64,000 bases of DNA from Thraustochytrium sp. TN22 (Eukaryota > Sar > Bigyra > Thraustochytrida > Thraustochytriidae). Each line of letters starts with the position of its first letter. The first letter of the stretch is position 1. The position numbers were made by a program, and so were the translations under genes. The stretch covers positions 44,905 through 108,904 of the forward strand of contig JABLUY010000101.1 in the NCBI GenBank assembly GCA_013306675.1. Direction: 5' to 3'. Below are positions 1 through 64,000 of this stretch, one piece after another. Below the pieces are notes generated by a model. That model ran no database searches. It was not told the DNA's origin and saw nothing but the letters and a program-made list of their open reading frames with translations.

Positions 1-1086
1 CGGGCGGTGAAAGCACGAGGTGTCCCCGGCGACGAGGTAGTTGCGCGGTGCGCACGGCGCTTCGAGTCGGTGCAGGAGCGACCAGTCGCCGATCATGGAG
101 AAGAACAAGCTGTGCTGCACTTGCGGGAAGCTCCAGCGGTCGCCCGGGTCGTAGCTGAGCAGGCCATTGATGACATGCAGCACTCCGTTGGACCGATGCC
201 GCCACTCCACGGCGTCGGTCCACAACGGCAGCCGCACACGCTTGTTGGTGAGGATCCGCTTCGCCACGGCCGCGTCATCCTCCACCTGCTCATTGCCGAA
301 AGGCGAGTAGCCCATCACGAGCTGGAACATGAGCACGCCGAGCGCCCACCAGTCCACCTCGAACCCGTGGCTGAGCTCGTCATCGGCGCTGCCGACGATG
401 CGCTCGCGGTACGAGGGCGCGAGAAACTCGGGCGCCGCGCTGCTCTGCGTCAGCGCTGCGCTCTGTTCCGTGGTGCGCAAAAGGTCATGCTCGCTTTCAA
501 ACTGCATGGCGTGTCCAAAGCCGAGCAGCTTCACGTGACCGTTCCACGCGATGCCGACGTTCTCTGGGGAAAGGTTGCGGTGCACTACGTTGCGCCGGTG
601 CAGAAAGTCGAGCGCCACCGCGATCTCGGACGCGTAGAACCGCACTGCGTCCGGCGCGAAGATCTTGGGCGGCGCCAGCCTCTGCGTCACTGGCCGACGC
701 AGGAGCTCCAGCGTGCCGCCCACGCAGAACTCCTGCACAAAAAACACAAAGGAGTGATGGTCGAACACGCGGAATAGGTTCACCACGAACTTGTTCTGCA
801 GGTGGAGGTGGATGCTGGCCTCGCGGCGCACGGCCTCAAACGCCTTGCTCTGATAGATCCACTTCTTTTTGATCCCGCGCAAGGCGTAGTAGCGGCCTGT
901 CGCCTTGAGCTTGGCGATGCTGACGCGCGTGCGCCTGCCCTCGCACACCACCTTGGGCGTCTCGAAGCTGTCAATGTTCACGAACCGCATCGTCATGGTC
1001 TTGCCGTCGCGCACTTGATTGGCGAGCCACGGCGGGAACTGCCGCTCTCGAGCGTCCTGCAGCGTGTACTGACGGGCCCTCTTCAT
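1..1086 (-). CDS. AGC-family protein pseudokinase (PKA/PKG-like), 3' end outside window
   Basis: The frame runs open from an ATG at 1086 to base 1, giving 362 residues with the C-terminus off the left edge. The fold is an AGC Ser/Thr kinase: a YALRGIKKKW beta-strand, an alphaC-like RREASIHLHL helix, APEFLAPSY at the end of the activation segment, VDWWALGVL of subdomain IX, and the start of an AGC C-tail ending in GDTSCF (compare GDTSNF of PKA). All three catalytic signatures are changed: the VAIK lysine is Arg70, HRD reads H-R-N (Asn171, in HRNLSPEN), and DFG reads G-F-G (Gly189, in KLLGFG). The glycine loop is also degenerate (CEGRRTRVSIAK). From kinase-family knowledge this predicts little or no phosphotransfer, so a scaffold or regulatory role is inferred. 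It is divergent from RSPH3. An upstream exon cannot be excluded. Confidence 0.85.
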   Translation of the reverse strand, partial: MKRARQYTLQDARERQFPPWLANQVRDGKTMTMRFVNIDSFETPKVVCEGRRTRVSIAKLKATGRYYALRGIKKKWIYQSKAFEAVRREASIHLHLQNKFVVNLFRVFDHHSFVFFVQEFCVGGTLELLRRPVTQRLAPPKIFAPDAVRFYASEIAVALDFLHRRNVVHRNLSPENVGIAWNGHVKLLGFGHAMQFESEHDLLRTTEQSAALTQSSAAPEFLAPSYRERIVGSADDELSHGFEVDWWALGVLMFQLVMGYSPFGNEQVEDDAAVAKRILTNKRVRLPLWTDAVEWRHRSNGVLHVINGLLSYDPGDRWSFPQVQHSLFFSMIGDWSLLHRLEAPCAPRNYLVAGDTSCFHRP

Positions 1087-1573
1087 GATCTCGGCGCCCT
1101 TCTCACCGCCGCCAAGCTTGCAGTGCTGTCTGTGCTGCGACGGGAAAAATCGGCTTGCTCTGCCACGCCGCCGCCGCCGCCGCAGGCGAGGCTGGCGGAG
1201 GTCTCCGAATTCACGATCGTGCCGTCACCGCCAACAACAGCGCGGCCGCCGCGGCCCGGAGACGACGGCCGCTATGCTCTCTCAGCTCCCTACCCTTCGC
1301 ACACCGCTCATCCTTCGGCTTAAATTCGTGGGAGGTGCGGGCGCCGCGAGTTTCCGAACCATTTGCACGTTGAGCCCCGGCGGCACCGCAGGCCTGCACT
1401 GTCCACTGGCAAGATGAAGGCAGGCAGGCACTCCGCAGGTCTGCGGCCGCCTTCGCCGCCGACGGAAAAGGCGGGCGGCGGGCACGCGGCGCCAGTGCCA
1501 CCGCGGTGCGAGGGCGCGCGCTGGGCGTGGCGTGGCGTGGCGTGGCTTGCGGCGGCGTGGTGGGCCTGGGAGG
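1087..1573. promoter_or_regulatory. Divergent intergenic region, pseudokinase / RSPH3
   Basis: No conserved coding segment is visible. The stretch is GC-rich with runs of GCC/CGC and short GGCGTGGC repeats near 1525-1550. It separates two divergently transcribed genes, so it presumably holds both 5' UTRs and promoters. I see no TATA box. Confidence 0.4.
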
Positions 1574-2944
1574 ATGGACTCCAGCCCGCTGTACAAGTTC
1601 GCGGCCAGTCCGCAGGCCGTGGACGCGAAGCGCAGGTCGCTGTACCGCAAGGCCAAGGACGCAGCGCTGGACGTGCGCGTGGCCGCCGTCGGCGCGCGCG
1701 ACGGCGCCGTCGCGGACAGCAAGGACTCGAGCGAGGAGCAGCGCCTTGGCCATGTGCGGGTGCCATGGGGTAGTATCGCGCGGCAGCACACGGACGCAGA
1801 GCTCCAGGGCATGCTCGAGCAGGCCGGCCGGGGCGTCGTGGACATCTCGGCCAACCTCGTGGAGCAGACCTCGCCGGTAGCCCGGTCGGCCGTCGGCGCG
1901 CAGACGGACGCCTTCCAAAAGCGGCCGGAGACGCCCCCGTACGCGCCTCGCAAAACAGGCGTGGATGCCAGCACGCAGATTGAGGACCAAACCGAGCTCT
2001 TTGACTTCGATCGCGAGGTGGAGCCCATCCTCTCGGTGATTGTCAGCAAAACGCTCGAGCAGAGTCTGGTGGAGGTGCGCCGAGAGGAGGAGCTGGCCCG
2101 ACTGGCGCGCGTCAAGGACGCGCACCGCGAGGAGAACGAGCGCCTGCGCGCTGAGCGCGAGGAGCGTGAGCGCCTTCAGATGCAGCGCTGGGCAGAGAAA
2201 GAGGCTCTCAAGCGCAAGGAAGCGGCCCGGCTCGCGCGCGAGCTGCAGCTCTGCGAGAAGGCGGCGGCGTGCCGATTTTTCCAAACCTCCATCCGGGACC
2301 ACTTCCAGGCCAACGCGATCCGCAACCTGGAAAACTCCGGCCATTTCAGGGACCAGCTGCGCGACGAGATTGAAGAGGTCTTTCTGCCGATGCTCGAGGC
2401 CGGGGTGGCCGCGCTCGTGGACCGCCGCGCGCTCTGCGTGCAGCTCACGCACCAGATTGTGCAGCGGTCGCTGGCCGCCCGCCGCCGGAGAGCGCTCGAC
2501 TACCGCGCGGGGATCGAGGCGCGCAGGCTCGCCGCGGTCGAGGAGGCGGCGCGCGCCGCTGCGGCCGCGGAGGCGGCGCGCAACAAGCGCATCCGCATCT
2601 TCTTGCGCGGGGAGGACATCCTCGGCACGGAGGGCGTGCTCGGCCCCATCGAACTTACGCTCGGCTTCACCATCGCGGCAGCAGAGCGAGCCATCGAGGC
2701 CTGGCTCGCTGAAAACGTCGACGAGTCCGTGGCCGCGCCGGAAGGTGGCTTTTTGCGCCTCGCGCTCCAGCTCTCCGACGGCGAGATCGACCCTGAGGAC
2801 GAGGAGCGGACGCTTGAGTTCCTCACCTTCCAGGACGACTGCGTTCTCCAAGGCGAAGACGCCGATGCTCGAGAAAGCGCGGAGGCTCCGCTCGACGAGA
2901 GCACCCCAAGCGAAGACGTTTCTGGCGACGCCGAGGAGAACTAA
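1574..2944 (+). CDS. RSPH3: Radial spoke protein 3 (RSPH3)
   Basis: Single-exon gene of 456 residues. RSP3 is the dimeric stalk and A-kinase-anchoring subunit of axonemal radial spokes, which transmit signals to dynein arms in motile cilia. The N-terminus (SPLYKFAASPQAV...KRRSLYRKAK) matches the conserved YxFxSxP start of the family. The signature block follows at about residues 105-200: VGAQTDAF, then VDASTQIED, then a DFDREVEPILSVIVSKTLEQ helix, then a long charged Glu/Arg coiled coil. An Ala-rich helix at about 325-340 and an acidic tail close the protein. I chose the ATG at 1574 rather than one 14 codons upstream because family similarity begins there. The gene implies a flagellated stage. 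It diverges from the pseudokinase and converges with the coiled-coil gene. Confidence 0.93.
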   Translation: MDSSPLYKFAASPQAVDAKRRSLYRKAKDAALDVRVAAVGARDGAVADSKDSSEEQRLGHVRVPWGSIARQHTDAELQGMLEQAGRGVVDISANLVEQTSPVARSAVGAQTDAFQKRPETPPYAPRKTGVDASTQIEDQTELFDFDREVEPILSVIVSKTLEQSLVEVRREEELARLARVKDAHREENERLRAEREERERLQMQRWAEKEALKRKEAARLARELQLCEKAAACRFFQTSIRDHFQANAIRNLENSGHFRDQLRDEIEEVFLPMLEAGVAALVDRRALCVQLTHQIVQRSLAARRRRALDYRAGIEARRLAAVEEAARAAAAAEAARNKRIRIFLRGEDILGTEGVLGPIELTLGFTIAAAERAIEAWLAENVDESVAAPEGGFLRLALQLSDGEIDPEDEERTLEFLTFQDDCVLQGEDADARESAEAPLDESTPSEDVSGDAEEN

Positions 2945-3005
2945 CTTGGCCTTTCTGCGGAGGTGCGTCCTTTCTTTCGGTGTTGATGAAGAGGGGAGTT
3001 GCAAT

Positions 3006-3093
3006 GTGTACCAAGGCACGGACGCACGCGTGCGCAGCCCGTCAGAGTGGTGTACCAAGGTACGGACGTACGTATGCGCGAAGCGTCAGAATG
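3006..3093. repeat. Diverged 44-bp tandem duplication
   Basis: Two adjacent 44-bp copies (3006-3049 and 3050-3093) lie just 3' of RSPH3. Both start GTGTACCAAGG. The differences are mainly C-to-T or G-to-A, several at CpG sites, as expected from decay of methylated cytosines. It lies between convergent genes and no coding role is seen. Confidence 0.7.
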
Positions 3094-3232
3094 TAAGAGA
3101 TTTTGATGACAGCATATTTATGGGCTACAACGGTCCGAACAGGAGAGAACGCGCATCCGTGCACGCAACGCACGCACGCGCTGTGCGCCAGAAACTCGAG
3201 CGAATAGTGTACTTGCACACGTGCGCTTTGTT

Positions 3233-3293
3233 GCTTGTCTTGCCTTGTCTTGTCGTGTCTTGTCTTGTCTTGTCGTGTCTTGCCTTGTTGTTG
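3233..3293. repeat. CTTGT / CGTGT pentamer repeat
   Basis: Imperfect tandem array of CTTGT, with CGTGT and CCTTGT variants, in the short convergent gap, ending at the stop codon of the coiled-coil gene on the opposite strand. Confidence 0.7.
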
Positions 3294-3294
3294 G

Positions 3295-4942
3295 TCAAAT
3301 GTCGGCTTCGGTGTCTGAGGCTTCGTTGTTTAAGTTGGGTTTGGCGCCGCTGGCGCCTGCGGTAGCAGCGCCGTTGACGGCACCGTTCGGCCCATTGCCC
3401 TGGAAATGTGCAAAGGTCAGCGACGCAGAACCAGGCCTGCCGCTCCCGCCGTCCCTGCTTTGCTCGAGCTCCTGGATGCGTGCCTTGAGCTGCTGGACCT
3501 CCTTTGCATAGGACTGCGCGCCAGACTCAAGCAAGGCGCGCATCTCTTTGAGCGCCATGTTCTCCTGCAAAAGGGCCTCCAGGCGACGTGCAAGCTCGTG
3601 CTTGACGCCGTCCTCGGCGGCGTCCGCCCCAGACCCAGCCCCCGTTCCCGCCCCCGCCCCAGCGCGGGCGCCTACAGCGCCCGGCCCTGGCATCGGGCCT
3701 CCGGACTGCCGCCGGCGTAGGAACGTAGACAGTGCCGGCGGCCGCTTGCTCTGCGCGGCCTGGAGCGCCTCGCGAAGTTCGCGCGCCTCCGCCTCGAGGC
3801 GCTCGCGGTCAGCACGCGCGGCGCGCTCCTGCTCCTGCTTCGCTTCCTCGAGCGCCTCTAGCTGGCGCCTGAGCTCTGCACTAGCTGAGGACTCGCGCAC
3901 GAGCTCACCCTTGAGCTCCTTGGCAAGCGAGATGGCGCGCTTCGAGGCGATCTTGTGCTCCACGGCCTGCTCCTCGAGCTTCTGCGCGAGGCCGTCGCGC
4001 TCCTCTTCGAGATCCGCGCGGGCCGCTTCAAGCGCGTCGCGCACCTTATGCGCCTCCGCCAGTGCATCCTCTGCTGCCTCTGCACGCGCTTGCGCCTCGG
4101 CGCGCATGTTCGACGCAACACGGAGCGCCTCCTCGGCCTCGCTGGCACGCTGCGCGTCACGCGCTGCGGTCTCTCGCGCCTCACGCAGGTCCTCCTCGGT
4201 CTGGGCGGCGCGCGGCCGCAGGTCGGCCAGCTCGCGTTCGGCTTTGTCGAGTGCTTCAGATTTCGCTGCAAGCTCCGCCTGGCTCGAGGCGAGCTGCGAC
4301 TGCGCCTGCGCCTTGCGGCGCGCGGCCGCTTTGAGCTTTTCGGCCTGCTTCTCCAGGTCGGCGGCCTGTGCCGCTACCTTGGCTTCGAGCTCCGCGGTCG
4401 CCGAGGAGGCCGCACTGCTCTTCTGCGTCTCAAGGTCTGCGCAGCGCGCCTCCAGCACCTTGATGCGCTCCCGCGCCGCATTCAACTCCTGGGTGTCGGC
4501 GCTGGACGGCGTGCTCGTAATCTCCAGCATCTCCTTGAGCGTGCCGACCTGCTGCCGCAGGCTCGTGTTCTCGTCCCGGAGCTGCTGTGTACTCTGGTGC
4601 TCGCCCTCGAGCTCCGCCAGCCGCTCGCGCGCCTTGACCAGCTCCTCGCCAGCGCGCTGCGCCGTGGCCTCCGCCTCGGCGCGCCCCGCAGCCTCACGCG
4701 CCGCCTGGGCCTCGCGCTCCGTTGCCTCGCGCTCCACCCGCTCCCACTCCTTGCGCAGTCTCTCCAGCTCCTCGCGCTCCTTGGCGTCCAGCGCCGGTGC
4801 TTCCGGCGCCTCTTCCTCCTCCTCCTCCTCTTCCTCCGCGAGCCGAGGCGTCGCAGGCGCGTCCATGTTGACATCAGGCAAGGCGTGCGCGTGCTCCTCG
4901 ACCTGTTCCTGATCTTCCTCATGCTGCTGATCCTCCTCCTCG

Positions 4943-4999
<57 letters not shown>

Positions 5000-5376
5000 T
5001 CCTCAGCTTGCTTGTCGATGCTCAGCGGCTGCGCGCTCTCCTCGCCTCTCCGGTCCTCCTGCTCCTGTTCTTGCTCCTGATCTTGCTCCTGCTCCTGCTG
5101 AGGCGGCTCAACCTGCTGCTCGCTCGGGTCGTCCACCAGCGGCTGCGCATTCTCCTCGCCTTGCAGCAGCTGCAGCTGCTCCTCGCCCTGCGCGCCGTCC
5201 TCGTCCCTCGCCTCGCGCTGCTCCGGCTGCCCTTCCTCGCGAGCGTCGCTCTGGCCCGGGTCCTCGTCCTCCGCCCGCCCGCGCTCCTCTCGTCGCGCGC
5301 CCTGGCCCTCGTCGCCGTGGCTCGCGCGCTGCAGCTCGCGGGCGTTGGCCGCGTCGCCCTGCGCGTCCTCCTCCAT
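3295..5376 (-). CDS. Long coiled-coil protein with acidic, glutamine-rich N-terminus
   Basis: 693 residues from the ATG at 5376. Further upstream the same frame only mirrors SHQ1, so it is not counted. The first ~270 residues are Glu/Gln/Asp-rich and include a run of 17 consecutive CAG glutamines. Residues ~290-640 form a nearly continuous Ala/Glu/Arg/Leu heptad coiled coil. A short Gly/Ala linker follows, then a final helix (LARRLEALLQENMALKEMRA) and a disordered tail. I see no GRIP, motor or membrane segment, so no family is assigned. Golgin, centrosomal or basal-body coiled-coil proteins are possible. It diverges from SHQ1 across about 325 bp. Confidence 0.7.
4945..4995 (-). repeat. (CTG/CAG)17 microsatellite encoding polyglutamine
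   Basis: Seventeen uninterrupted CTG units on the plus strand, read as CAG on the coding strand of the coiled-coil gene. The purity of the tract suggests that its length varies between strains. Confidence 0.9.
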
Positions 5377-5701
5377 CCCGCCGCGCCGCGCCCAGCCCGC
5401 CGCGCCCAGCCCGCCGCGCCGAGCCGCGCCGAGCCGCGCCGAGCCGCGCCGAGCCGCGCCGGCCGCGCGGGCGCCCGGTCCTCGCCGCCCGGCCGCCGCC
5501 GCTCGAGCGGGACCGCGCGCGGCGCGGCTCAGCCTCTGCGAGCCCGAGCGGGTCTGCGCTGGCAGGGGCGGGGCCGCCCGCATGGCGCGACTGGGGGCGC
5601 CAGCCTGAGGCAGGCTGAGCCCGAGGGCAGTGGACAGGAAACGCGCGGCGCGGCGCGGCGGCGGCGCGGGCGGCGCGGGCGGCGCGGGCGGCGCGGCGAG
5701 G
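5377..5701. promoter_or_regulatory. Divergent region with GAGCCGCGCC repeats
   Basis: Shared 5' region of the coiled-coil gene and SHQ1. At about 5411-5460 the 10-mer GAGCCGCGCC repeats four times perfectly, preceded by related CCCAGCCCGCCGCG units. A GGCGCGGGC array lies at 5650-5695. No coding similarity is seen. Confidence 0.5.
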
Positions 5702-7627
5702 ATGCCGGTGACGCCGCGGTTCTCGCTGGCGCAGGACGATGCCTTCGTGTTCGTGACGATGCGCGTGCCGTACGTGCGCGTGTCGGACCTGGAGTACTCC
5801 ATCGAGGGCGCCGCGGTCTCGGTCTTCGTCAAGCCGTACCTGCTCAAGCTGAGGCTGCCGGCGAGCGTGGAGGACGACGAGCGCACCAAGGCGGAGTACG
5901 ACCCGCTGCGCGACAATGGCACGGTGGTGCTTCACCTGCCCAAGACGGAGGCCGGCAGGCACTTCGAGGACCTCGACCTGCTGACCAAGCTGAGCCAGCC
6001 GGCCGGTAAGAGCAGCCGCGCAGGCCCGCCGTCCCTCCGGGTTGTGGACGGCACGGTGCCCAAGGGTGAAGCGGCGGCCAGCGCGCCCGCAGTGTCGCTC
6101 CAAAAGGACGCGCCCGGCGCAGCTGCACCCCTCATCGAGGTGCTCAGCTCCCTCACCTTTGACGACGAGAAGAAGCCGGCCGAGGACAGCAGCGACCAAC
6201 AGGTGGCCGCTGCCACGGACAAGAGCAGCGGCCAGCAGGAGAGCAGCGCCGAGGCTGTCGCGGCCGAGCCGCCATCTCCACCGCTGCTCAAGCTGGGCGG
6301 AGACGGGCGCGAGGGCGCCTCGGGCTCCGCGAAGACCGCGTCCACGGACTACCTCGCGAGCCTGCTGGAGCAGACCACGCTGGAGGGCAGCGAGGGCGGC
6401 GTGGGCGCGTCGAGGGCGCCGGACGATGATCACCGGGCCGGCGACGTGGAAGCGAGCCTGGACCTTTCCGCGCCCAAGTACGGCTTCAACCACGGCATGG
6501 AGGGCTTCTTCCGCGACATCCTCTCGGACTTTCCCGAGCTTGTCGATCTGCCTGATCCGGACTCGACGCCCGAGGAGAAGCGGCGCCAGCTGCGCATCGA
6601 GGCGGAGAACACGGCGTTTGACGTTGATCGCTACCTGGGCGACCTCTGCGAGGTGGAGGAGGATGACTTCTTCAAGGCCGCCATGGCGTATGCGGGTCCC
6701 GAGGTCGAGTTTTCGGGCTTCTCGGACGACGAGCAGGAGCAGATGCGGCAGCTCCGCAACCGCGAGTTCTTGCCGTTTTCTCCCTACGAAGAGGAACGCG
6801 CGCTCTGCGCCATGCTGGACGTGGCACTGGCGTTCCTGTATGACGCGCGCACCACGCAAGGCGAGCACAATGCCGAGACGGCCTGGACCATTCGCACATT
6901 GAGCTCCACGCTCTGCTGGCTGGACTCCTTTGCGGTACGTTTCCACTTCTTGAATGCCGGTTCGAGGAAGAACCGACGCTAACTGACTTGCCTCTCCGTA
7001 CGCGTGCTCGCGCGCTCGCAGGACGTGGGTGCCGTTGTGCGTGCCTCGACGCACCGCTTCATCATTTGCCCGTACATTCGCAACCTCTCGCTCGCCAGCA
7101 AGGTGCTCGCGGACGCGGCGACGGTCATGACACAGGGCCGCCGCGGCCTGCTGCGGTGCCTGCTTGCAGTGCACCGCGTCTTTGCGCGCTCCGATGTTTT
7201 CTACCTGCACAACCGACTGTATGTGACAGACATGGTCATTTGGCTGCAGCACGTGGACGAAGAGACCGTGGCGGACTTTTGCGCGCGCGCCAAGTCCTGT
7301 GCGTCGTACTATGCTGGAGACCCGTACGACGCGCTGCGCTGGGACCTGCAGACTTTGGAGTCGGACTTTCGCATCCATGAGCTCGCCGGCGCGAGTGATG
7401 GGGAAGAGGACGATGATGAGGATAGCAGCGACAGCGACGGCGGGGAGGGCGTGGAGGCCTCGTCCGGGAGCAGCAGCAGCAGCAGTGGCGGCAGCGAGAG
7501 CAGCAGCTCAGACAGTGAGAGCAGCAGCTCAGACAGCGAGAGCAGCGCCGACACGGACGATGAGGGACCTGAGCCGGATCAGCCCGTGCAGCAAGACGAC
7601 GACAACGATGAGGAGGAGACATCGTAA
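5702..7627 (+). CDS. SHQ1: SHQ1, H/ACA ribonucleoprotein assembly chaperone
   Basis: Two exons, 5702-6934 and 7022-7627, joined in phase 0 across an 87-nt GTACGT...CAG intron that contains an in-frame stop; 612 residues. SHQ1 holds dyskerin/Cbf5 as an RNA mimic until it enters H/ACA snoRNPs and telomerase. The N-terminal ~100 residues are the CS domain (MPVTPRFSLAQDDAFVFV, VPYVRVSDLEYSIEG, VKPYLLKLRLP), which fixes the start. A Ser/Glu-rich linker follows. The SHQ1-specific helical domain runs from YGFNHGMEGFFRDIL through the FLPFSPYEEERALCAMLDVA block and continues in exon 2 (CPYIRNLSLA, GRRGLLRCLLAVHRVF, FYLHNRLYVTDMVIW). The C-terminus is an acidic Asp/Glu/Ser tail. It converges with the small gene at 7761. 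Confidence 0.95.
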
Positions 7628-7760
7628 GAAAAAAAATGGACAAGGTGATTTGGGTCTTGCTACGAAGGGTAGGGTGCAAAGAGAGGGTTCCACAACGACA
7701 GGTGGGTTGCGATGCGACGCTATTGACACAGCGCGCGCCGCGTGCGCTTGCTCGCTTGCG

Positions 7761-8009
7761 TTACTTACGGCCTGAAATCTCCTTTCCGAGCTCCTTGCGC
7801 ACCTCGGAGAGAAAGCCGAGCAAGTTGGTGCCGCCGGTCTTGAAGTTCTCGCCGGCCTTGACGCCGCCCTCGCTGATGATCTTCTGCGACTTTGTCACGT
7901 TCTGGTGCGTCTTGTGCGCCGCGCGCAGGAACGTCTCGGAGCTCGCCAGGCGCTTGGTGATGACCTCGTTCGCCAGCCACTGCGCGATGCGCTGGAAGAA
8001 CTGCGACAT
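7761..8009 (-). CDS. Small conserved protein, possibly NCBP2AS2-like mitochondrial protein
   Basis: 82 residues from an ATG at 8009 (MSQFFQRIAQWLANEVITKR). It has an amphipathic basic N-terminal helix, then RLASSETFLRAAHKTHQN, then a Gly-rich middle and a basic C-terminal helix FLSEVRKELGKEI. The order of motifs (RL-x-S-x3-xRAA, then a terminal Glu/Arg helix) resembles the small mitochondrial NCBP2AS2 family, but this is from memory and weak. The upstream DNA on this strand is pure GAGC/CGAG repeat, which would encode only Ser/Ala/Arg, so I start at 8009. It shares a divergent 5' region with UXT. Confidence 0.6.
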   Translation of the reverse strand: MSQFFQRIAQWLANEVITKRLASSETFLRAAHKTHQNVTKSQKIISEGGVKAGENFKTGGTNLLGFLSEVRKELGKEISGRK

Positions 8010-8344
8010 CGTTCCGCTCGCTCGCTCGCTCGCCCGCTCGCCGGCTCGCTCGCTCGCCGCTCGCCCGCGCGCGCGCCCGCTCGCCCGCTCGACCGCCGCT
8101 CGCTCGCTCGCTCGCTCGCTCGCGCGCGCGCGCCGCCCCTCCGGTCGCCGGACTCTCTCTTCGCGGTCTGCCGCCGCCGTCGTCGTCGCGCCGACACTGG
8201 CTGGCACGCGCTTCCAGTCCTTGGCCGGCGCGGAATTCCGGGGCGGCCCGGAGCTCCGGAGGGCGCGGCGGCGGCGCGCCGACCGCGACCCGAGGGCGCT
8301 GAGCGGGCCCGGCAGAGACGGACGGCGGCGCGCGCGGCGGCGGC
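8010..8344. repeat. CTCG simple repeats in divergent promoter region
   Basis: Between the small gene and UXT lie several (CTCG)n runs, for example 8012-8060 and 8098-8130, followed by GGCGCG-rich DNA. No gene is seen. It presumably acts as a bidirectional promoter. Confidence 0.6.
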
Positions 8345-8860
8345 ATGGGCGAGGCGGCGGAGGGCGGCGCGGAGGTGGCGCGCGCGCTGCGCGAGGCGCG
8401 CAGGCAGGCGGCCTTCCTGGACGCGCGGCAGGCGGAGCTGGAGGCGAGCATCGAGGCGTACGAGGACCTCGCGCTCCAGGCGCGCGCGCTGCAGGAGCGC
8501 GCGCGCGCGAGGGAGCGCCAGCGCCAGAAGGCGGCCAAGGAGGCCGGCGCGGCCGGCGCGGCCGCCAAGGAGGACGACAGGCCCGAAGCGCTCGTGGACC
8601 TCGGCTGCGGCGTCTTCTCCAGGGCGCGCATGGACGACCCCGTGCGCCTCAGTGTCGACGTTGGCGCGGGGATCTACGTTGACCTGGAGCTCGACGAAGT
8701 CGAGGCCGTGGCCCAGCGCCGGATTGCCACGCTACGCGAGGAGCTCACGCTCTGGATGGACCGCCGCGGCGACGTTCATGGCCACGAGCGCGTCCTGCTT
8801 GAAGCCGAGCAGATTCTGCGCTACGCAGCAGGTCTCTCGTCCGCCCCGATGGAGCCATAG
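8345..8860 (+). CDS. UXT: UXT-type prefoldin alpha-like subunit
   Basis: 171 residues in one exon. UXT is an alpha-class prefoldin-like protein of the R2TP/prefoldin-like (URI) complex, which assists assembly of RNA polymerases and PIKK complexes. The N-terminal coiled coil (AEGGAEVARALREARRQ...LEASIEAYEDL) is followed by the alpha-prefoldin hairpin ALVDLGCGVFSRARMDDP and then the IYVDLELDEVEAVAQRRI strand and helix. The VDLGC and VDVG-x-G motifs are those of UXT rather than PFDN3 or PFDN5. A CT-repeat lies 3' of the gene (about 9080-9120). Confidence 0.85.
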   Translation: MGEAAEGGAEVARALREARRQAAFLDARQAELEASIEAYEDLALQARALQERARARERQRQKAAKEAGAAGAAAKEDDRPEALVDLGCGVFSRARMDDPVRLSVDVGAGIYVDLELDEVEAVAQRRIATLREELTLWMDRRGDVHGHERVLLEAEQILRYAAGLSSAPMEP

Positions 8861-9171
8861 GCCATGGCTGGAGCCATAGGCCATGGTGGCCCGCCTGTTC
8901 GACGCCTTGATGGAACGGCACAGGTCAGCAAGTCTCCGGATTGTCTCTGTGACTTTGCTTGGCCATCATCACGGTTCAAGAAAGAACATTTGTTTACACA
9001 CGCTGTTTGGCTCGCCAGACCTTGACTTGGCTGCACCATGCTCCCCTCCGAGTCCACGTCATGGATTCCATCACGGACGCACTCTCTCTCTCTCTCTCTC
9101 TCTGGCTCTCTCTCTCTCGCCGAAGCCACCGCCGACCCTCCCAAAACGCCGGGCAGACGGCTCACTCTCAC

Positions 9172-9651
9172 TTAGGCAGCAGGCGAGAGGCCAGCAATGC
9201 ACTTGTTGACCGTCTGCAGAAGATTGGGGTTCTCGAGGGCCGCGGCGACGCGCTCCTTGTCGTTGAGCTGCTTGTTGACCTGATGCTCCTGCACGTGGGA
9301 GCCCGGCATAACGAAGATGTCGACCTTGAAGCGGCGCGGCAGCGAGCGCAGCAGCTTCACACGAAGGCTGAGTCCAATGAGCGTGGACATGGAGCAGTGC
9401 GGCACGGTCGGTGTAAAGTAGATGACCACGCGGCCCTTCTCGTCGTCCACCGAGACGTTCTTGACCTCTGTCACATTGAGCTGCTCCAGCGTGAGCGGGT
9501 GCTCCGGGTCCTGAATGTCGCGGATCAGCTCGAAGACCTCCGCCGCGTCGAAGGGCTCCGGCGCGTCCTCATCCTCGATGTCCTCCACCGAGTACGCGCG
9601 CTCCGCGCGGCTCACCGCGTACACGGTCGGGTTCTCGTTCAGCTTGGCCAT
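9172..9651 (-). CDS. CIAO2B: CIAO2B / MIP18-family cytosolic Fe-S assembly protein
   Basis: 159 residues. MIP18 works with CIAO1 and MMS19 in the CIA targeting complex that inserts Fe-S clusters into nuclear and cytosolic enzymes such as DNA polymerases and helicases. The sequence is strongly conserved: NENPTVY near the N-terminus, [35 protein letters not shown] with the conserved reactive Cys86, [20 protein letters not shown], and the C-terminal [20 protein letters not shown]. Full length, no intron. It diverges from the ATP-grasp gene across 657 bp that contain a large inverted repeat. Confidence 0.96.
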
Positions 9652-10240
9652 CCTGCCTGCTGCCTGCCTGGCCTGCCTGCCTGGCCTGCCGGGCTCCGCG
9701 CGCGCGCTGGGCCGTGTCGCGCCGCGCCGCGCCGCGTCGCGTCGCGCCGTGCCGTGCCGCCTGCCGCCCGCCGCCCGCGCCGCCGCCAGCGCGCCGAAGT
9801 AGGTCTGCTGCTCGCGGTCGCCGTCTCGGTGGCCACCGCGGCGCGGCCGGCCATTCTGCACTTGCGCGGGGCCGCGGCGCAGTGGCCGCAAGCGCGCGCG
9901 CCCGGCGCGCAAGCGCGGAGTCTCCCGCGCAAGTGCAGAATGGCCGGCGGCGGCGCCGCGGGGCCCGGCGCCGACCCGGAGACGCGCCGCCGACCCGGCC
10001 CGGGCCCGCGGCGGGGCGAGGCGCGAGGCGCGAGGCGCGAGGCGCGGCGGGCCGGGCGGGCCGGGCGGGCCGGCGCGCGCGGCCGGGCGGCGCGCGCAGG
10101 CAGCCGGGCGGCGCGCCGGCGCGTTTGAACCGGAGGCCTCGGCCCCGTCCTCGTCCTCGTCACGCGGTGATGCTCATGACGAGGGCCACGGTCACGGCGA
10201 GGGAGCGGCAGAACCTGAACGGCGGCGCGGCGGCGCGGGC

Positions 10241-10277
<37 letters not shown>

Positions 10278-10308
10278 GCAGGGCGGCGGCGCGCGGCGCG
10301 GAGGAAAG
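9652..10308. promoter_or_regulatory. Divergent GC-rich region, CIAO2B / ATP-grasp gene
   Basis: No conserved coding sequence. From 9652 outwards there are CTGCC repeats, GCCGCGCC runs, the inverted repeat listed separately, GCGAGGCGCGAG and GGGCCGGGCG repeats (10015-10070), and a (GGC)n run just before the ATP-grasp ATG. Confidence 0.45.
9846..9948. repeat. Perfect 25-bp inverted repeat with 53-nt loop
   Basis: Arms at 9846-9870 and 9924-9948 are exact reverse complements; the left arm begins GCCGGCCATTCTGCACTTGC. The arms are not simple sequence, unlike most of the surrounding DNA. The loop is GC-rich and has a smaller imperfect inverted GCGCAAGCG pair. It could form a strong hairpin in either 5' UTR, or be the ends of a tiny foldback element. 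Confidence 0.85.
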
Positions 10309-11643
10309 ATGGTGGGCGCGCTGATGCTGCTGGTGCTGCTGGGCGCGGCGGCCGCGGCGGCGTACGGGTGGACGCAGGCCTCGGAGCAGGGCAAGGCCGC
10401 CGTGCGCAAGGCGCTCGGCAAGACCGCGGCGTTCTATCGCGCGACGGGGGGCTTTATGCGCGGCGGAAGGTACACGGACTGCAAGGAGTTCGCCGACTCG
10501 CCGCGCGCGCGCACGCACGTGTACGGGCTGTGCCTGCACCTGAAGCTCTGGAACGAACCGCACTATCGCAACGGCACGTTTCAGGAGGACATGGTCAAGA
10601 ACCTGCGCAACGTGGCAGTGCCCGGCACGGGCGTGCCGCTGAGCCTCTTTGCGCACAGCCGCATCACGGCATCCTTTTTGCTGCTTGTGCTGTACCCGCT
10701 GGGCTGCCTGGCGGCGGCCGTGCACGCGGAGCGCGGCGACCTCGAGCGCATCTGCGCTGCCTATGAGGAGCAGCTGCTGACGCCGACGGACTGGTTCTCC
10801 TTCTGGCGGCTCAACTGTGCGCTGGCATCCTGGCATGCGCTCGTCACCAACGAGGACGCCTACCGGCTCGAGGACAAGCTCACGTTCCTTCAGGTCGCCG
10901 AGGAGAAGCAGGTCGCGGTCTCCCCCATCCTCGACATCCCGTCCATCATTTGCAAGCACCGCAACGAAGAGGGCGGCCTCGGCTACAAGTTCTTCTCCAA
11001 CGCGGTCGTGGGCGGCGACTGGATCATTCAGGAGGTCCTCCGCAACGAGGGCCCCATCACGGCGCTGCTGCCGGAGGATGCGCCGCTGTCCACCTTCCGG
11101 GTCATCACCGCCTCGCTGCACGGCTCGCACAAGGTCGTCCCGCTCTCCTGCGTTTGGCGCGCAGGTATGGCTGGCGCGCAAACGGACCACGCCGCCGTGC
11201 TCTTCGACGTCGACGTCGACAAGGGCGCATTTCGCCGCGGCACCACGAGCTCGCACTGGTACGCGCTCGGGCTCTCCAAGGTGTGGACCACGCCCTGGAC
11301 CTCGACCCACGACATTGTGGAGCACCCGGACAACGGCGTCAAGGTCGAGGGCGAGAAGATCGACGCAGCTGCCATCACCGCCTTCGCCAAGCGTGCGCAC
11401 GAGGACATGATGCCGTCCGTCCCCATTGTTGGCTGGGATGTGGCGCTCACCAACAAGGGCATGCTCATGCTCGAGTGCAATCTCTCGTGCAACTTCTTTC
11501 GTGGCTCCTTTGACCTGGCGCAGTATACTTCCTTCGTTGACGAGTACTTTCGAGCCCTCGACGACCAGGAGCGGGCCGAGGCTGCTGCCGACGCGCATGC
11601 TGAAGCAGAGGCCGAGGCCGGGGCGGCCGAGGCGGAATCTTGA
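10309..11643 (+). CDS. Membrane-anchored ATP-grasp enzyme (sugar-transfer-associated ATP-grasp type)
   Basis: 444 residues. An N-terminal hydrophobic helix (residues 1-20, MVGALMLLVLLGAAAAAAYG) predicts a signal anchor, and a second hydrophobic segment lies near residue 125 (ITASFLLLVLYPLGCLAAAV). The catalytic half resembles ATP-grasp ligases of the sugar-transfer-associated/alpha-L-glutamate-ligase-related group: LDIPSIICKHRNEEGG, FRVITASLHGSHKVVPLS, a central beta region, and the metal-binding end VGWDVALTNKGMLMLECN where Glu and Asn would hold Mg-ATP. The reaction type inferred is ATP-dependent carboxylate-amine ligation; the substrate is unknown. The tail is Glu/Ala-rich. It converges with the tetraspan gene. 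Confidence 0.75.
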   Translation: MVGALMLLVLLGAAAAAAYGWTQASEQGKAAVRKALGKTAAFYRATGGFMRGGRYTDCKEFADSPRARTHVYGLCLHLKLWNEPHYRNGTFQEDMVKNLRNVAVPGTGVPLSLFAHSRITASFLLLVLYPLGCLAAAVHAERGDLERICAAYEEQLLTPTDWFSFWRLNCALASWHALVTNEDAYRLEDKLTFLQVAEEKQVAVSPILDIPSIICKHRNEEGGLGYKFFSNAVVGGDWIIQEVLRNEGPITALLPEDAPLSTFRVITASLHGSHKVVPLSCVWRAGMAGAQTDHAAVLFDVDVDKGAFRRGTTSSHWYALGLSKVWTTPWTSTHDIVEHPDNGVKVEGEKIDAAAITAFAKRAHEDMMPSVPIVGWDVALTNKGMLMLECNLSCNFFRGSFDLAQYTSFVDEYFRALDDQERAEAAADAHAEAEAEAGAAEAES

Positions 11644-11661
11644 AGAGACGAGGCGAGGACG

Positions 11662-11731
11662 CGAAAGCGAGAGCGAGAGAGAGAGCGAGCGAGCGAGAGA
11701 GAGAGAGGGAGAGAGAGAGAGAGAGAGAGAT
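11662..11731. repeat. GA dinucleotide-rich repeat
   Basis: GAGA/GAGC microsatellite directly 3' of the ATP-grasp gene. It is followed to ~11930 by several TTGACTTT-containing copies (CTTGACTTTGATGAA-like, 11790-11890), a short degenerate direct repeat family. Confidence 0.7.
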
Positions 11732-11933
11732 GCAGGCCTGGCCTGCCCACCATGAAAATTCGCAAACGTTGACTTTTCTTTTCAGCGAGCTTGACTTTGA
11801 TGAACGTCCTCGACTTTTATGAACTTCCTTGACTTTCTTGTCCAAGACTTTGATCAACTTTCTCTTCAGTGAGCTTGACTTTGATGAAGCTCCGAAGGAT
11901 GGAGCACCTGACTTGCACCAAACCGTGGCAGTC

Positions 11934-13037
11934 TTACACCTCGGCCAGGGTGGCAGTGCGCGCGTCCCCCGCGGCAGCGGAACCCTGACTTCCCGACATG
12001 TACTGGCCACTCAGTCGAACCGACTCGGTCTGCCGCGCCGTAAATCCAGACGGCGTGAGTAGGCGCCAGGACTTGTAGATGGAGAGTGCTACCAGGGTGG
12101 AGTACACCAGCGCTACCCACGTGAAGAACGCAAAGGCCGCCGCAGCACCCGCCTTTCCCTCGCCAATCTTGGCAGGGAAAAGCCCCTCCCCGAAGGAATC
12201 AACGAAGTTGCGGAAGGAGCGAAGCATCTGCGCGTTGGTCGCAGCAGCGGCGAAGGCTGTCAGCGAGAGCACCATGAGGATCGGATCCGCGATGCCCCCT
12301 ACGAGAGCAAAGGAGTACGAGAGACGGTCTGAGTTGCGCGTCCCCAGCGTCAAGAACCCTACGCCCGCCGAGGCCCCGGCGTACAGGGTGACCATGAGCA
12401 TCAGTACAACCGTCCAGATGATACCAGACAACATGCCATCGAGAGGCGCGCTCTCCGTGGCGGACTTAAAATCGCTCATGGCGCTCGCAGCGCACGCCCA
12501 GGAGATGAGCGAGAGTACGCCCTGAACCACGCGGGCCACGATGAGACAGTTCACGCTCGTCTGCACCTCCTCAGTCGTGTCCGCATCCGCGTTGATGCCC
12601 ACAGACGGTGCCCAGGAAGGAAGCATCTTCACCTCCAGCACTGGCGGCATAGATGCCCTTGACCGTCGCCGCTTGTCGTTGAAGGTGCCCTGCCCGCGCG
12701 ACGAGGATGGGGACGTGCCCGCAAAGAAGTCAACGTGCGACCGATTCGCCTGGCTGCCCATGGACTCCCGCGCGCCCGTGGCGACCGGCGATGGCCTCCG
12801 GCTGGCCTCCTCCTGCAGCGTCGCATCATCCCCAACTTCCACAGGGATGGCCTCCTGCACCTCGCTCTGGCCCCGTTGCGCCTCCTGATCTTCCTGCTGC
12901 GCCGCATTGGGCGCCGTGCTCTCCGTCTGCAAATCCACGGCGGCGGCCTGCGCCTCCGTCTGCGCGTCCTTCTGCGCGTCCGACTGCGCGTCCGCCTCGC
13001 CCGCGCTGCCGGCCGTGTCGGCTTCCTTGGCGCTCAT
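11934..13037 (-). CDS. Tetraspan MARVEL/CASP-like membrane protein (left copy)
   Basis: 367 residues from the ATG at 13037. Residues 1-150 are disordered, rich in Ala, Gln, Glu and Ser. Four membrane helices follow: NCLIVARVVQGVLSLISWAC, then TVVLMLMVTLYAGASAGVGF, then FALVGGIADPILMVLSLTAF, then AAAFAFFTWVALVYSTLVAL. A basic residue in helix 1 (ARVVQ) and an Asp in helix 3 (GGIADP) are the hallmark pair of CASP/MARVEL proteins, which form membrane-domain scaffolds. The gene at 22077-22832 has the same four-helix plan, including the A-A-A-F-x-F-F entry to helix 4, so the two are probably paralogs. Function here is unknown. Confidence 0.7.
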   Translation of the reverse strand: MSAKEADTAGSAGEADAQSDAQKDAQTEAQAAAVDLQTESTAPNAAQQEDQEAQRGQSEVQEAIPVEVGDDATLQEEASRRPSPVATGARESMGSQANRSHVDFFAGTSPSSSRGQGTFNDKRRRSRASMPPVLEVKMLPSWAPSVGINADADTTEEVQTSVNCLIVARVVQGVLSLISWACAASAMSDFKSATESAPLDGMLSGIIWTVVLMLMVTLYAGASAGVGFLTLGTRNSDRLSYSFALVGGIADPILMVLSLTAFAAAATNAQMLRSFRNFVDSFGEGLFPAKIGEGKAGAAAAFAFFTWVALVYSTLVALSIYKSWRLLTPSGFTARQTESVRLSGQYMSGSQGSAAAGDARTATLAEV

Positions 13038-13639
13038 GTTGCCGCTGGCGGCGCCGTCCCGGCCCTGCCCGTCCCGCCTGCGCGCCCGCTCGCTCGCCCG
13101 GGGCTCGGGCGCCCCGCCGCTGCGCCCGCTGCAGCCGCCGCCGCTGTCCCTCCTCGCGCGCGCGCCCGCTCGCCCGCTCGCTCGCTCGCTCGCGCAGCCG
13201 CCGCGGTGGTTGGGGTTCTGGCGGGCGTGGGCGGCGCTCGTCAGCGCCCTCACTCGCCTCGCAAACTCGCGTTGCTGAGGATCATGTGAGACACTCTGAT
13301 CTCATCTGACTGACGCGTCATCTGAGGCAGCTCCGATGTGCGCGCAAGGCGCGGTGCGGCACGCAAAGGCACGACGCAGCACGACCGCTGCCCGCAGCAC
13401 GACCGCAGCACGACCGCAGCGCAGCGCAGCGCAGAGCGCCAAAAGTGACGAGAACTCGTGCTGGACTGCTCACTGTCAGGCAGGCAAGGGGCGGCAAGGG
13501 ACGCAATGGACTGCAGCACGGATGACGGGGCTCGCGCACGTGCCGTGGATTAACGTTAACGTTAGGCCTAAGCCTTACAGAGCTAGGCTAGACTGGCTGA
13601 GGCGAGGCGAGTGGTAGGATTCACATCAGAGGACTGCTC
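13038..13639. other. Intergenic region
   Basis: Upstream of the left tetraspan gene. It contains CTCG runs (13160-13200), a GCAGCACGACCGCA repeat cluster (13375-13435) and GTTAACGTTAACGTTAGG near 13550. I see no gene. Confidence 0.4.
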
Positions 13640-14485
13640 TTACCTACCCAACTTAGTCGGAAGGAGGTCTGCTCGGCCTTGACCTCGCTCAAGCTTGGCT
13701 TGCAGCAAGAGAAGGGCCGAGAGCAAGAGGCCCGTGGCATGGTGCGGGCGGAGAGATATGAAGTGAAGGCGGAGGAACGGCCGGGGCGAGCGCGCGCCAA
13801 GTCGCCAGCGCCGTGCCGCCAAAGCCTGCAGCGAGGAGCACGGAGAGCACTGGGGTAAAAAGACTTGCGGCGTGGGGCGGCGAAAGAGCGCGGAGAAGCG
13901 CGAGCGCGACTGAACGTGGTGCTCCTGCACTTTAATAGGCGGCATGTGGTCCGCGTAGAAGCCAGCGCGACCTGGGCGGCGCGTGCCACACGTGTGGCAG
14001 CCGTACCGGCGGCCGAGGCGGGCCACAGCACGGCGCTCGGCGGGTTTGGCGTAGCGCGGACCGGCAGGCAGGCTCTCCCGCGCGAAGGCCCCGGGCCGAA
14101 GCACGTCGCTGGGGAGGACGCCCGCAAAGCTGCCGCCCAGCGCCTTGAAGGCGACGAGTGTCGCGCCCGTCCATGCCGCGCGGTCCCGGCGCGATGGCGC
14201 GCTCCCGCTTGTCTTCTCCTTGGAGTCCTGCACCAGCACTGAGGCGTCCAGAAGCGTGTGCGAAGCCTCTGCGGCAGCAGCCACGAGCGCCACCCCGGCA
14301 CCCGAGCTGACCACCGGGATCGCGCAGCTGAGGCCGACGGCCGCGGCGGCCAGCTGGCCGGCCGCGAGCGCCGCCACGAAGGCCGCGCCGCCCGCCGCGC
14401 TCAGCGCCACGGCCGCGGGCACGCCGACCCGCGCGGCAGCGCCGCCGCCGCCGCCGCCGCCGCGAGGCTCGGCGGCGGCCTGCAT
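13640..14485 (-). CDS. Uncharacterised Cys/His protein with HNH-like motif order
   Basis: 281 residues in one exon. Residues 20-75 are a long Ala/Gly/Val hydrophobic stretch that could be membrane helices or a targeting sequence. The core has C-x2-C-G at Cys163/Cys166 (YGCHTCGT), then FYADHMPPIKV with Asp179-His180, then FLPQCSPCSSLQ with Cys213/Cys216. The order CxxC, DHxxP, CxxC is that of zinc-stabilised HNH/treble-clef proteins, but I cannot confirm a nuclease and the final His/Asn is not obvious. The residues after SLQ are Arg- and Leu-rich and may read through an unrecognised intron. It sits between the left tetraspan and rhodopsin genes and has no counterpart in the right arm. Confidence 0.55.
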   Translation of the reverse strand: MQAAAEPRGGGGGGGAAARVGVPAAVALSAAGGAAFVAALAAGQLAAAAVGLSCAIPVVSSGAGVALVAAAAEASHTLLDASVLVQDSKEKTSGSAPSRRDRAAWTGATLVAFKALGGSFAGVLPSDVLRPGAFARESLPAGPRYAKPAERRAVARLGRRYGCHTCGTRRPGRAGFYADHMPPIKVQEHHVQSRSRFSALFRRPTPQVFLPQCSPCSSLQALAARRWRLGARSPRPFLRLHFISLRPHHATGLLLSALLLLQAKLERGQGRADLLPTKLGR

Positions 14486-15015
14486 CGCTCCGCAAGCGCC
14501 GCGAGCGCGCAGCGAGCAGGACTGGGGCTGTGCGCGCCGAGCCTCGGGGCGGCCGCCACGTACTTACAGTTTAGACTTGGACCCAGGTGCCGGCGTAACG
14601 GGAGGATGTCTTCGCTTGATCGCTAGTAGCACTGGCGCTGGCAGAAGGCAGAAGGCAGAATGCACACTGCACGTGCTCGCAACTTGAAGAGAGGTTCCTC
14701 GAAGTCACTGCAGCCGGCCAATCCAATCTGCCTGCCAGTGGCTGAGACGCCATGTCTTCGAACAGCCAAGCAGAAGGCGCAGGAAGCACGAGAGGGCACG
14801 CGTCGGTGCCGTCTGATGAGAGGGCTAACTTACTCTAACACCTAAAATGTCACGAGCGAGCTCGCCGTGGGCGCCGAGGACGCTGTCAAAGATCGGCCCA
14901 CCAGGGTCAGGGCTTGATGGATGGATGCTCGAGCAAAGGATCGATTTTCTTTTCTTAGAAAAAGACGGCTTCTCTCTTCTTGGGAGGGCGGAGAGCGGAG
15001 CCCGGGTGGCGTTCA
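14486..15015. other. Intergenic region
   Basis: Holds the 5' side of the Cys/His gene and the 3' side of the left rhodopsin gene. It is less GC-rich than the coding DNA. I see nothing coding. Confidence 0.4.
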
Positions 15016-17155
15016 TCACATGTAGTCGACGCGGCTGTTGCGCGGGTCGCCGCGGCGCGGGCCGCTGCGCGGCGCTTCGTCGAAGGAACGGCGGCCAGTG
15101 CCGCGGGAGACGCCCGAATCGCCACGCTGGTAGGGCGGGCGTCCGCCCTCAAAGGAGATGCCACGACCGGAGTGCTGACGCTGCAAGCCGCGGTGATCGC
15201 GCTCAGCGAAGTCCTGCGAAGCGAAGCTCTGGCTGCGAGGGTAGGTCGAGGTCCGGGCGTTGGGCTCGTCAGGGCGGCCGCCGGGGTAAGGGCCGTACGG
15301 ATCGTCGCGCACCTGGCCGGGGACGTGATGGGCGCCCGGGGCGGCGTGGGCAGAACGCGGGCTACGGGGCGTGTGGCTCTCGCGCGCGTACGGGTCTTGC
15401 GGTTGCATCGGGTAGCCGCCGCCTTCCGGGCGATGCGCGTAGGGCTCCTCGAAGCCGTGCTCGTCCGGGTAGCCACCGGCGTATCCGCGCTGAGCGCCGG
15501 AGAGAGCCTGATCCATGTCCCAGTGGTGAAAGTCTTCGCCGCGGTCCTCGGTCATGACGGAGCGATCGTCGTAGTTGCTGTCCCCAGCAGAGCGGGCGGT
15601 GGGGGAGCGATGGACACCCTGGACGTTGTCGTAGAGCTTGCGCTCAATGTCAGCGGTCACGTCAATGTCGCGCCAGTGGGAGGCAGCCTCCTTCCAGTGC
15701 ACGATGAGGTCATGCATGTGGGTCTCATCGAGCACATGGCGAATGATGCCGTCGCAGATGGTGCGCTGGCGCTCCTCGGTCTCGAGCAGTTCGATCATGT
15801 TGTCCTCATCGAAGGTGTAGCCGAGAACTGGAAGGTAGTACGGCTTGCGGTGGTAGTGGTTGCGGAAGCGCTGCACCTCGACGCGCTTCTCCGGCGAGAG
15901 CTTAATGTTGACGAAGACGACGTGGTAGGTGCCGAGGTGGTCGCGCTTGAGCAGGTGCACCGCCATGTTGAGGTTGAAGGCGAACTCCGTGATGACACCG
16001 GTCTGGGAGAGCATGAGCGAGAACAGGCGCTGCATCTCGATACGCGGCTCGACAATGAGAACAGTCGGGCTCTTGCGGCCAATGGGGCGGCGCACGCGCT
16101 TCTTGCGCAGCGTCTCGTCTGTGACCTCACCCAGCTTGAACTGCTTCGCGGTGAAGTTCTGCGCGTACGGGGTGACGGCATTGTTGCCTACGGCACGAGC
16201 GTGGTACGGGCCGAGCACCTCATAGTGGACGTACCAGATGAGGAAGACGAGGCCGTTCTTGGCAAAGAGGTCGGCAACAGCGTGAGAGATACGGTCCACC
16301 TGCGAGGTGAGGATGTTCAACATGGGCGGGCCCACCACGTAGAGGATAGGGTACACGCTCCACGTAATGGCCATCATACCAAGCGTCAGGCACACCCACT
16401 GCCAGGCACGCTCGTGCCGAGCAAAGTACTTGCGGCGGTGGTACGCGAGCAATCCAACGTCGTAGAAGACAGCGCCCATGGCAATGAAGGATACAACAAT
16501 GAAGACGGCCTTGAGACCAATGGCGCGCTGGAAACCACCAACCAAGCCTGTCGCAATCATGACGATGCACTTCATCATCACAAAGCTGACCTGGCCAGCG
16601 TCCACCAGCTCAGGAGTCAGGCAGTTGAGCATCAGATTCATGTCGGCAAAAATCATCGGGCAGGTCACTGTTGGTACGTTGGGTAGCGTGCGTCAGTCAC
16701 AACTGTCTTGCTTCCTTCTCAAAAGAGCACGTTTCTGTAGAGACTCGCCGAGGCGTGAAGATGAGGAGAATGTTTGCGCAAGAGTGAAACGTACTCAGCC
16801 AGTAGCTGTATCTGCCCAGGGCAAACTCAAAGGGCTCCTCGTTGCTGCCCTCGATGTTGACGTAGAAGTGGTCCGCATTGCCAAAGGTGTTCACGCTGTA
16901 AAAGCAGACCACAACCGCCTGCACGAAAATGGGCTGCGGGTTGCCACGGTTCTGATACAGCTGCGATGTGAAGAAGATGAGCAAAATGATGGAGCACGCA
17001 AAGACGCAGAGGCTAGCGCCGAAAACACCAGACAGGTTTGTCTCCGTGCCGCTTGTCTCCTGGAGGGATCGGAACGTGGGCCACGTAAAGCGCCAGTTCG
17101 ACTCGTCCTGCATGGCGTCAATGCCCATCTGGGCGCCGGCCATTAGGGTATCCAT
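15016..17155 (-). CDS. Channelrhodopsin-like rhodopsin fused to degenerate receiver domain (copy A)
   Basis: Exons 17155-16795 and 16667-15016 (127-nt GTACGT...CAG intron, phase 1), 670 residues. Seven-helix microbial rhodopsin at residues ~40-272. Helix C is RYSYWLMTCPMIFAD, aligning with RYAEWLLTCPVI of ChR2; Arg115 is kept and the counterion position (ChR2 Glu123, BR Asp85) is Tyr118. Helix F WSVYP (Trp223, Pro227) is as in bacteriorhodopsin. Helix G SHAVADLFAKN carries Asp253 and the retinal Schiff-base Lys257. The helix-B glutamates of cation channelrhodopsins are absent, which fits the anion channelrhodopsins known from labyrinthulea. Residues ~320-440 look like a receiver domain (PTVLIVEPRIEMQRLF), but the phospho-acceptor Asp is Asn374. 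A conserved HW-x-EA-x2-HWR-x-ID helix and a Pro/Gly/Arg-rich tail follow. Light-gated ion conductance is inferred. Confidence 0.9.
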
Positions 17156-18129
17156 GGCGACCTCGGCGTGAACAGAACCCTTTCCGCGGCTTGTCACTTC
17201 TAAGCTTGCTGTCGCTGCGGCTGCTACTGATGGTCCGTCTTCTGCTTCGCTGCGCTGCCGCCAATGCCGGCCTGAGGCAGGCTCGCCTGCCTGCCTGAAC
17301 TGCCCAGGCGCGGCACGCGGCCGAAAGAAGGTTTGCCGCCGGCTCGCACCAACGCGAGCTTGGCGACCACCCTCCACCAGCGAGCGAGTAGAATGAAGCA
17401 CAGATCCGGCGCGCTGGCAGCGTGCTTGCTACTCAACGGGTCGATCATGCAGATCGTTGGCCTGCCTTGGCGGCGACACAAACAGTGCGTCGCTGCCGCG
17501 CCGCTCTGAAATCCGTTCCGCGCCGCTCTCCAGTGCGAAACGCAGCGTCCACTCTGCAGGTGAAGTGCAGCCGTACAGTCTGCCCGCGTTCTCCAAGCCT
17601 TTGCGGTGCACAGTGTGACCGCTGTGCCGTACACGATACCGGCGCCTAGCCGTTTTTCGCGCGCGACCCGCCCGCCCGCTTGCCACTGTGGCAGCTCCGC
17701 GAGCGCGGACCCAAGCTTGGCGCAACGGCCTCTTGACACGTTCTAGCGTATGCACAGTGAACATCCAGAGGTAGCCGTTTCATGCAGATGGCAGGGGCCG
17801 CTCCGCACATCCCTGACGCGCGCATCAAGGCGAGCGCGTCATGCCGACCTCTCGATGTCCATGTCGCCGCGTCGCCTGGAGTCAGCTCCTTGGCAAAAGG
17901 TGTACAGAACCGTTGAGGCAGGTGCTCATTTGACCCGACACAGTACCTCGCAACGCGACACAGTTGAGGGATCAACAATGCATTCCCGGGAGACAGCGTA
18001 ACTTTCAAGCTCGCCAGCTAACGAACGAGACATGGCCAATTTGCTTGACATGGCATGACTCTGCGGCAACGCCGCTTACCCGAAAAACAAGGCGCGCTGA
18101 TCGATCGCCAGGTGCGGTAGCTAGCGGAC

Positions 18130-18169
18130 ACTAGTAGCTAGCTAGCTAGCTAGCTAGCTAGCTACTAGT
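18130..18169. repeat. Perfect 40-bp palindrome within (TAGC)n
   Basis: The two 20-bp halves (18130-18149 and 18150-18169) are exact reverse complements. The core is TAGC repeats bounded by ACTAGTAG and its complement. It lies within about 100 bp of the midpoint between the two rhodopsin start codons (17155 and 18977). Confidence 0.9.
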
Positions 18170-18514
18170 AGCTAGCTAGCTAGCTAGAGCAAGCCTTCTG
18201 ACTCGGGCTCAGGCCAGGCTCGGGCGCTCACTGCAGGCCAGGCTCGGGTGCTCACTGAAGTCATTGCGGTCTCAATCTCTAGCTGGCTAGGTAGCTAGGG
18301 TCCCTTACTATTACTCTAGAGCTAGCCTGGAGCTGGCCTGGCGAACGGAACATTCCGTCCACTGTGTGCCACTGACGCCCCCGTTGCGGTTCCGTTGGGG
18401 TATCCGGTGGAAGTAGCACCGGACTCCACTGTGCAGTTCTCTGCTGGCGAAAGGTGGCCGGCCGGCCGGCGGGCAGGCAGGCTACGCACATGCATGTATT
18501 TACATGGCGTTGCG

Positions 18515-18640
18515 ATGCGTTGTGATGCGTTGCATTGCGTTGCGTTGTGTTGCGTTGCGTTGTGTTGCGTTGCGTTGTGATGCGCGTTGTAATGCGATGC
18601 GATGCGTTGCGATGCGACGGTGACGCAACGGGATGCGATG
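18515..18640. repeat. TTGCG / TTGTG / ATGCG repeat
   Basis: Degenerate pentamer and hexamer array (GCGTTGCGTTGTGTTGCG type) in the 5' flank of rhodopsin B. It yields only repetitive Asn/Thr/Gln or Leu/Cys/Val peptides and is judged noncoding. Confidence 0.75.
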
Positions 18641-18976
18641 CGTTGCAACTTCGCACTGTCTTGCCTTGGTCTGTTGCCTCGAATACGTTTCCACTGCACT
18701 GTAGCGCACTGTGGCTGCACGCGCCCGCTTGGCTCGCCTCTTCGAGTTCCACGCGGCGCTCGCCGGATTTCTGGCGAGTTGCTTGAGAGGCTGCGCGAGC
18801 GAGCATGGAAAGACGCGCCGCAAACCCCTTTCTTTCCGGGCGTGGCGTCGAGGCCGCGACAACCCGGGGCAAAGCAGGCAACAGGACAGGCAGGGAGCTA
18901 GGCCAACCGGAGCCCGACTTCACCTTGCGAGCTAGCTGGCCGCCGCTCCGCTTGAGGCGCGAGACGAGCGAGCCAG

Positions 18977-21186
18977 ATGCAGGCCGCCGAGATGGGCGAT
19001 ATGATCTCGGATATGTGGTCCGCTGACGTGAAGCAGCGCGTGCTGTCGGAGATTGTTTCGTCGGAGCTTGTTTCGAGTACCAAGGTGGTCTCGCAGGGCG
19101 TGGCCGGTGCCCGGCTGTGTACTTTTGCTTGCAGCATTGCGCTCCTCGTGTTCTACGCCTTCCAGTGGCGCGCGGGTCGCTGCAACCACCATCCCATCTA
19201 CGTGCAGTTTGTGACCTTTTGTGTCTACGTGCTCTCCTGCTTCGGCACCACGGACTTCCTGTACATTCCCATCGAGGACCACAATGGCGTCGTCTTTGAC
19301 CTCGCAATTGGCCGCTACCTCTTCTGGATGAGTAAGTCAACTCGGGCCTATGGTCTGCCGTCGTCACCTGGCCTTTGCTTTCCGGTATACTGATGCGCCC
19401 GCTCCCTGACACCTCTCGCAGCTACCTGCCCTGTGATCATTTCCAACGTAAACGTGCTGCTCAACATCATGACCCCCGACGATATTGAGCTGCCTAAAAT
19501 CACATTCATGATGGTGGAGGATATCGTCATGATCGCCTTCGGTGTGCTTGCGGCCATGCAAAAGAATCTCATGCTCAAGATCGTCTTCAACGTGCTCTCC
19601 TACCTCGTCAGCGTAAGTTTCTTCAGCACTCGTTCGCCCGAGTCTGTTTCGTGTGAAGTGCCCAAAACCACGAAAAATGCACTGTCACACCCCACGAGCA
19701 GACAAGCTGACCTACCTTCTCGCACTTGACTCAGTTTCTTCTGGCTTGGGATCTGTACAAGCAGATGCAGGAGAAGAAGAAGTTCTTCGCCAACCACGAG
19801 CGCTGCTGGGAGTGGGTGGTCTTCACCATGATCTGGTTCTACTGCTCCCAGTCGCTCTTCATCGTCCTGTACGCGGTGGGCCCGCCCTGCTTTGCCTGGA
19901 TGGGCTCGGACGGCGATCGCATTGGCCACAGTGTCGGCGACCTTCTGGCCAAGAACCTCTTCGGCTTCCTCGTCTGGTACGTCCGCTTCGTTGTGCTTGA
20001 CCCGTACGTGAGGCGCATCCGCGGTGCTCGGGCTGTGTCGCCGTATGCGCACAAGAACCTCGTCACTTCCGGCGACACGCACAAGGATTCCTTCGTCTTG
20101 CGCAAGCATCTCAAGAAGGAGAACAAGTTCGGCGTGCGTGGCCCGCGTGTCCTCGTGATTGAGCCGCGCATCGAGCTGCAGCGTCTTTTCATGTTTCTCC
20201 TGCGTGAGGCCGGCATTGAGGGCGAGATTGCCTTCGATCTGCACTCTGCGACCAAGGTCATCAAGCGCGATGCCCTCACGCACTACGATGCGGTCATCCT
20301 GAACATGGCAGTCGCTTTCGAGAACCGCTCCGACACTCAGAAGTTCCGCATGCACTTCCGCTGCAAGCCGTTCTACCTCCCGGTCCTCGGCTACTGCTTC
20401 GAGGAGGAGAGCTACGGTCCGCTCATCGAGCGCGAGGAGACCGAGCGCATGCTCGCGGACGGCTTCGTGCGCCACGTGCTCGACGAGGCCCACCTCTTCG
20501 ACGTTCTTGCCCACTGGCGCGAGGCCTCCACGCATTGGCGCGAGATCGACGACTCTGCTGACATGGAGCGCCGCCTGCACCAGAACGTTCAGGGTGTTCA
20601 CATGTCTCCGGTGATCGAGGACGACATTGGCGGCGTCAGTCTGGTGGACGGCTCTCACACGGACGACAACGAGATTTTCGAATCTGACGGTCATTCTGAC
20701 GAGGCTAGCCTTTCCGGTTTTCCGCCCCCGGCCAGTCCTCCCGATAGCAAGCCCTCCCGCGCCCCACCCGCCAACCCGAGCACCCGCCCCCCCGGATCCA
20801 GCCGTGACACTTCCTCTGTGCACAGCACTGAGAACGCTCGCATCTCGCTCCGCCGCAAGAGCGCCTTTGAGGTCATGAACGAGAACCTTCGCCGCCAGCT
20901 TAAGCAGGAGGAGTCCACCTTCAACCGCCTTGCTCAGCAAGGCCACCACCACGCCGAGGACCACAACCCCGCTGAGACGCAGCAGTACCATGCTCCCCAC
21001 CAGGACCACGTCTCTCACCATCCGGCCCAGCTCGGCGGCGCGCCCACCGGCGCCGGCGCCGCTAACACGCCCGGCCCCATGATGACTGACGGCACCGACC
21101 ATGAGGACGACCTCGATGACCTCGAAGAGGACGAGTCGGCCCCCAAGCGGCGCTCCAGCCTCATCATCAAGGGCTCCATGATGTAA
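18977..21186 (+). CDS. Channelrhodopsin-like rhodopsin fused to degenerate receiver domain (copy B)
   Basis: Exons 18977-19331, 19422-19612 and 19735-21186 (introns of 90 and 122 nt), 665 residues. The first intron has the same position and phase as in copy A, just before the TCP of helix C; the second is unique. Helix C is RYLFWMTTCPVIISN, with Phe116 at the counterion site and Asn127 where copy A has Asp129. Helix G GHSVGDLLAKN has Asp251 and Schiff-base Lys255. Helix F is unusual: the W-S-x-Y-P motif of copy A and bacteriorhodopsin reads Q221-S-L-F224-I225. The receiver-like part (PRVLVIEPRIELQRLF) again has Asn372 for the phospho-Asp. A conserved HWREASTHWREIDDSAD helix and a His/Pro/Ser-rich tail follow. 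Anion-channelrhodopsin-type light gating is inferred; the altered pocket suggests different spectral tuning or loss of activity. Confidence 0.9.
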
Positions 21187-22076
21187 GGCAAGAAGCAAGC
21201 ATTTTTAGAGTAAGGTCTCAAAGTCTCCTCGCTCTTCTTTTCTCTCTCTCGTCTCTCTGTCTCCGTCTGTCTGTCTGTCTCTCTCTCTCTCTTCCCTTCT
21301 TGTCGTCAATGCGAGGCCCGGAAGCGAGCCTGATGATGAGAGGTCAGAGAAAAGAATTTGTCCCACCTGAGGTGGCCCGGGCCTGTCAGGTTCTTAGAAC
21401 TTAGTAGCCGGCTTCTGGATGCCTGCCCTGGCCTGGCCCGCCAGTGCGCCCCCAGCGAGATCCTCCATGCCAATGACCAAGGCATACGCTGTGACAGGCT
21501 AGCGCTCGCGCCGGCAAGCTGGTTGCCACCAAGCAAGAAGAATGGTCAGAAAGACTGTGAATTTGGTTTTTGCCACCCTGGCCGGGGGACAGAGAGGAGA
21601 CTGCCGCTGGCCGGTGCATTCTGTGCGCGGGAGATGGCGAATGACCCACGGCAGGCCGGCCCCGTCTTGCAGGCTGTCTGTCTGTCTGGCTGGCTGCCGG
21701 GCTGACTGAATGGCCGTCGGCTGAAAGCAGTGTTTGATAACTTTCTTGGTGGTAAAGTTACCCGGGTCTGCACAGTGCGGTGCGACAACCGAGGGAGTCG
21801 AATCGCATGTGCGCGCGGCCGAGAGGGAGCTTGCTCAGCACGGGACACCGCAGCTTGGCACAGCGACACACGAGGGTGGGAGAGAAAGTCAAGAGCAAGA
21901 GCCATCGGTTCTCTTTCTCACCCTCGGCGTACGCGCGCGCGCGTTGGCAGACCCGCATGCACGCGTGGTTCGGTTTTCTCTCGAAGCGAGCAAGCAAGAA
22001 GCGCGGCTTGACCCAAGCTCGTGATCCATCGTCACCTCGTGCGGCGAGGCGATAAGCGCAGCAGCGCTAACACACC
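21187..22076. other. Intergenic region
   Basis: Follows rhodopsin B. It has a CT/TCTG-rich microsatellite at 21235-21296 and otherwise unique sequence of lower GC. I see no gene. It should contain the 3' UTR of rhodopsin B and the promoter of the right tetraspan gene. Confidence 0.4.
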
Positions 22077-22832
22077 ATGGGCTCCGATGCGGTCGTCGTC
22101 GATAGCGCCACGGTGCCCGAATCGCCTGGCGTGGTGAGCGTGGAGGAGGACTCTGGCACGCCGGAGGTGGACGGCTATGTGGACACCAGCCCGCCAGCGG
22201 TGCCGGTGCCAGCGGCTGCCCCGAAGGCTAAGAGCCGCGGTTTCCGTGGCAACGCAACATCATCCACGGGGCTCGTCGCCACCCTCGGCCTGCAGCCGAC
22301 AACGCCTGCCCAGGCCGACGCCCTCGTCAAGCGTACAATGATCCTGCGAGGCGTGCAGTGCCTGCTCGCCCTCTTGGCACTGGCCCTGGCTGCTGCTGAC
22401 AAGGATTTTGTCGGCCTGAGCGGCGTTGATTGGGGCGTGGCCTGTGCGGCGCTCGCCTTTGCCTTCGCGCTTGCGCAGGTGGCCTTGAGCCTGCTGACGC
22501 TGTCCGCCGGGAAGCGCAATGACGTTGTCGTCAAGGCGCTCGTGGTCTCTGGCATCGCAGGGGACCTGCTCTTCTCCTATCTGGTGATGTCGTCCTTCTC
22601 GACCGTCGCGACAATCTCCGCACTCTGCGTTCCGATCAACATTAACACCGGCACGACGACCTACGTGCAGTCCTGCTCGACGATCCGGGCCGCGGCCGCC
22701 TTTGGCTTCTTCCTCTTTGCCTCCTTCGTCGCCGCTCTGCCGTTTTCCATGGCAATCTTCGTGCGTCGCGAGCTGCTTCCCGAGGATGCGCGTGCCACGC
22801 TGCGTCACGACGAGAACGACATTGGCGTGTAA
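22077..22832 (+). CDS. Tetraspan MARVEL/CASP-like membrane protein (right copy)
   Basis: 251 residues. A Pro/Val/Ser-rich N-terminus of ~80 residues is followed by four helices: TMILRGVQCLLALLALALAA, then GVACAALAFAFALAQVALSL, then VVSGIAGDLLFSYLVMSS, then AAAAFGFFLFASFVAALPFS. As in the left copy, helix 1 carries an Arg and helix 3 an Asp (SGIAGD). The loop before helix 4 has two cysteines. It is shorter than the left copy because the disordered N-terminus and C-tail are reduced. It lies downstream of rhodopsin B as the left copy lies downstream of rhodopsin A, and converges with DHX16. Role unknown; a membrane scaffold or channel partner is only a guess. Confidence 0.7.
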   Translation: MGSDAVVVDSATVPESPGVVSVEEDSGTPEVDGYVDTSPPAVPVPAAAPKAKSRGFRGNATSSTGLVATLGLQPTTPAQADALVKRTMILRGVQCLLALLALALAAADKDFVGLSGVDWGVACAALAFAFALAQVALSLLTLSAGKRNDVVVKALVVSGIAGDLLFSYLVMSSFSTVATISALCVPININTGTTTYVQSCSTIRAAAAFGFFLFASFVAALPFSMAIFVRRELLPEDARATLRHDENDIGV

Positions 22833-22959
22833 GAAGTGATGGTATTGTAAAGAAGATCCCTTCGATAATCACTCCTTCGTCCTGGTCGCTGCGAGCAACT
22901 TTCCGTGAGGCCTAACTCTCTCGCAAGGTCGCGCTTAGGCGCGCGCACACTTTCTTCCA

Positions 22960-24997
22960 TCACTTGGACGCCGCTGGCAAAGAGAACTTGTCGGAGGCCT
23001 CGCCCTTTGCCGCTGCAACCGCCGCACCCACGTTGCCGCGCGGACGCTTGGCGCGCATCATCTCGTCGATGTCGCGCTGCGTATAAAAGTGAGGCGCAAT
23101 CTCCAGGAGCCACTCTGGCTTGATGACGAGGATCTGCCGCATGTACTCTTGCTTGGTGCGCTGAAGCTGGTGGTAGAGCACGAGCTTCGGGAGCGGGTCG
23201 CGCTTGTGCAGGCTGCTCGAGGGATGCACATGCACGGCGTAATGGTCCTTGACCGTCTTGTAGGTGCCGTCCTTTTGCAGCTTGGCGGTGTGGAAGAAGT
23301 AGCCCGCCGTGACGGCCTTGCGAAGGTGGTCCGCGTCTGAGCTGGAGGTACGCTGCAGCTCGACCCGGTCGCACAGGTCGGCAAGCTGATCGCGCACGTC
23401 GCGCGCGCGGCGCATGCTTCGCACCTGCACAAAGTTCTCGTAGCACCATGCGGCGCTGAAGTTTGTCGCCGCCCATTGATCATACACAGCCTTGAGCACC
23501 ATGTGGTCGCCAAAGGCGCCGTCGCCTTGCGCAAAGGTCTTGCGCGCCGTGTCCGCGTGCACCGCCTTGTCAGGCGGGCGATAAAAGACTGAGGCATTCA
23601 CGTCCAGCATTGCGGATACGGTGAGTGCCTCCTCGACGCAGCCGTAGTGCTCTGCAGCCAGGAGCATCTTGGAGAGCATCGGGTCGCCTGGGAACTCGGC
23701 CATGCGGCGGCCCAGCTTGGTGAGCTCGCCTTTGTCAGTGAGCGCGCCCAAGGCATAGAGCTGCTGTAAGCAGCGGATGAGAGCCTCCGGCGGTGGCGGG
23801 TCCATAAAGTCGAAGCCGATGAGGTCGTGGATGCCGAGGCTCTTGAGCGTGAGCACGACGGAGATGAGGTTACTTCGTTGGATCTCCGGAACCGTGTTCT
23901 CCTCAAGCTCGTGCTTGAACGACCACGCCGTGTAGAGCCGAAAACACTTGCCGGGCGCCGTGCGGCCGGCGCGGCCTGCGCGCTGCTGAGCTCCGGCTTG
24001 CGAGACGGGCGTCACCATGAGCGAGTCCATGCCCGTGCGCGCGTCGTAGCTTGTCTGCTTGCAGAATCCCGTGTCGATCACGTAGCAGATGCCATCGATG
24101 GTGAGGGAGGTCTCGGCGATGTTGGTTGCTAGCACCACCTTGCGTGCCCCGCGCGGGGTAGGCACAAATACCTTGGCCTGCTCCTCGCTCGGCAGCGACG
24201 CGTAAATGGGACAGATCAGCAGCTCCTTGATGCGCCCGCCCAGTCCGCGCGTGCGCTGCACGAGCGCGTCGCGCGCCGCCTCAATCTCCTCTTGGCCCGT
24301 GAAGAAGATCAGGATGTCACCTGGTGTGGGCTCGCTAATGTGGATCTGCAAAGTGGTCACCACCGCGGCGTCCAGGTAGTCTGCCTCCGGCGCCTTGGTG
24401 TGCATGATGTCCACCGGGTACCGACGGCCGGGGATGTTGAAGATGGGCGCGCCGTCAAAATAGGCCGCGAACTTTTGCGCATCCAGTGTGGCGCTCGAGA
24501 CGATCACACGCAGATCCTTGCGGTGACGCGCAATGTCTTTGATAAGACCAAAGAGGATATCCGTGTTCAGCCCGCGCTCGTGCGCCTCGTCGATCATCAT
24601 GGCACTGTAGTCCGCCAGGTCGGGCGACGTCATGAACTCGCGCAGGAGCATGCCATCCGTCATGTACTTGATGAGCGTGCGATCCGATGTGCAGTCTTCG
24701 AAGCGGATCGCATAGCCGACCTCCCGCCCCAGCTTAACGTCCATCTCCTGCGCGACGCGAGCCGCCACGCTCATGGCCGCCACGCGCCGCGGCTGCGTGC
24801 ACCCAATCTTGCCCAGCTCCGAGTACCCGGCTTCGTGGATATACTGCGGGATTTGGGTTGTCTTGCCGGACCCGGTCTCTCCCACTACGATGAGGACCTG
24901 ATGATCTTTAATCGCACGCAAAAGCTCCTCGCGATACGGGAAGATTGGCAACGAAGCACGCACCTCCTGCATGGTCTTCGTCTTGTTCTCCTCTTCG

Positions 24998-25029
<32 letters not shown>

Positions 25030-26418
25030 CGACGACGTCCCTGCTGTCGCCGCCTGCTCCGACTCCGTCGCGCTGCGCGCCCCGCGCCACGCCGTCTTGG
25101 TGCCGGGAAGCCCTTTCTTGCTGCTTACAAAGTCGATCTCGCTCGCACGAATAAGCTCGTACGCCTGGTCGGCTGCAGACTCGAGACTGCTGTCGGCAGA
25201 GGGGATCGCCGCGGCACCCGCGGCGCCGCGCGCGACCTTGGTCTGCTGCTCCTCCCAGACTTCGTGCTCCGTCTTGCCGCGCTGCGAGTCGTCATGGTAC
25301 CGCTGAGTGAGGAGTGCCTCGCGACGTTTCGCGTCGACGCGGCCCTCCTCGTCCGCGTACGAGTCCGGCAGCTGGTAGAACTCACCCTCGCGTTCACGCT
25401 GGATGTTCTTGCGGCCCTCCACGAGCCGCAGGAGCTCTTTGCGAGCCTCCAGGTCACGCTTCTCCTTGTCGGTAAGCTTCGCTCCATCAAACAGCATCTC
25501 CTCGTCCTGGATGCTTGCCTTGAGAAGCTTGAGCTCCCGATCCTCGCGCTTTTGCAAGTACGCGTAGCGCGACTCTTGCCGGAGCTCTTCCACCGTGAAC
25601 TCGCTGCGCAGCCGCTCGCTCTCGCTCTGGATCTCCTTAAGCTTCTTCTCGTGCTTCTCGCGCTCCTTCTCGGCGGCGCGCCGCTTCAGGCGCTCGCCCT
25701 CCTCTTTGCCATCCGCGCCGCTGCCCACGAAGGCATGAAATTCGCGCAGCTTGCGTTCGTGCTCAGTCTCCTTCGCAGAGGAGCCCTCCTCCTTGTCCGC
25801 ATTGTCTCCGCTGGGGCTGGGCGCCCCTTCTGCTCCTTGGTCCACTTCCTCGTCCTCTTCGTCCTCGCTGCGGTCGCCAGGGATCACCACGGGCAGGTCT
25901 TCTTCTGCGAATCCATCCTCGGTCGGCGCATGAAGTCGCTCAGCGCGCGCCTCACGGCGCTCTCGCCGGCGCTCCTCGCGGCTGCTTGCCTTGGCATCCT
26001 CGTCCTCGTCCCCTTCGGAGCCATCGCGCCTAGACGACCTGGACTTCTTCTTGTTTTTCTTCTCCTTCTTCTCCTTCTTCTCTTTGCGCTCGCGCTTACG
26101 TTTGCGATCCGTGTCCACGCCTGGGTCATCCAGCACCAGGCTGTAGGACCCAGCACTCGCCGCAGGATCGGCGCTTTGGCTCACGTTGCTGCTGCTGCTG
26201 CTGCTGCTGTTGCCGCGTCCCGTGCGCGCCAGAAGCGCCTCAGCGAAGCGATGCGTGCGCGCGTCTCGCGGAAAGTCGTACGCCTGCAGCTGCCGCACGA
26301 CATCCGCCGCGCTGCTGGCGGACCTGCCCAGCGCCAGCACGAAGTCCTCCGCCGCGCGCTCGCTAAAGCCCAGGAGCGAGTGCAGCTCGTCGCTCACCCA
26401 CCGCCGATCGCTCGCCAT
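22960..26418 (-). CDS. DHX16: DEAH-box splicing helicase DHX16 / Prp2
   Basis: 1152 residues, intron-free. Prp2/DHX16 remodels the spliceosome before the first transesterification. The N-terminus ([20 protein letters not shown]...[19 protein letters not shown]) is the DHX16-specific alpha domain. It is followed by a Ser run, a Lys-rich [13 protein letters not shown] segment, an acidic stretch and the long [23 protein letters not shown] helix. The helicase core has [13 protein letters not shown] at ~510, DEAH at ~608, SATL at ~642 and QRAGRAGR at ~812, then winged-helix, ratchet and OB-fold domains ([37 protein letters not shown]). I start at the ATG at 26418; upstream is Gly/Arg low complexity. 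Confidence 0.96.
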
Positions 26419-26484
26419 CCTCGCCCTCGCGCCGAGCCGCGCCGCGCCGCGCCGCGCAGTCTGCCGCAACCGTGTGCCGCCGCG

Positions 26485-26519
<35 letters not shown>

Positions 26520-26771
26520 TGTTGCGGCGCAGGAGCGGCACGCCGCGTTCGGGTTCTGCCACTGCTGCTCCACGGCGCGCGGGTGGTGGGTGCGGCGGGC
26601 CGCCTGACCCGCACGGCGCGGCGCACGGGTACGAGCGCGAGCCGATGAGCGAGCAACTTGAAGCGAAGGGACAATTTCCGGTTTGATTACATCAGCTCGG
26701 CTCAGCTCTGTGAGCGAGCGCTGCGCAGCGCGGTGCGCGGCGGGGCAAGCTCAATCATGACGTGTGAATGA
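26419..26771. other. Intergenic region
   Basis: A (CCG)n/(GCC)n run at 26480-26520 lies in the DHX16 5' flank. The rest is unique DNA up to the 3' end of BBS5. No gene is seen. Confidence 0.4.
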
Positions 26772-28086
26772 CTATTTGGCGGCGCTCATGAGCCCCCAGA
26801 GCGACTGCACCGTGACGCCCGGAGGCATGGGCTGCACGGCGAGGCCGAGACGAGGGTCGAAGACGGGGCGGCGGTCGTCGACGGCAGACTCGGGGTTGCG
26901 CGGGCCGGCGCCGTCGTCGTCGTTGTCGTCGGCGTCCGGCTCGCCGGCCAGGTAGGCTTCCGGGCCCTTGGGCGCGGCGGAGAAGGACGCAGGAACGAAG
27001 TCATCGGCGTCTTCGTCGAGGCGCAGGTCCTCCTCGACAGGCTTCTCGGTAACGTGCGCGAGCTGCTCCGGAGCCGCCTCCGTCACCACCCGGACACCAA
27101 AGTCGGGCGAGCGAAAGAAGACCCCGTGCAGGTTCCGGATGGTCTCCGCGGTACGCTGGAGGCGGTCCCTGGGGTCGATGCGGAAGCCAAGCGTGTAGCT
27201 GCCGCCTGTGGGCATGGTCTCAATGACGAGCGCGTCGCCGAAGCGGGAGTCGTTGATGGCAATGCGCATAATCTGCACGTACGGGATGCTCACGTTAAAG
27301 TTGTTGGCCAGGTCCGCGAACCAGACGAGGCGGATGTTGGTCACCACGAGCGTCCCGAGACTGCCCTGTTCGGAGGAGAGGTTCCACACGCCCGTGAGGC
27401 TCTGATAGATCTCCTCGCCCGGCAAGATGCGCAGCGACTTGTCCTTGACGATGGCCCCGCGCAGCCGAAGCTCGCGGTACAGGGTTGTGGTCTCATAGGC
27501 CCTGTGCGCGTTGGGGTTTGCACCGTTACCACCGTGCGGGTTGGGTTAGATGGCGAATTGCACTCTGCGCGGGGACGGAAGCGCGAACGTACTTGTGGAC
27601 AGCGAGGACCGTGGTGAAGAGCCGAGGACTGTTGTTTACGAGCGATGTGAAGATGAACTCGTATCGCTCGCCCTCGTAGGTGCATGTGAGGAAGAGCGCC
27701 CGTGTGACGCCGCGCAGCTTGGAGCTGGCCTTTTTGACACGCAGCTTGGTGACGACCTTGTAGCCGATACTGAGGTTGGTCCGGTGATGCTTGTGCGCGA
27801 TCCACTGAATGCGCAGGTTCGTCACGAAGAGGCTGCCTCGCATGCCATTGTTCCCCTTGGTGTCCTCCACCGAGTTGATCGAGTCCAGCACGCGCTCGCC
27901 CTTGCGCGGCTTGAACGCCCTGCGTCACGTCGCGCAGCGCAGCGCCGCGTCGCTCGCGCGCGTCAGTCTCTCTCCGGCGGGCTCGCACCGGCCGCCCAGC
28001 AGCCGCTGGCAGGCGACCTACCTGAGCGCCGCGTCGAACCGCAGCTCCCTGTCCTGCCACAGCTCCTCCTCGCCGCCCAGCTCCAT
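26772..28086 (-). CDS. BBS5: BBS5, BBSome subunit
   Basis: Three exons, 28086-28022, 27919-27593 and 27501-26772, introns of 102 and 91 nt, 373 residues; both junctions restore the frame exactly at conserved positions. BBS5 has two pleckstrin-homology-like (DM16/GRAM) domains and is the phosphoinositide-binding part of the BBSome, the coat that traffics membrane proteins in cilia. Exon 1 encodes LWQDRELRFDAAL. Exon 2 has the first domain (SINSVEDTKGNNG, LFVTNLRIQWIAHK, SSKLRGVTRALFL, YEFIFTSLV). Exon 3 has AYETTTLYRELRLRG, GVWNLSSEQGSLGTLVVTN, RIAINDSRFGDALVIE, and the C-terminal block PVFDPRLGLAVQPMPPG. Acidic low complexity precedes the C-terminus. With RSPH3 it indicates a ciliated life stage. 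Confidence 0.96.
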
Positions 28087-28786
28087 GCTCGACCCGCTCC
28101 CTCTCTCCTGCGGCTCCTCTTCGCCGTCCGTGCGGTCCCGCTTCGCCAGGTCCTGGCCCGGTCTTGCGCCGCCCTGCTGCGCACCACGTCCCAGTACTAC
28201 TAGTAGCAGCGCATCGTCACGGTCACCTTCACGGTCGCGCGGGACCGTTAGGCCCCTTCGCTTGGGCCGCTTCTTCGCGGGGTTCTGCCGAGGGGGCGCC
28301 CGGGGGATTCGCCGGGTGGGGCGCGCGCGCAGAGGCGGCGGGGGGGGAGGGAAAAAACCGCGGCGGCGGCGCGAAGGCGCGCGAGCAGGCGGCGGCCGCG
28401 GCGGCGGCGCAGTGGCGGCGAAAAAGAACGGGCGGCGAGGAGTAGGCGATGATCGCCGCCCCGGTCTGCGGCGGCGGCAACGCGAAGGCGAAGAAGGTTT
28501 TGCGCGCGCGCGCGGGCGCGGCGGGCGCGGCGGCGGCGGGGCCGGGCGGCGGCGGCGGGCGCGGCGGCGGGCGCGGCGGCGGCGCGCGGCGGCCTGCGCG
28601 GCGGCGGGCGCGGCGGGCGCGCGGCAGGTTTGAATCGGCCGCGGCGCGCGGCGGCGGCGACCTCGTGAACGCGGCCTCGGCGGCGCGCGCGCTGCCGGCG
28701 CGCGGCGCGGGGAGGCGCGCGAGGGAGGGGGGGAAGAAGGAGGGAGGGAGGGAGAGAGAGAGAGAGCGGGCGACGCCGCGCCGGAG
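28087..28786. promoter_or_regulatory. Divergent GC-rich region, BBS5 / CNOT2
   Basis: Extremely GC-rich between 28320 and 28700 (GGCGGCGGGCGCGG runs), then GGGAGG and GAGAGA runs up to the CNOT2 start. There are no conserved coding motifs, only Arg/Ala/Gly low complexity in all frames. Confidence 0.45.
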
Positions 28787-30349
28787 ATGCACCAGGGCAT
28801 GGCAGGCGGCAGGTACGCGGGCGCGCCAGGACAGCAGCAAGGACAGCAGGGAGGCCTGCTGCAGGGCCAGGACGGCCCAGGCGCCTACGGGCAGCAGCAG
28901 CGGGCACTACACGAAGCAGGGCTGGGCGGGGCTGGACAGATGATGCTGGGGCGATCTTCTGGGCAGTACGCCAGCGCTCCTTTTGACATGTCAGACTTTC
29001 CGGCGCTGGCGCAGAACCGCGGGTCAACGCCCGGCGCCGTGCCTTCGAGCGACCTAGGCGTGGGCGGGCCTGGCGGCTCGTACGCGATGCACATTGGCCA
29101 GGCAGACCGCTCGCATCCGCAGGCGGACTTCGCCATGCAGAGCGAAGACTTTCCCGCATTGGGCGGTGTCCCAGATGCGGTGACCTCGAGCCCGTCAGGC
29201 GGGCCGCGACAGCCACCAGGCGATCTTATGAATGGGAGCCGGCAGCTGGCGCCCCAGCAGGCCCAGCAGCAGCAGCAGCAGCAGCAGCAGTACTACCAGG
29301 CACCAACACAGTCGCGCGGCGCACCAGCAGGGTTCGCTCAGGCGCAGGCGCAGGCGCAAGCCCAAGCCCAGGCCCAGGCCCAGGCCCAGGCCCAGGCGCG
29401 GGCACAGGTCCAGGCGCAGCAGGCGGCGGCGGCGGCAGCTGCAGGTGCGGCGAAGCGGCCAAACGGGGCGCCGCCAGGCGTGTTGGGCGGGCTGGATTCC
29501 GGCGTGAATGGGTATCCGGCAGGTGGTGGTGGCTCCGGCATTGTGGACCCTTCGAAAGCGCAGGCGGCGGCGGCGGCAGCGGCAGCAGCCGGCCAGGCCG
29601 GCAAGAAGGTCGGGTCGGCGGGAAAGAAACAACTGCCACCGGAGCAACTGTACGGGCTGATGGGGCTGCTGAGCGTGACTCGCATGGACGAGGCGGATCG
29701 GGCTGCGCACGCGGACCGTGCGATGCTGGCGCTCGGCACGAACCTGACGACGCTGGGGTTGAACCTGAACTCGTCCGAGTCGCTGTACTCGAGCTTCTCG
29801 TCGCCATGGTCTGACAAGCCATCGACCCGGGACCCACCCTATCACCTTCCGCAGTGTTATAACACCGGCGCGGCGGCGGCGGCGGCTGCGGCTGCTGCAG
29901 GCGCCTCTGGACAGGGCGCATCGGGCCGCAATGCGCCGCGGCACTTTCCCAGCTACCACCTGGAGACGCTGTTTTATATCTTCTACGCAATGCCGCGGGA
30001 TGTGGCACAAGTTGAGGCCGCGCAGGAATTGTACCGACGCAAGTGGCGCTATCATGCGGACCACAAGGTTTGGTTCATTGACTCCAAGGACATGGCCAAA
30101 CCGCCCGCGCACCAGCTCCCGCCCGATGTCCCGCAGTACGTCTACTTTGACATCCAGGCTTGGGAGCACCGCCTCTTCACCAACGCTGCCCTCGCCGCCA
30201 CACTCGAGGCGGGTTTCCTGGCGAGCAGCGTCGTGACTTCCATTGGCAACGGCCAGTCCCAGCAGCAGCAGCAGCAGCAGCAAGCGCCGCCGGGCGTCAA
30301 TGCGCCGCCCGGCGTGCAGGCGGCCGCGCAGGCACAGCAGGCCTCCTGA
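28787..30349 (+). CDS. CNOT2: CNOT2 / NOT2, CCR4-NOT complex subunit
   Basis: 520 residues, no intron. CNOT2 links the CNOT1 scaffold with CNOT3 in the CCR4-NOT deadenylase complex that controls mRNA decay. The N-terminal half is disordered and Gln/Gly/Ala-rich, with two short DFPAL motifs (SDFPALAQNRG and EDFPALGG) typical of NOT2, CAG-encoded Gln runs and an Ala-Gln dipeptide repeat. LYGLMGLLSVTRM and LGTNLTTLGLNLNSSESLY are the NOT2 anchor region. The NOT box (~384-485) reads FPSYHLETLFYIFYAMPRD, LYRRKWRYHADHKVWF and YVYFDIQAWEHRLF. A short Gln/Pro tail ends the protein. Confidence 0.95.
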   Translation: MHQGMAGGRYAGAPGQQQGQQGGLLQGQDGPGAYGQQQRALHEAGLGGAGQMMLGRSSGQYASAPFDMSDFPALAQNRGSTPGAVPSSDLGVGGPGGSYAMHIGQADRSHPQADFAMQSEDFPALGGVPDAVTSSPSGGPRQPPGDLMNGSRQLAPQQAQQQQQQQQQYYQAPTQSRGAPAGFAQAQAQAQAQAQAQAQAQAQARAQVQAQQAAAAAAAGAAKRPNGAPPGVLGGLDSGVNGYPAGGGGSGIVDPSKAQAAAAAAAAAGQAGKKVGSAGKKQLPPEQLYGLMGLLSVTRMDEADRAAHADRAMLALGTNLTTLGLNLNSSESLYSSFSSPWSDKPSTRDPPYHLPQCYNTGAAAAAAAAAAGASGQGASGRNAPRHFPSYHLETLFYIFYAMPRDVAQVEAAQELYRRKWRYHADHKVWFIDSKDMAKPPAHQLPPDVPQYVYFDIQAWEHRLFTNAALAATLEAGFLASSVVTSIGNGQSQQQQQQQQAPPGVNAPPGVQAAAQAQQAS

Positions 30350-30569
30350 GTCGGCTAGCGCCGGGCCGGGGACGGCGTGCCAGCCTTGCGAAAAAAAAAA
30401 ACTTCCTCATGACGTCAACATCTTCTCTTTACGCCTTCTCTCTCTCTCTCTCTCTCTCTCTTTTTCTTTCTTTGAAACAGACACTCGATCTTTGCCGCTG
30501 CCCCTGTCCGTCGTGGTCAGGACTCAGCAGACTGGCCTTCACGTTCGAGGTTTTCTGAGATTTAGAATA

Positions 30570-31769
30570 TTACTTGGTCGTCGCGGGCGGTGTCGGCGTC
30601 GCCGCTGGCGCCGGTCCTGGGCTTGGCATCGGGAACGGGATAGGCTTGTCGCCCGGGTTGACGGGCGCCACCAGGTCGGCCGAGGTCCGGTCCGTCGGCG
30701 CAGAGGCAGCGTCATCGGACGAGGCCTGCGCCGCCAAGGCAGCTTCGTCCAGCAGGCGCAGAGCAGCTAGCGGCGCGCCCGACGGCGCCTGCACGGTGAG
30801 GATAACGCAGTAGTGCGCCTGCATCATGTGCCACTCCTCGAACTCGTCGAAGATCTCGATGCGCTCCGCACGGCGCACCTGCGCGCGCGGCAAGCACTTG
30901 TAGTAAACGTCATTCATGTCGAAGACCTCGATGTGGCCCCAGCCCATGGCGCGAAAGCGCGCCTGCTGCGCCTCGATATCCGGGAAGCTGCGGATGGCCA
31001 GCAGAGGGCAGCCGCGGCTCTCAAAGTGCCCGAGCATGGTGCGGCCAAAGGCGTCATCCGGCAGAATCTGCTCGTACGAGGTGAAGGCGGCCTGAGGGAA
31101 CTTGCCAAGCGCCCAGCGCAAGAAGCGCTCTGAGTCGCGCGGCTCCACGTAGCACAGCACGCACTCCGAGATGAAGAGCGTGGGTGACGCGAAGTCAAAT
31201 CCCTCCAGGTGTGCCAGGACCGCCTCGAAGAGCTCTGGCTGGCACACGTCGGCGCTCGTGAGCACGTAGCCCTCGCCGCGCAGCAGCCGTGCGGACGCCG
31301 GCGCTGATAGCGCCGCGTCCACCTGCGCCTCGCTCACGCCCACGGCAGCCTGCACGTTCGCATGCTGGCGTATCACGTTCAGCTTCTTATGCACGACGTC
31401 CTCAAGATCCATCTCCACGTAGAGCTCGGGGAGCAGGCCCTTCTTTTGCAGGCGAAAGAAGGTCGTGTCGCTGCCGGCGCCCAAAACCACAATCTGCCGG
31501 CGCCCGCTCGCCGTCTGCGTGAGGAAGCGCTCGATGATCATGTCCATAGCGGCCACTCGCGCGAAGTATCCCCGGTTGATGAGCGGGGCGCGCCGCGCCT
31601 CCTTGCCCACAAAGATGCGCATGAAGTCGTCATCGTAGTAGCCGAGCAGGCATGCCGACAGCTTGCTCACCGCTGCGTCGTCCCTGTCCAGGTCCGGCGC
31701 CGCCTCGTCAGTCTCTGAGAGCCTCTCTCTCTCTCTGTGCGCCGCCGCCGCCGCCTCGGCCCCGACCAC
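30570..31769 (-). CDS. LCMT1: Leucine carboxyl methyltransferase 1 (PP2A methyltransferase)
   Basis: 399 residues. LCMT1 uses S-adenosylmethionine to methylate the C-terminal leucine of the PP2A catalytic subunit and so controls which B subunits bind. Visible family features are LGYYDDDFMRIFV, the RAPLINRGYFARVAAMD helix, the SAM-binding VVLGAGSDTTFFRL, the acidic YVEMDLEDVVHKK, the PTLFISECVLCYVE strand, SYEQILPDDAFGRTM, and the C-terminal WGHIEVFDMNDVYY...EIFDEFEEWHMMQAHY. The last ~70 residues are Ala/Pro/Ser-rich. It is 3' to 3' with CNOT2 and divergent from TMEM208. Confidence 0.95.
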   Translation of the reverse strand: MVGAEAAAAAHRERERLSETDEAAPDLDRDDAAVSKLSACLLGYYDDDFMRIFVGKEARRAPLINRGYFARVAAMDMIIERFLTQTASGRRQIVVLGAGSDTTFFRLQKKGLLPELYVEMDLEDVVHKKLNVIRQHANVQAAVGVSEAQVDAALSAPASARLLRGEGYVLTSADVCQPELFEAVLAHLEGFDFASPTLFISECVLCYVEPRDSERFLRWALGKFPQAAFTSYEQILPDDAFGRTMLGHFESRGCPLLAIRSFPDIEAQQARFRAMGWGHIEVFDMNDVYYKCLPRAQVRRAERIEIFDEFEEWHMMQAHYCVILTVQAPSGAPLAALRLLDEAALAAQASSDDAASAPTDRTSADLVAPVNPGDKPIPFPMPSPGPAPAATPTPPATTK

Positions 31770-32030
31770 GCTGCTGCCGCCCAGCGAGCACCCGGCGAGT
31801 CAACCTACGAGGTGCCCTGCACGCCGCCGAGCTCCATGGCGCCGCGCCGCCGTCTGCGCCGTCGCGACGACCAAGTTGCGGCTTTGCCAGTGCGGCGGCC
31901 GTGGATGGTCGAGAACAACTTGAAGAGGCCGAGGACGTGCACGAGCATGCCGACTCGGACCAGAGCAGAGCTGCAAGCGCGGTGCGGGCGACGCGACGCC
32001 TGCGCGCGGGGCAGGAGCCGACGAGGCGCC

Positions 32031-32891
32031 ATGGTGCGTGCCGTGCGGAGGGAAGATGCGCCCGGTGAGCCAAGGCGTGGCGCGCCGGCGCGGAGGAGGA
32101 GGAGGAGGAGGAGGACCAGGACCAGGACGACGACGACCCAAGATGGACTCCCGCGCGACGTGTCTCGCGCGCGCGCGCGCGCGCGTGAGACGCGGGACGA
32201 GGAGTACGAGGAGCTCGGAAAGGAGGAAGGAGACTAACGGGTCGGCGGGTGGGCATCGGCGCAGGCGAATGCGGCGGAAAAGAAGCGCCTGGCGCGCTCC
32301 AAGGCGGCGACCAAGTACCTTGCCATCGTGCTGGCCGTTGTGACCGCCATTACCTTGGCCTGCCAGTACGCGCTCTTTTCAGAGCCGGAGGAGGGCTTTC
32401 TCTACTACTTTGCGCTGCAGACGGCGGCCTCTGTGGCGCTTTGCTACCGCATCGTCACCTTGGAGCGCCAGGGCCAGAGCCACGAGTACGTTCGTTAGAA
32501 TCGCGTTCGCGCACGCGCGCAATACCCTGACGTCCCCTTGTGCGCATTCGCATTGGCAGGTACTCATTTGACGTCCTCGCTCTGAACTGGCTTGTGCAAA
32601 TCGGCGCGCTCTATACGCCGCTGGTCTGGAAGCTCTTCTACTTGGTACGTGTGCGCCCGATCTCGCCTGCTTTGGGCAATGCGTCTAACCCAAACGAATC
32701 ATCACGCGAATCTCACCTGGCAGGTCCCGGCCTTTGCGCTCTACAAGGGCGGTTCGTTCCTGGCCGGCTACGTCTTCACGCAGCAACCTGCCGCGGCTGT
32801 GCCGGACGCCGACGAGCAGGCGCGCCTCGAGAAGAAGCAGCGCAAGCAGGAGCGCCAGGCCGCGCGCGCCGGAGTTGCGCAGCGCCGTTAG
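32031..32891 (+). CDS. TMEM208: TMEM208 / SND2, ER targeting membrane protein
   Basis: Four exons, 32031-32033, 32265-32485, 32560-32644 and 32724-32891 (introns of 231, 74 and 79 nt), 158 residues. TMEM208/Snd2 sits in the ER membrane and serves the SRP-independent SND targeting route. The protein starts MANAAEKKRLARSKAATKYL, has three to four hydrophobic helices (YLAIVLAVVTAITLACQYAL, FALQTAASVALCYRIVTL, LALNWLVQIGALYTPLVWKL) and ends in the family's basic RLEKKQRKQERQAAR tail. No Met exists in exon 2 and an in-frame stop lies 5' of it at 32235, so an upstream exon is needed. The ATG at 32031 directly abuts a GTGCGT donor, giving a first coding exon that is only the start codon. The internal junctions are well supported. 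Confidence 0.85.
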
Positions 32892-34085
32892 ATTTCATAA
32901 ACAACAACTTGAAGGGGTAGCCTCTGAAAGGGAAAGTGTGTGAGGTCTGCGGGCGTTGATGTCGAAGACAATCAATGTAAAAGCGGAGGCATTCGACACG
33001 ATCGCGTACGTGGGCACGCGCACAAACTTGACGATGTCCTGCTGCGAGAGGCGAGCGCGCCGGTCTGACTCGGACACTTGTCCTCCAGAGGTGGCGACGA
33101 TGATGAAGGTATTGTCGCTGGGAGCAGGAGGAATGAGGACGCAAGCTACGATCGCTCTATCGCGGCGCGGCGCTTCACTTTTGAAGACATGGAGCTAAGT
33201 CTTCGAGCTCGCTTGCTTTAGCTTCTAAAAAATGTTCCATGACGGAGTCACGGTACCCGGTATGATCACGAAGTTCACGACCTAATTCACGACCTAAGGC
33301 TGCTAGCTGCTTCCCTCGAATGCGCCCCCACAGCCGCCCTCTCGTCCCACTGCGATCGTTCCCCCACCCAAGTGCCGAGCAGCTGCCCCTCCGCGGGCCC
33401 CCCGCAGCCACGCAGCGCACCTCCATCGCGAGCCGCAAGCAGCCGCAGCCGCGCGGCGCCGGGAGGGAAGCTGCGGGCAGAGGCGCGCCTCCCCGCCGCG
33501 CCCCCGCGGCCCCCCCCCGCCGCCACTGCGGCTTCTTTTTCAAAATTTTGAAGCGGCGGCCGGGCGCTCGAACCTCACGCGCCGCCGCCCGCGCGGCAGA
33601 GCGAGCATCGCGCGCGCGGCGGCGCGCGGCGCGGCGCGGCGCGCGGGCGGCGGCGCGGCGGCGGCGGGCGGCGGCGCGGTCGCCGCTCGATCGCCGGCGC
33701 GCCCGCGGCCGGGCGCGCGGGCGCGGCCTGAGCGGCCGCCGGGCCGCGGTCGGTGGGGACGGCGACGGCCGGCACGACGGGCGAGAACGCGCTCCTCGTC
33801 TCCTCGTCTCGTCGTCTCGGCCAGTTCCCCGGCGCGGGCGCGGGCGGCGGCGGCGGCGGCGCGCGCGGCGCGGCGCGCGTGCGCGGCAGCGGGCGCGCGG
33901 CGCGCGCGGCTCGGCCGCGCGCGGCGGCACGCGGGCTGCGGCGCGCGCGGGCGCGGCGCGGCGGCGCGCGACTTTATTTTTGAAAAAAAAAGACCAGGCA
34001 GGCAAGGTGAAACAAGCAGGCACAAGGAACGCGGGGCGGCGCGCGACCTCCGCGGGTGGCGATACATAGAGAGGGCAGGCGCGCC
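32892..34085. other. Intergenic region with possible small gene and extreme-GC block
   Basis: 32895-33240 holds the tentative small gene. 33240-33310 is AT-richer with a doubled TTAGGTCGTGAA 12-mer on the minus strand. 33380-33970 is extremely GC-rich and reads as Arg/Ala low complexity in every frame. TTCAAAATTTTGAA at 33539-33552 is a 14-bp palindrome. The 5' flank of the CXC gene lies at the right. Confidence 0.4.
32895..33240 (-). CDS. Possible small two-exon gene, unknown family
   Basis: Tentative. From an ATG at 33240, exon 33240-33179 joins exon 33117-32895 across a 61-nt GTGAAG...CAG intron to give 94 residues. They start MEHFLEAKASELEDLAPCLQ and continue with strand-like DNTFIIVATSGGQV and VRVPTYAIVSNASAFTLIVF. 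Composition is balanced, unlike the Arg/Ala shadows nearby, and the DNA is less GC-rich than its neighbours. Against it: no family is recognised, and its stop lies only 3 bp from the TMEM208 stop on the other strand. Confidence 0.25.
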
Positions 34086-36131
34086 ATGGTGGGCAGGGCG
34101 GCCCGCGACGCGAGCGGCGACGAGCATGGCAGCGGCACGACGAGCGGCGCGGACCCCGGCGCTGGCGGCTTCTCGCTGCATCCCGGCCTGATGAGCCTAA
34201 TCGAGCAGGAGGTGCTACAGAACATCGGATCTCAGACGCAGCTGCTGCCCGAGGCCGCAGTCAGCAAGTCGGCTGAGACGAGCAAGCCTGCAGTGACGCT
34301 GGGCCAGGTAGGGCAGCGAACTCTGAGTGAGGCGCTGGCGCCGGCGGCGAGGCCTCACAACAGCCAGGCATCAATCTTCACGTCCTCGCCGCCGGACATT
34401 CTCGCGGCGCCGGAAGCAGGTCCGCAGCCCGCCGTGGTGCCCAAGACGACGTCAAAGAAGCGGCCACGGTCCGCTTCCTCGTCGTCCTCGTCGTCGTCCC
34501 CGGACGCCGCGGCCCAGGCGGCGGCGCCGCCTCCTGCGAAAATTGTTCGTGGCGAAGCCAGCGCTGCGCCGGCCCAGAGCGCAGATGCGGACGGCAAGGC
34601 CAGCGCGGATCAAGACGAAGCTCTGGACGAGCTCATCTTTGCCAAGCGGTCGTGCATCAATCGGCTCGTCATCAAGCTGCGATCGCTCAAGACCGCCGTG
34701 TCGACGTGCACGGACCATAGCGAGGAGGACTCGCTGCGCGGCATCCTGGAAGAGGTGTGCCGTTTCCGCAACCGCCTCGAGAGAGACCTGGACAAGCTGA
34801 AACTGCGCAAGCTGCGGCTCAGCGAGATGCACTTCGAGAATGCTTTCAAGGAGATGATCGCCCGGTCAGCCCTGCTCGAGATGGGCAGCAGCCAGAAGCC
34901 CAGCGGTGTGGCGTCCGCGACGGACATCAAGGCCGCCGCTGCGGAGTATGCCGCGGCAATCGTCGGTATAAAGAAGCCTGCGCGATCCGTTTCGACGCCC
35001 CTCTCGTCCTCTTTGACGTTCGCGGCCGTGGCCTCGAAGCAGCTGCCGACCAGCGCCCATCTTGGCGGTCAAAGCCCTGGACCCCTCGCGCCTGCCGACG
35101 GCGATGCCGCGGCGGGCGGCGATGCCCCCGCAGACAGCAACGCCCCGCCAGGGCCGCCCCGACGGGAACCTTCCGCCCGCTCGGGCTCGGGCTCGGCCTC
35201 GCCCTTGGTTTCGTCCCCTGACAGCAGCGTGCCGAGCCCGCCAAAGGACGGAGCCCACGTGCGCAGGAGCAGCAGTATGTGGTTCAAGCCCGAGCTCAGC
35301 GGCGGCCAGCAGGAGCTCAAGAGCGCCAGCGCGAGCACCCTCGTGTCGCCTGGACTGGACGCCAAGGCGCTGCAACGGGAGGCCTTCAAGCTGCTGAATG
35401 CCAAGCCAGCGCACGGGAATCGGGATATGCTCTCGTGCGCATGCCGCAAGTCCAAGTGCCTCAAGCTGTACTGCGAGTGCTTCGCGGCGAGCGTTATGTG
35501 CGGCCAGCTGTGCTCGTGCGCGGACTGCCACAACCAGCCGAGCTACCAGCGCGAGCGCCTCGCCGCGCTGGAGAACATCCTCAAGCGCAAACCGTATGCC
35601 TTCCACGTGCACAATCGCACGTACTCGCAGACCGAGAGCGCGCAGAAGCTCGAAGTGGGTTGCAACTGTCGCAAGACGCTCTGCCTCAAGAAGTACTGCG
35701 TCTGCTACAGCAACGGCGAGTATTGCAAGGATTCCTGCCGGTGCGCTGCTTGCCGCAACGTGGCCGAGAACCCCAAGGCTGTCGAGAACGCGCTCGCCAA
35801 GCGCTCCTTGGCGTCGTTCGCGCGGAACTCCAAGGGCCTGTCCCGCCAGATCCAGGCCTCCGCCATGTCGACCGCCTCGCAGCCGCACATCTCCCCCACC
35901 GCGCACATGATGGACGGTCTTGTCCGCGGTCCGGCGCTCTCCAAGGGCCGCATCCCCAGCACGCTCAGCAGCTCCTCTTTCATTTCGGGACCCAAGCTGC
36001 TGGACCCGCCACCGGCGTCTGTCCCAGGCTCGGCCGCCCCCGCGCTCGCCTCCTCCTCCTCCTCCTCCTCGTCATCATCTTCCAGCAGCTCGAGCTCCGC
36101 CGCGTCCCCTCGGGCCTCGCTTCTGTGCTGA
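34086..36131 (+). CDS. CXC-domain (LIN54/tesmin/TSO1-type) DNA-binding protein
   Basis: 681 residues. Two cysteine-rich CXC repeats separated by a short linker are diagnostic. The first, at about residues 451-485, is LSCACRKSKCLKLYCECF followed by CGQLCSCADCHN. The conserved spacer has RERLAALENILKRKPYAF. The second, at about 524-558, is VGCNCRKTLCLKKYCVCY followed by CKDSCRCAACRN. In LIN54 and TSO1 each repeat inserts a Tyr into the minor groove at cell-cycle homology (CHR) elements, and both Tyr positions are present. The N-terminal half is Ser/Ala/Pro-rich, with a helical region at ~185-260 (CINRLVIKLRSLKTAVSTC, VCRFRNRLERDLDKLKLRKL). The C-terminus ends in a long Ser run. A DREAM/MuvB-like cell-cycle regulator is plausible. 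Confidence 0.88.
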   Translation: MVGRAARDASGDEHGSGTTSGADPGAGGFSLHPGLMSLIEQEVLQNIGSQTQLLPEAAVSKSAETSKPAVTLGQVGQRTLSEALAPAARPHNSQASIFTSSPPDILAAPEAGPQPAVVPKTTSKKRPRSASSSSSSSSPDAAAQAAAPPPAKIVRGEASAAPAQSADADGKASADQDEALDELIFAKRSCINRLVIKLRSLKTAVSTCTDHSEEDSLRGILEEVCRFRNRLERDLDKLKLRKLRLSEMHFENAFKEMIARSALLEMGSSQKPSGVASATDIKAAAAEYAAAIVGIKKPARSVSTPLSSSLTFAAVASKQLPTSAHLGGQSPGPLAPADGDAAAGGDAPADSNAPPGPPRREPSARSGSGSASPLVSSPDSSVPSPPKDGAHVRRSSSMWFKPELSGGQQELKSASASTLVSPGLDAKALQREAFKLLNAKPAHGNRDMLSCACRKSKCLKLYCECFAASVMCGQLCSCADCHNQPSYQRERLAALENILKRKPYAFHVHNRTYSQTESAQKLEVGCNCRKTLCLKKYCVCYSNGEYCKDSCRCAACRNVAENPKAVENALAKRSLASFARNSKGLSRQIQASAMSTASQPHISPTAHMMDGLVRGPALSKGRIPSTLSSSSFISGPKLLDPPPASVPGSAAPALASSSSSSSSSSSSSSSSAASPRASLLC

Positions 36132-36631
36132 CCCTGACCCCTGATCTACAGCCAGAGACAGATAGAACCAGCCTTGTCAGAACGTTGCTTTCGCGAAGCC
36201 CAAGCCCAAGCCCGCGCAAGCCCGCGTCCTCCTCGCAGTGCTCGCGCCTGGCCGCCGCGCGGCGCACGCGCCAGCAGCCAGCGGCCAGCGCAGCGCTGGC
36301 GCCTCCCGGCCGCGCCGGCGGAATGCCGCGCCGGCCGGCGCAATCGCCGCCCCCTCTGTTTCGCCGTCTCAGCTCCCAGGCGGCAGGCACGTGCTCGGAG
36401 GTCCGCCGCGCCGCGCCGCCTCCGCCTCGTCCAAAGTCTCTCGAGACGCGCAGCGCGCGCGCGCGGCGCGGCGCGGCGCGGGCGGCGCGGCGCGGCGCGG
36501 GCGCGGGCGCGGGCGCGGCGGCCAGCGCGGCGGCCAGCGCGCGCGGCGCAGGGGCGGGGTTCGTTGTTTCTTTCTTTCTTTCTTAGTTTCTCTCGCTCCG
36601 CGGCGGCCATCGAGCGAGGGAGGGAGCGGCC
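36132..36631. other. Intergenic region
   Basis: 5' flank of the HECT ligase: CAAGCC repeats at 36198-36225, GCGCGGCGCGG runs at 36460-36550 and a TTTC tract at 36565-36595. No gene is seen. Confidence 0.4.
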
Positions 36632-36674
36632 ATGGGCGAGGGCGACCTGCGCGCGCGCGCGCGGGCGGCACGGC

Positions 36675-36706
<32 letters not shown>

Positions 36707-39700
36707 GCGGGCGGCGCGAGCGGCAGCCTGAAGCGGGCGCTGAGAGGGCCGCGCAGCAGCGGCGCGAGCGGGCGCGCGCCGCGGCGGCACGGGGCAGACG
36801 GGGGGGGCCTGCGTGCCGCCGAGGCGGGCCGGCCTGCGGGCGAGATGGAGGACCTGAGCGAGCTGCTGGAGGACGGAGAGGACGAGCGCTTCGACGGCGC
36901 GAACGAGGAGGACGGCCTCGACGAAGAGGACGACTTCGAGGGCTTCAAGCGGGAGAAGCAGATGCGGGCCAGCGAACGCGGGGGCGGCTTCAAGGCCTCG
37001 CTGCGCGAGAAGCAGCAGCAGCAGCAGCAGCGGCAGCGCGCCGCGCCGGCCGCGCCCGCGCCCGCGCCTGCACCGGCGCAGCGGGAGCAGCTGCTGGCGC
37101 CTGGGTCGCGCGGCCTGCTGAGCAGCTTGCCGAGAGGCATGTCGCTGCGGCGGGATAGCGGCAAGAGCGCCATGGAGGTGTTCTCGCGCATCGGCTCGCG
37201 GCTGCGCAAGTCGGCGCGCAAGAGCCTGGGCCGCACGATGAGCAGGCGCAGCTCGGCCTCGGCCAAGCGCAACGGCGCCTCCGGGAGCGACCTCGGGACG
37301 CTCGCCGAGGAGGCCGAGGAGGAGGACGCTAGCCTCGACGACGAAGACGGCGTCGGCGGCCGGCAGGCCATGCGCGTGCCGGCCCCCGGCGACAGCCTGC
37401 TCGCGGACGGCCTCGGGTCGGGCCCCACGCGCGTGTACGCGTGGGGCGACAATTACATGGGCCAGCTGCTGATGCAGGACGGCGGCCGCGGGGTAGCGGC
37501 GGTCACCGCCGTGGACGTGCGCGAGTGCGCCGACGCGCTCGCCGCGCAGTGCGTCGTGCAGGTGGGCGCGTCCATCTCGCACTCGGTCGCCGTCACGGCC
37601 ACGGGCCAGCTCGTGGGCGCCGGTGATAACAGCGAGGGCCAGCTCGACCCGAGTCTCGGGTCGGACGTCTTCATGCACGGGCCGCAGCCCTTGAGCGACA
37701 GCTTTCTGCAGAAGCAGCAGGTCGTGCAGGCCTCCTGCGGCGACGCGCACACGGCCGTGCTCACCGCGAGTGGCCACGTGGTGACCTGGGGTAACAACGA
37801 GTCCGGCCAGCTCGGCCACTCGCGCGATCGCGAGACTTGCTTCGTCGCGCCGCGCCTCGTGGAGAAGCTGCGCGAGTCCATTATTCAGGTGGCTTGCACC
37901 GGCGGCTCTACCTTGCTGCTGAGCGAGCGTGGCCGCGTCTTCTCTCTCGGTTGCAACGAGGACGGCATCCTCGGCCTGGACGACGAGGAGAATCGCTTCT
38001 CGCCCAAGCCCGTGCGCGGCGCGCTCGAGGGCGCGCCCATCGTGCAGCTCGCCGTGGGCGGACGCCACGTCTGCGCGGTCTCGGTCTCGGGCCGCGTTTA
38101 CGCGTGGGGCAGCAACGCGCACGGCCAGCTGGGCCTCTCGCGCAAGAACGCGCCAGCCGTCGCGCACGCGCCGGTGCGCGTCGTCATGTCGCGCGCCGTC
38201 GTCAAGGTGGCCTGTGGCGAGGCGCACAGCGTCTTTCTCACCGCGCTCGGCGGCGTCTACGTGTGCGGGCGCGCCGACGAGGGCCAGCTCGGCTTCTTGC
38301 CCAGGAAGGCGCGCAATGTGACTCCGCCGCGCCGCGTTGAGGCGGTGCGCGACTTCCCCGCGCCCGTCATTCAGGTCACCGCGGTCGGCAACGCTTCCGT
38401 GCTGCTCATGGAGGATGGTTCGGTCTACGCCGCCGGCGATGCCAGCTCCAGCGACGCGGACGCGCTGCGCCGCCGCAGCCGCCGCAGCAGACAGCGCCAC
38501 TCCTCATCTGCCTCCTCTTCCGCCGGCGCCCGCCGGCACTCGCGCGGCCGGGGTCCTCCCGCCGAGTCGTCGGTGGGGACTGCGCACCCGCTCGACCTGC
38601 ACGAGGTGGCCGAGAAGGACGCAGACCAGGACGGCGAGACGGGTGCGCGTCTCCGCCGCGGACCCGCCTCGGACGAGAGCGCGCGCTCGCGCGCCGTAGA
38701 GGAGCAGGAAGAGGACGAGGCCGCCGGGCGCCGCTCCCGCCGCAGAAAGGCCGCCGCCGCCGCCGCCGCTGAGGAGGGCTTCGTGCGCATTCTAGATGCC
38801 GCGGCCGATGTCGTGGCGCTGTCGGCGGGCGGGTCGGCAGTCTTCGCAATTCTGTCCGAGACCAAGACCGAGGCGCGCCGCGCCGCGCTGGCCCACGGCT
38901 GGCCGCAGCAGGCCATCGTGCGCGTGCAGGGTGAAGACCTCGTGGCGCAGGCCGCGGAGATTCAGGACAAGTTCGAGCATCTTGGCCGCAAGTCGTCGCG
39001 CGCCTTCGGCCTGGAGGTGAAACTCTCGCACTTCGACCTGTGCACGCTGAATGCCAGCTTCCTTACGGGCACATATTCGTCGGACCACCGGTCCAGCCCG
39101 GACAAGTTTGACGAGAAGCGCAATTCGGGAGTCGACCTGACCGGGATGGTGGCCGGCAGCGAGGCGCTGCTTACGGCGCTCAAGGCGTCCATGGACGACA
39201 AGCAGGCCGCGCTCTACCTGCGCGAGCGCCTGGCGCCTATCATCGGCCAGCTGGACGAGGCGGCCAGCTACCTCACCGAGCCGGACCAGCTGCGAGTCAT
39301 CCTCGTGCTGCTCATGTCACCCTTCATGCCGGTCGTGCTGCAGGACTACGAGCTGGTGGTGGCCATCTTCCGCAAGCTCCCGTCGCGATCTCGCGACGTG
39401 CTGCTCTCCTGGATAAAGTACGACGTGGCCTCGGACCTCATTGCCGAGCACCTGATTGATCCGCTGCTCATGTTGCTCAATCGCTCGGTCGCCTATTCGC
39501 GCTTTGAGCAGGTCGGCCGCGAGGTTTGCGGCCTTCTGCGCCACCTGCACCGCATCAACCAGGGCCGCTCGCCCGGGCCGGCAGGGGCCGCAATGGGCCG
39601 CATTGACCATCGCCGCTTCTACTCGACCAAGGTCGATGAAATGCAGAACGACGCGCTCGGCGCCTCCTTTGAGCGCTGGCGCAGCATCCGCACGGCGCGT

Positions 39701-40978
39701 CAGCAGGCGCGCGACGCCGAGAGCCTTTTCGGCTCGCGCATGACCACACCCAATCACGCGCTCCTGCACGAGTTCAACCTCTTCGACTACCCCTTCTTGC
39801 TAAGCGCCGGCGTCAAGCGCCGCGTGCTGCAGTTTGAGGACCAGACGACGCAGCTTCGCAACCTGCTCGTGAGCCGTCTCTTCAGCAGCGAGCCCTTTTA
39901 CACGCTCACTGTTCGCCGCTCGCACCTGCTCGAGGACACCATGGCCCAGATTGAGAGCGCCAGCGGGTCCACCGAGTTCCGCAAACCGCTCAAGGTCAAG
40001 TTCGTCGGCGAGCAGGGCCTCGACGCTGGCGGCGTGCGCAAGGAGTTCTTCCAGCTTCTCTCCGCGCAGCTCTTCCAGCCCGACTGCGGCCTTTTTCGCC
40101 GCAACGGCGACACCGGCACGCTCTGGTTCAACGCCTTCGACGAAGACGTTGCCGACGCGAGCCGCCCCTTTCTGCTTGTTGGAACGCTCGTTGGCCTCGC
40201 CATCTACAACTCCACGCTCCTCGACGTCCAGTTCCCGCTGCTCTTTTGGCGCCTCCTGCTCAACAAGATCCCGGCCAAGCCGTCGCTTGAGCATCTTGAG
40301 GAGCTCGACGCCGACTACGCGCGTCAGCTGCGCACGCTGCTCGACTACGACGAGGACGACTTCGAGGATGTTTTCATGCAGAGTTTTGAGGTCTCCGTCG
40401 AGGTCCTCGGCAAGCGCAAGGACTTCGAGCTCGTGCCAGGCGGCGCCGACATGCCCGTCACGCGAGAGAACCGCCAGGACTACGTCGACGCGCTCATCAA
40501 GTTCCTCGTCACTGACAGCACCGGCGCCAACGCGCGCGACATGCTCGAGGGCTTCAACCGCGTCATCCCGGCCGAGTCCCTCTCACTGGGCCTCTTTGAG
40601 CCTGACGAGCTCGAGCTCGCTGTGTGCGGCACCCCCGACCTCGATCTCGAGGAGCTGCGCCGCATTGCCTCCTATGAGGGCGGCTATGGCCCTGAGCACC
40701 CCGCGGTGCTGCGCTTCTGGCACATCGTGCTCGGTTTCTCCTACGAGGAGAAGCAGAAGTTTCTGCGCTTCACCACTGGCTCGCCCAAGGCCCCGGTCGG
40801 CGGGCTCGCTGCGCTCAACAACTTCAAGATCCAGCGCGCTGGGCCTGACTCCGATCAGCTCCCCACCTCCCACACCTGCTTCAATACCATCATGCTCCCG
40901 GACTACCCCTCTGAGGAGAAGATGCGCGAGCGTCTCTTGCTTGCCCTCGAGCACTCCATTGGCTTTGGCCTCGAGTGA
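36632..40978 (+). CDS. RCC1-repeat HECT-type E3 ubiquitin ligase (HERC-like)
   Basis: 1448 residues in one exon. After a Gly/Arg-rich start and an acidic segment (MEDLSELLEDGEDE at ~72), an RCC1 beta-propeller spans about 265-605, with repeats such as VYAWGDNYMGQL, HVVTWGNNESGQLGHSRD, RVYAWGSNAHGQLGLS and GGVYVCGRADEGQLGFL. The last blade is interrupted by a ~110-residue Ser/Arg/acidic insert. A helical middle region (SYLTEPDQLRVILVLLMSPF) resembles that of small HERC proteins. The HECT domain begins near 1115 (PLKVKFVGEQGLDAGGVRKE) and ends in SHTCFNTIMLPDYPSEEKM with catalytic Cys1416 and an acidic FGLE terminus. Small HERCs regulate trafficking and innate pathways in animals; the substrate here is unknown. 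Translation could also start at the Met near 36845. Confidence 0.93.
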
Positions 40979-41770
40979 GAAAGTAGACGACTGAGCAAGC
41001 GATGCAATCGACGCTCGCAGATCCGGCGACGACTATCCTATGTATCTTCAGATTGAGCACTATGAAGAATCTGTTGTGTTTCCCGATTGGCGCACGACCA
41101 TCAAAATCAGACCGACTGTGAAGATTGTGATGCGTTCCGAATTCACACAATCCATTGGTGATCCTTTGGCATTGACTGAGCGGACCGATACCAATTTCCG
41201 CGACCAGACCCACTGACGACCGTCAAAAGGTGATCGACGAATCAGTATCACATTCGGATTGGGCTTGAGGAGTAGGAGGACAACATGAAGCCGCAACGCC
41301 CGGCACAAGCCTCGGCACATGCCCTGGACTCTAACTTGGGCCTAGGGCCTAAAGGCCAGAGCAGAGCAGCAAGCTGCGTGCAGTGCACCATTCATAAAAG
41401 AGGATGACAGCGTCGACAGCGCCGCGGCGACGGCGGCCTGTTGAGCCTTGGGCATTTCCCATCCTTGGGCATTTCGAGAGCTTCGTCGCCGCCTCACCGC
41501 CTCTCTTCGTCGTGACCTTTGTTGTGGCGTCGCTTTCTCCTCCAGCTTTCATACTGTTAGTCTTCATCAGAACCGCAAGGCCGGCCGGGCGGGCGGGCGG
41601 GCCGCGGGCGGGCGAACGGGAGGGCGGGCGGGCAGACGCAGGTGGGGCAGGCACTGCGAGCAGCCGGGCTGCCTCGGCCGGCGTCTCGCGGGTCGCGCCT
41701 CGCGGTACCGACGGCGCAGACGGCGTCGCGGAGTCCGTCCAACAGCAACTAGCTAGCCAAGTCCAGCAAG
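40979..41770. other. Intergenic region with AT-richer island
   Basis: 40990-41330 has clearly lower GC than its surroundings and contains a 58-codon frame (41040-41216, starting MYLQIEHYEESVVFPDWRTT) of normal amino-acid composition and no recognised family. The remainder has GGGCGGGC repeats (41580-41640) and is the 5' flank of LMBRD2. Confidence 0.35.
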
Positions 41771-43579
41771 ATGGCGTCCGGGGCGCTGGCGGCGCTGAGC
41801 TTGGCGGGCGTGGCCGTCTGCCTGGCGTGGGCCTGGCGAACGGTGCGCTGGTACGCACGCGCGGACACGCCGTGGCCGTACCTCGTGGCGGTGGGCGGGC
41901 TGTGGTGGCTCGGGTCAGTGGCGCTGGCGGTGCTGTTGCCGGTGGACGTGGCCACGGCCTCGAGGGAGCGCGACCCGTCGAACGCGATGCTGGCGCTGTG
42001 GAAGGCCAACTACTGGCTCACATTCATCGGGTCATGGGTGCTGTGCCCGCTGGCGTCGCAGTACTGGGACTCGGGCGCCTTCACGTGGAAGCGCCGGCTG
42101 CGCGGTGCTCTCCTGTCCAATGTACGCTTCTACCTGCGTGTCCTCGTGGCGCTGGCGCTGGTCTTCGTGCTGGTGCTCTTGCAGCAGGGGTTTCAGCTGT
42201 CCAAAGTGACGGGGTTTCTGATCGCAGCGTCCAACGCGTATGGCCTGTTCCTGCTTGTTGTGCTGCTTGGCTACGGGCTGGTCGAGCTGCCGCGCGAGAT
42301 CTGGGGCAGGACGTGCCCGCGCCACATGCTGGAGTGGTACTACTGCACGGCGGCCTCGCAGGAGGAGGCGCTCATGGACGCGCAGGCGGACCTGCTCGAT
42401 GTCCTGGACGGCGTGAACCGCTTCGAGTGTCCGCAGGACCTCATGCTGCAGGCGCACTTCGACGAGGTGCGCGAAAAGGCCAAGCACGCGCGCGCCACCT
42501 GCCTGGACGAGCGCACTGCCATGTCGCACCGCACGCGCCGCATCTCGTCGGACTCAATCGCGGCGGGCGGCTCTGTGACGGCCCTGGAGCGCCTGCACAA
42601 GCGCCTCAAGCAGGCCACAACGCGCGCACAGCGCGCCAAGTTCCAGTGGCAAGCGCTCCTGGACGCCACGGTCCGCCTCGAGGCCGAGGTGCGCCTGCTC
42701 GAGGCCGGCGGCAGCTCGTTGTACCAGCCTTTTGACGTCGACGGGGCCGCCGCAGGCTCGGCCGCGGACGGCACGGGCGTTGGCAGCCGCGGGCCCGGGG
42801 ACGCGGGCGGGGCCAGCAGCGCAGGCGGCGCAGCTGATGGCAGCCTCGAGCTGGGTGCCATGGACGAGGACGGAAGCCTCATGGGCGAGGCCGCGCTGAC
42901 GCGCCGCGGCGCGATCTACTACAAGGTACTCAAAGTGCTCTGCGGCGTGCTCACGCTCGTGTCCGTGGTTTTGCTGTGGAACGAGTGCGCGTCGGCCGTT
43001 TCGAGCGAGGCCTCGGTGCTGGGCATCATGGTGGAGCACGCGAGTCGCCTCTTTACGCGCTGGCTGTGCTGCATCTTGCCGCTCTCGTATCTGGCGGCCT
43101 GTGTCTACGTGGCGCTCTTCAAGTTCAAGCTGCTGGACGCGCTCACTCTGCACGGGAATCGGCAGACGGACGTGGCAAATCTGCTCATGAACGCTTCCTA
43201 CGTCGGCCGCGTGCAGTTTTCGCTCGGCGTCAACTACACGACACAGCTCGTGGCGGCGGACCGCACCTCGCTGGCCTTTTACTCGCTCGTGGGCGACATG
43301 GACGTGGTGCCCTTCCTCGGCAGCACCTTCAACTTTTATCTGCCCGTGCTCATCCTCCTCTTCGCCGCGTGTACATACTTTCGCGTGCTCGATCGCCTCC
43401 TCAACCTCATCGGCATTGAGACGCACACCGAGCCGGGCGACGAGTCCGGTGGGTACAACCAAGAGCTCGTCGCGCAAGGCAAGCAGCTCGTGAACCGCTA
43501 CCGCGCGCGCCTCGCGCGGCGCCGCGGTCGCGACACGGAGCGCGAGGTTGAGCGCTCCTACTCGCTTCGTCAGTACTGA
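41771..43579 (+). CDS. LMBRD2: LMBR1-domain membrane protein (LMBRD2-like)
   Basis: 602 residues, no intron. About nine membrane helices are arranged as five N-terminal (for example LAALSLAGVAVCLAWAW, LVAVGGLWWLGSVALAVLLP, YLRVLVALALVFVLVLLQQG, LFLLVVLLGYGLVELP) and four C-terminal (VLTLVSVVLLWNECASAV, LCCILPLSYLAACVYVALF, LPVLILLFAACTYFRVLDR), with a long cytosolic coiled-coil loop between. The PVDVATASRERDP after helix 2, the YWLTFIGSWVLCPLASQYWDSG block and LPREIWGRTCPRHMLEWYYC are characteristic of LMBRD2-type proteins. LMBRD2 has been linked to beta-adrenergic receptor signalling in animals; its function in protists is unknown. It converges with TBCA. Confidence 0.88.
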   Translation: MASGALAALSLAGVAVCLAWAWRTVRWYARADTPWPYLVAVGGLWWLGSVALAVLLPVDVATASRERDPSNAMLALWKANYWLTFIGSWVLCPLASQYWDSGAFTWKRRLRGALLSNVRFYLRVLVALALVFVLVLLQQGFQLSKVTGFLIAASNAYGLFLLVVLLGYGLVELPREIWGRTCPRHMLEWYYCTAASQEEALMDAQADLLDVLDGVNRFECPQDLMLQAHFDEVREKAKHARATCLDERTAMSHRTRRISSDSIAAGGSVTALERLHKRLKQATTRAQRAKFQWQALLDATVRLEAEVRLLEAGGSSLYQPFDVDGAAAGSAADGTGVGSRGPGDAGGASSAGGAADGSLELGAMDEDGSLMGEAALTRRGAIYYKVLKVLCGVLTLVSVVLLWNECASAVSSEASVLGIMVEHASRLFTRWLCCILPLSYLAACVYVALFKFKLLDALTLHGNRQTDVANLLMNASYVGRVQFSLGVNYTTQLVAADRTSLAFYSLVGDMDVVPFLGSTFNFYLPVLILLFAACTYFRVLDRLLNLIGIETHTEPGDESGGYNQELVAQGKQLVNRYRARLARRRGRDTEREVERSYSLRQY

Positions 43580-43962
43580 GCGTTGCGGCAAACAAGCAAA
43601 CAGAGCCACAACAACAACAACAACAACAACAACAAGTAAGAAGGCGAAGAAGAAGAAGAAGAGAAAGAAGAGAAAGAGGAAGAAAGAAGAATGCTTGAAT
43701 TCATGATGACAAGATTGGAAAGACAAAAGAATGTGTGGGGAAACGGGCCCGACGATGAGAGGCGGGATTGGCGTGCGAGAACTCGTGCGTGAGTGACACC
43801 TTGCCAGGTTGCGAGAAAACACTTTCGTGGCGCGTAAAGACCGATGGCTAGCTCGCTCGCTCGCTTACGCGCGACTGATACTCCCGCAACGCCCACTCTT
43901 AGCTAGCGCTTGATGTCCTCATAGCGCGGACATCCGCGCTCGCTCCTGATCCGCGCCAGAGC
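43580..43962. repeat. CAA and GAA trinucleotide repeats in convergent gap
   Basis: (CAA)n at about 43607-43634 is followed by GAAGAAGAA and GAAAGAGGAAG tracts to 43690, then unique DNA with GCTCGCTCGC near 43853-43864. It lies between the stops of LMBRD2 and TBCA; no gene is seen. Confidence 0.7.
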
Positions 43963-44280
43963 CTACTGCACCTCGGCGGCCTGCTTGAGGAAGTCCGCCG
44001 CCTGCACACTGAGCTCGGCATCCTTGGGGATGCTATTGTCCTCCACGAAGCTCTCGAGCGCCTCGCGCGCGTCGGTTACGCGGCCCTTGGCGTCCGCCAG
44101 CATCGCCTTGGACTCGTCCAGCGTGTCGGAGATCTGCCTGAACCGGTCGTGCTCCGGGCCCATGCTCTCCAGCTCCGCCTGCGTCTTGGCCACCTCCTCC
44201 GCGTACATGGCGTGCTCCTTGATGGCCCGCTTCAGCACGCCCGTCTTGACGCGCAGCTGCTGCTCCACCGCCTTGTCCAT
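43963..44280 (-). CDS. TBCA: Tubulin-specific chaperone A (TBCA)
   Basis: 105 residues, normal length for the family. TBCA captures beta-tubulin released from CCT and passes it on in the tubulin heterodimer assembly pathway. The three-helix coiled-coil signature is clear: QLRVKTGVLKRAIKEHAMYA (compare LKIKTGVVKRLxKE), then EVAKTQAELESM, then DRFRQISDTLDESKAMLADA, and a closing DAREALESFVED. It shares its 5' region with YKT6. Confidence 0.93.
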   Translation of the reverse strand: MDKAVEQQLRVKTGVLKRAIKEHAMYAEEVAKTQAELESMGPEHDRFRQISDTLDESKAMLADAKGRVTDAREALESFVEDNSIPKDAELSVQAADFLKQAAEVQ

Positions 44281-45120
44281 CCTGCCGCGCCGCGCCGCTG
44301 CTCCGCTCCGCCCGCCCGCGCGCGCCTTCCTCGTTCGCAGTCTGCCGCCGCCGCGCCGCGCGCCGCCGCACAACCGTCGTTGCCCTTGAGCTGACTGTGA
44401 GAAAGCCTGAGACTGAGAGAGACTGAGAGAGACTGACAGTGAGAGCCGGGGGCGGCCGGCGGAAATGCGCAGCTGCGAGCGAGCGAGCGAGCGAGCGAGC
44501 CGCGCCTCGCCTCCACGTCGTCGCCCGTCTGCGAGCACAGCCAGCCCGCCAGCTACTTATCTTAGCTAGCCACGGTCCCGGCGTCCCAAACCACGGGCGC
44601 CTCGTCCCAAACCCGCCTCGGCGTCTTCGTGCACGACTCCTCCTGCGCCTCTTTTTCTCCGCCTCGGCCTCCCTCGCCTCTGACGTGGCCGCCGCGGCGC
44701 CTCCCTCGCCCCCTCCGTCGCGCCTCGCGGCCTGCCCCGGCCGCCGCCGCGCCGCCGCGCCGCCGCGCCGCCGCGCCGGCCTCCCGCCCTCCCGCCCGCG
44801 CGCCCGCGCGCCCGCGCGCGCGGCGGCGGTACGGGCCGGCGCGCGCGCGGCGGCGCGCGGCGCGGCGGCGGGCGTCCGGAAGGGCGCTGGCAAGCAGTGG
44901 CAAGCGCGGCGCGCAAGTGGGCGTCGGCGGCGCGCAAGTGGGCGGCGGCGGCGCGCAAGTGGGCGTCGGCGGCGCGCAAGTGGCGAGAGGCGCAGTCGGC
45001 GGCGAGGTGGCCTGGCTGACGCGGAGGGGCGGCGACGTGGCGGCGGCCGCGGCGGCAGAGCGCGAACGAGGCGGCGGCGCGGCGGGCGGCGGCGAGCGGG
45101 TGCGGCTGGGGCGCGGCAGG
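44281..45120. promoter_or_regulatory. Divergent region with 21-bp tandem repeat, TBCA / YKT6
   Basis: At 44909-44983 the unit GCGCGCAAGTGGGCGTCGGCG repeats three full times plus a partial copy, with one T/G variant. GACTGAGAGA repeats occur at 44408-44442 and GAGC repeats at 44476-44505. The frame of YKT6 stays open upstream through the 21-bp repeats, but the longin domain begins at the 45121 ATG, so this is more likely 5' UTR. Confidence 0.55.
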
Positions 45121-45723
45121 ATGAAGATCACGGGCATGTCGATCATGCGGTGGAAGGAGGACACCAAGGAGCCGGTGTACCTGGCGGCGGCCACGGACCT
45201 GTCGAGCTTCGGGTTCTTCGAGCGCAGCGCGGCGGCGCAGTTCATCAAGTTCTTCTCGCGGCAGTTCATCAAGAGGACGCCGTTTGGCAAGCGGCAGACG
45301 GTGGCGCATGAGGGGAACAACGTGCATACGTACCTGCGCAGCGACGGCCTGGGCATCGCGCTCGTGGCGGACGCCGAGTACCCGGAGCGCGTGGCGTTCA
45401 CCATCATGGCGCAGCTGCTCGACCAGTTCCACGCGCAGTACGCCGCGCAGTGGCCCGCCGTGATGGAGGACTCGGCGCTGCCCTTTGAGCCGCTGCCCAA
45501 GGCGCTCGCCGAGTACCAGGACCCGGCCAAGGCCGACAAGATCACCAAGATCCAGAAGGACCTCGACGCCACCATGGAGGTCATGCACAAGACCATCGAC
45601 TCCGTGCTCGAGCGCCAGGTGAAGCTTGATAAGCTCGTCGAGACCAGCGAGGACCTGAGCATGCAGTCCAAGGCCTTTTACACCACCGCCAAGTCCCACA
45701 ACCAGTGCTGCACCATCTGCTGA
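45121..45723 (+). CDS. YKT6: R-SNARE YKT6
   Basis: 200 residues. YKT6 is a lipid-anchored R-SNARE acting in ER-Golgi, vacuolar and autophagosome fusion. The longin domain covers about 1-125 (KITGMSIMRW, FFERSAAAQFIKFFSRQFI, GLGIALVADAEYPERVAFT). The SNARE helix runs from ~137 (KITKIQKDLDATMEVMHKTI) with the zero-layer Arg in DSVLERQVKLDKLVE, then SEDLSMQSKAFYTTAKSHN. The C-terminus is CCTIC: both cysteines needed for palmitoylation and prenylation are present, but the usual final Met or Leu is Cys. It diverges from TBCA and converges with the kinesin-tail-like gene. Confidence 0.95.
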   Translation: MKITGMSIMRWKEDTKEPVYLAAATDLSSFGFFERSAAAQFIKFFSRQFIKRTPFGKRQTVAHEGNNVHTYLRSDGLGIALVADAEYPERVAFTIMAQLLDQFHAQYAAQWPAVMEDSALPFEPLPKALAEYQDPAKADKITKIQKDLDATMEVMHKTIDSVLERQVKLDKLVETSEDLSMQSKAFYTTAKSHNQCCTIC

Positions 45724-45781
45724 GCTGAGCTGAGCTGAGCTGAGCTGAGCTGAGCTGAGCTTGAGTAGAGCTGAGCTGAGC
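45722..45781. repeat. GAGCT pentamer repeat
   Basis: About eleven TGAGC/GAGCT units, one interrupted, start at the YKT6 stop codon and run into its 3' UTR. Confidence 0.85.
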
Positions 45782-46102
45782 GGACGGTGAGCCCTGCGCT
45801 AATCACTCATGCATGTGGCCAGAGCGACGCAGCCAGAGCGACGCGGCCGTCGCGCGCGCGCATGCCAGCGGGCGCGTAAAGGAGCGGAGACCGCGCGCGC
45901 CCTCCCCCCCCCACTCCCCTCCCCCCCCTCTTCTTTTTGGTGTACGTACGACGATTGCACGCGCTGCCAGCGCTCGAGCAATCCCATTCGATCATGATGA
46001 TTTCTGTTTCGTTAGGTTGCAAGGGCAGCCCCTGGGGCGGCCACGTCTTTTCTTGGTACTCACAAACAGGCACACGCCACACCCAGCCATCTCCCTGGCC
46101 CG

Positions 46103-46789
46103 TCACAGAATGACGCAAGACTTGGACTTTTTGGCCTGCTGCAGCTCTTGCTTTAACCGCTCGTTCTCGGCGCGAAGCGCTGTGACATCTGCGGTGGCGC
46201 CCGCACCGGCGGTACCGACGGCCGCGGCGGCCGCGGCGGCCTCCGCCGAGCCCCACACCTCGAGCTCCAGCGAGTTGGTTGCGAGCCAGCTCTGGAGCTC
46301 CTTGCAGAGCGGCGGGTCAAAGCGCCGCGAATAGTCAAAGATGATACGCACGTCCGCGCCACGCACGCCGCCCGCTGGCTCGATACGAATACCATCCTCG
46401 GCGTCAGTGCGCATGGCGCTGATGTCGGTCATGCAGCGCAAGTACACGCCGCCCTGCGCCGCAGGGCCGGAAAGCCCATTCGCCTCGACGATCTTGAGCG
46501 TCACCTCAAGCTTCTGGCCCTGATGCTCGTCAAAGTTCACCGGGGCCCACTGCTCCTCTGCGGCGTCCCCCTCCTTGGGCACGACGCGCGTTGAGCTTCG
46601 TTGCTCGAAGTTCGCCACCGGCACCGCGCCAAGGTAACCCAACTCGAGACGCACGCAAATCGTGCCGATATGCTGCCCGCTCAGGTCCATCACGGGCGCG
46701 TCCTCCTCCACATTTAGCAACATCGACAGCGGCTCCAGCCGCACCTCGCAGACACCCAGGAGAGCACCATTTTCAGCCGGCGCACTCAT
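46103..46789 (-). CDS. Kinesin-3-tail-like C2 protein with C-terminal CaaX box
   Basis: 228 residues from the ATG at 46789. The order LGVCEVRLEPLSMLL, PVMDLSGQHIGTICVRLEL, then LEVTLKIVEANGLSG and a closing NSLELEVWGSAE resembles the region behind the motor and FHA domains in kinesin-3 proteins (LEIEVWG is typical), but there is no motor here and the start is well placed. An Ala run and a short coiled coil (VTALRAENERLKQELQQAKK) follow, then a terminal CVIL. That is a CaaX box with final Leu, predicting geranylgeranylation and membrane attachment. Role is inferred only: a membrane-bound adaptor or decoy related to kinesin-3 tails. Confidence 0.6.
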   Translation of the reverse strand: MSAPAENGALLGVCEVRLEPLSMLLNVEEDAPVMDLSGQHIGTICVRLELGYLGAVPVANFEQRSSTRVVPKEGDAAEEQWAPVNFDEHQGQKLEVTLKIVEANGLSGPAAQGGVYLRCMTDISAMRTDAEDGIRIEPAGGVRGADVRIIFDYSRRFDPPLCKELQSWLATNSLELEVWGSAEAAAAAAAVGTAGAGATADVTALRAENERLKQELQQAKKSKSCVIL

Positions 46790-47490
46790 GGTGCCGCGCG
46801 CGACCGGCCCGAAAACTGAGGATGCCGCCCGCGAGTGCCGCCCGCGACCGTGGACGAGCGCGTGTAGCCGCGCGTTGTAGCCGCGCGAGTGGCGTGCGTG
46901 TATGCGTGCGTGTATGCGTGCGTATACGTCCACGTGCCTGTGTTCGCGTGCGTGTGCGCGTGTCCGCCGCGCGGCCTAGCTCTTTGGCTAGCTAGCTAGA
47001 GACCAACTTGACTGTGTCAGTGAAGCTGCTGATGAGGTCTCCGATGCGCGCGCGGACGGGGGGGTGCGCGTCAACGGACATCGTTTGAGGAGGAAAGCGA
47101 AGGGTGGCCAGGCGAGTTGCTGCGATCGTGTTTGTCCGTGTCAAGGCAGGCAACTTGTGAGAGCGATTCTTTGACGAGGGTACCATGGTCAGCTCCGATT
47201 CGCTGCTTCCGTTTTGTGTTGTACATGATCAACAAGTGGTCTGTTCTGTGGCCTTGAAGTGTGTCGAATGAAAGCGTGAGTGGAGGCAAAAAGCGCGGAG
47301 ACAAGAAGTGTGAGCTGTAACAAAGGTACCTTTGCTGTCTACGTAGGAAAGAAAAGGGTTCAGATTTGAGTGTGTGGCGACGGCTCGTTGTACGGCGCGC
47401 TCTTTCTCTCTCTTTTGCGCGGCGCTCCCCTCTGAACACATTGCATGGCACTCTGGCGCTCTCCCTCGAATACGTCGCACGAGAAAACCG
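46790..47490. other. Intergenic region
   Basis: GTGCGTGTATGCGTGC repeats (46885-46965) and a TAGCTAGCTAG tract (46988-46999), then lower-GC unique DNA to the 3' end of the MAK5 gene. No gene is supported. Confidence 0.4.
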
Positions 47491-49872
47491 CTAGCGACGG
47501 CGGCGCTTGCGACCGCTGGCAATGTTGTCCTCCGCCCGCCGGGAGGTGCCGGTGAGCACTCGTTGCCGGTCAATGTCGGGATTGGTGGAGACATACTTGG
47601 CAGAGGTGCCGGCCGCAAGAACGCGCTCGCCAAGGAGACCAGCGAGGCGCGTACGCAGCGAGCTGGCCTCCTTTGCCTCTTGCGAAAACTTCTCCGTGTC
47701 CAGGGAGTTCTCATCCTCGACGATGTCGTCGAGGGCCAGGTCTGCGGCCTTGGCGTTCTCGTGAAACCAGGCGCGGCGCTCAGACTTTTGGCGGAAGCGG
47801 TTCTCGAGAACCTGGATGCGGCGCGCCAGGGTGGCGCGCTCGCGCAGCTTGCCGAGCGTGGCCATGCGGGTGACGTAGGGGCTGACATGGCGGTCGCCCA
47901 GCGAGCCAGAGATGGAGCGGAAGACGTCCGCCTCGGTCGGGTCCACGAGCGAAAGACACACACCGGCGCGCGACGCGCGAGCCGTACGGCCCGAGCGGTG
48001 CACGAAGGTGTCGAGACGCTTCGGAATGGCGTAATGAATGACGTGGTCCACACTAGGGATATCGAGACCGCGCGCAGCCACGTCGGTGGCCACCAAGACG
48101 CCGGTGGGCTGCGCCGTGAAGCGCTCCAGGTGCTGCAGACGCAACTTCTGCATCATGTTGGCGTGCAGCGTGCCGACGTTGGGAATGGCCAGCAGGCGCA
48201 GTGTGGCGGCCACGCGGCGCAGCGCCGAGATGGTGTTCACGAAGATGAGCGTGCGGCCGACGTGCTCGCTCAGGAAGTAGTACAGGTAGAGGTCCTTGTC
48301 CTTGGGTACGCAATGGACGGAGCACAGCACGAGCGTCTTGGGCAGCTGCACCACGTTGGCCTCAAGGCCGGCCATCGCAGCGTCCGCGGCCGAGGCGCCC
48401 GCCGCCTCCGCCTCGGGCGCGGCCACCGCCGGCGTCACCGAGCACACCGACGGCCGCCCGCGCACGCCGATCTTCTCCATGAGCTCCAGCAGCGGCGAGA
48501 CGGCGGCCTCCGGCTCGTCGCTCGGCTTGCCGCGCTGCCGCTTCTTGCGCTTGCGTTTCAGGTCCTCGGCCGCGCCTGCAGTCATGAGCGTGGCGGAGAA
48601 CAGAAAGGTCTGCCGCTTGTGCTTGCCCTTGGTCTCCTTGGCCTGCGCGAGCTGGTCAATGAGCGGCTGCAGGTCCGGGAAGTGGCCCTTGTCAAACATG
48701 CGGTCCGCCTCGTCCACCGCCAGGTACCGCAGCGAGGACGCCAGCTCGTTCACGTGTGTCGCGCCCTCGTCTACGAGCGCCCACAGGCGACCGGGCGTGG
48801 CCACGATGACAGCCGGCCGCTGCGACAGCACGCGCTCCTGCTTGGCCTGGGACATGCCACCCACGAGAGTCTCCACGCGCAGCTCCTTTTGCCGCTGCGG
48901 GCCCAGCACGGCGCGCAGGTGCTTGGCCACCTGCACGGCGAGCTCACGCGTCGGCGTCAGCACGAGCGCCGCAAGGCCGTCCTCGGGCCCGGGAGGCGAC
49001 TGCATGAGACCGTTCAGGATGGGCAGCCCGAACGCCAGCGTTTTGCCTGAGCCGGTCTCGGCGGCGCCGAGCAGGTCCACGCCGCCCAGCACCGCCTTGG
49101 GCAGGCACTCGCGCTGGATTGGCGTCGGCCGCTCGAACCCGCACCGCGCCAGCCCTTCCATGACGCCCTCCTCGAAGCCAAACTCGAGCCATGCGCTCAC
49201 GTCCGTCTCGGGCGCCTCCGACGCGGCCTCCGCGCCTGCCTCCTCCTCGCCCTCCTCGTACGCTCTCGCTTCTGCCTCCGCCTCCGCCTCCAGTGCGGCG
49301 CGGCGCTTCTTCTTCTCCTTGGCCAGCTTGCGCTGCTGCGCGCGCTTCGACTTCTTCTTGTCCTCGGGCTTCTCTTTTCCCTCTTCATCCTCCTCCTCCT
49401 CCGCCTCGTCTCCCTCACCTTCCGATGACCTCTTGTCCTTCTTGTCCTTCTTCTTCTTCGTGGCCTCCTGGTGGCCCCTCTCGTCCGCGCTCTCAGCCTG
49501 GTCGGCCTTTCCAACGCTCTCTTGTTCACCCTCGCCGCCGCCACCGCCGCGGCCGTCCTCCACGTCGTCGTCGTCGTCGTGGTCGGCGTCGTCGGCGTCC
49601 ATGCCGACGTCCTTGACCTGCTCGATGTTGAAGAAGCGCCCGCCCTGAAAGTTGTACGCGCTGCCGGGCACCTCCTCCAGCATGAACATGCCCGCCATGC
49701 CGCCGCCCGCCTCGCGCGTCATGAACTCCGCGTCGGGCAGCGCCTCCTCGGCCGCCACCCGCTGCCACGGCAGCGTGTCCAGCCCATAGCCAGAAGACGC
49801 GCGGCCGCCAGCCTCCTCGCCTTGCTCTGCGGCCTTGCGCTCCTTGCGCCGCTGCGCCTTGCCGCGCCCCAT
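47491..49872 (-). CDS. DDX24: DEAD-box RNA helicase MAK5 / DDX24
   Basis: 793 residues from the ATG at 49872. MAK5/DDX24 is a nucleolar helicase for 60S ribosome biogenesis. The N-terminus holds the MAK5-type segment EFMTREAGGGMAGMFMLEEV, then acidic and Lys-rich low complexity. The core has the Q motif FERPTPIQ, AAETGSGKT at ~269, PTRELAVQVAKHL, ATPGRLWALV, DEAD at ~383 (AVDEADRMFDKGHF), SAT at ~424 and HRSGRTAR at ~623. An insert with many acidic and basic residues after SAT matches the long insertion of this subfamily. The C-terminus is basic (GRKRRRR). Confidence 0.93.
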   Translation of the reverse strand: MGRGKAQRRKERKAAEQGEEAGGRASSGYGLDTLPWQRVAAEEALPDAEFMTREAGGGMAGMFMLEEVPGSAYNFQGGRFFNIEQVKDVGMDADDADHDDDDDVEDGRGGGGGEGEQESVGKADQAESADERGHQEATKKKKDKKDKRSSEGEGDEAEEEEDEEGKEKPEDKKKSKRAQQRKLAKEKKKRRAALEAEAEAEARAYEEGEEEAGAEAASEAPETDVSAWLEFGFEEGVMEGLARCGFERPTPIQRECLPKAVLGGVDLLGAAETGSGKTLAFGLPILNGLMQSPPGPEDGLAALVLTPTRELAVQVAKHLRAVLGPQRQKELRVETLVGGMSQAKQERVLSQRPAVIVATPGRLWALVDEGATHVNELASSLRYLAVDEADRMFDKGHFPDLQPLIDQLAQAKETKGKHKRQTFLFSATLMTAGAAEDLKRKRKKRQRGKPSDEPEAAVSPLLELMEKIGVRGRPSVCSVTPAVAAPEAEAAGASAADAAMAGLEANVVQLPKTLVLCSVHCVPKDKDLYLYYFLSEHVGRTLIFVNTISALRRVAATLRLLAIPNVGTLHANMMQKLRLQHLERFTAQPTGVLVATDVAARGLDIPSVDHVIHYAIPKRLDTFVHRSGRTARASRAGVCLSLVDPTEADVFRSISGSLGDRHVSPYVTRMATLGKLRERATLARRIQVLENRFRQKSERRAWFHENAKAADLALDDIVEDENSLDTEKFSQEAKEASSLRTRLAGLLGERVLAAGTSAKYVSTNPDIDRQRVLTGTSRRAEDNIASGRKRRRR

Positions 49873-50362
49873 CGCCCTCTTGCCCTCCGCTCGCGTCTTG
49901 CCGCGCCGCGCCGCGCCGCGCCGCAGCCCTCGAACTCCGATTCTGCGATTCCGCGCTCTGACTGCACCCTGCTCTCCTCCTCCAGTCACCACCCGCGACG
50001 CACTAGTTGGGGTCACACAACTCTGACGGGGACCACTGCAAGCACGTCGCTGGCCATGGCTCCGGAGACAGGGGCCACGTGCGCCCACGTGCTCCGGCTG
50101 GCGGGCGAAGCGCGGCTGCTTCGCCCGGTCGTCGCCGTCAACATCGCCGATGCCGTCATGATCGTCATCGGCAGAATCATCAACGTTCGCAGGCATTGCA
50201 GCATGCGGTCATGTTCGTCATCGGCGCAAAGGTTCACAGGGATCGCAGCAGCGCTTGCAGCAGCAGGGTCTTCTTCATCGTCATGGTTAGAGTTATTTTT
50301 TAAAAAACGCACGCTGACCTATGCAAGGTCTGTCAAGCATCGCATGACCTGCGATTCGCGTC
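49873..50362. other. Intergenic region
   Basis: 5' flank of MAK5 and 3' flank of cysteinyl-tRNA synthetase. Mixed-composition unique DNA with a TTTTTTAAAAAA tract at 50294-50305. No gene is supported. Confidence 0.4.
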
Positions 50363-52366
50363 TCACGCATCCGCATGCTGGCGCGACAGCCAGCGGTCGT
50401 ACTTGGTCTTGTGCACCTTCCAGCGCTTGAGCAGCTTCTTGCGCGCATTCTTGGTCAGTTCCGCGCCGTCTGCATCGTGCGTGGGCACGCCGTCCGCATC
50501 GTATGCGCTGTACTGGCCCTCGAAGTCATCTGAGCGATACAGGTCCTGCGGCGGAACGGGAGGCGCAGCATGTTGCGTGGTCGCAGAGGTTGCCGGCTTG
50601 GGCTCGGGCTCGGGCTCGCTGCCGGGCTCGACGGGCGCGCAGGGCGTCCAGGTGGAGATCCCGTCGCGGTCCACAAGGCGGACGCCAAGCGACGGGAGAA
50701 TCTCATCACGGAGGCGGTCCGCCTCGCGGAAGAGCGCTCCTGTGTCCTTTGCGCGCGCCGCATCCCGCACGGCGCCCCGAAAGGCCACAATGGCGTCAAT
50801 GAGCATCTCGGGGGTGACGCCCGCAGCACCGGTTGCGGCGGCGGCGGCCGCGTCGGCAGCCGCGAGTTGCGCAGTGCCGTATGCGGGCAGGCTGTACTCG
50901 TCGCCGCCGCCGATGCCAAGTACCTGGAGCGCGCGGCGCGCGGGCCGCAGCGCCTGGTGGGCGACCAGGGGCTTGGCGTCAGCCTCGTTGAGGTAGAGGC
51001 CAACGGCCGCGGCGAGGTCGCGCAGGCGACGCAGGCCGGATGGGATGTCAAAGTCGTCCAGGAGCGCCTCCTCAAAGGCCTCGCGGAAGGCTGCGGCCTC
51101 CTCGAGGAGCGCCGTGTCGCGGTCGTCCCATTCCCCGGCGGGTGCGTCCTGTGGGCGCTGCTGCAGCGCGAGGCTCGCGCGCGTAAAGATGTCGTCCAGC
51201 GAGCGGTCGAGCTTGGCGGCCTCGGCTGCGGCGTCGGCGGAGAGCTCCATGGGAGCGTCGTAGCGCACGGCGAGGAAGAGCAGGCGCATCTCGCGCGGTG
51301 TCATGGGCCGGAAGCCGACCGGCAGGTCGGCCTGCGGGCCGCGCAGGAGCTGCTGCACAGTGACAAAGTTCTTGAGCGACTTGGACATCTTGCGACCGGC
51401 AATGTGCAGGTGGCCGGTGTGCAAGAAGTGCGAGGTCCACGGGTCGCGGCCCGGGCAGCAGGCCTGGCTCTGCGCGCGCTCGTTCTCATGGTGCGGGAAG
51501 CGCAGGTCGACGCCACCGCCGTGCACGTCGAGGCGGCCGTCGCCGCGGATGCGGCCGGCCGTGTGCTTGATCATGGCTGCGCACTCGGCGTGCCAGCCGG
51601 GGCGACCGCGGCCCCACGGGCTGGGCCAGGTCTCGGCGTCGGGCCCGTCGGCGATGCACTTCCAGAGCGCAAAGTCCTTCGGGTCGCGCTTCTCGCCCAG
51701 CACCTGGTCGTTGGCGTCGGCGCCGAGCGGGCTGGCGTCCGGGTCTGCCTCGACTGCAGCCGCAGCCGCAGCCGCAGCAGTGGCGGACGATGAGGGCGAT
51801 GCTGGTGATGATGAGGTCGAGAAGGAGGTCGACGGCGCCGCGCGGCTCGGGTCCAGCGCGCCGTAGCGAAAGTGGTCGCACTGACCGGCGCCCATGGCGT
51901 CGTCAAAAGCGGCCGTGGAAAAGTACACGGACCCGGTCTTGTCGCCGACGTAGGCCATCTCGCTCGCGAGCAGGCCCTGCACGTGGTCCACCATGCGCTG
52001 CACGTTCTCCGTTGCGCGCGGTGCCAGCGTGGGCGGCTGCACACCGAGCAGGCGCATATCCCTGAAGAAGGCCGCCTCCTGCTCCTTGGCCAGCTGCCTC
52101 CAGTCAGCGCCTGACTCGCGGCTGCGCTGCAGGATCTTGTCGTCCACGTCCGTCACGTTCATGAAGAAGGCCACCTCCCAGCCGCGCACCTCCTGCATGA
52201 CGCGTCGAATCGCGTCGAACTGCACGTAGGTGCGCGCGTGGCCCAGGTGCGCCGCGTCGTACACAGTCGGCCCGCACACGTACATGCTCACCACGCCGGC
52301 GCGCTCGCGCCCCAGCGCCAGGCGCTGCGTCGCGGCCGCCGCCGCGGCGCTGCTGCACCGCCGCAT
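50363..52366 (-). CDS. CARS: Cysteinyl-tRNA synthetase
   Basis: 667 residues. It ligates cysteine to tRNA(Cys). The class I signatures are VCGPTVYDAAHLGHARTYVQ with HLGH as the HIGH motif at ~38, FMNVTDVDDKILQRS, the zinc and active-site region GWHAECAAMIKHTAG and HGGGVDLRFPHHENERAQSQ, and KMSKS near residue 325 (RKMSKSLKNFVT). A Ser/Ala/acidic insert of about 45 residues follows the HFRYGALDP segment, and a eukaryote-type basic C-terminus (KNARKKLLKRWKVHKTKYDR) is present. The first ~20 residues are Arg/Ala-rich and could target the protein to mitochondria; the leading strand usual before the CGPTVYD motif is short. Confidence 0.95.
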   Translation of the reverse strand: MRRCSSAAAAAATQRLALGRERAGVVSMYVCGPTVYDAAHLGHARTYVQFDAIRRVMQEVRGWEVAFFMNVTDVDDKILQRSRESGADWRQLAKEQEAAFFRDMRLLGVQPPTLAPRATENVQRMVDHVQGLLASEMAYVGDKTGSVYFSTAAFDDAMGAGQCDHFRYGALDPSRAAPSTSFSTSSSPASPSSSATAAAAAAAAVEADPDASPLGADANDQVLGEKRDPKDFALWKCIADGPDAETWPSPWGRGRPGWHAECAAMIKHTAGRIRGDGRLDVHGGGVDLRFPHHENERAQSQACCPGRDPWTSHFLHTGHLHIAGRKMSKSLKNFVTVQQLLRGPQADLPVGFRPMTPREMRLLFLAVRYDAPMELSADAAAEAAKLDRSLDDIFTRASLALQQRPQDAPAGEWDDRDTALLEEAAAFREAFEEALLDDFDIPSGLRRLRDLAAAVGLYLNEADAKPLVAHQALRPARRALQVLGIGGGDEYSLPAYGTAQLAAADAAAAAATGAAGVTPEMLIDAIVAFRGAVRDAARAKDTGALFREADRLRDEILPSLGVRLVDRDGISTWTPCAPVEPGSEPEPEPKPATSATTQHAAPPVPPQDLYRSDDFEGQYSAYDADGVPTHDADGAELTKNARKKLLKRWKVHKTKYDRWLSRQHADA

Positions 52367-52766
52367 CGCGCCGGCGCCGGCGCCGGCGTCGGCAGCGGGT
52401 GCCCGCGGGCGGCAGCGGCGGCAGCGGCGGCGGCAGCGGGCTCGCCGCGCCCGCGTCGCGCGCCGCGGGCCGGAGTTGCGGCTCTGCTGCGCCCTGACAG
52501 GGCCGCGGCCATGGCCATGGAATTGGCCATGAGCGGCTGCGCGCGCGAGGCGAGGCCGCAGACCCCGAGCGAGAGAGGCCCGGGCGAGCGCGCGGCGGCG
52601 GCGGCGGCGGCGGCGGCGAGCGGCGGAGCGGCGGCTAGGCGCAGCGGCCCAGAGCGCAGCGCGGCGTGGCTTAGCGCAGCGCAGCGCGGCGCGGCGCGGC
52701 GCGGCGCGGCGTGGCGCGGCGCGGCGGAGCGGAGCACAGCGCAGCGCAGCTCAGAAGCGCGGGAGG
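52367..52766. promoter_or_regulatory. Divergent GC-rich region, CARS / COA3-like
   Basis: GCGGCA/GCGGCG runs (52410-52440, 52590-52625) and a GCGCGGCGCGGC array (52675-52730). No conserved coding sequence. Confidence 0.45.
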
Positions 52767-53194
52767 ATGCTGCGCGCGGCGACGGCGGCGCGGCGCGCGG
52801 GCGCGATGCAGCGCGGCGCGGTGCTGGGCAGGCGCGGGCTTGCGCAGCAGCGCGCGGGCGGCCAGCCGCATGAGTTTGAGGCGCCCGTGCCGACGACCAA
52901 GAACGTCATGGTGGCGGCCGTGCTCGCGGCCTTCGCGGGCGGCGTCTACTACTACACGGTGTGGCGCATTCAGACGGTAAGTTGCGGCGCGCGAGCGCCG
53001 CGCGCGGGGCGGCTGGGCCGCGCCCAGGACGACGCGCGCGCGCCGAGGGCCGCGGCCACGGCGGACGGCGGGCTGACGCGCATATTTCCGAGACGCAGAA
53101 CACCGAGCTGGGCAGCGAGTTCGACCAGATCTTCGCGGAGGAGGATGCCAAGATCAAGGAGGCCAACAAGGCCAAGGAGACCGCCTCCAGCTAG
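52767..53194 (+). CDS. COA3-like cytochrome c oxidase assembly factor
   Basis: Exons 52767-52976 and 53099-53194 (122-nt GTAAGT...CAG intron, phase 0), 101 residues. The N-terminus is Arg/Ala-rich (MLRAATAARRAGAMQRGAVL), as in a mitochondrial presequence. One membrane helix follows a basic patch: PTTKNVMVAAVLAAFAGGVY, then YYTVWRIQ. A short acidic tail has SEFDQIFAEEDAKI. The layout (basic residue plus N-V, single helix ending in Y-x-Y-T, then a D/E-rich tail) is that of COA3/Coa3, an inner-membrane factor regulating COX1 translation and assembly, but such small proteins are weakly conserved. It converges with mitochondrial GrpE. Confidence 0.7.
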
Positions 53195-53825
53195 GCTCAA
53201 GTGCAGGCCTAGATCGGCCTGGCTTGGACGCCCTGATGAAGCAGAAAAGGATAACTTGACTGACTCAAAGGTGATTTTAGTGGGGTGGGGAATGCGATTT
53301 TGTAGGACCTGCGAGACATGGCCGTACGCGCGCGGCGCACTGCCTAGCAAGTTTGGGCTCCGTGACGTTGAAGACCGCCAGGCTGCCCAGCGTCGCTGGA
53401 GACCGTGACGGCGTCGTCGACCTCGGCCTCAAAGGCGCAGCGTGCTGGCCAGTAGCGAGGCTGACTGCGATCGCGGTGGCTACTGACTAGCTGCTAGCTA
53501 GCTACGTTAGAGAGAAGCGGACAAGCTGGAGCAAGCAAACGAAGTGCATGTCTGTCTGTTTTTTTTGGTTCGTCAAAGGGCAGCGGAAAGGAGGAGTTGA
53601 TCGCCGGGTCGCAATGTGATCGCATCGCATCGCGTTGCCCGCTTCGCGGCAAGGCGCACCCTCGCCGCGGCGCGGGCCACGACGGGCGGCCCCGTCGCGT
53701 CTTGGCCTCGACGTGGCACAGTCGGGTCGAGCCGACAGCCGAGGACTTCTTCTTGTGTGGACCGAGAGGCGGAAAGCGAAGCTCATCCGGCTCACTCTCC
53801 CTCACGCACGCACGCGCGCATTCAC
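53195..53825. other. Intergenic region
   Basis: Convergent gap between the COA3-like and GrpE genes. TAGCTGCTAGCTAGCTACG at 53490-53508, otherwise unique lower-GC DNA. No gene is seen. Confidence 0.4.
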
Positions 53826-54548
53826 TCACTTCTTCGGGTTGTTGACAGTGCCGACCTGCGCCGGGCGCAGCACACGCTCCTTGAACTTGTAGCCGCGCTT
53901 GAGCACCTGGCCGATGGAGTTGTGGTCGAGCTCCGGGTGCGGCATCTGGAACATGGCCTCGTGCATGTGCGGGTTGAAGGGCTCGCCGGCCTCGCCGAAG
54001 CTGGTGATGCCGTTGGCCGCGAAGACCTTGAGCAGCTCCACCTCGGTCATGGAGATTCCCTCGTGCAGCGACTTGAGGTGCGGGCTGGCGCCGTCCCCCT
54101 GCAGCGCGTCCTCCGGCACGGACTCGAGCGCGCGGCGCAGGTTGTCGGCCACGTCCAGCAGCGACTTGGCGAACTTGGAGTTCGCGTAGGTGGTCTTGCT
54201 CTCGATGTCCTTCTGCGTGCGCTGGCGCAGGTTCTCCATCTCCGCCAGCGTGCGCAGCGTCTGGTCCTTGGCCTCCTTGACCTGCTCCTCGAGCGCCTTG
54301 CACTTGTCGGAGAGCTCCGCCACCTGCTTGGCGGCCTCGTCGCCGGCCTGCGCCTGCGCCTCGGCCTCGCCGGCGGCCGCCTGCTCCTCGCCGGCGGCCG
54401 CCTTGGCCTCCTCCGCCTCCTTCTTGGCCTCGTGCTCCTTGCCGCCCTCGGTGGCCAGCCACCGCGCGCCGCCGCGCGCCGCCGCCGCGCCGCGCAGCCG
54501 CGCCGCCACCGCGCCGCCGCGCGCCGCCGCCGCCCCTCGCGCCAGCAT
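53826..54548 (-). CDS. GRPEL: Mitochondrial GrpE (nucleotide exchange factor of mtHsp70)
   Basis: 240 residues. GrpE/Mge1 releases ADP from matrix Hsp70 and drives protein import and folding. Residues 1-32 are an Arg/Ala presequence (MLARGAAAARGG...RLRGAAAARGGARWLAT). A Glu/Ala linker precedes the long helix pair (CKALEEQVKEAKDQTLRTLA, then EMENLRQRTQKDIESKTTYA), then SLLDVADNLRRALESVP and the beta-wing GEPFNPHMHEAMFQ, followed by LKRGYKFKERVLRPAQVGTV. The family signature FNPxxHEAM is intact. Confidence 0.96.
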   Translation of the reverse strand: MLARGAAAARGGAVAARLRGAAAARGGARWLATEGGKEHEAKKEAEEAKAAAGEEQAAAGEAEAQAQAGDEAAKQVAELSDKCKALEEQVKEAKDQTLRTLAEMENLRQRTQKDIESKTTYANSKFAKSLLDVADNLRRALESVPEDALQGDGASPHLKSLHEGISMTEVELLKVFAANGITSFGEAGEPFNPHMHEAMFQMPHPELDHNSIGQVLKRGYKFKERVLRPAQVGTVNNPKK

Positions 54549-55935
54549 CCTGCCTGCCGCTCGCTCTCCGCCGCCGCCGCGCCGCCGCGCTCCGGGTCTG
54601 CTGCGCCGCGCGGCGCCGCCGCAGCCTGCCTGTGCCGCCGCGGCTGGCCACGAGCTGGCCGCGACCGCGACCGCGACCGCGACTGCACAGCAGCTGCGCC
54701 GCGCCTGCTATCAACTCCTGGTCGCGTGTCCATCGCAGGCATCGCATCATCCATGCCGAGCCTCGTTCACTTCGCTGGCACTGGCAGGCCATCCATCATC
54801 CATCCGTCGCTGCAGCGCCGCGCGTGCCATGACCACGAGGAGCAGCTCCAGCTCCGCGACGACGAGCACGGCACGGCCACGCTGCACTGCGCTGCCACGA
54901 GCAGTGAACTTGAAGTCGCGGCGGTGACTCAGACACCGTCGTCGTCGCCTTCGGGAAGGACCTGCAGAGCGCGCCGCTCAGCTCGGCTCAGCTGTGCGGC
55001 GAGCGTCGCAGGAGGATGAGCGAGCGACCGCGACTCCGCGAGCAGGAGGGAGCGCGGGCGGGACGAGGCGGGGATGAGGATGAGGTAGGTGGACACGGGT
55101 GGGGACGGAAATGGCGAGCGCCAGAAGCTGATTGTGGGCGTGGACGTCGCCAGGACGTGGAGGAACGCAGTGCTGTTTTGTGGGGGGGTGGGGGGGCGGG
55201 GGGTTGTCATTGAACGCGCGGCATGCGCCCGATGCGCCTTGTGGCTGCTCAGTGCCTCCAAGTGATGGAAGGGACAGCGGCGTCGATCGGCAGGCTGTTC
55301 GCAGGCCTGGACGCCTCAAAGCCGCAGTCCAAAAGATCAAGCCTAGCCTTGCGACTGCAAAGACACGCGGAAGCGCTATCAAGCCTAGCCTTGCGACTGC
55401 AAAGACACGCAGAAGCGCTTTGGAGTTGTCACTGGGCCCAGATCTGCGATCCTCTCTGCTTCTGCGCATACTTAAACGAGCGCCCCCTTGAGGACCGTGC
55501 TGCGGCAGAACTCGAACTCAGAGTCAGGCCCTACCTAGCGTCAGAGTTCTTGCTCATGACTGACACGACATGAAAGTCCTCAAGTACGTCAGCGAGACCT
55601 CCCCTGGCAGAAGGCTGTCTGTCGGCTGCTTGCTTGGAGTTAGATTGCGGCCCAGCACCGTTGTCTTGGGCCGTCCCGGCTCAGGCTCCTCGTGATCACC
55701 GCCTTGCACTGCACGCACTGCACCGCACCGCACTGTCCTGCACGAAGACTTGACTTGCAGCTTCGCGCGATGGCCACCATGGTGACGGCGTCGTCCCGGT
55801 CGTCGTCGCAGCTGTCGTCACTCGGGCTGTCAAACTGCGGCAAAGTCGGTTTGCGCGGCCGCCTGCAGGCAGCGGCGGCGAGGGCGGCGGCGAGGGCGGC
55901 GGCGAGGGCGGCGGCGGCGCGCGCGAAGGGGGGGA
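54549..55935. other. Long intergenic region, GrpE / TMEM115
   Basis: 1.4 kb without a supportable gene. The first 200 bp are GC-rich GrpE 5' flank, with (CGACCG)n at 54660-54685. A G run lies at 55180-55203, the 42-bp tandem repeat at 55336-55419, and AT-richer unique DNA at 55420-55780. GAGGGCGGC repeats (55877-55915) precede the TMEM115 ATG. Confidence 0.4.
55336..55419. repeat. 42-bp tandem duplication
   Basis: Two copies (55336-55377 and 55378-55419), beginning ATCAAGCCTAGCCTTGCGAC, differ by a single base. The unit length is a multiple of three and keeps a short open frame (IKPSLATAKTR repeats), but nothing else suggests coding. Confidence 0.85.
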
Positions 55936-57111
55936 ATGCCGGCTGTGGCGGCGCTGGTGCGCGCCGCGCCCCTGAGTGCGGCGCTGGCGGCGGCCTGCGG
56001 CGTGGGCGCCGTCCTGGGCGCCACGAGCATGTCGAGCGAGGCGAGCGAGAACAACCTGGCGCTCGTGGCGAGCAACACGCTGCTGGTGAACTGGTACCTG
56101 TGGACGACGCTGACCGGCCACCTGGTGGACGGCTCGGTGCTCAAGGCGCTGGCGCTGGCGCCGGCCGTGTTTTCACTGGGCGCGAAGCTGGAACGGAGCT
56201 TTGGCAAACGCGGGTTCGCCGTGTACGTGGCGTCGGCGTGCGTCCTGACGAGCGTGGCCATCGTCGTGTTGCTGCTATGCGAGCTGCCCTTTGTGATGTC
56301 GCACTTTTACAGCGCGACCTTTTTCGGGCAGGCGGGGCTCGTGGTGGCGCTCCTCTTGGGCAACGTGCGCGCCGACATCGAGGACCGACTGCCGCCGCTA
56401 CGCGCACCGACGCGGCTCGTCGTGGTGCCAGCTGTCCTCTCGTACGTGGTGGCGGCGGCCGTGGATGATGCGCTAAACGCGGAGCGCCGGTGGATCCACG
56501 ACGCGACCTTTGCACTCATGGCCTTCCCGGTGTGCTTCGTGCTGCTCAAGCTGTGCGACTTCGCGGACACGGAGTCGGATGCGATCTTCCCGCCTCGCAC
56601 GGCGTACTCAGACGACCCCTTCACGCTGGATGCCTTTTTCCCGCAGGCGTTGCGGCCGGTGATGCGCACGGTCGCCATTTTGCTGGAGAACGCGGCGGTG
56701 CGCTTCTGCCGCTGCTACCAGCGGCCGGTGGCGCAGACGGGGTTTGACTATGCGCAGCGCCAGCAGCACGCCTCGCGACTCGCCTCGGGCGACCTGGAGG
56801 ACTCCTGGGGCGGGCCAACCAAGCCCGCGACGCTCTCGCTGGGTGGCGGCCTCGGCGCACGCAAGTCCAGCAACCCGGTCGCGGAGCGCCGGAGAATGCG
56901 CGCGCTCAAGGCGCTGGACCAGAAGCTCGCGCAAATTTCGCGCGAGCCGGAGGTCGCCTTTGACAGCGACGAGGATGACGCGCCGACGGCCGAGGACAAG
57001 GCCGTGGAGAAGAAGAGCGCGGACGGCGCGGCACCAGACGGCAAGGCGCCTGACGAGGAGGTGCCGGCCGCGACCACCTCTGGTGAGGCCGCTTCAGCCT
57101 CGTCTCCCTGA
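55936..57111 (+). CDS. TMEM115: TMEM115-like Golgi rhomboid-fold protein
   Basis: 391 residues. TMEM115 is a Golgi protein with a rhomboid-like fold, without protease residues, implicated in retrograde transport. Helices are at LSAALAAACGVGAVLG, VNWYLWTTLTGHLVDGSVL (the conserved W-x-LxT region), FAVYVASACVLTSVAIVVLL, GLVVALLLGNVR and VVPAVLSYVVAAAVDD. A conserved block at ~205-240, DFADTESDAIFPP and FTLDAFFPQALRPVM, resembles the F-x-FPxxxRPV stretch after the TMEM115 membrane core. The C-tail is charged and Ala-rich. No Ser-His dyad is evident. Confidence 0.75.
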   Translation: MPAVAALVRAAPLSAALAAACGVGAVLGATSMSSEASENNLALVASNTLLVNWYLWTTLTGHLVDGSVLKALALAPAVFSLGAKLERSFGKRGFAVYVASACVLTSVAIVVLLLCELPFVMSHFYSATFFGQAGLVVALLLGNVRADIEDRLPPLRAPTRLVVVPAVLSYVVAAAVDDALNAERRWIHDATFALMAFPVCFVLLKLCDFADTESDAIFPPRTAYSDDPFTLDAFFPQALRPVMRTVAILLENAAVRFCRCYQRPVAQTGFDYAQRQQHASRLASGDLEDSWGGPTKPATLSLGGGLGARKSSNPVAERRRMRALKALDQKLAQISREPEVAFDSDEDDAPTAEDKAVEKKSADGAAPDGKAPDEEVPAATTSGEAASASSP

Positions 57112-57378
57112 CCACCCATGCTGTTGAAGAAAGAGATGAAATCTGTGCCCTTTCGGTTGCTCTTGTCTTTCAAAGAAAGGAAAGCAACCCTTGCAAACAT
57201 GCGCAAAATTCTGCTTCTTTCATGGCGGCACTCCATCGCAGACAAGGATGACTGCCGCAGGTAAATTACGGAAGAGGCTCGCAGGCTTGCACTGCATGGA
57301 CGCGGCGAGCACAGCGGATAGGTACATGGGTTGCGAAAAGGGAAAGGGAAAAAAGGAAACAGAGAGCTCGCGCGAGTC

Positions 57379-58476
57379 TCAAGCGAGGTCGACACCGGCA
57401 GCCTGCGAGGAAGAGGAGGCTGTGGAAGAGGAGGTTGCGCGAGAGCGGCGCGCATCGCGCGAAGCGCGCCCGCTGCCGGCCTCCACATCGTCGAAGGCGC
57501 TGCCGGCGTCGTCCTCATCAGCGCCGGAGCCGTCGACGCGCGCGCGGCAGATGGGACACGAAGCGTTTACCGTAAGCCAGTCGTCGACGCAGGAAGCGTG
57601 AAAGTGGTGGCGCGCGTCGCAGGGGAGAATGCGCACCTCCTGGTCCTTTTCGTAGCTGGACAGGCAAATGACGCACTGCGGGTCCGAGTCTTCGTCAAAG
57701 AGCCCTTCGTAGTACTTCTCCAGCGGAAGTGCCTCGATGACGTCCTTGGTGGCGCCGGTCGGCCCGAGGCCCTCGTTCGGCACGAAGCGCGAGAGAACCC
57801 GGATGACGCAGGGCAGGCAAAAGCACAGAAAGGGCAGCATGAGCACGATGATGATGCACGGCAGCAAAAAGTAGCAGTATCCGATGATGACGAGCCAGAA
57901 GCACAAGGAGAAGAGCGTGGGCGCCGACTCGGAGCAGTCCGAGGCGCTCTGCAGCCAGACCTGGCCGATGATGAGCCAGCCCAGCGCGAAGTTCTCCAGC
58001 GGCTTGCGCACCGCGTCGGCCACGCGCCGCCGCCGCGACATGAGCGAGACGTTCTCGGTCGGCTCAAAGTAAATGGTCCACGACACCGCAAGCGCCGCCA
58101 GCAGCGTGAGCGCGTAACAAAAGGCCCAGAAGGCCAGCGGCTGCTTGCACGTCTCGGTGCCGGCCGTCAGCGGCACAAGCACGAGCGCCGCCAGCGCCGG
58201 CGGCAGTTGCATGGCTGTCTGCAGCACCACCAGCGCGTAGTTGCCGCGCGTCGACCCGTCGCTCCCGACCGCCGTGCGCGCCAGCCGCTGCGACACGCCG
58301 TCCTGGATCACGTTGATGCGCACGCTCTGCGAGTTCGACCCGCCCAGCCCGCTCGACCGCGACCCCATGCTGCGCATCGAGTCCGACGACGCCACGCGCC
58401 GGATAATGGGCGACGCCTCGCTCTCCATCCCGCCCCCTTCATGCGTCGCCTCGCGCGACCCCACCTGGTGGTACAT
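57379..58476 (-). CDS. Membrane RING-H2 E3 ubiquitin ligase
   Basis: 365 residues from the ATG at 58476. A Ser-rich N-terminus is followed by four hydrophobic segments: TAMQLPPALAALVLVPLTAG, LAFWAFCYALTLLAALAVSW, FALGWLIIGQVWL, and the long SLCFWLVIIGYCYFLLPCII with LPFLCFCLPCVIRVL. The RING-H2 finger at about 262-303 is CVICLSSYEKDQEVRILPCD, then HHFHASCVDDWL, then CPIC. This layout (multi-span domain, then EALPLEKYYE, then RING-H2) is like plant SIS3/RNF-type ligases. The C-tail is Ser/Ala-rich. Substrate unknown. It converges with TMEM115. Confidence 0.88.
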   Translation of the reverse strand: MYHQVGSREATHEGGGMESEASPIIRRVASSDSMRSMGSRSSGLGGSNSQSVRINVIQDGVSQRLARTAVGSDGSTRGNYALVVLQTAMQLPPALAALVLVPLTAGTETCKQPLAFWAFCYALTLLAALAVSWTIYFEPTENVSLMSRRRRVADAVRKPLENFALGWLIIGQVWLQSASDCSESAPTLFSLCFWLVIIGYCYFLLPCIIIVLMLPFLCFCLPCVIRVLSRFVPNEGLGPTGATKDVIEALPLEKYYEGLFDEDSDPQCVICLSSYEKDQEVRILPCDARHHFHASCVDDWLTVNASCPICRARVDGSGADEDDAGSAFDDVEAGSGRASRDARRSRATSSSTASSSSQAAGVDLA

Positions 58477-58825
58477 GCTGCGCGCAGCGCCTCGTTCGTC
58501 TGCGCCTCGGCGTCGGCCTCGGGCCTTCCTTCCCTTGCCGCTCGTGCGATCACTCCTCCTACGCCGGCCTCGGCCAGCGCAACGGGCGTCGTCGCGGCCA
58601 CTCGGCAGCGTTAGCCGCCGCCCCCTGCCGCCCCGCCCGCCCCCCTCGCGCGCGCGCGCCGTCGAGCCGCGTCGACCGTCGAGCTGGTAGCCAGCTCTTG
58701 CTACTAGTAGTAGTCGTGGACGAGCACCCGAGCGCCGGGCGCTGCCAGCCCTCGCCGCCCGCCGCCGCCACCGCCGCCGCCGCGCGCCGCCGCGCCGCCG
58801 CGCCGCCGCCGCCGCGCCGCCCCCT

Positions 58826-58868
<43 letters not shown>

Positions 58869-59302
58869 GCGCGTCCGAGCCGAGGCGGTCGCGGTCTGCT
58901 GCGCGACCTGGTCGGGCTGGGCCTCCTGCTGGGCGGAGCTGAGCAGCAGCGAGGAGGAGGAGGAGGAGGAGGAGGAGGAGGAGGAGGAGGAGGGCGAGCG
59001 CGAGAGACGAGAGGACGCGAGGACGAACGCAAGCGCAAGCACGCGGTCGAGGCGAAGCCCAAAGACGCAAAAGGCTCGAGCACGAGATCGAGGATGAACA
59101 TTGGGACAGGCAGGCGGGACAGCGGACGAGGAAAGGGCGAGCGCGCTCGCGGCTTGATCATTGACGATCGCGGCGCCGGCAGGTCGTCGATGAGGAGCCT
59201 GGCGCCAGGCAAGCTTGAGGAGCGGGGGACTGGTGTCTACGGGCTAGCTTTGCTTGTTTAGTGTGGTAGGTAGCGAAAGATTACATGGAGCGAAGGAGGA
59301 AG
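58477..59302. other. Intergenic region with GCC and GGA repeats
   Basis: (CCG)n/(GCC)n at 58755-58870 and (GGA)n at 58952-58990, then unique DNA to the 3' end of the CDF gene. Frames here read only as homopolymer peptides. Confidence 0.55.
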
Positions 59303-60394
59303 TCAGACGTGGTCCTTGGAAACCTGGACCGTGACGTGGTGTGAAAAGGTGGCGAGGATGCTGTGAATGTGCAGCAGGAGGGCGTCCTCGTCAGCGTCGT
59401 CGCGCGCACGCACGTGCAAGGTGGTGACGGGCATACCGGGGGCGACTTGCCAGAGGTGGTCTCGCTGGCACTCGAGGACGCCAGGCAGGACGGAGATCTC
59501 ACGCAGGCTCTTGTCCAGCGCGAGGCGCGCGGCGAGAGGAGCTGCCTGCAGGAGCATGCGCGCCGAGGAGAAGAGCAGCGGCCCGGTCGAGTAGATGATG
59601 AGCGCCGCGATGGCCACCGCCGCCAGCGGGTCCGCGGCGGTCCACCCGCTCCTGCGCACGAGCAGCGCGCTGCACATCACACCGGCTGAGTTGACGACGT
59701 CGCAAACCGCATGCAGCACGACGGCCTGCAGATTGAGCATGCGCGCGGCGCGGTCCATGTCGTCGTCCACGTGGTCGGAGCGCGCGGCGGCGGAGGCCCC
59801 GAGCCGGCGGAAACCGGCGCCGAGTCCAGCCTTGGCCGGCGCTGCGCGTGCAGCGCGGCTGCTCCACGCCAGGAGCGCCAGGCCGAGCACGTTGATGCAG
59901 AGTCCGGCCGAGGCCACCGCCACGACATGGTCCTCGTGCGCATGGTGGTGCAGATGCGCGTGCCCTGCGCGCCGCGCCTCTTCAAAGCTCTCGCCGCCCA
60001 CGTGCGCGTCCGCGTCCGCGTCCGCGTGCGCGTGGCCGCCGTGATGCCCGTGCGACACGCCCAGAAACTGGTGCATGCCCTCCACCACAAGGAAGAGCGA
60101 GACGAAGCACAAGAAGACCGCGTTGGTGAAGGCCGCCAGCACGTGCACGCGGTCGTGGCCCAGGCTCGCCTCCAGCGACGGCGGCCGGCGGCCGTGCTGC
60201 AGCGCCCACAACGAGAGCGCCACGCCGCTGATGTTGATGCCCTGGTGCACGCCGTCTGAGACGAGCCCGAGCGAGCCCGCGTACAGCCCGTAGCCGACTT
60301 CCACGCCCAGCAGACCGGCGCTCAGCAGCCCGTACGCCGCCAGTTGCTGCGCGCCGGCGGGCAGCTCATCGAGCGCCGCGCGGACCGCGTCCAT
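59303..60394 (-). CDS. CDF/ZnT-family metal transporter (Msc2/ZnT7-like)
   Basis: 363 residues. Cation-diffusion facilitators move Zn2+ into the secretory pathway against H+. Six membrane helices are visible. Helix 2 has SLGLVSDGVHQGINISGVAL and helix 5 VLHAVCDVVNSAG. A His-rich loop lies between helices 4 and 5 (GVSHGHHGGHAHADADADAH and HAHLHHHAHEDH), and a cytosolic ferredoxin-like domain follows (VTTLHVRARDDADEDALLLH). The helix-5 His228/Asp232 pair is intact, but in helix 2 the H-x3-D site reads His50...Asn54, so one of the four transport-site ligands is changed. The start at 60394 places helix 1 at the usual distance. Closest in plan to ZnT5-7/Msc2. Confidence 0.9.
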   Translation of the reverse strand: MDAVRAALDELPAGAQQLAAYGLLSAGLLGVEVGYGLYAGSLGLVSDGVHQGINISGVALSLWALQHGRRPPSLEASLGHDRVHVLAAFTNAVFLCFVSLFLVVEGMHQFLGVSHGHHGGHAHADADADAHVGGESFEEARRAGHAHLHHHAHEDHVVAVASAGLCINVLGLALLAWSSRAARAAPAKAGLGAGFRRLGASAAARSDHVDDDMDRAARMLNLQAVVLHAVCDVVNSAGVMCSALLVRRSGWTAADPLAAVAIAALIIYSTGPLLFSSARMLLQAAPLAARLALDKSLREISVLPGVLECQRDHLWQVAPGMPVTTLHVRARDDADEDALLLHIHSILATFSHHVTVQVSKDHV

Positions 60395-61279
60395 GCTGCT
60401 GGAGCCGCACGCAGCCGGCTCACGCGCGACTGCGTCGCGTGGCGCCGTGCCCGTCGCCCCTCCCCTCCCCGCGCCCGCCCAGCCGCGCCGCTCGCGGCGG
60501 CGCCGTGGCACGAGCCCGAGGACGGGGCCAGTCCGGGTGCTCTGGATTGGTTGATGTCTGCGAGGCGTCGAGCCTCGTGAACGACCGCGGGGACGATTTG
60601 CCGCGGTTTGCCGCGGTTTGCCGCGTGGCGACTCGCCCGAAGCCGAGATCATGATCAGATGATCGGTCAGTTGAGGGGAAGCTCATTCTCTGCCTTGGTT
60701 CTGCCACGACCAGTACTCCAGCTAACTCGCTCTAGGTAGCTAGAGCCAGAGAGAGCTTAAGTTAGTAGAGCTCTAGCTAGCCAGTCAGCACACGAGCTTG
60801 ATTCTAAAGCTCTACTAGCTAGCTAGCTAGCGCACGAGCTTGCTCAAGGCCTGGCGCGCCATGCCTCGCGGCAGGCGCGTCGGCACCTTGCTTTGATCAA
60901 GAGCAACGAACTAGTCACGGTCCTTTCTAAACATAGCCCGGAGCGTGGGCCAGTTCTCAGGGACCGGCCGCGGCGACTCCGCAATGGATGATACGAGGCT
61001 ACTTCAAGTAGCTCGTTCGCGCAAGGTCTGCAATGGCACCAGGAGATTAGACAGACTGCGAGGCAACGAAGCGAAAGTCTCCACAAGGTGCGTACGGGGA
61101 ATGCTGGGCCTTTCTTGATCAAGCTACATGCTGAAGCATTCAGATGAGAAATGTGCCATCACTCCGCCACCAGTACTGTAAGGTCATGAAAGTGGCGTGC
61201 TACCTGATGGTTTCATTCCAGGCGTCAGCCTCCTCGGGCGCCGCGTAGGAAGCAAACAACCACCCGGCGTCCAAATGCC
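60395..61279. other. Intergenic region with TAGC repeats
   Basis: TTTGCCGCGG occurs three times at 60597-60633; TAGCTAGCTAGC and CTAGCTAG tracts lie at 60733-60832. The rest is lower-GC unique DNA. No gene is seen. Confidence 0.5.
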
Positions 61280-62665
61280 TCAGTTCGGGCGCTCGCAGCG
61301 GCGACCGCCTCCATGTGCGATGCAGAAGGGAGAGCCACCGATCAATGCGGATTTATCGCACTTCGGATGCTCACAGCGGCGCACGCCGCCGTGCGCCCTG
61401 CAGAAGGGACGACCGCCTCGTTGCGCACTCTTGTCGCACTTGGGATGCTCGCATCGTCGCCCGCCGCCGTGCGCAACGCAGTTGGGACGACCGCCCCCTT
61501 GCGCAGCCTTGTCGCACTTGGGGTCCTCACAGCGGCGGCCGCCGCCGTGCGCAATGCAGAAGGGACGACCGCCGCTCTTGGCACTCTTGTCGCACTTGGG
61601 GTCCTCACAGCGGCGCCCGCCGCCGTGCGCAATGCAGAAGGGACGACCGCCGCTCTTGGCACTCTTGTCGCAGCCGTCGTGCTCGCAGCGCCGCCCGCCG
61701 CCGTGTGACTTGCACAAGGCGCCAGCCAGCGCACCCTTGTCGCACTTGGGGTGCTCGCAGCGGCGCCCGCCACCGTGTGCAAAACAGAAGCGAAGGGCGC
61801 CGGCCACCGCACCTTTGTCACAGTCCGGATGCTCGCAGCGCCGCCCTCCGCCGTGCGCCCTGCAGAAGGGACGACCGCCCCATTGCGAACCCTTGTCGCA
61901 GTCCGGATGCTCGCAGCGCCGCCCGCCGCCGTGCGCAATGCAGAAGGGACGACCGCCCCGTTTCGCAGCCTTGCCACAGGCCGGATGCTCGCAGCGGCGC
62001 CCGCCACCGTGTGCAATGCAGAAGGAACGACCGCCGCGCAGCGCATGTTTGCTGCAGTCCGGCTGTTCGCAGCGCCGCCTGCCTCCTGCGTGCTTGCGGC
62101 GGCCCTGGCCTCCCCGCGCAGGGCAGCCACACTCGTCGCCCCTGCGAGCCAGGCCTGAGGGAGACACCGTCTCAGCCCTGGCGGCCTCAGCGGCGCATCC
62201 CACATCGAGTGGAGACCTCGAGATCGTCACGGCCTCCGCCACGTGCCTCGAGCTGCTCGACGCCCCAGCCTCGACGCCCGCTTCATCGGCCATGGCGTCA
62301 TCCATCGCGGCCAGGATCTCCATCTTGACGAAGCTGCCGCCAACGCCGTCTCGATCCAGCTCGGACGCGTCCACGAAGTGACTCGGGAAGCCCAGGAGCT
62401 CCTGCTTGATCTCGACCGTTGTGTCCCGCTCGGCCGCGACTCGAGCGCGCTTGCCCAAGCGCGCGGCCTCGCGCTCGTCATCCGAGTCAGGCTCGGCGTC
62501 GCTCACCAGATCCACCACGTCTGATCTGGCCGCGACACTCTCGACCCTGGTATGGCTCGGCAAGCGTCTCTTCATGCCGCGCGACGCCGCGCCTGCGTCG
62601 CCTTCTTCCGCTCCCCTAGCGCGGCTGCCGCGTCGCAGCCACGCCAGAAGGCCTCGCGGCGCCAT
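61280..62665 (-). CDS. Zinc-repeat array protein (WRKY19-like CxxxxC...CxxH repeats), copy 1
   Basis: 461 residues from the ATG at 62665. Residues 1-200 are disordered with acidic and Ser-rich parts and an Arg/Lys cluster. From ~210 to the end there are ten full repeats of ~26 residues, RRCEHPDCDKGAQ-x-GGRPFC then IAHGGG, plus a partial eleventh (RRCERPN). Each offers C-x4-C and C-x2-H, so one zinc per repeat is inferred. Such arrays are annotated in oomycetes and other stramenopiles as WRKY19-like or putative transcription factors, without firm function. Repeat 5 is two residues short. Repeats 6 and 7 are almost identical at the DNA level, showing recent expansion. A tandem paralog follows at 63537. 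Confidence 0.85.
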   Translation of the reverse strand: MAPRGLLAWLRRGSRARGAEEGDAGAASRGMKRRLPSHTRVESVAARSDVVDLVSDAEPDSDDEREAARLGKRARVAAERDTTVEIKQELLGFPSHFVDASELDRDGVGGSFVKMEILAAMDDAMADEAGVEAGASSSSRHVAEAVTISRSPLDVGCAAEAARAETVSPSGLARRGDECGCPARGGQGRRKHAGGRRRCEQPDCSKHALRGGRSFCIAHGGGRRCEHPACGKAAKRGGRPFCIAHGGGRRCEHPDCDKGSQWGGRPFCRAHGGGRRCEHPDCDKGAVAGALRFCFAHGGGRRCEHPKCDKGALAGALCKSHGGGRRCEHDGCDKSAKSGGRPFCIAHGGGRRCEDPKCDKSAKSGGRPFCIAHGGGRRCEDPKCDKAAQGGGRPNCVAHGGGRRCEHPKCDKSAQRGGRPFCRAHGGVRRCEHPKCDKSALIGGSPFCIAHGGGRRCERPN

Positions 62666-63536
62666 GTCGCCTCGAGCCACCGGCGCAGCCACCGCCGAGC
62701 GCGAGTGCCCCGTCGATCAGCCCCGTCGCAGGCTCTGCGCTGCTCCGGTGCCGCCCGCCGCCGCTGCCCCTCTCGCCCTCTCGCTCACCCGCCCGCCCGC
62801 CGCGCGCGCTCGCTGGCTCAGCCGCTCTGCCCGAGCCTCGACTGAGATTTTCCACGCGCTGCTCCAGAGCCGAAGAAGCTGAAATGAAGAGCACCTAACC
62901 GTCGCTCACTAGGCCTAGGCCAACTAAGTTGAACTAACGTTATCAGCAAGACTCTGTTGAGAGGAGGCCATGCCATGGTGCCAATGTGCTGGACCGATGG
63001 CGGCTGGTCAATGACACCGGCAAGGGCCACGAGCCCACGGTCGAGATGAGACCCGCCGGCAGACTGTTGTGAGCACGCTCGCGCTGAGGTCGCACACACA
63101 TAGGTTGGTTCCTTGACGACCTCGACCAGCGCGGGCGGAGCGAGAACGACAGCTGCGGCGCGGGATCTTGGTAGTCAACGATCAAGTCTATCGACAACTG
63201 GACCTAGGACAAAAGTCCAAGTCAACGCATGGCGCGGAGTCCAAGACGCCGCAGCCAGACGCGTCAGCTCGCCGAGCGAGGAATGCTAGACCGCGAGCAG
63301 ATCTGAATCGCCGGAGAGTGAGGATCTTAGCAATTTTTTAAGTTGATGCTCAGAGGTCTTGCGGCCTCCTACAGGATGATGCAACGCGCAGAGCGGAAGG
63401 CCATCGTGACAAGCCTGCACTCGCAAATTCCTCCCAGACCGGTCTCCGTAGCAGTGGCCTGCGCCTCCGCGGACGACGCGTAGGAAACGACCATCCCGTG
63501 CCTACTTGCCTCACGGCCATCCCGCGCCTACTTGCC
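62666..63536. other. Intergenic region between tandem zinc-repeat genes
   Basis: 62666-62880 is GC-rich 5' flank. 62880-63350 is lower-GC unique DNA. 63460-63536 resembles the DNA 3' of copy 1 (near 61225-61279) and contains a 25-bp tandem doubling with the core TACTTGCCTCAC. No gene is seen. Confidence 0.45.
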
Positions 63537-64000
63537 TCACTTCGGGCGCTCGAAGCGGCGACCGCCTCCATGTGCGGCGCACAAGGGAGGGCCACCGCTC
63601 CGAACCGACTTATCGCACTTCGGGTGCTTGCAGCGCCGCCCGCCGCCGTGTGCAACGCAAAAGGGACGACCGCCGCTCTTGGCACTCTTGTCGCAGCTCG
63701 GATGCTCGCAGCGTCGCCCGCCGCCGTGCGCCATGCAGAAGGGACGACCGCCCGATTGCGCACCCTTGTCGCAGTCCGGATGCTCGCAGCGCCGCCCGCC
63801 GCCGTGCGCAATGCAGAAGGGACGACCGCCACCTTCCGCACCCTTGTCGCACTTGGGATGCTCGCAGCGACGCCCGCCGCCGTGTGCACTGCAGAAGGGA
63901 CGGCCGCCAGCCTGCGCACTCTTGTCGCAGCTCGGATGCTCGCAGCGTCGCCCGCCGCCGTGCGCAATGCAGAAGGGAAGGGCGCCGGCCACCGCACCAA
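63537..64000 (-). CDS. Zinc-repeat array protein, copy 2 (5' end outside window)
   Basis: Open from the right edge to the stop at 63537; about 154 residues are visible. It has five repeats of the same type as copy 1 (for example RRCEHPDCDKGAQSGGRPFC followed by MAHGGG) and the tail of another at the edge (AVAGALPFCIAHGGG, like repeat 4 of copy 1). It ends RRFERPK where copy 1 ends RRCERPN, so the first Cys of the terminal partial repeat is Phe. The last full repeat reads SVRSGGPPLCAAHGGG. Zinc binding is inferred from the C-x4-C...C-x2-H pattern. The gene is a tandem paralog in the same orientation, and the true start lies beyond the window. Confidence 0.85.
   Translation of the reverse strand, partial: GAVAGALPFCIAHGGGRRCEHPSCDKSAQAGGRPFCSAHGGGRRCEHPKCDKGAEGGGRPFCIAHGGGRRCEHPDCDKGAQSGGRPFCMAHGGGRRCEHPSCDKSAKSGGRPFCVAHGGGRRCKHPKCDKSVRSGGPPLCAAHGGGRRFERPK

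Follow-up and report, generated by a model that had tools for sequence, protein, structure and literature searches.

Anion channelrhodopsins (ACRs) of Labyrinthulea include the RubyACRs, whose absorption maxima lie at 590–610 nm (PMC10147648, excerpt). Among these, HfACR1 of Hondaea fermentalgiana absorbs at up to 610 nm (PMC8818676, excerpt). Residues unique to RubyACRs have been described through the MsACR1 mutations F138N, W142Y, W182Q and G186I, with position 186 corresponding to BR P186 (PMC11473104, excerpt). Zoospores with flagella are formed by most thraustochytrids, and a role in phototaxis has been put forward (PMC8818676, excerpt). Compared with zoospores of Aurantiochytrium limacinum, vegetative cells have significantly less of the RubyACR AlACR1; the declines of AlACR2 and AlACR3 are not significant (PMC12221091, excerpt). 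Rhodopsin and receiver domains occur in one chain in the green-algal rhodopsin histidine kinases (HKRs; PMC12558739, excerpt), and it is described as unclear what the long C-terminal halves of channelrhodopsins do (PMC12448745, excerpt).

Here we describe a linked pair of channelrhodopsin genes, A and B, in Thraustochytrium sp. TN22, found in a window of 64,000 nucleotides, the whole stretch of DNA that was analysed. Channels of this kind have been described before; the notable features are the linkage of the pair, apparently shared with Hondaea, the pseudo-receiver domain on each protein and the flanking MARVEL-like genes, a gene arrangement that is unusual.

Results

Architecture of the gene pair

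Exon borders of both genes were set from the sequence and from homologues, and the homologues were matched at E values (5.4e-184 for gene A and 1.2e-253 for gene B) that chance would not produce. The genes thus exist where the first-pass annotation had placed them, head to head with about 1.8 kb between start codons (Table 1), and encode proteins of 670 and 665 residues, respectively. The intron in helix C interrupts homologous codons (121 in gene A, 119 in gene B) and has the same phase in both, a sign that the genes arose by duplication of a single ancestor. Since the two genes are only 34% identical, a palindromic assembly artefact was ruled out; the one inverted repeat of at least 40 nt is part of both coding regions and is 72% complementary.

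Table 1. Positions of the channelrhodopsin pair and its neighbours in the window.
Feature	Position	Strand	Remarks
MARVEL-like membrane protein gene, gene A side	11934..13037	-	ATG at 13037; ORF 11934-13253
ORF between gene A and its MARVEL gene	13640-14485	-	no Pfam match
Gene A exon 2	15016..16667	-	helices C-G (K257), linker, pseudo-receiver, tail; stop at 15016
Gene A pseudo-receiver domain	15601..16095	-	Asn at phosphoacceptor position
Gene A intron	16668..16794	-	127 bp, GT..AG, phase 1, helix C
Gene A exon 1	16795..17155	-	N-terminus to helix C; ATG at 17155, more in-frame ATGs downstream; from homologues
Intergenic region between both start codons	17156..18976	.	1,821 bp; CTAG and GCGTT tandem repeats
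Gene B exon 1	18977..19331	+	ATG at 18977; in-frame ATGs also at 18992, 19001, 19013
Gene B intron 1	19332..19421	+	90 bp, GT..AG, phase 1, helix C
Gene B exon 2	19422..19612	+	
Gene B intron 2	19613..19734	+	122 bp, GT..AG; no equivalent in gene A
Gene B exon 3	19735..21186	+	helices E-G (K255), pseudo-receiver, tail ending KGSMM
Gene B pseudo-receiver domain	20116..20610	+	
MARVEL/CASP-like membrane protein gene, gene B side	22077..22832	+	

Both proteins belong to the channelrhodopsins

The annotated helix-C motif RY-x2-W-x3-CP is present as RYSYWLMTCP at R115 in gene A and RYLFWMTTCP at R113 in gene B, and the retinal lysine of helix G is K257 and K255, respectively, with the helix-G Asp counterion present in both. 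Together with these lysines, full-length relatives and a Pfam PF01036 match above cut-off in gene A exon 2 (8.4e-16) identified type 1 rhodopsins. Gene B exon 3 alone scored slightly below the PF01036 cut-off (4.7e-5; 23.4 bits versus 24.6) because the gene is split into exons; its full-length relatives P0003 and P0004 matched at 1.7e-16 and 6.7e-22.

Supporting the original channelrhodopsin assignment, the best 9 of 62 PDB matches of the family profile were all channelrhodopsins, as were the best 9 of 16 for gene B alone. Searched singly, gene A gave nearly tied values for Chrimson (2.3e-9) and bacteriorhodopsins (5.7e-9). By the order of these matches, for single sequences and family profile, a pump or sensory rhodopsin was rejected for gene B and is unlikely for gene A.

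The helix-B glutamates are missing, as had been noted: the columns of GtACR1 E60/E68 hold Q/V in gene A and H/T in gene B, versus E/E in C1C2, Chrimson and GtACR1. GtACR1, although an anion channel, retains both. Glu90 is retained in most ACRs, with exceptions in prasinophytes and Labyrinthulea (PMC8406140). The loss in genes A and B fits an anion channelrhodopsin without proving it.

Relatives in Hondaea and elsewhere

A homologue search over about 5.8 billion proteins yielded two relatives of gene A among 7,699 candidates and at least five of gene B among 8,000. A search with the family alignment added none among the 7,999 candidates listed, although more may exist, and 238 pattern matches in viral contigs included no relatives. 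In H. fermentalgiana, the closest matches among those listed were FCC1311_007882 (P0002) for gene A and FCC1311_007872 (P0003) for gene B. These locus tags are ten apart, so the Hondaea genes were taken as neighbours; the linkage seems to have persisted to Hondaea, where the gene B orthologue is 61% identical.

HfACR1 residues have been numbered F104, M143 and A242 (PMC12448745, excerpt). P0003 has exactly these residues and is therefore very probably HfACR1, at least by these published numbers. Gene B resembles it in sequence (79% identity over helices A–G), in the N/Y/Q/I retinal pocket, in the pseudo-receiver and in the KGSMM tail; it differs in coming from another species and in having 12 more residues before the lysine, which is residue 255 rather than 243.

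Trees of rhodopsin plus pseudo-receiver, computed without the long branch P0006, grouped gene A with P0001 and P0002 (100/99) and gene B with P0003 and P0004 (97/96); adding P0006 changed the support to 81/100 and 100/99, respectively. In a rhodopsin-only tree with five references, ten family members clustered together (94/97) and adjoined C1C2 and Chrimson. This tree did not resolve the placement of gene A within the family, and GtACR1 fell with the archaeal rhodopsins (86/86, long branches), apart from the other channelrhodopsins. At least four channelrhodopsin genes are intact in the genome (37.9 Mb, 453 contigs): the pair A and B plus one on each of contigs C443 and C404, the latter two ending in a MYND zinc finger. 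The genome also contains two RPE65 loci and squalene/phytoene-synthase domains, so retinal can probably be made by this organism. One of these domains lies in a 1,306-aa open frame, which could be a crtIBY fusion such as that described in PMC10016063.

A RubyACR pocket in gene B but not in gene A

Retinal-pocket residues were mapped on the assumption that the remaining three MsACR1 positions share BR numbering. Gene B has the RubyACR residues N175, Y179, Q221 and I225, a set of four that both B-like relatives share. The corresponding residues of gene A are I177, F181, W223 and P227. Since gene B has the RubyACR pocket and gene A does not, the two-colour locus proposed by the first-pass annotation is likely, as predicted from the pockets; gene A would absorb at the shorter wavelength. 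Several ACR colours in one labyrinthulean species are found in A. limacinum too, where AlACR1–3 are said to have been placed at 590, 545 and 485 nm in the RubyACR paper.

The equivalents of HfACR1 F104, M143 and A242 are F116, M155 and A254 in gene B, a trio that is unspecific, as P0002 has F/M/A and gene A has Y/M/A. Gene A retains M157 and A256, both linked to red shift, which tempers the expectation of a shorter wavelength.

Degenerate receiver domains

The C-terminal domain annotated as receiver-like does have a receiver fold, with the five alternating strands seen in the predicted model and the sequence profile, but it is degenerate. The phosphoacceptor Asp at the end of strand 3 is Asn in 9/9 aligned domains, and also in the truncated P0005. 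In the acidic pair at the end of strand 1, the Glu is kept, while the second acidic residue is Pro in 8/9 domains and Asn in 1/9; for the Lys that receivers have at the end of strand 5, inspection by eye shows R/H/K and next an invariant His after the strand. With Asn at the phosphoacceptor site of all nine domains, action as a usual phospho-switch is unlikely. Foldseek and VIA lists contained arginine decarboxylases among the receivers. NCBIfam gave weak matches for the pseudo-receivers of gene A and C404 and, up to 0.1, none for that of gene B or for either MARVEL protein; no kinase domain was found in A or B with Pfam. No paper with the whole words “channelrhodopsin” and “REC domain” was found in the literature search, which did not extend to the original RubyACR paper (PNAS 2020), so we do not claim to be the first to report the receiver domain or the linkage.

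Uneven evolution of gene A

The rhodopsin part of gene A is 43% and 42% identical to those of P0001 and P0002, versus 79% and 78% for the pseudo-receiver. In gene B, the two parts match P0003 about equally well (79% and 76%), and P0001 and P0002 show a milder tilt of the same kind as gene A (62% and 88%). Among sites identical in gene B and P0001–P0005, a count that left out the two MYND genes and P0006, gene A is changed at 22/80 in the rhodopsin and 2/21 in the C-terminal part, where sites are few as P0005 is truncated; the corresponding count for gene B is 4 in all. The changes in gene A include Y118 at the counterion column, with Phe in FCC1311_007882, and C154 in place of the helix-D Asp, and could thus have altered or abolished channel function. 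Tajima tests with gene B or P0003 as outgroup indicated a faster gene A rhodopsin (p 0.018–0.044; pseudo-receiver p 0.47–0.81), but with C404myn as outgroup the rhodopsin rate was not significant (p 0.34, 0.89).

Flanking MARVEL-like genes and upstream regions

Downstream of each channel gene, and parallel to it, lies a gene for a MARVEL-like protein with about four hydrophobic segments. Pfam PF01284 (cut-off 32.8 bits) scored 32.9 bits on the gene B side and 28.5 bits on the gene A side (over the longer ORF). A genome search with exons read singly and 5 candidates scored found only these two genes at E ≤ 0.01, with a third at 0.022; none of its three matches up to E 10 lay near the C404 or C443 channelrhodopsins. 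An inverted duplication is suggested by this flanking layout, but BLASTP finds little likeness between the two proteins (E 0.043, 29% over 66 residues), which leaves the family match as the basis for a common origin.

Common control, as first annotated, finds its sole support in the conserved linkage, as promoter words common to both genes did not exceed a resampled null. Comparison of the 900 bp upstream of each gene under a first-order Markov null gave 61 shared 8-mers (mean 48, maximum 77), 18 9-mers (15, maximum 26), two 10-mers (3.6) and no 11-mers (1.2). RFX X-box-like words occur twice upstream of gene B and 28 times in the whole window, with none upstream of gene A or of the C404 and C443 genes. 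A bacterial-type promoter scan, unsuited to eukaryotes, returned no promoter-like and one terminator-like site (1.7 expected).

Discussion

Gene models, orthology, pocket residues, the predicted receiver fold, the Asn at the phospho-site and the neighbouring Hondaea tags lead us to propose, with good though not full confidence, that the locus holds two labyrinthulean anion channelrhodopsin genes that have long stood head to head; in this view, gene B is the red HfACR1 orthologue, gene A its shorter-wave sister and the pseudo-receivers are docking domains. As a RubyACR orthologue, gene B would let chloride pass in orange-red light. Gene A, a sister from the clade of FCC1311_007882, itself a presumed second labyrinthulean ACR, has a conventional W/P pocket and would respond at shorter wavelength. 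Both channels would act on one membrane potential. The likeliest setting is the flagellated zoospore, in which a two-colour comparison could steer swimming. The cytoplasmic pseudo-receiver may serve as a docking domain with no need of phosphorylation and would keep both channels within a signalling or ciliary complex at the membrane. Its five-stranded fold is common to the receivers of SLN1, PhoB and CheY, which differ from it at the phosphoacceptor and in strand 1. Genes A and B share the one-chain arrangement of HKRs but have a degenerate receiver and no kinase domain that could be found. Several observations weigh against the proposal: the near tie between Chrimson and bacteriorhodopsins for gene A alone, its ambiguous place in the rhodopsin-only tree, its changes at conserved rhodopsin sites, its red-shift residues M157 and A256, the absence of excess shared promoter words, the fall of GtACR1 among archaeal rhodopsins, and the non-significant declines of AlACR2 and AlACR3.

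That both proteins are pumps or sensory rhodopsins is highly improbable: the near tie of bacteriorhodopsins and Chrimson in the single-sequence search with gene A speaks for it, but the best PDB matches of the family profile and of gene B, the TCP motif in helix C and the orthology of gene B to a recorded channel all speak against it. Another alternative, in which gene A has ceased to work as a channel because its rhodopsin part drifted or turned into a pure light sensor, with the conserved pseudo-receiver carrying the signal, would account for the divergence concentrated in its rhodopsin part, the substitutions at otherwise invariant sites and the Tajima results with gene B or P0003 as outgroup. 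We regard it as unlikely, since the retinal lysine, the helix-G Asp, the RY..W...CP motif and the open frame are intact, the rate difference lost significance with C404myn, and P0001 and P0002 also diverge more in the rhodopsin.

A more serious competitor to the proposed two-colour pair is a neutral arrangement, to which we give less than an even chance: inverted duplication of a channel–MARVEL block would have left the two channels facing each other without any significance for regulation. The intron shared by both genes, the position on either side of the pair of the sole MARVEL matches with E ≤ 0.01 and the lack of excess promoter words agree with this, and 1.8 kb is a long distance for one shared core promoter. 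The linkage seemingly kept in Hondaea at such divergence argues against it, and the poor likeness of the MARVEL proteins weakens its duplication part. In a speculative reading that we would rather doubt than expect, a channelrhodopsin–MARVEL block was duplicated in inverted orientation long ago and has been retained in several thraustochytrid genera as a module for two-colour photoreception, in which red and shorter-wave anion channels dock through phosphate-blind pseudo-receivers to a shared partner in a MARVEL-organised membrane patch.

Studies of colour tuning could use both genes, B as a new natural variant among the RubyACRs and A as a sister that has diverged strongly. The conserved pseudo-receiver, slower to change in gene A than the photosensor is, the linked colours and the MARVEL-like neighbours are candidates for how a heterotrophic protist may read light.

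Additional channelrhodopsin genes and conserved tail motifs

Beyond genes A and B, the same genome carries two more channelrhodopsin genes, on contigs C443 and C404, whose products contain the pseudo-receiver and end in a C-terminal MYND zinc finger (5.1e-8 and 2.4e-8, respectively). A gene for a lebercilin-domain protein lies divergently upstream of the C404 open frame, ~2.5 kb away. An isolated fragment on C299 is apparently a partial, decayed copy of the pseudo-receiver.

Features of the window and of other contigs of the genome (G000)
Feature	Location	Strand	Remark
Channelrhodopsin gene	L001:97-2223 (C443)		taken as one open frame
Channelrhodopsin gene	L002:1228-3402 (C404)		taken as one open frame
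Lebercilin-domain (ciliary) protein gene	L017:2989-4737 (C404)	minus	domain match 6.3e-11
Pseudo-receiver-like fragment	L010, C299:121274-121444		66% identity to gene B's pseudo-receiver
ORF	window 13640-14485	minus	separates gene A from the MARVEL-like gene on its side
Arrays of the tetranucleotide CTAG and the pentanucleotide GCGTT	window 18131-18187, 18507-18616		between genes A and B
Tail regions	window 15016-15600 (gene A), 20611-21186 (gene B)		short conserved motifs

The ORF beside gene A contains a CHTCG...FYADHMPP stretch and yielded no matches in a Pfam search. In the protein tails, RRKS.FE.MN.NLR.QLK and RR.SLI.KGSMM are present in all three B-like proteins, and RS.SF in 3/3 A-like proteins; these motifs look like kinase or anchoring sites.
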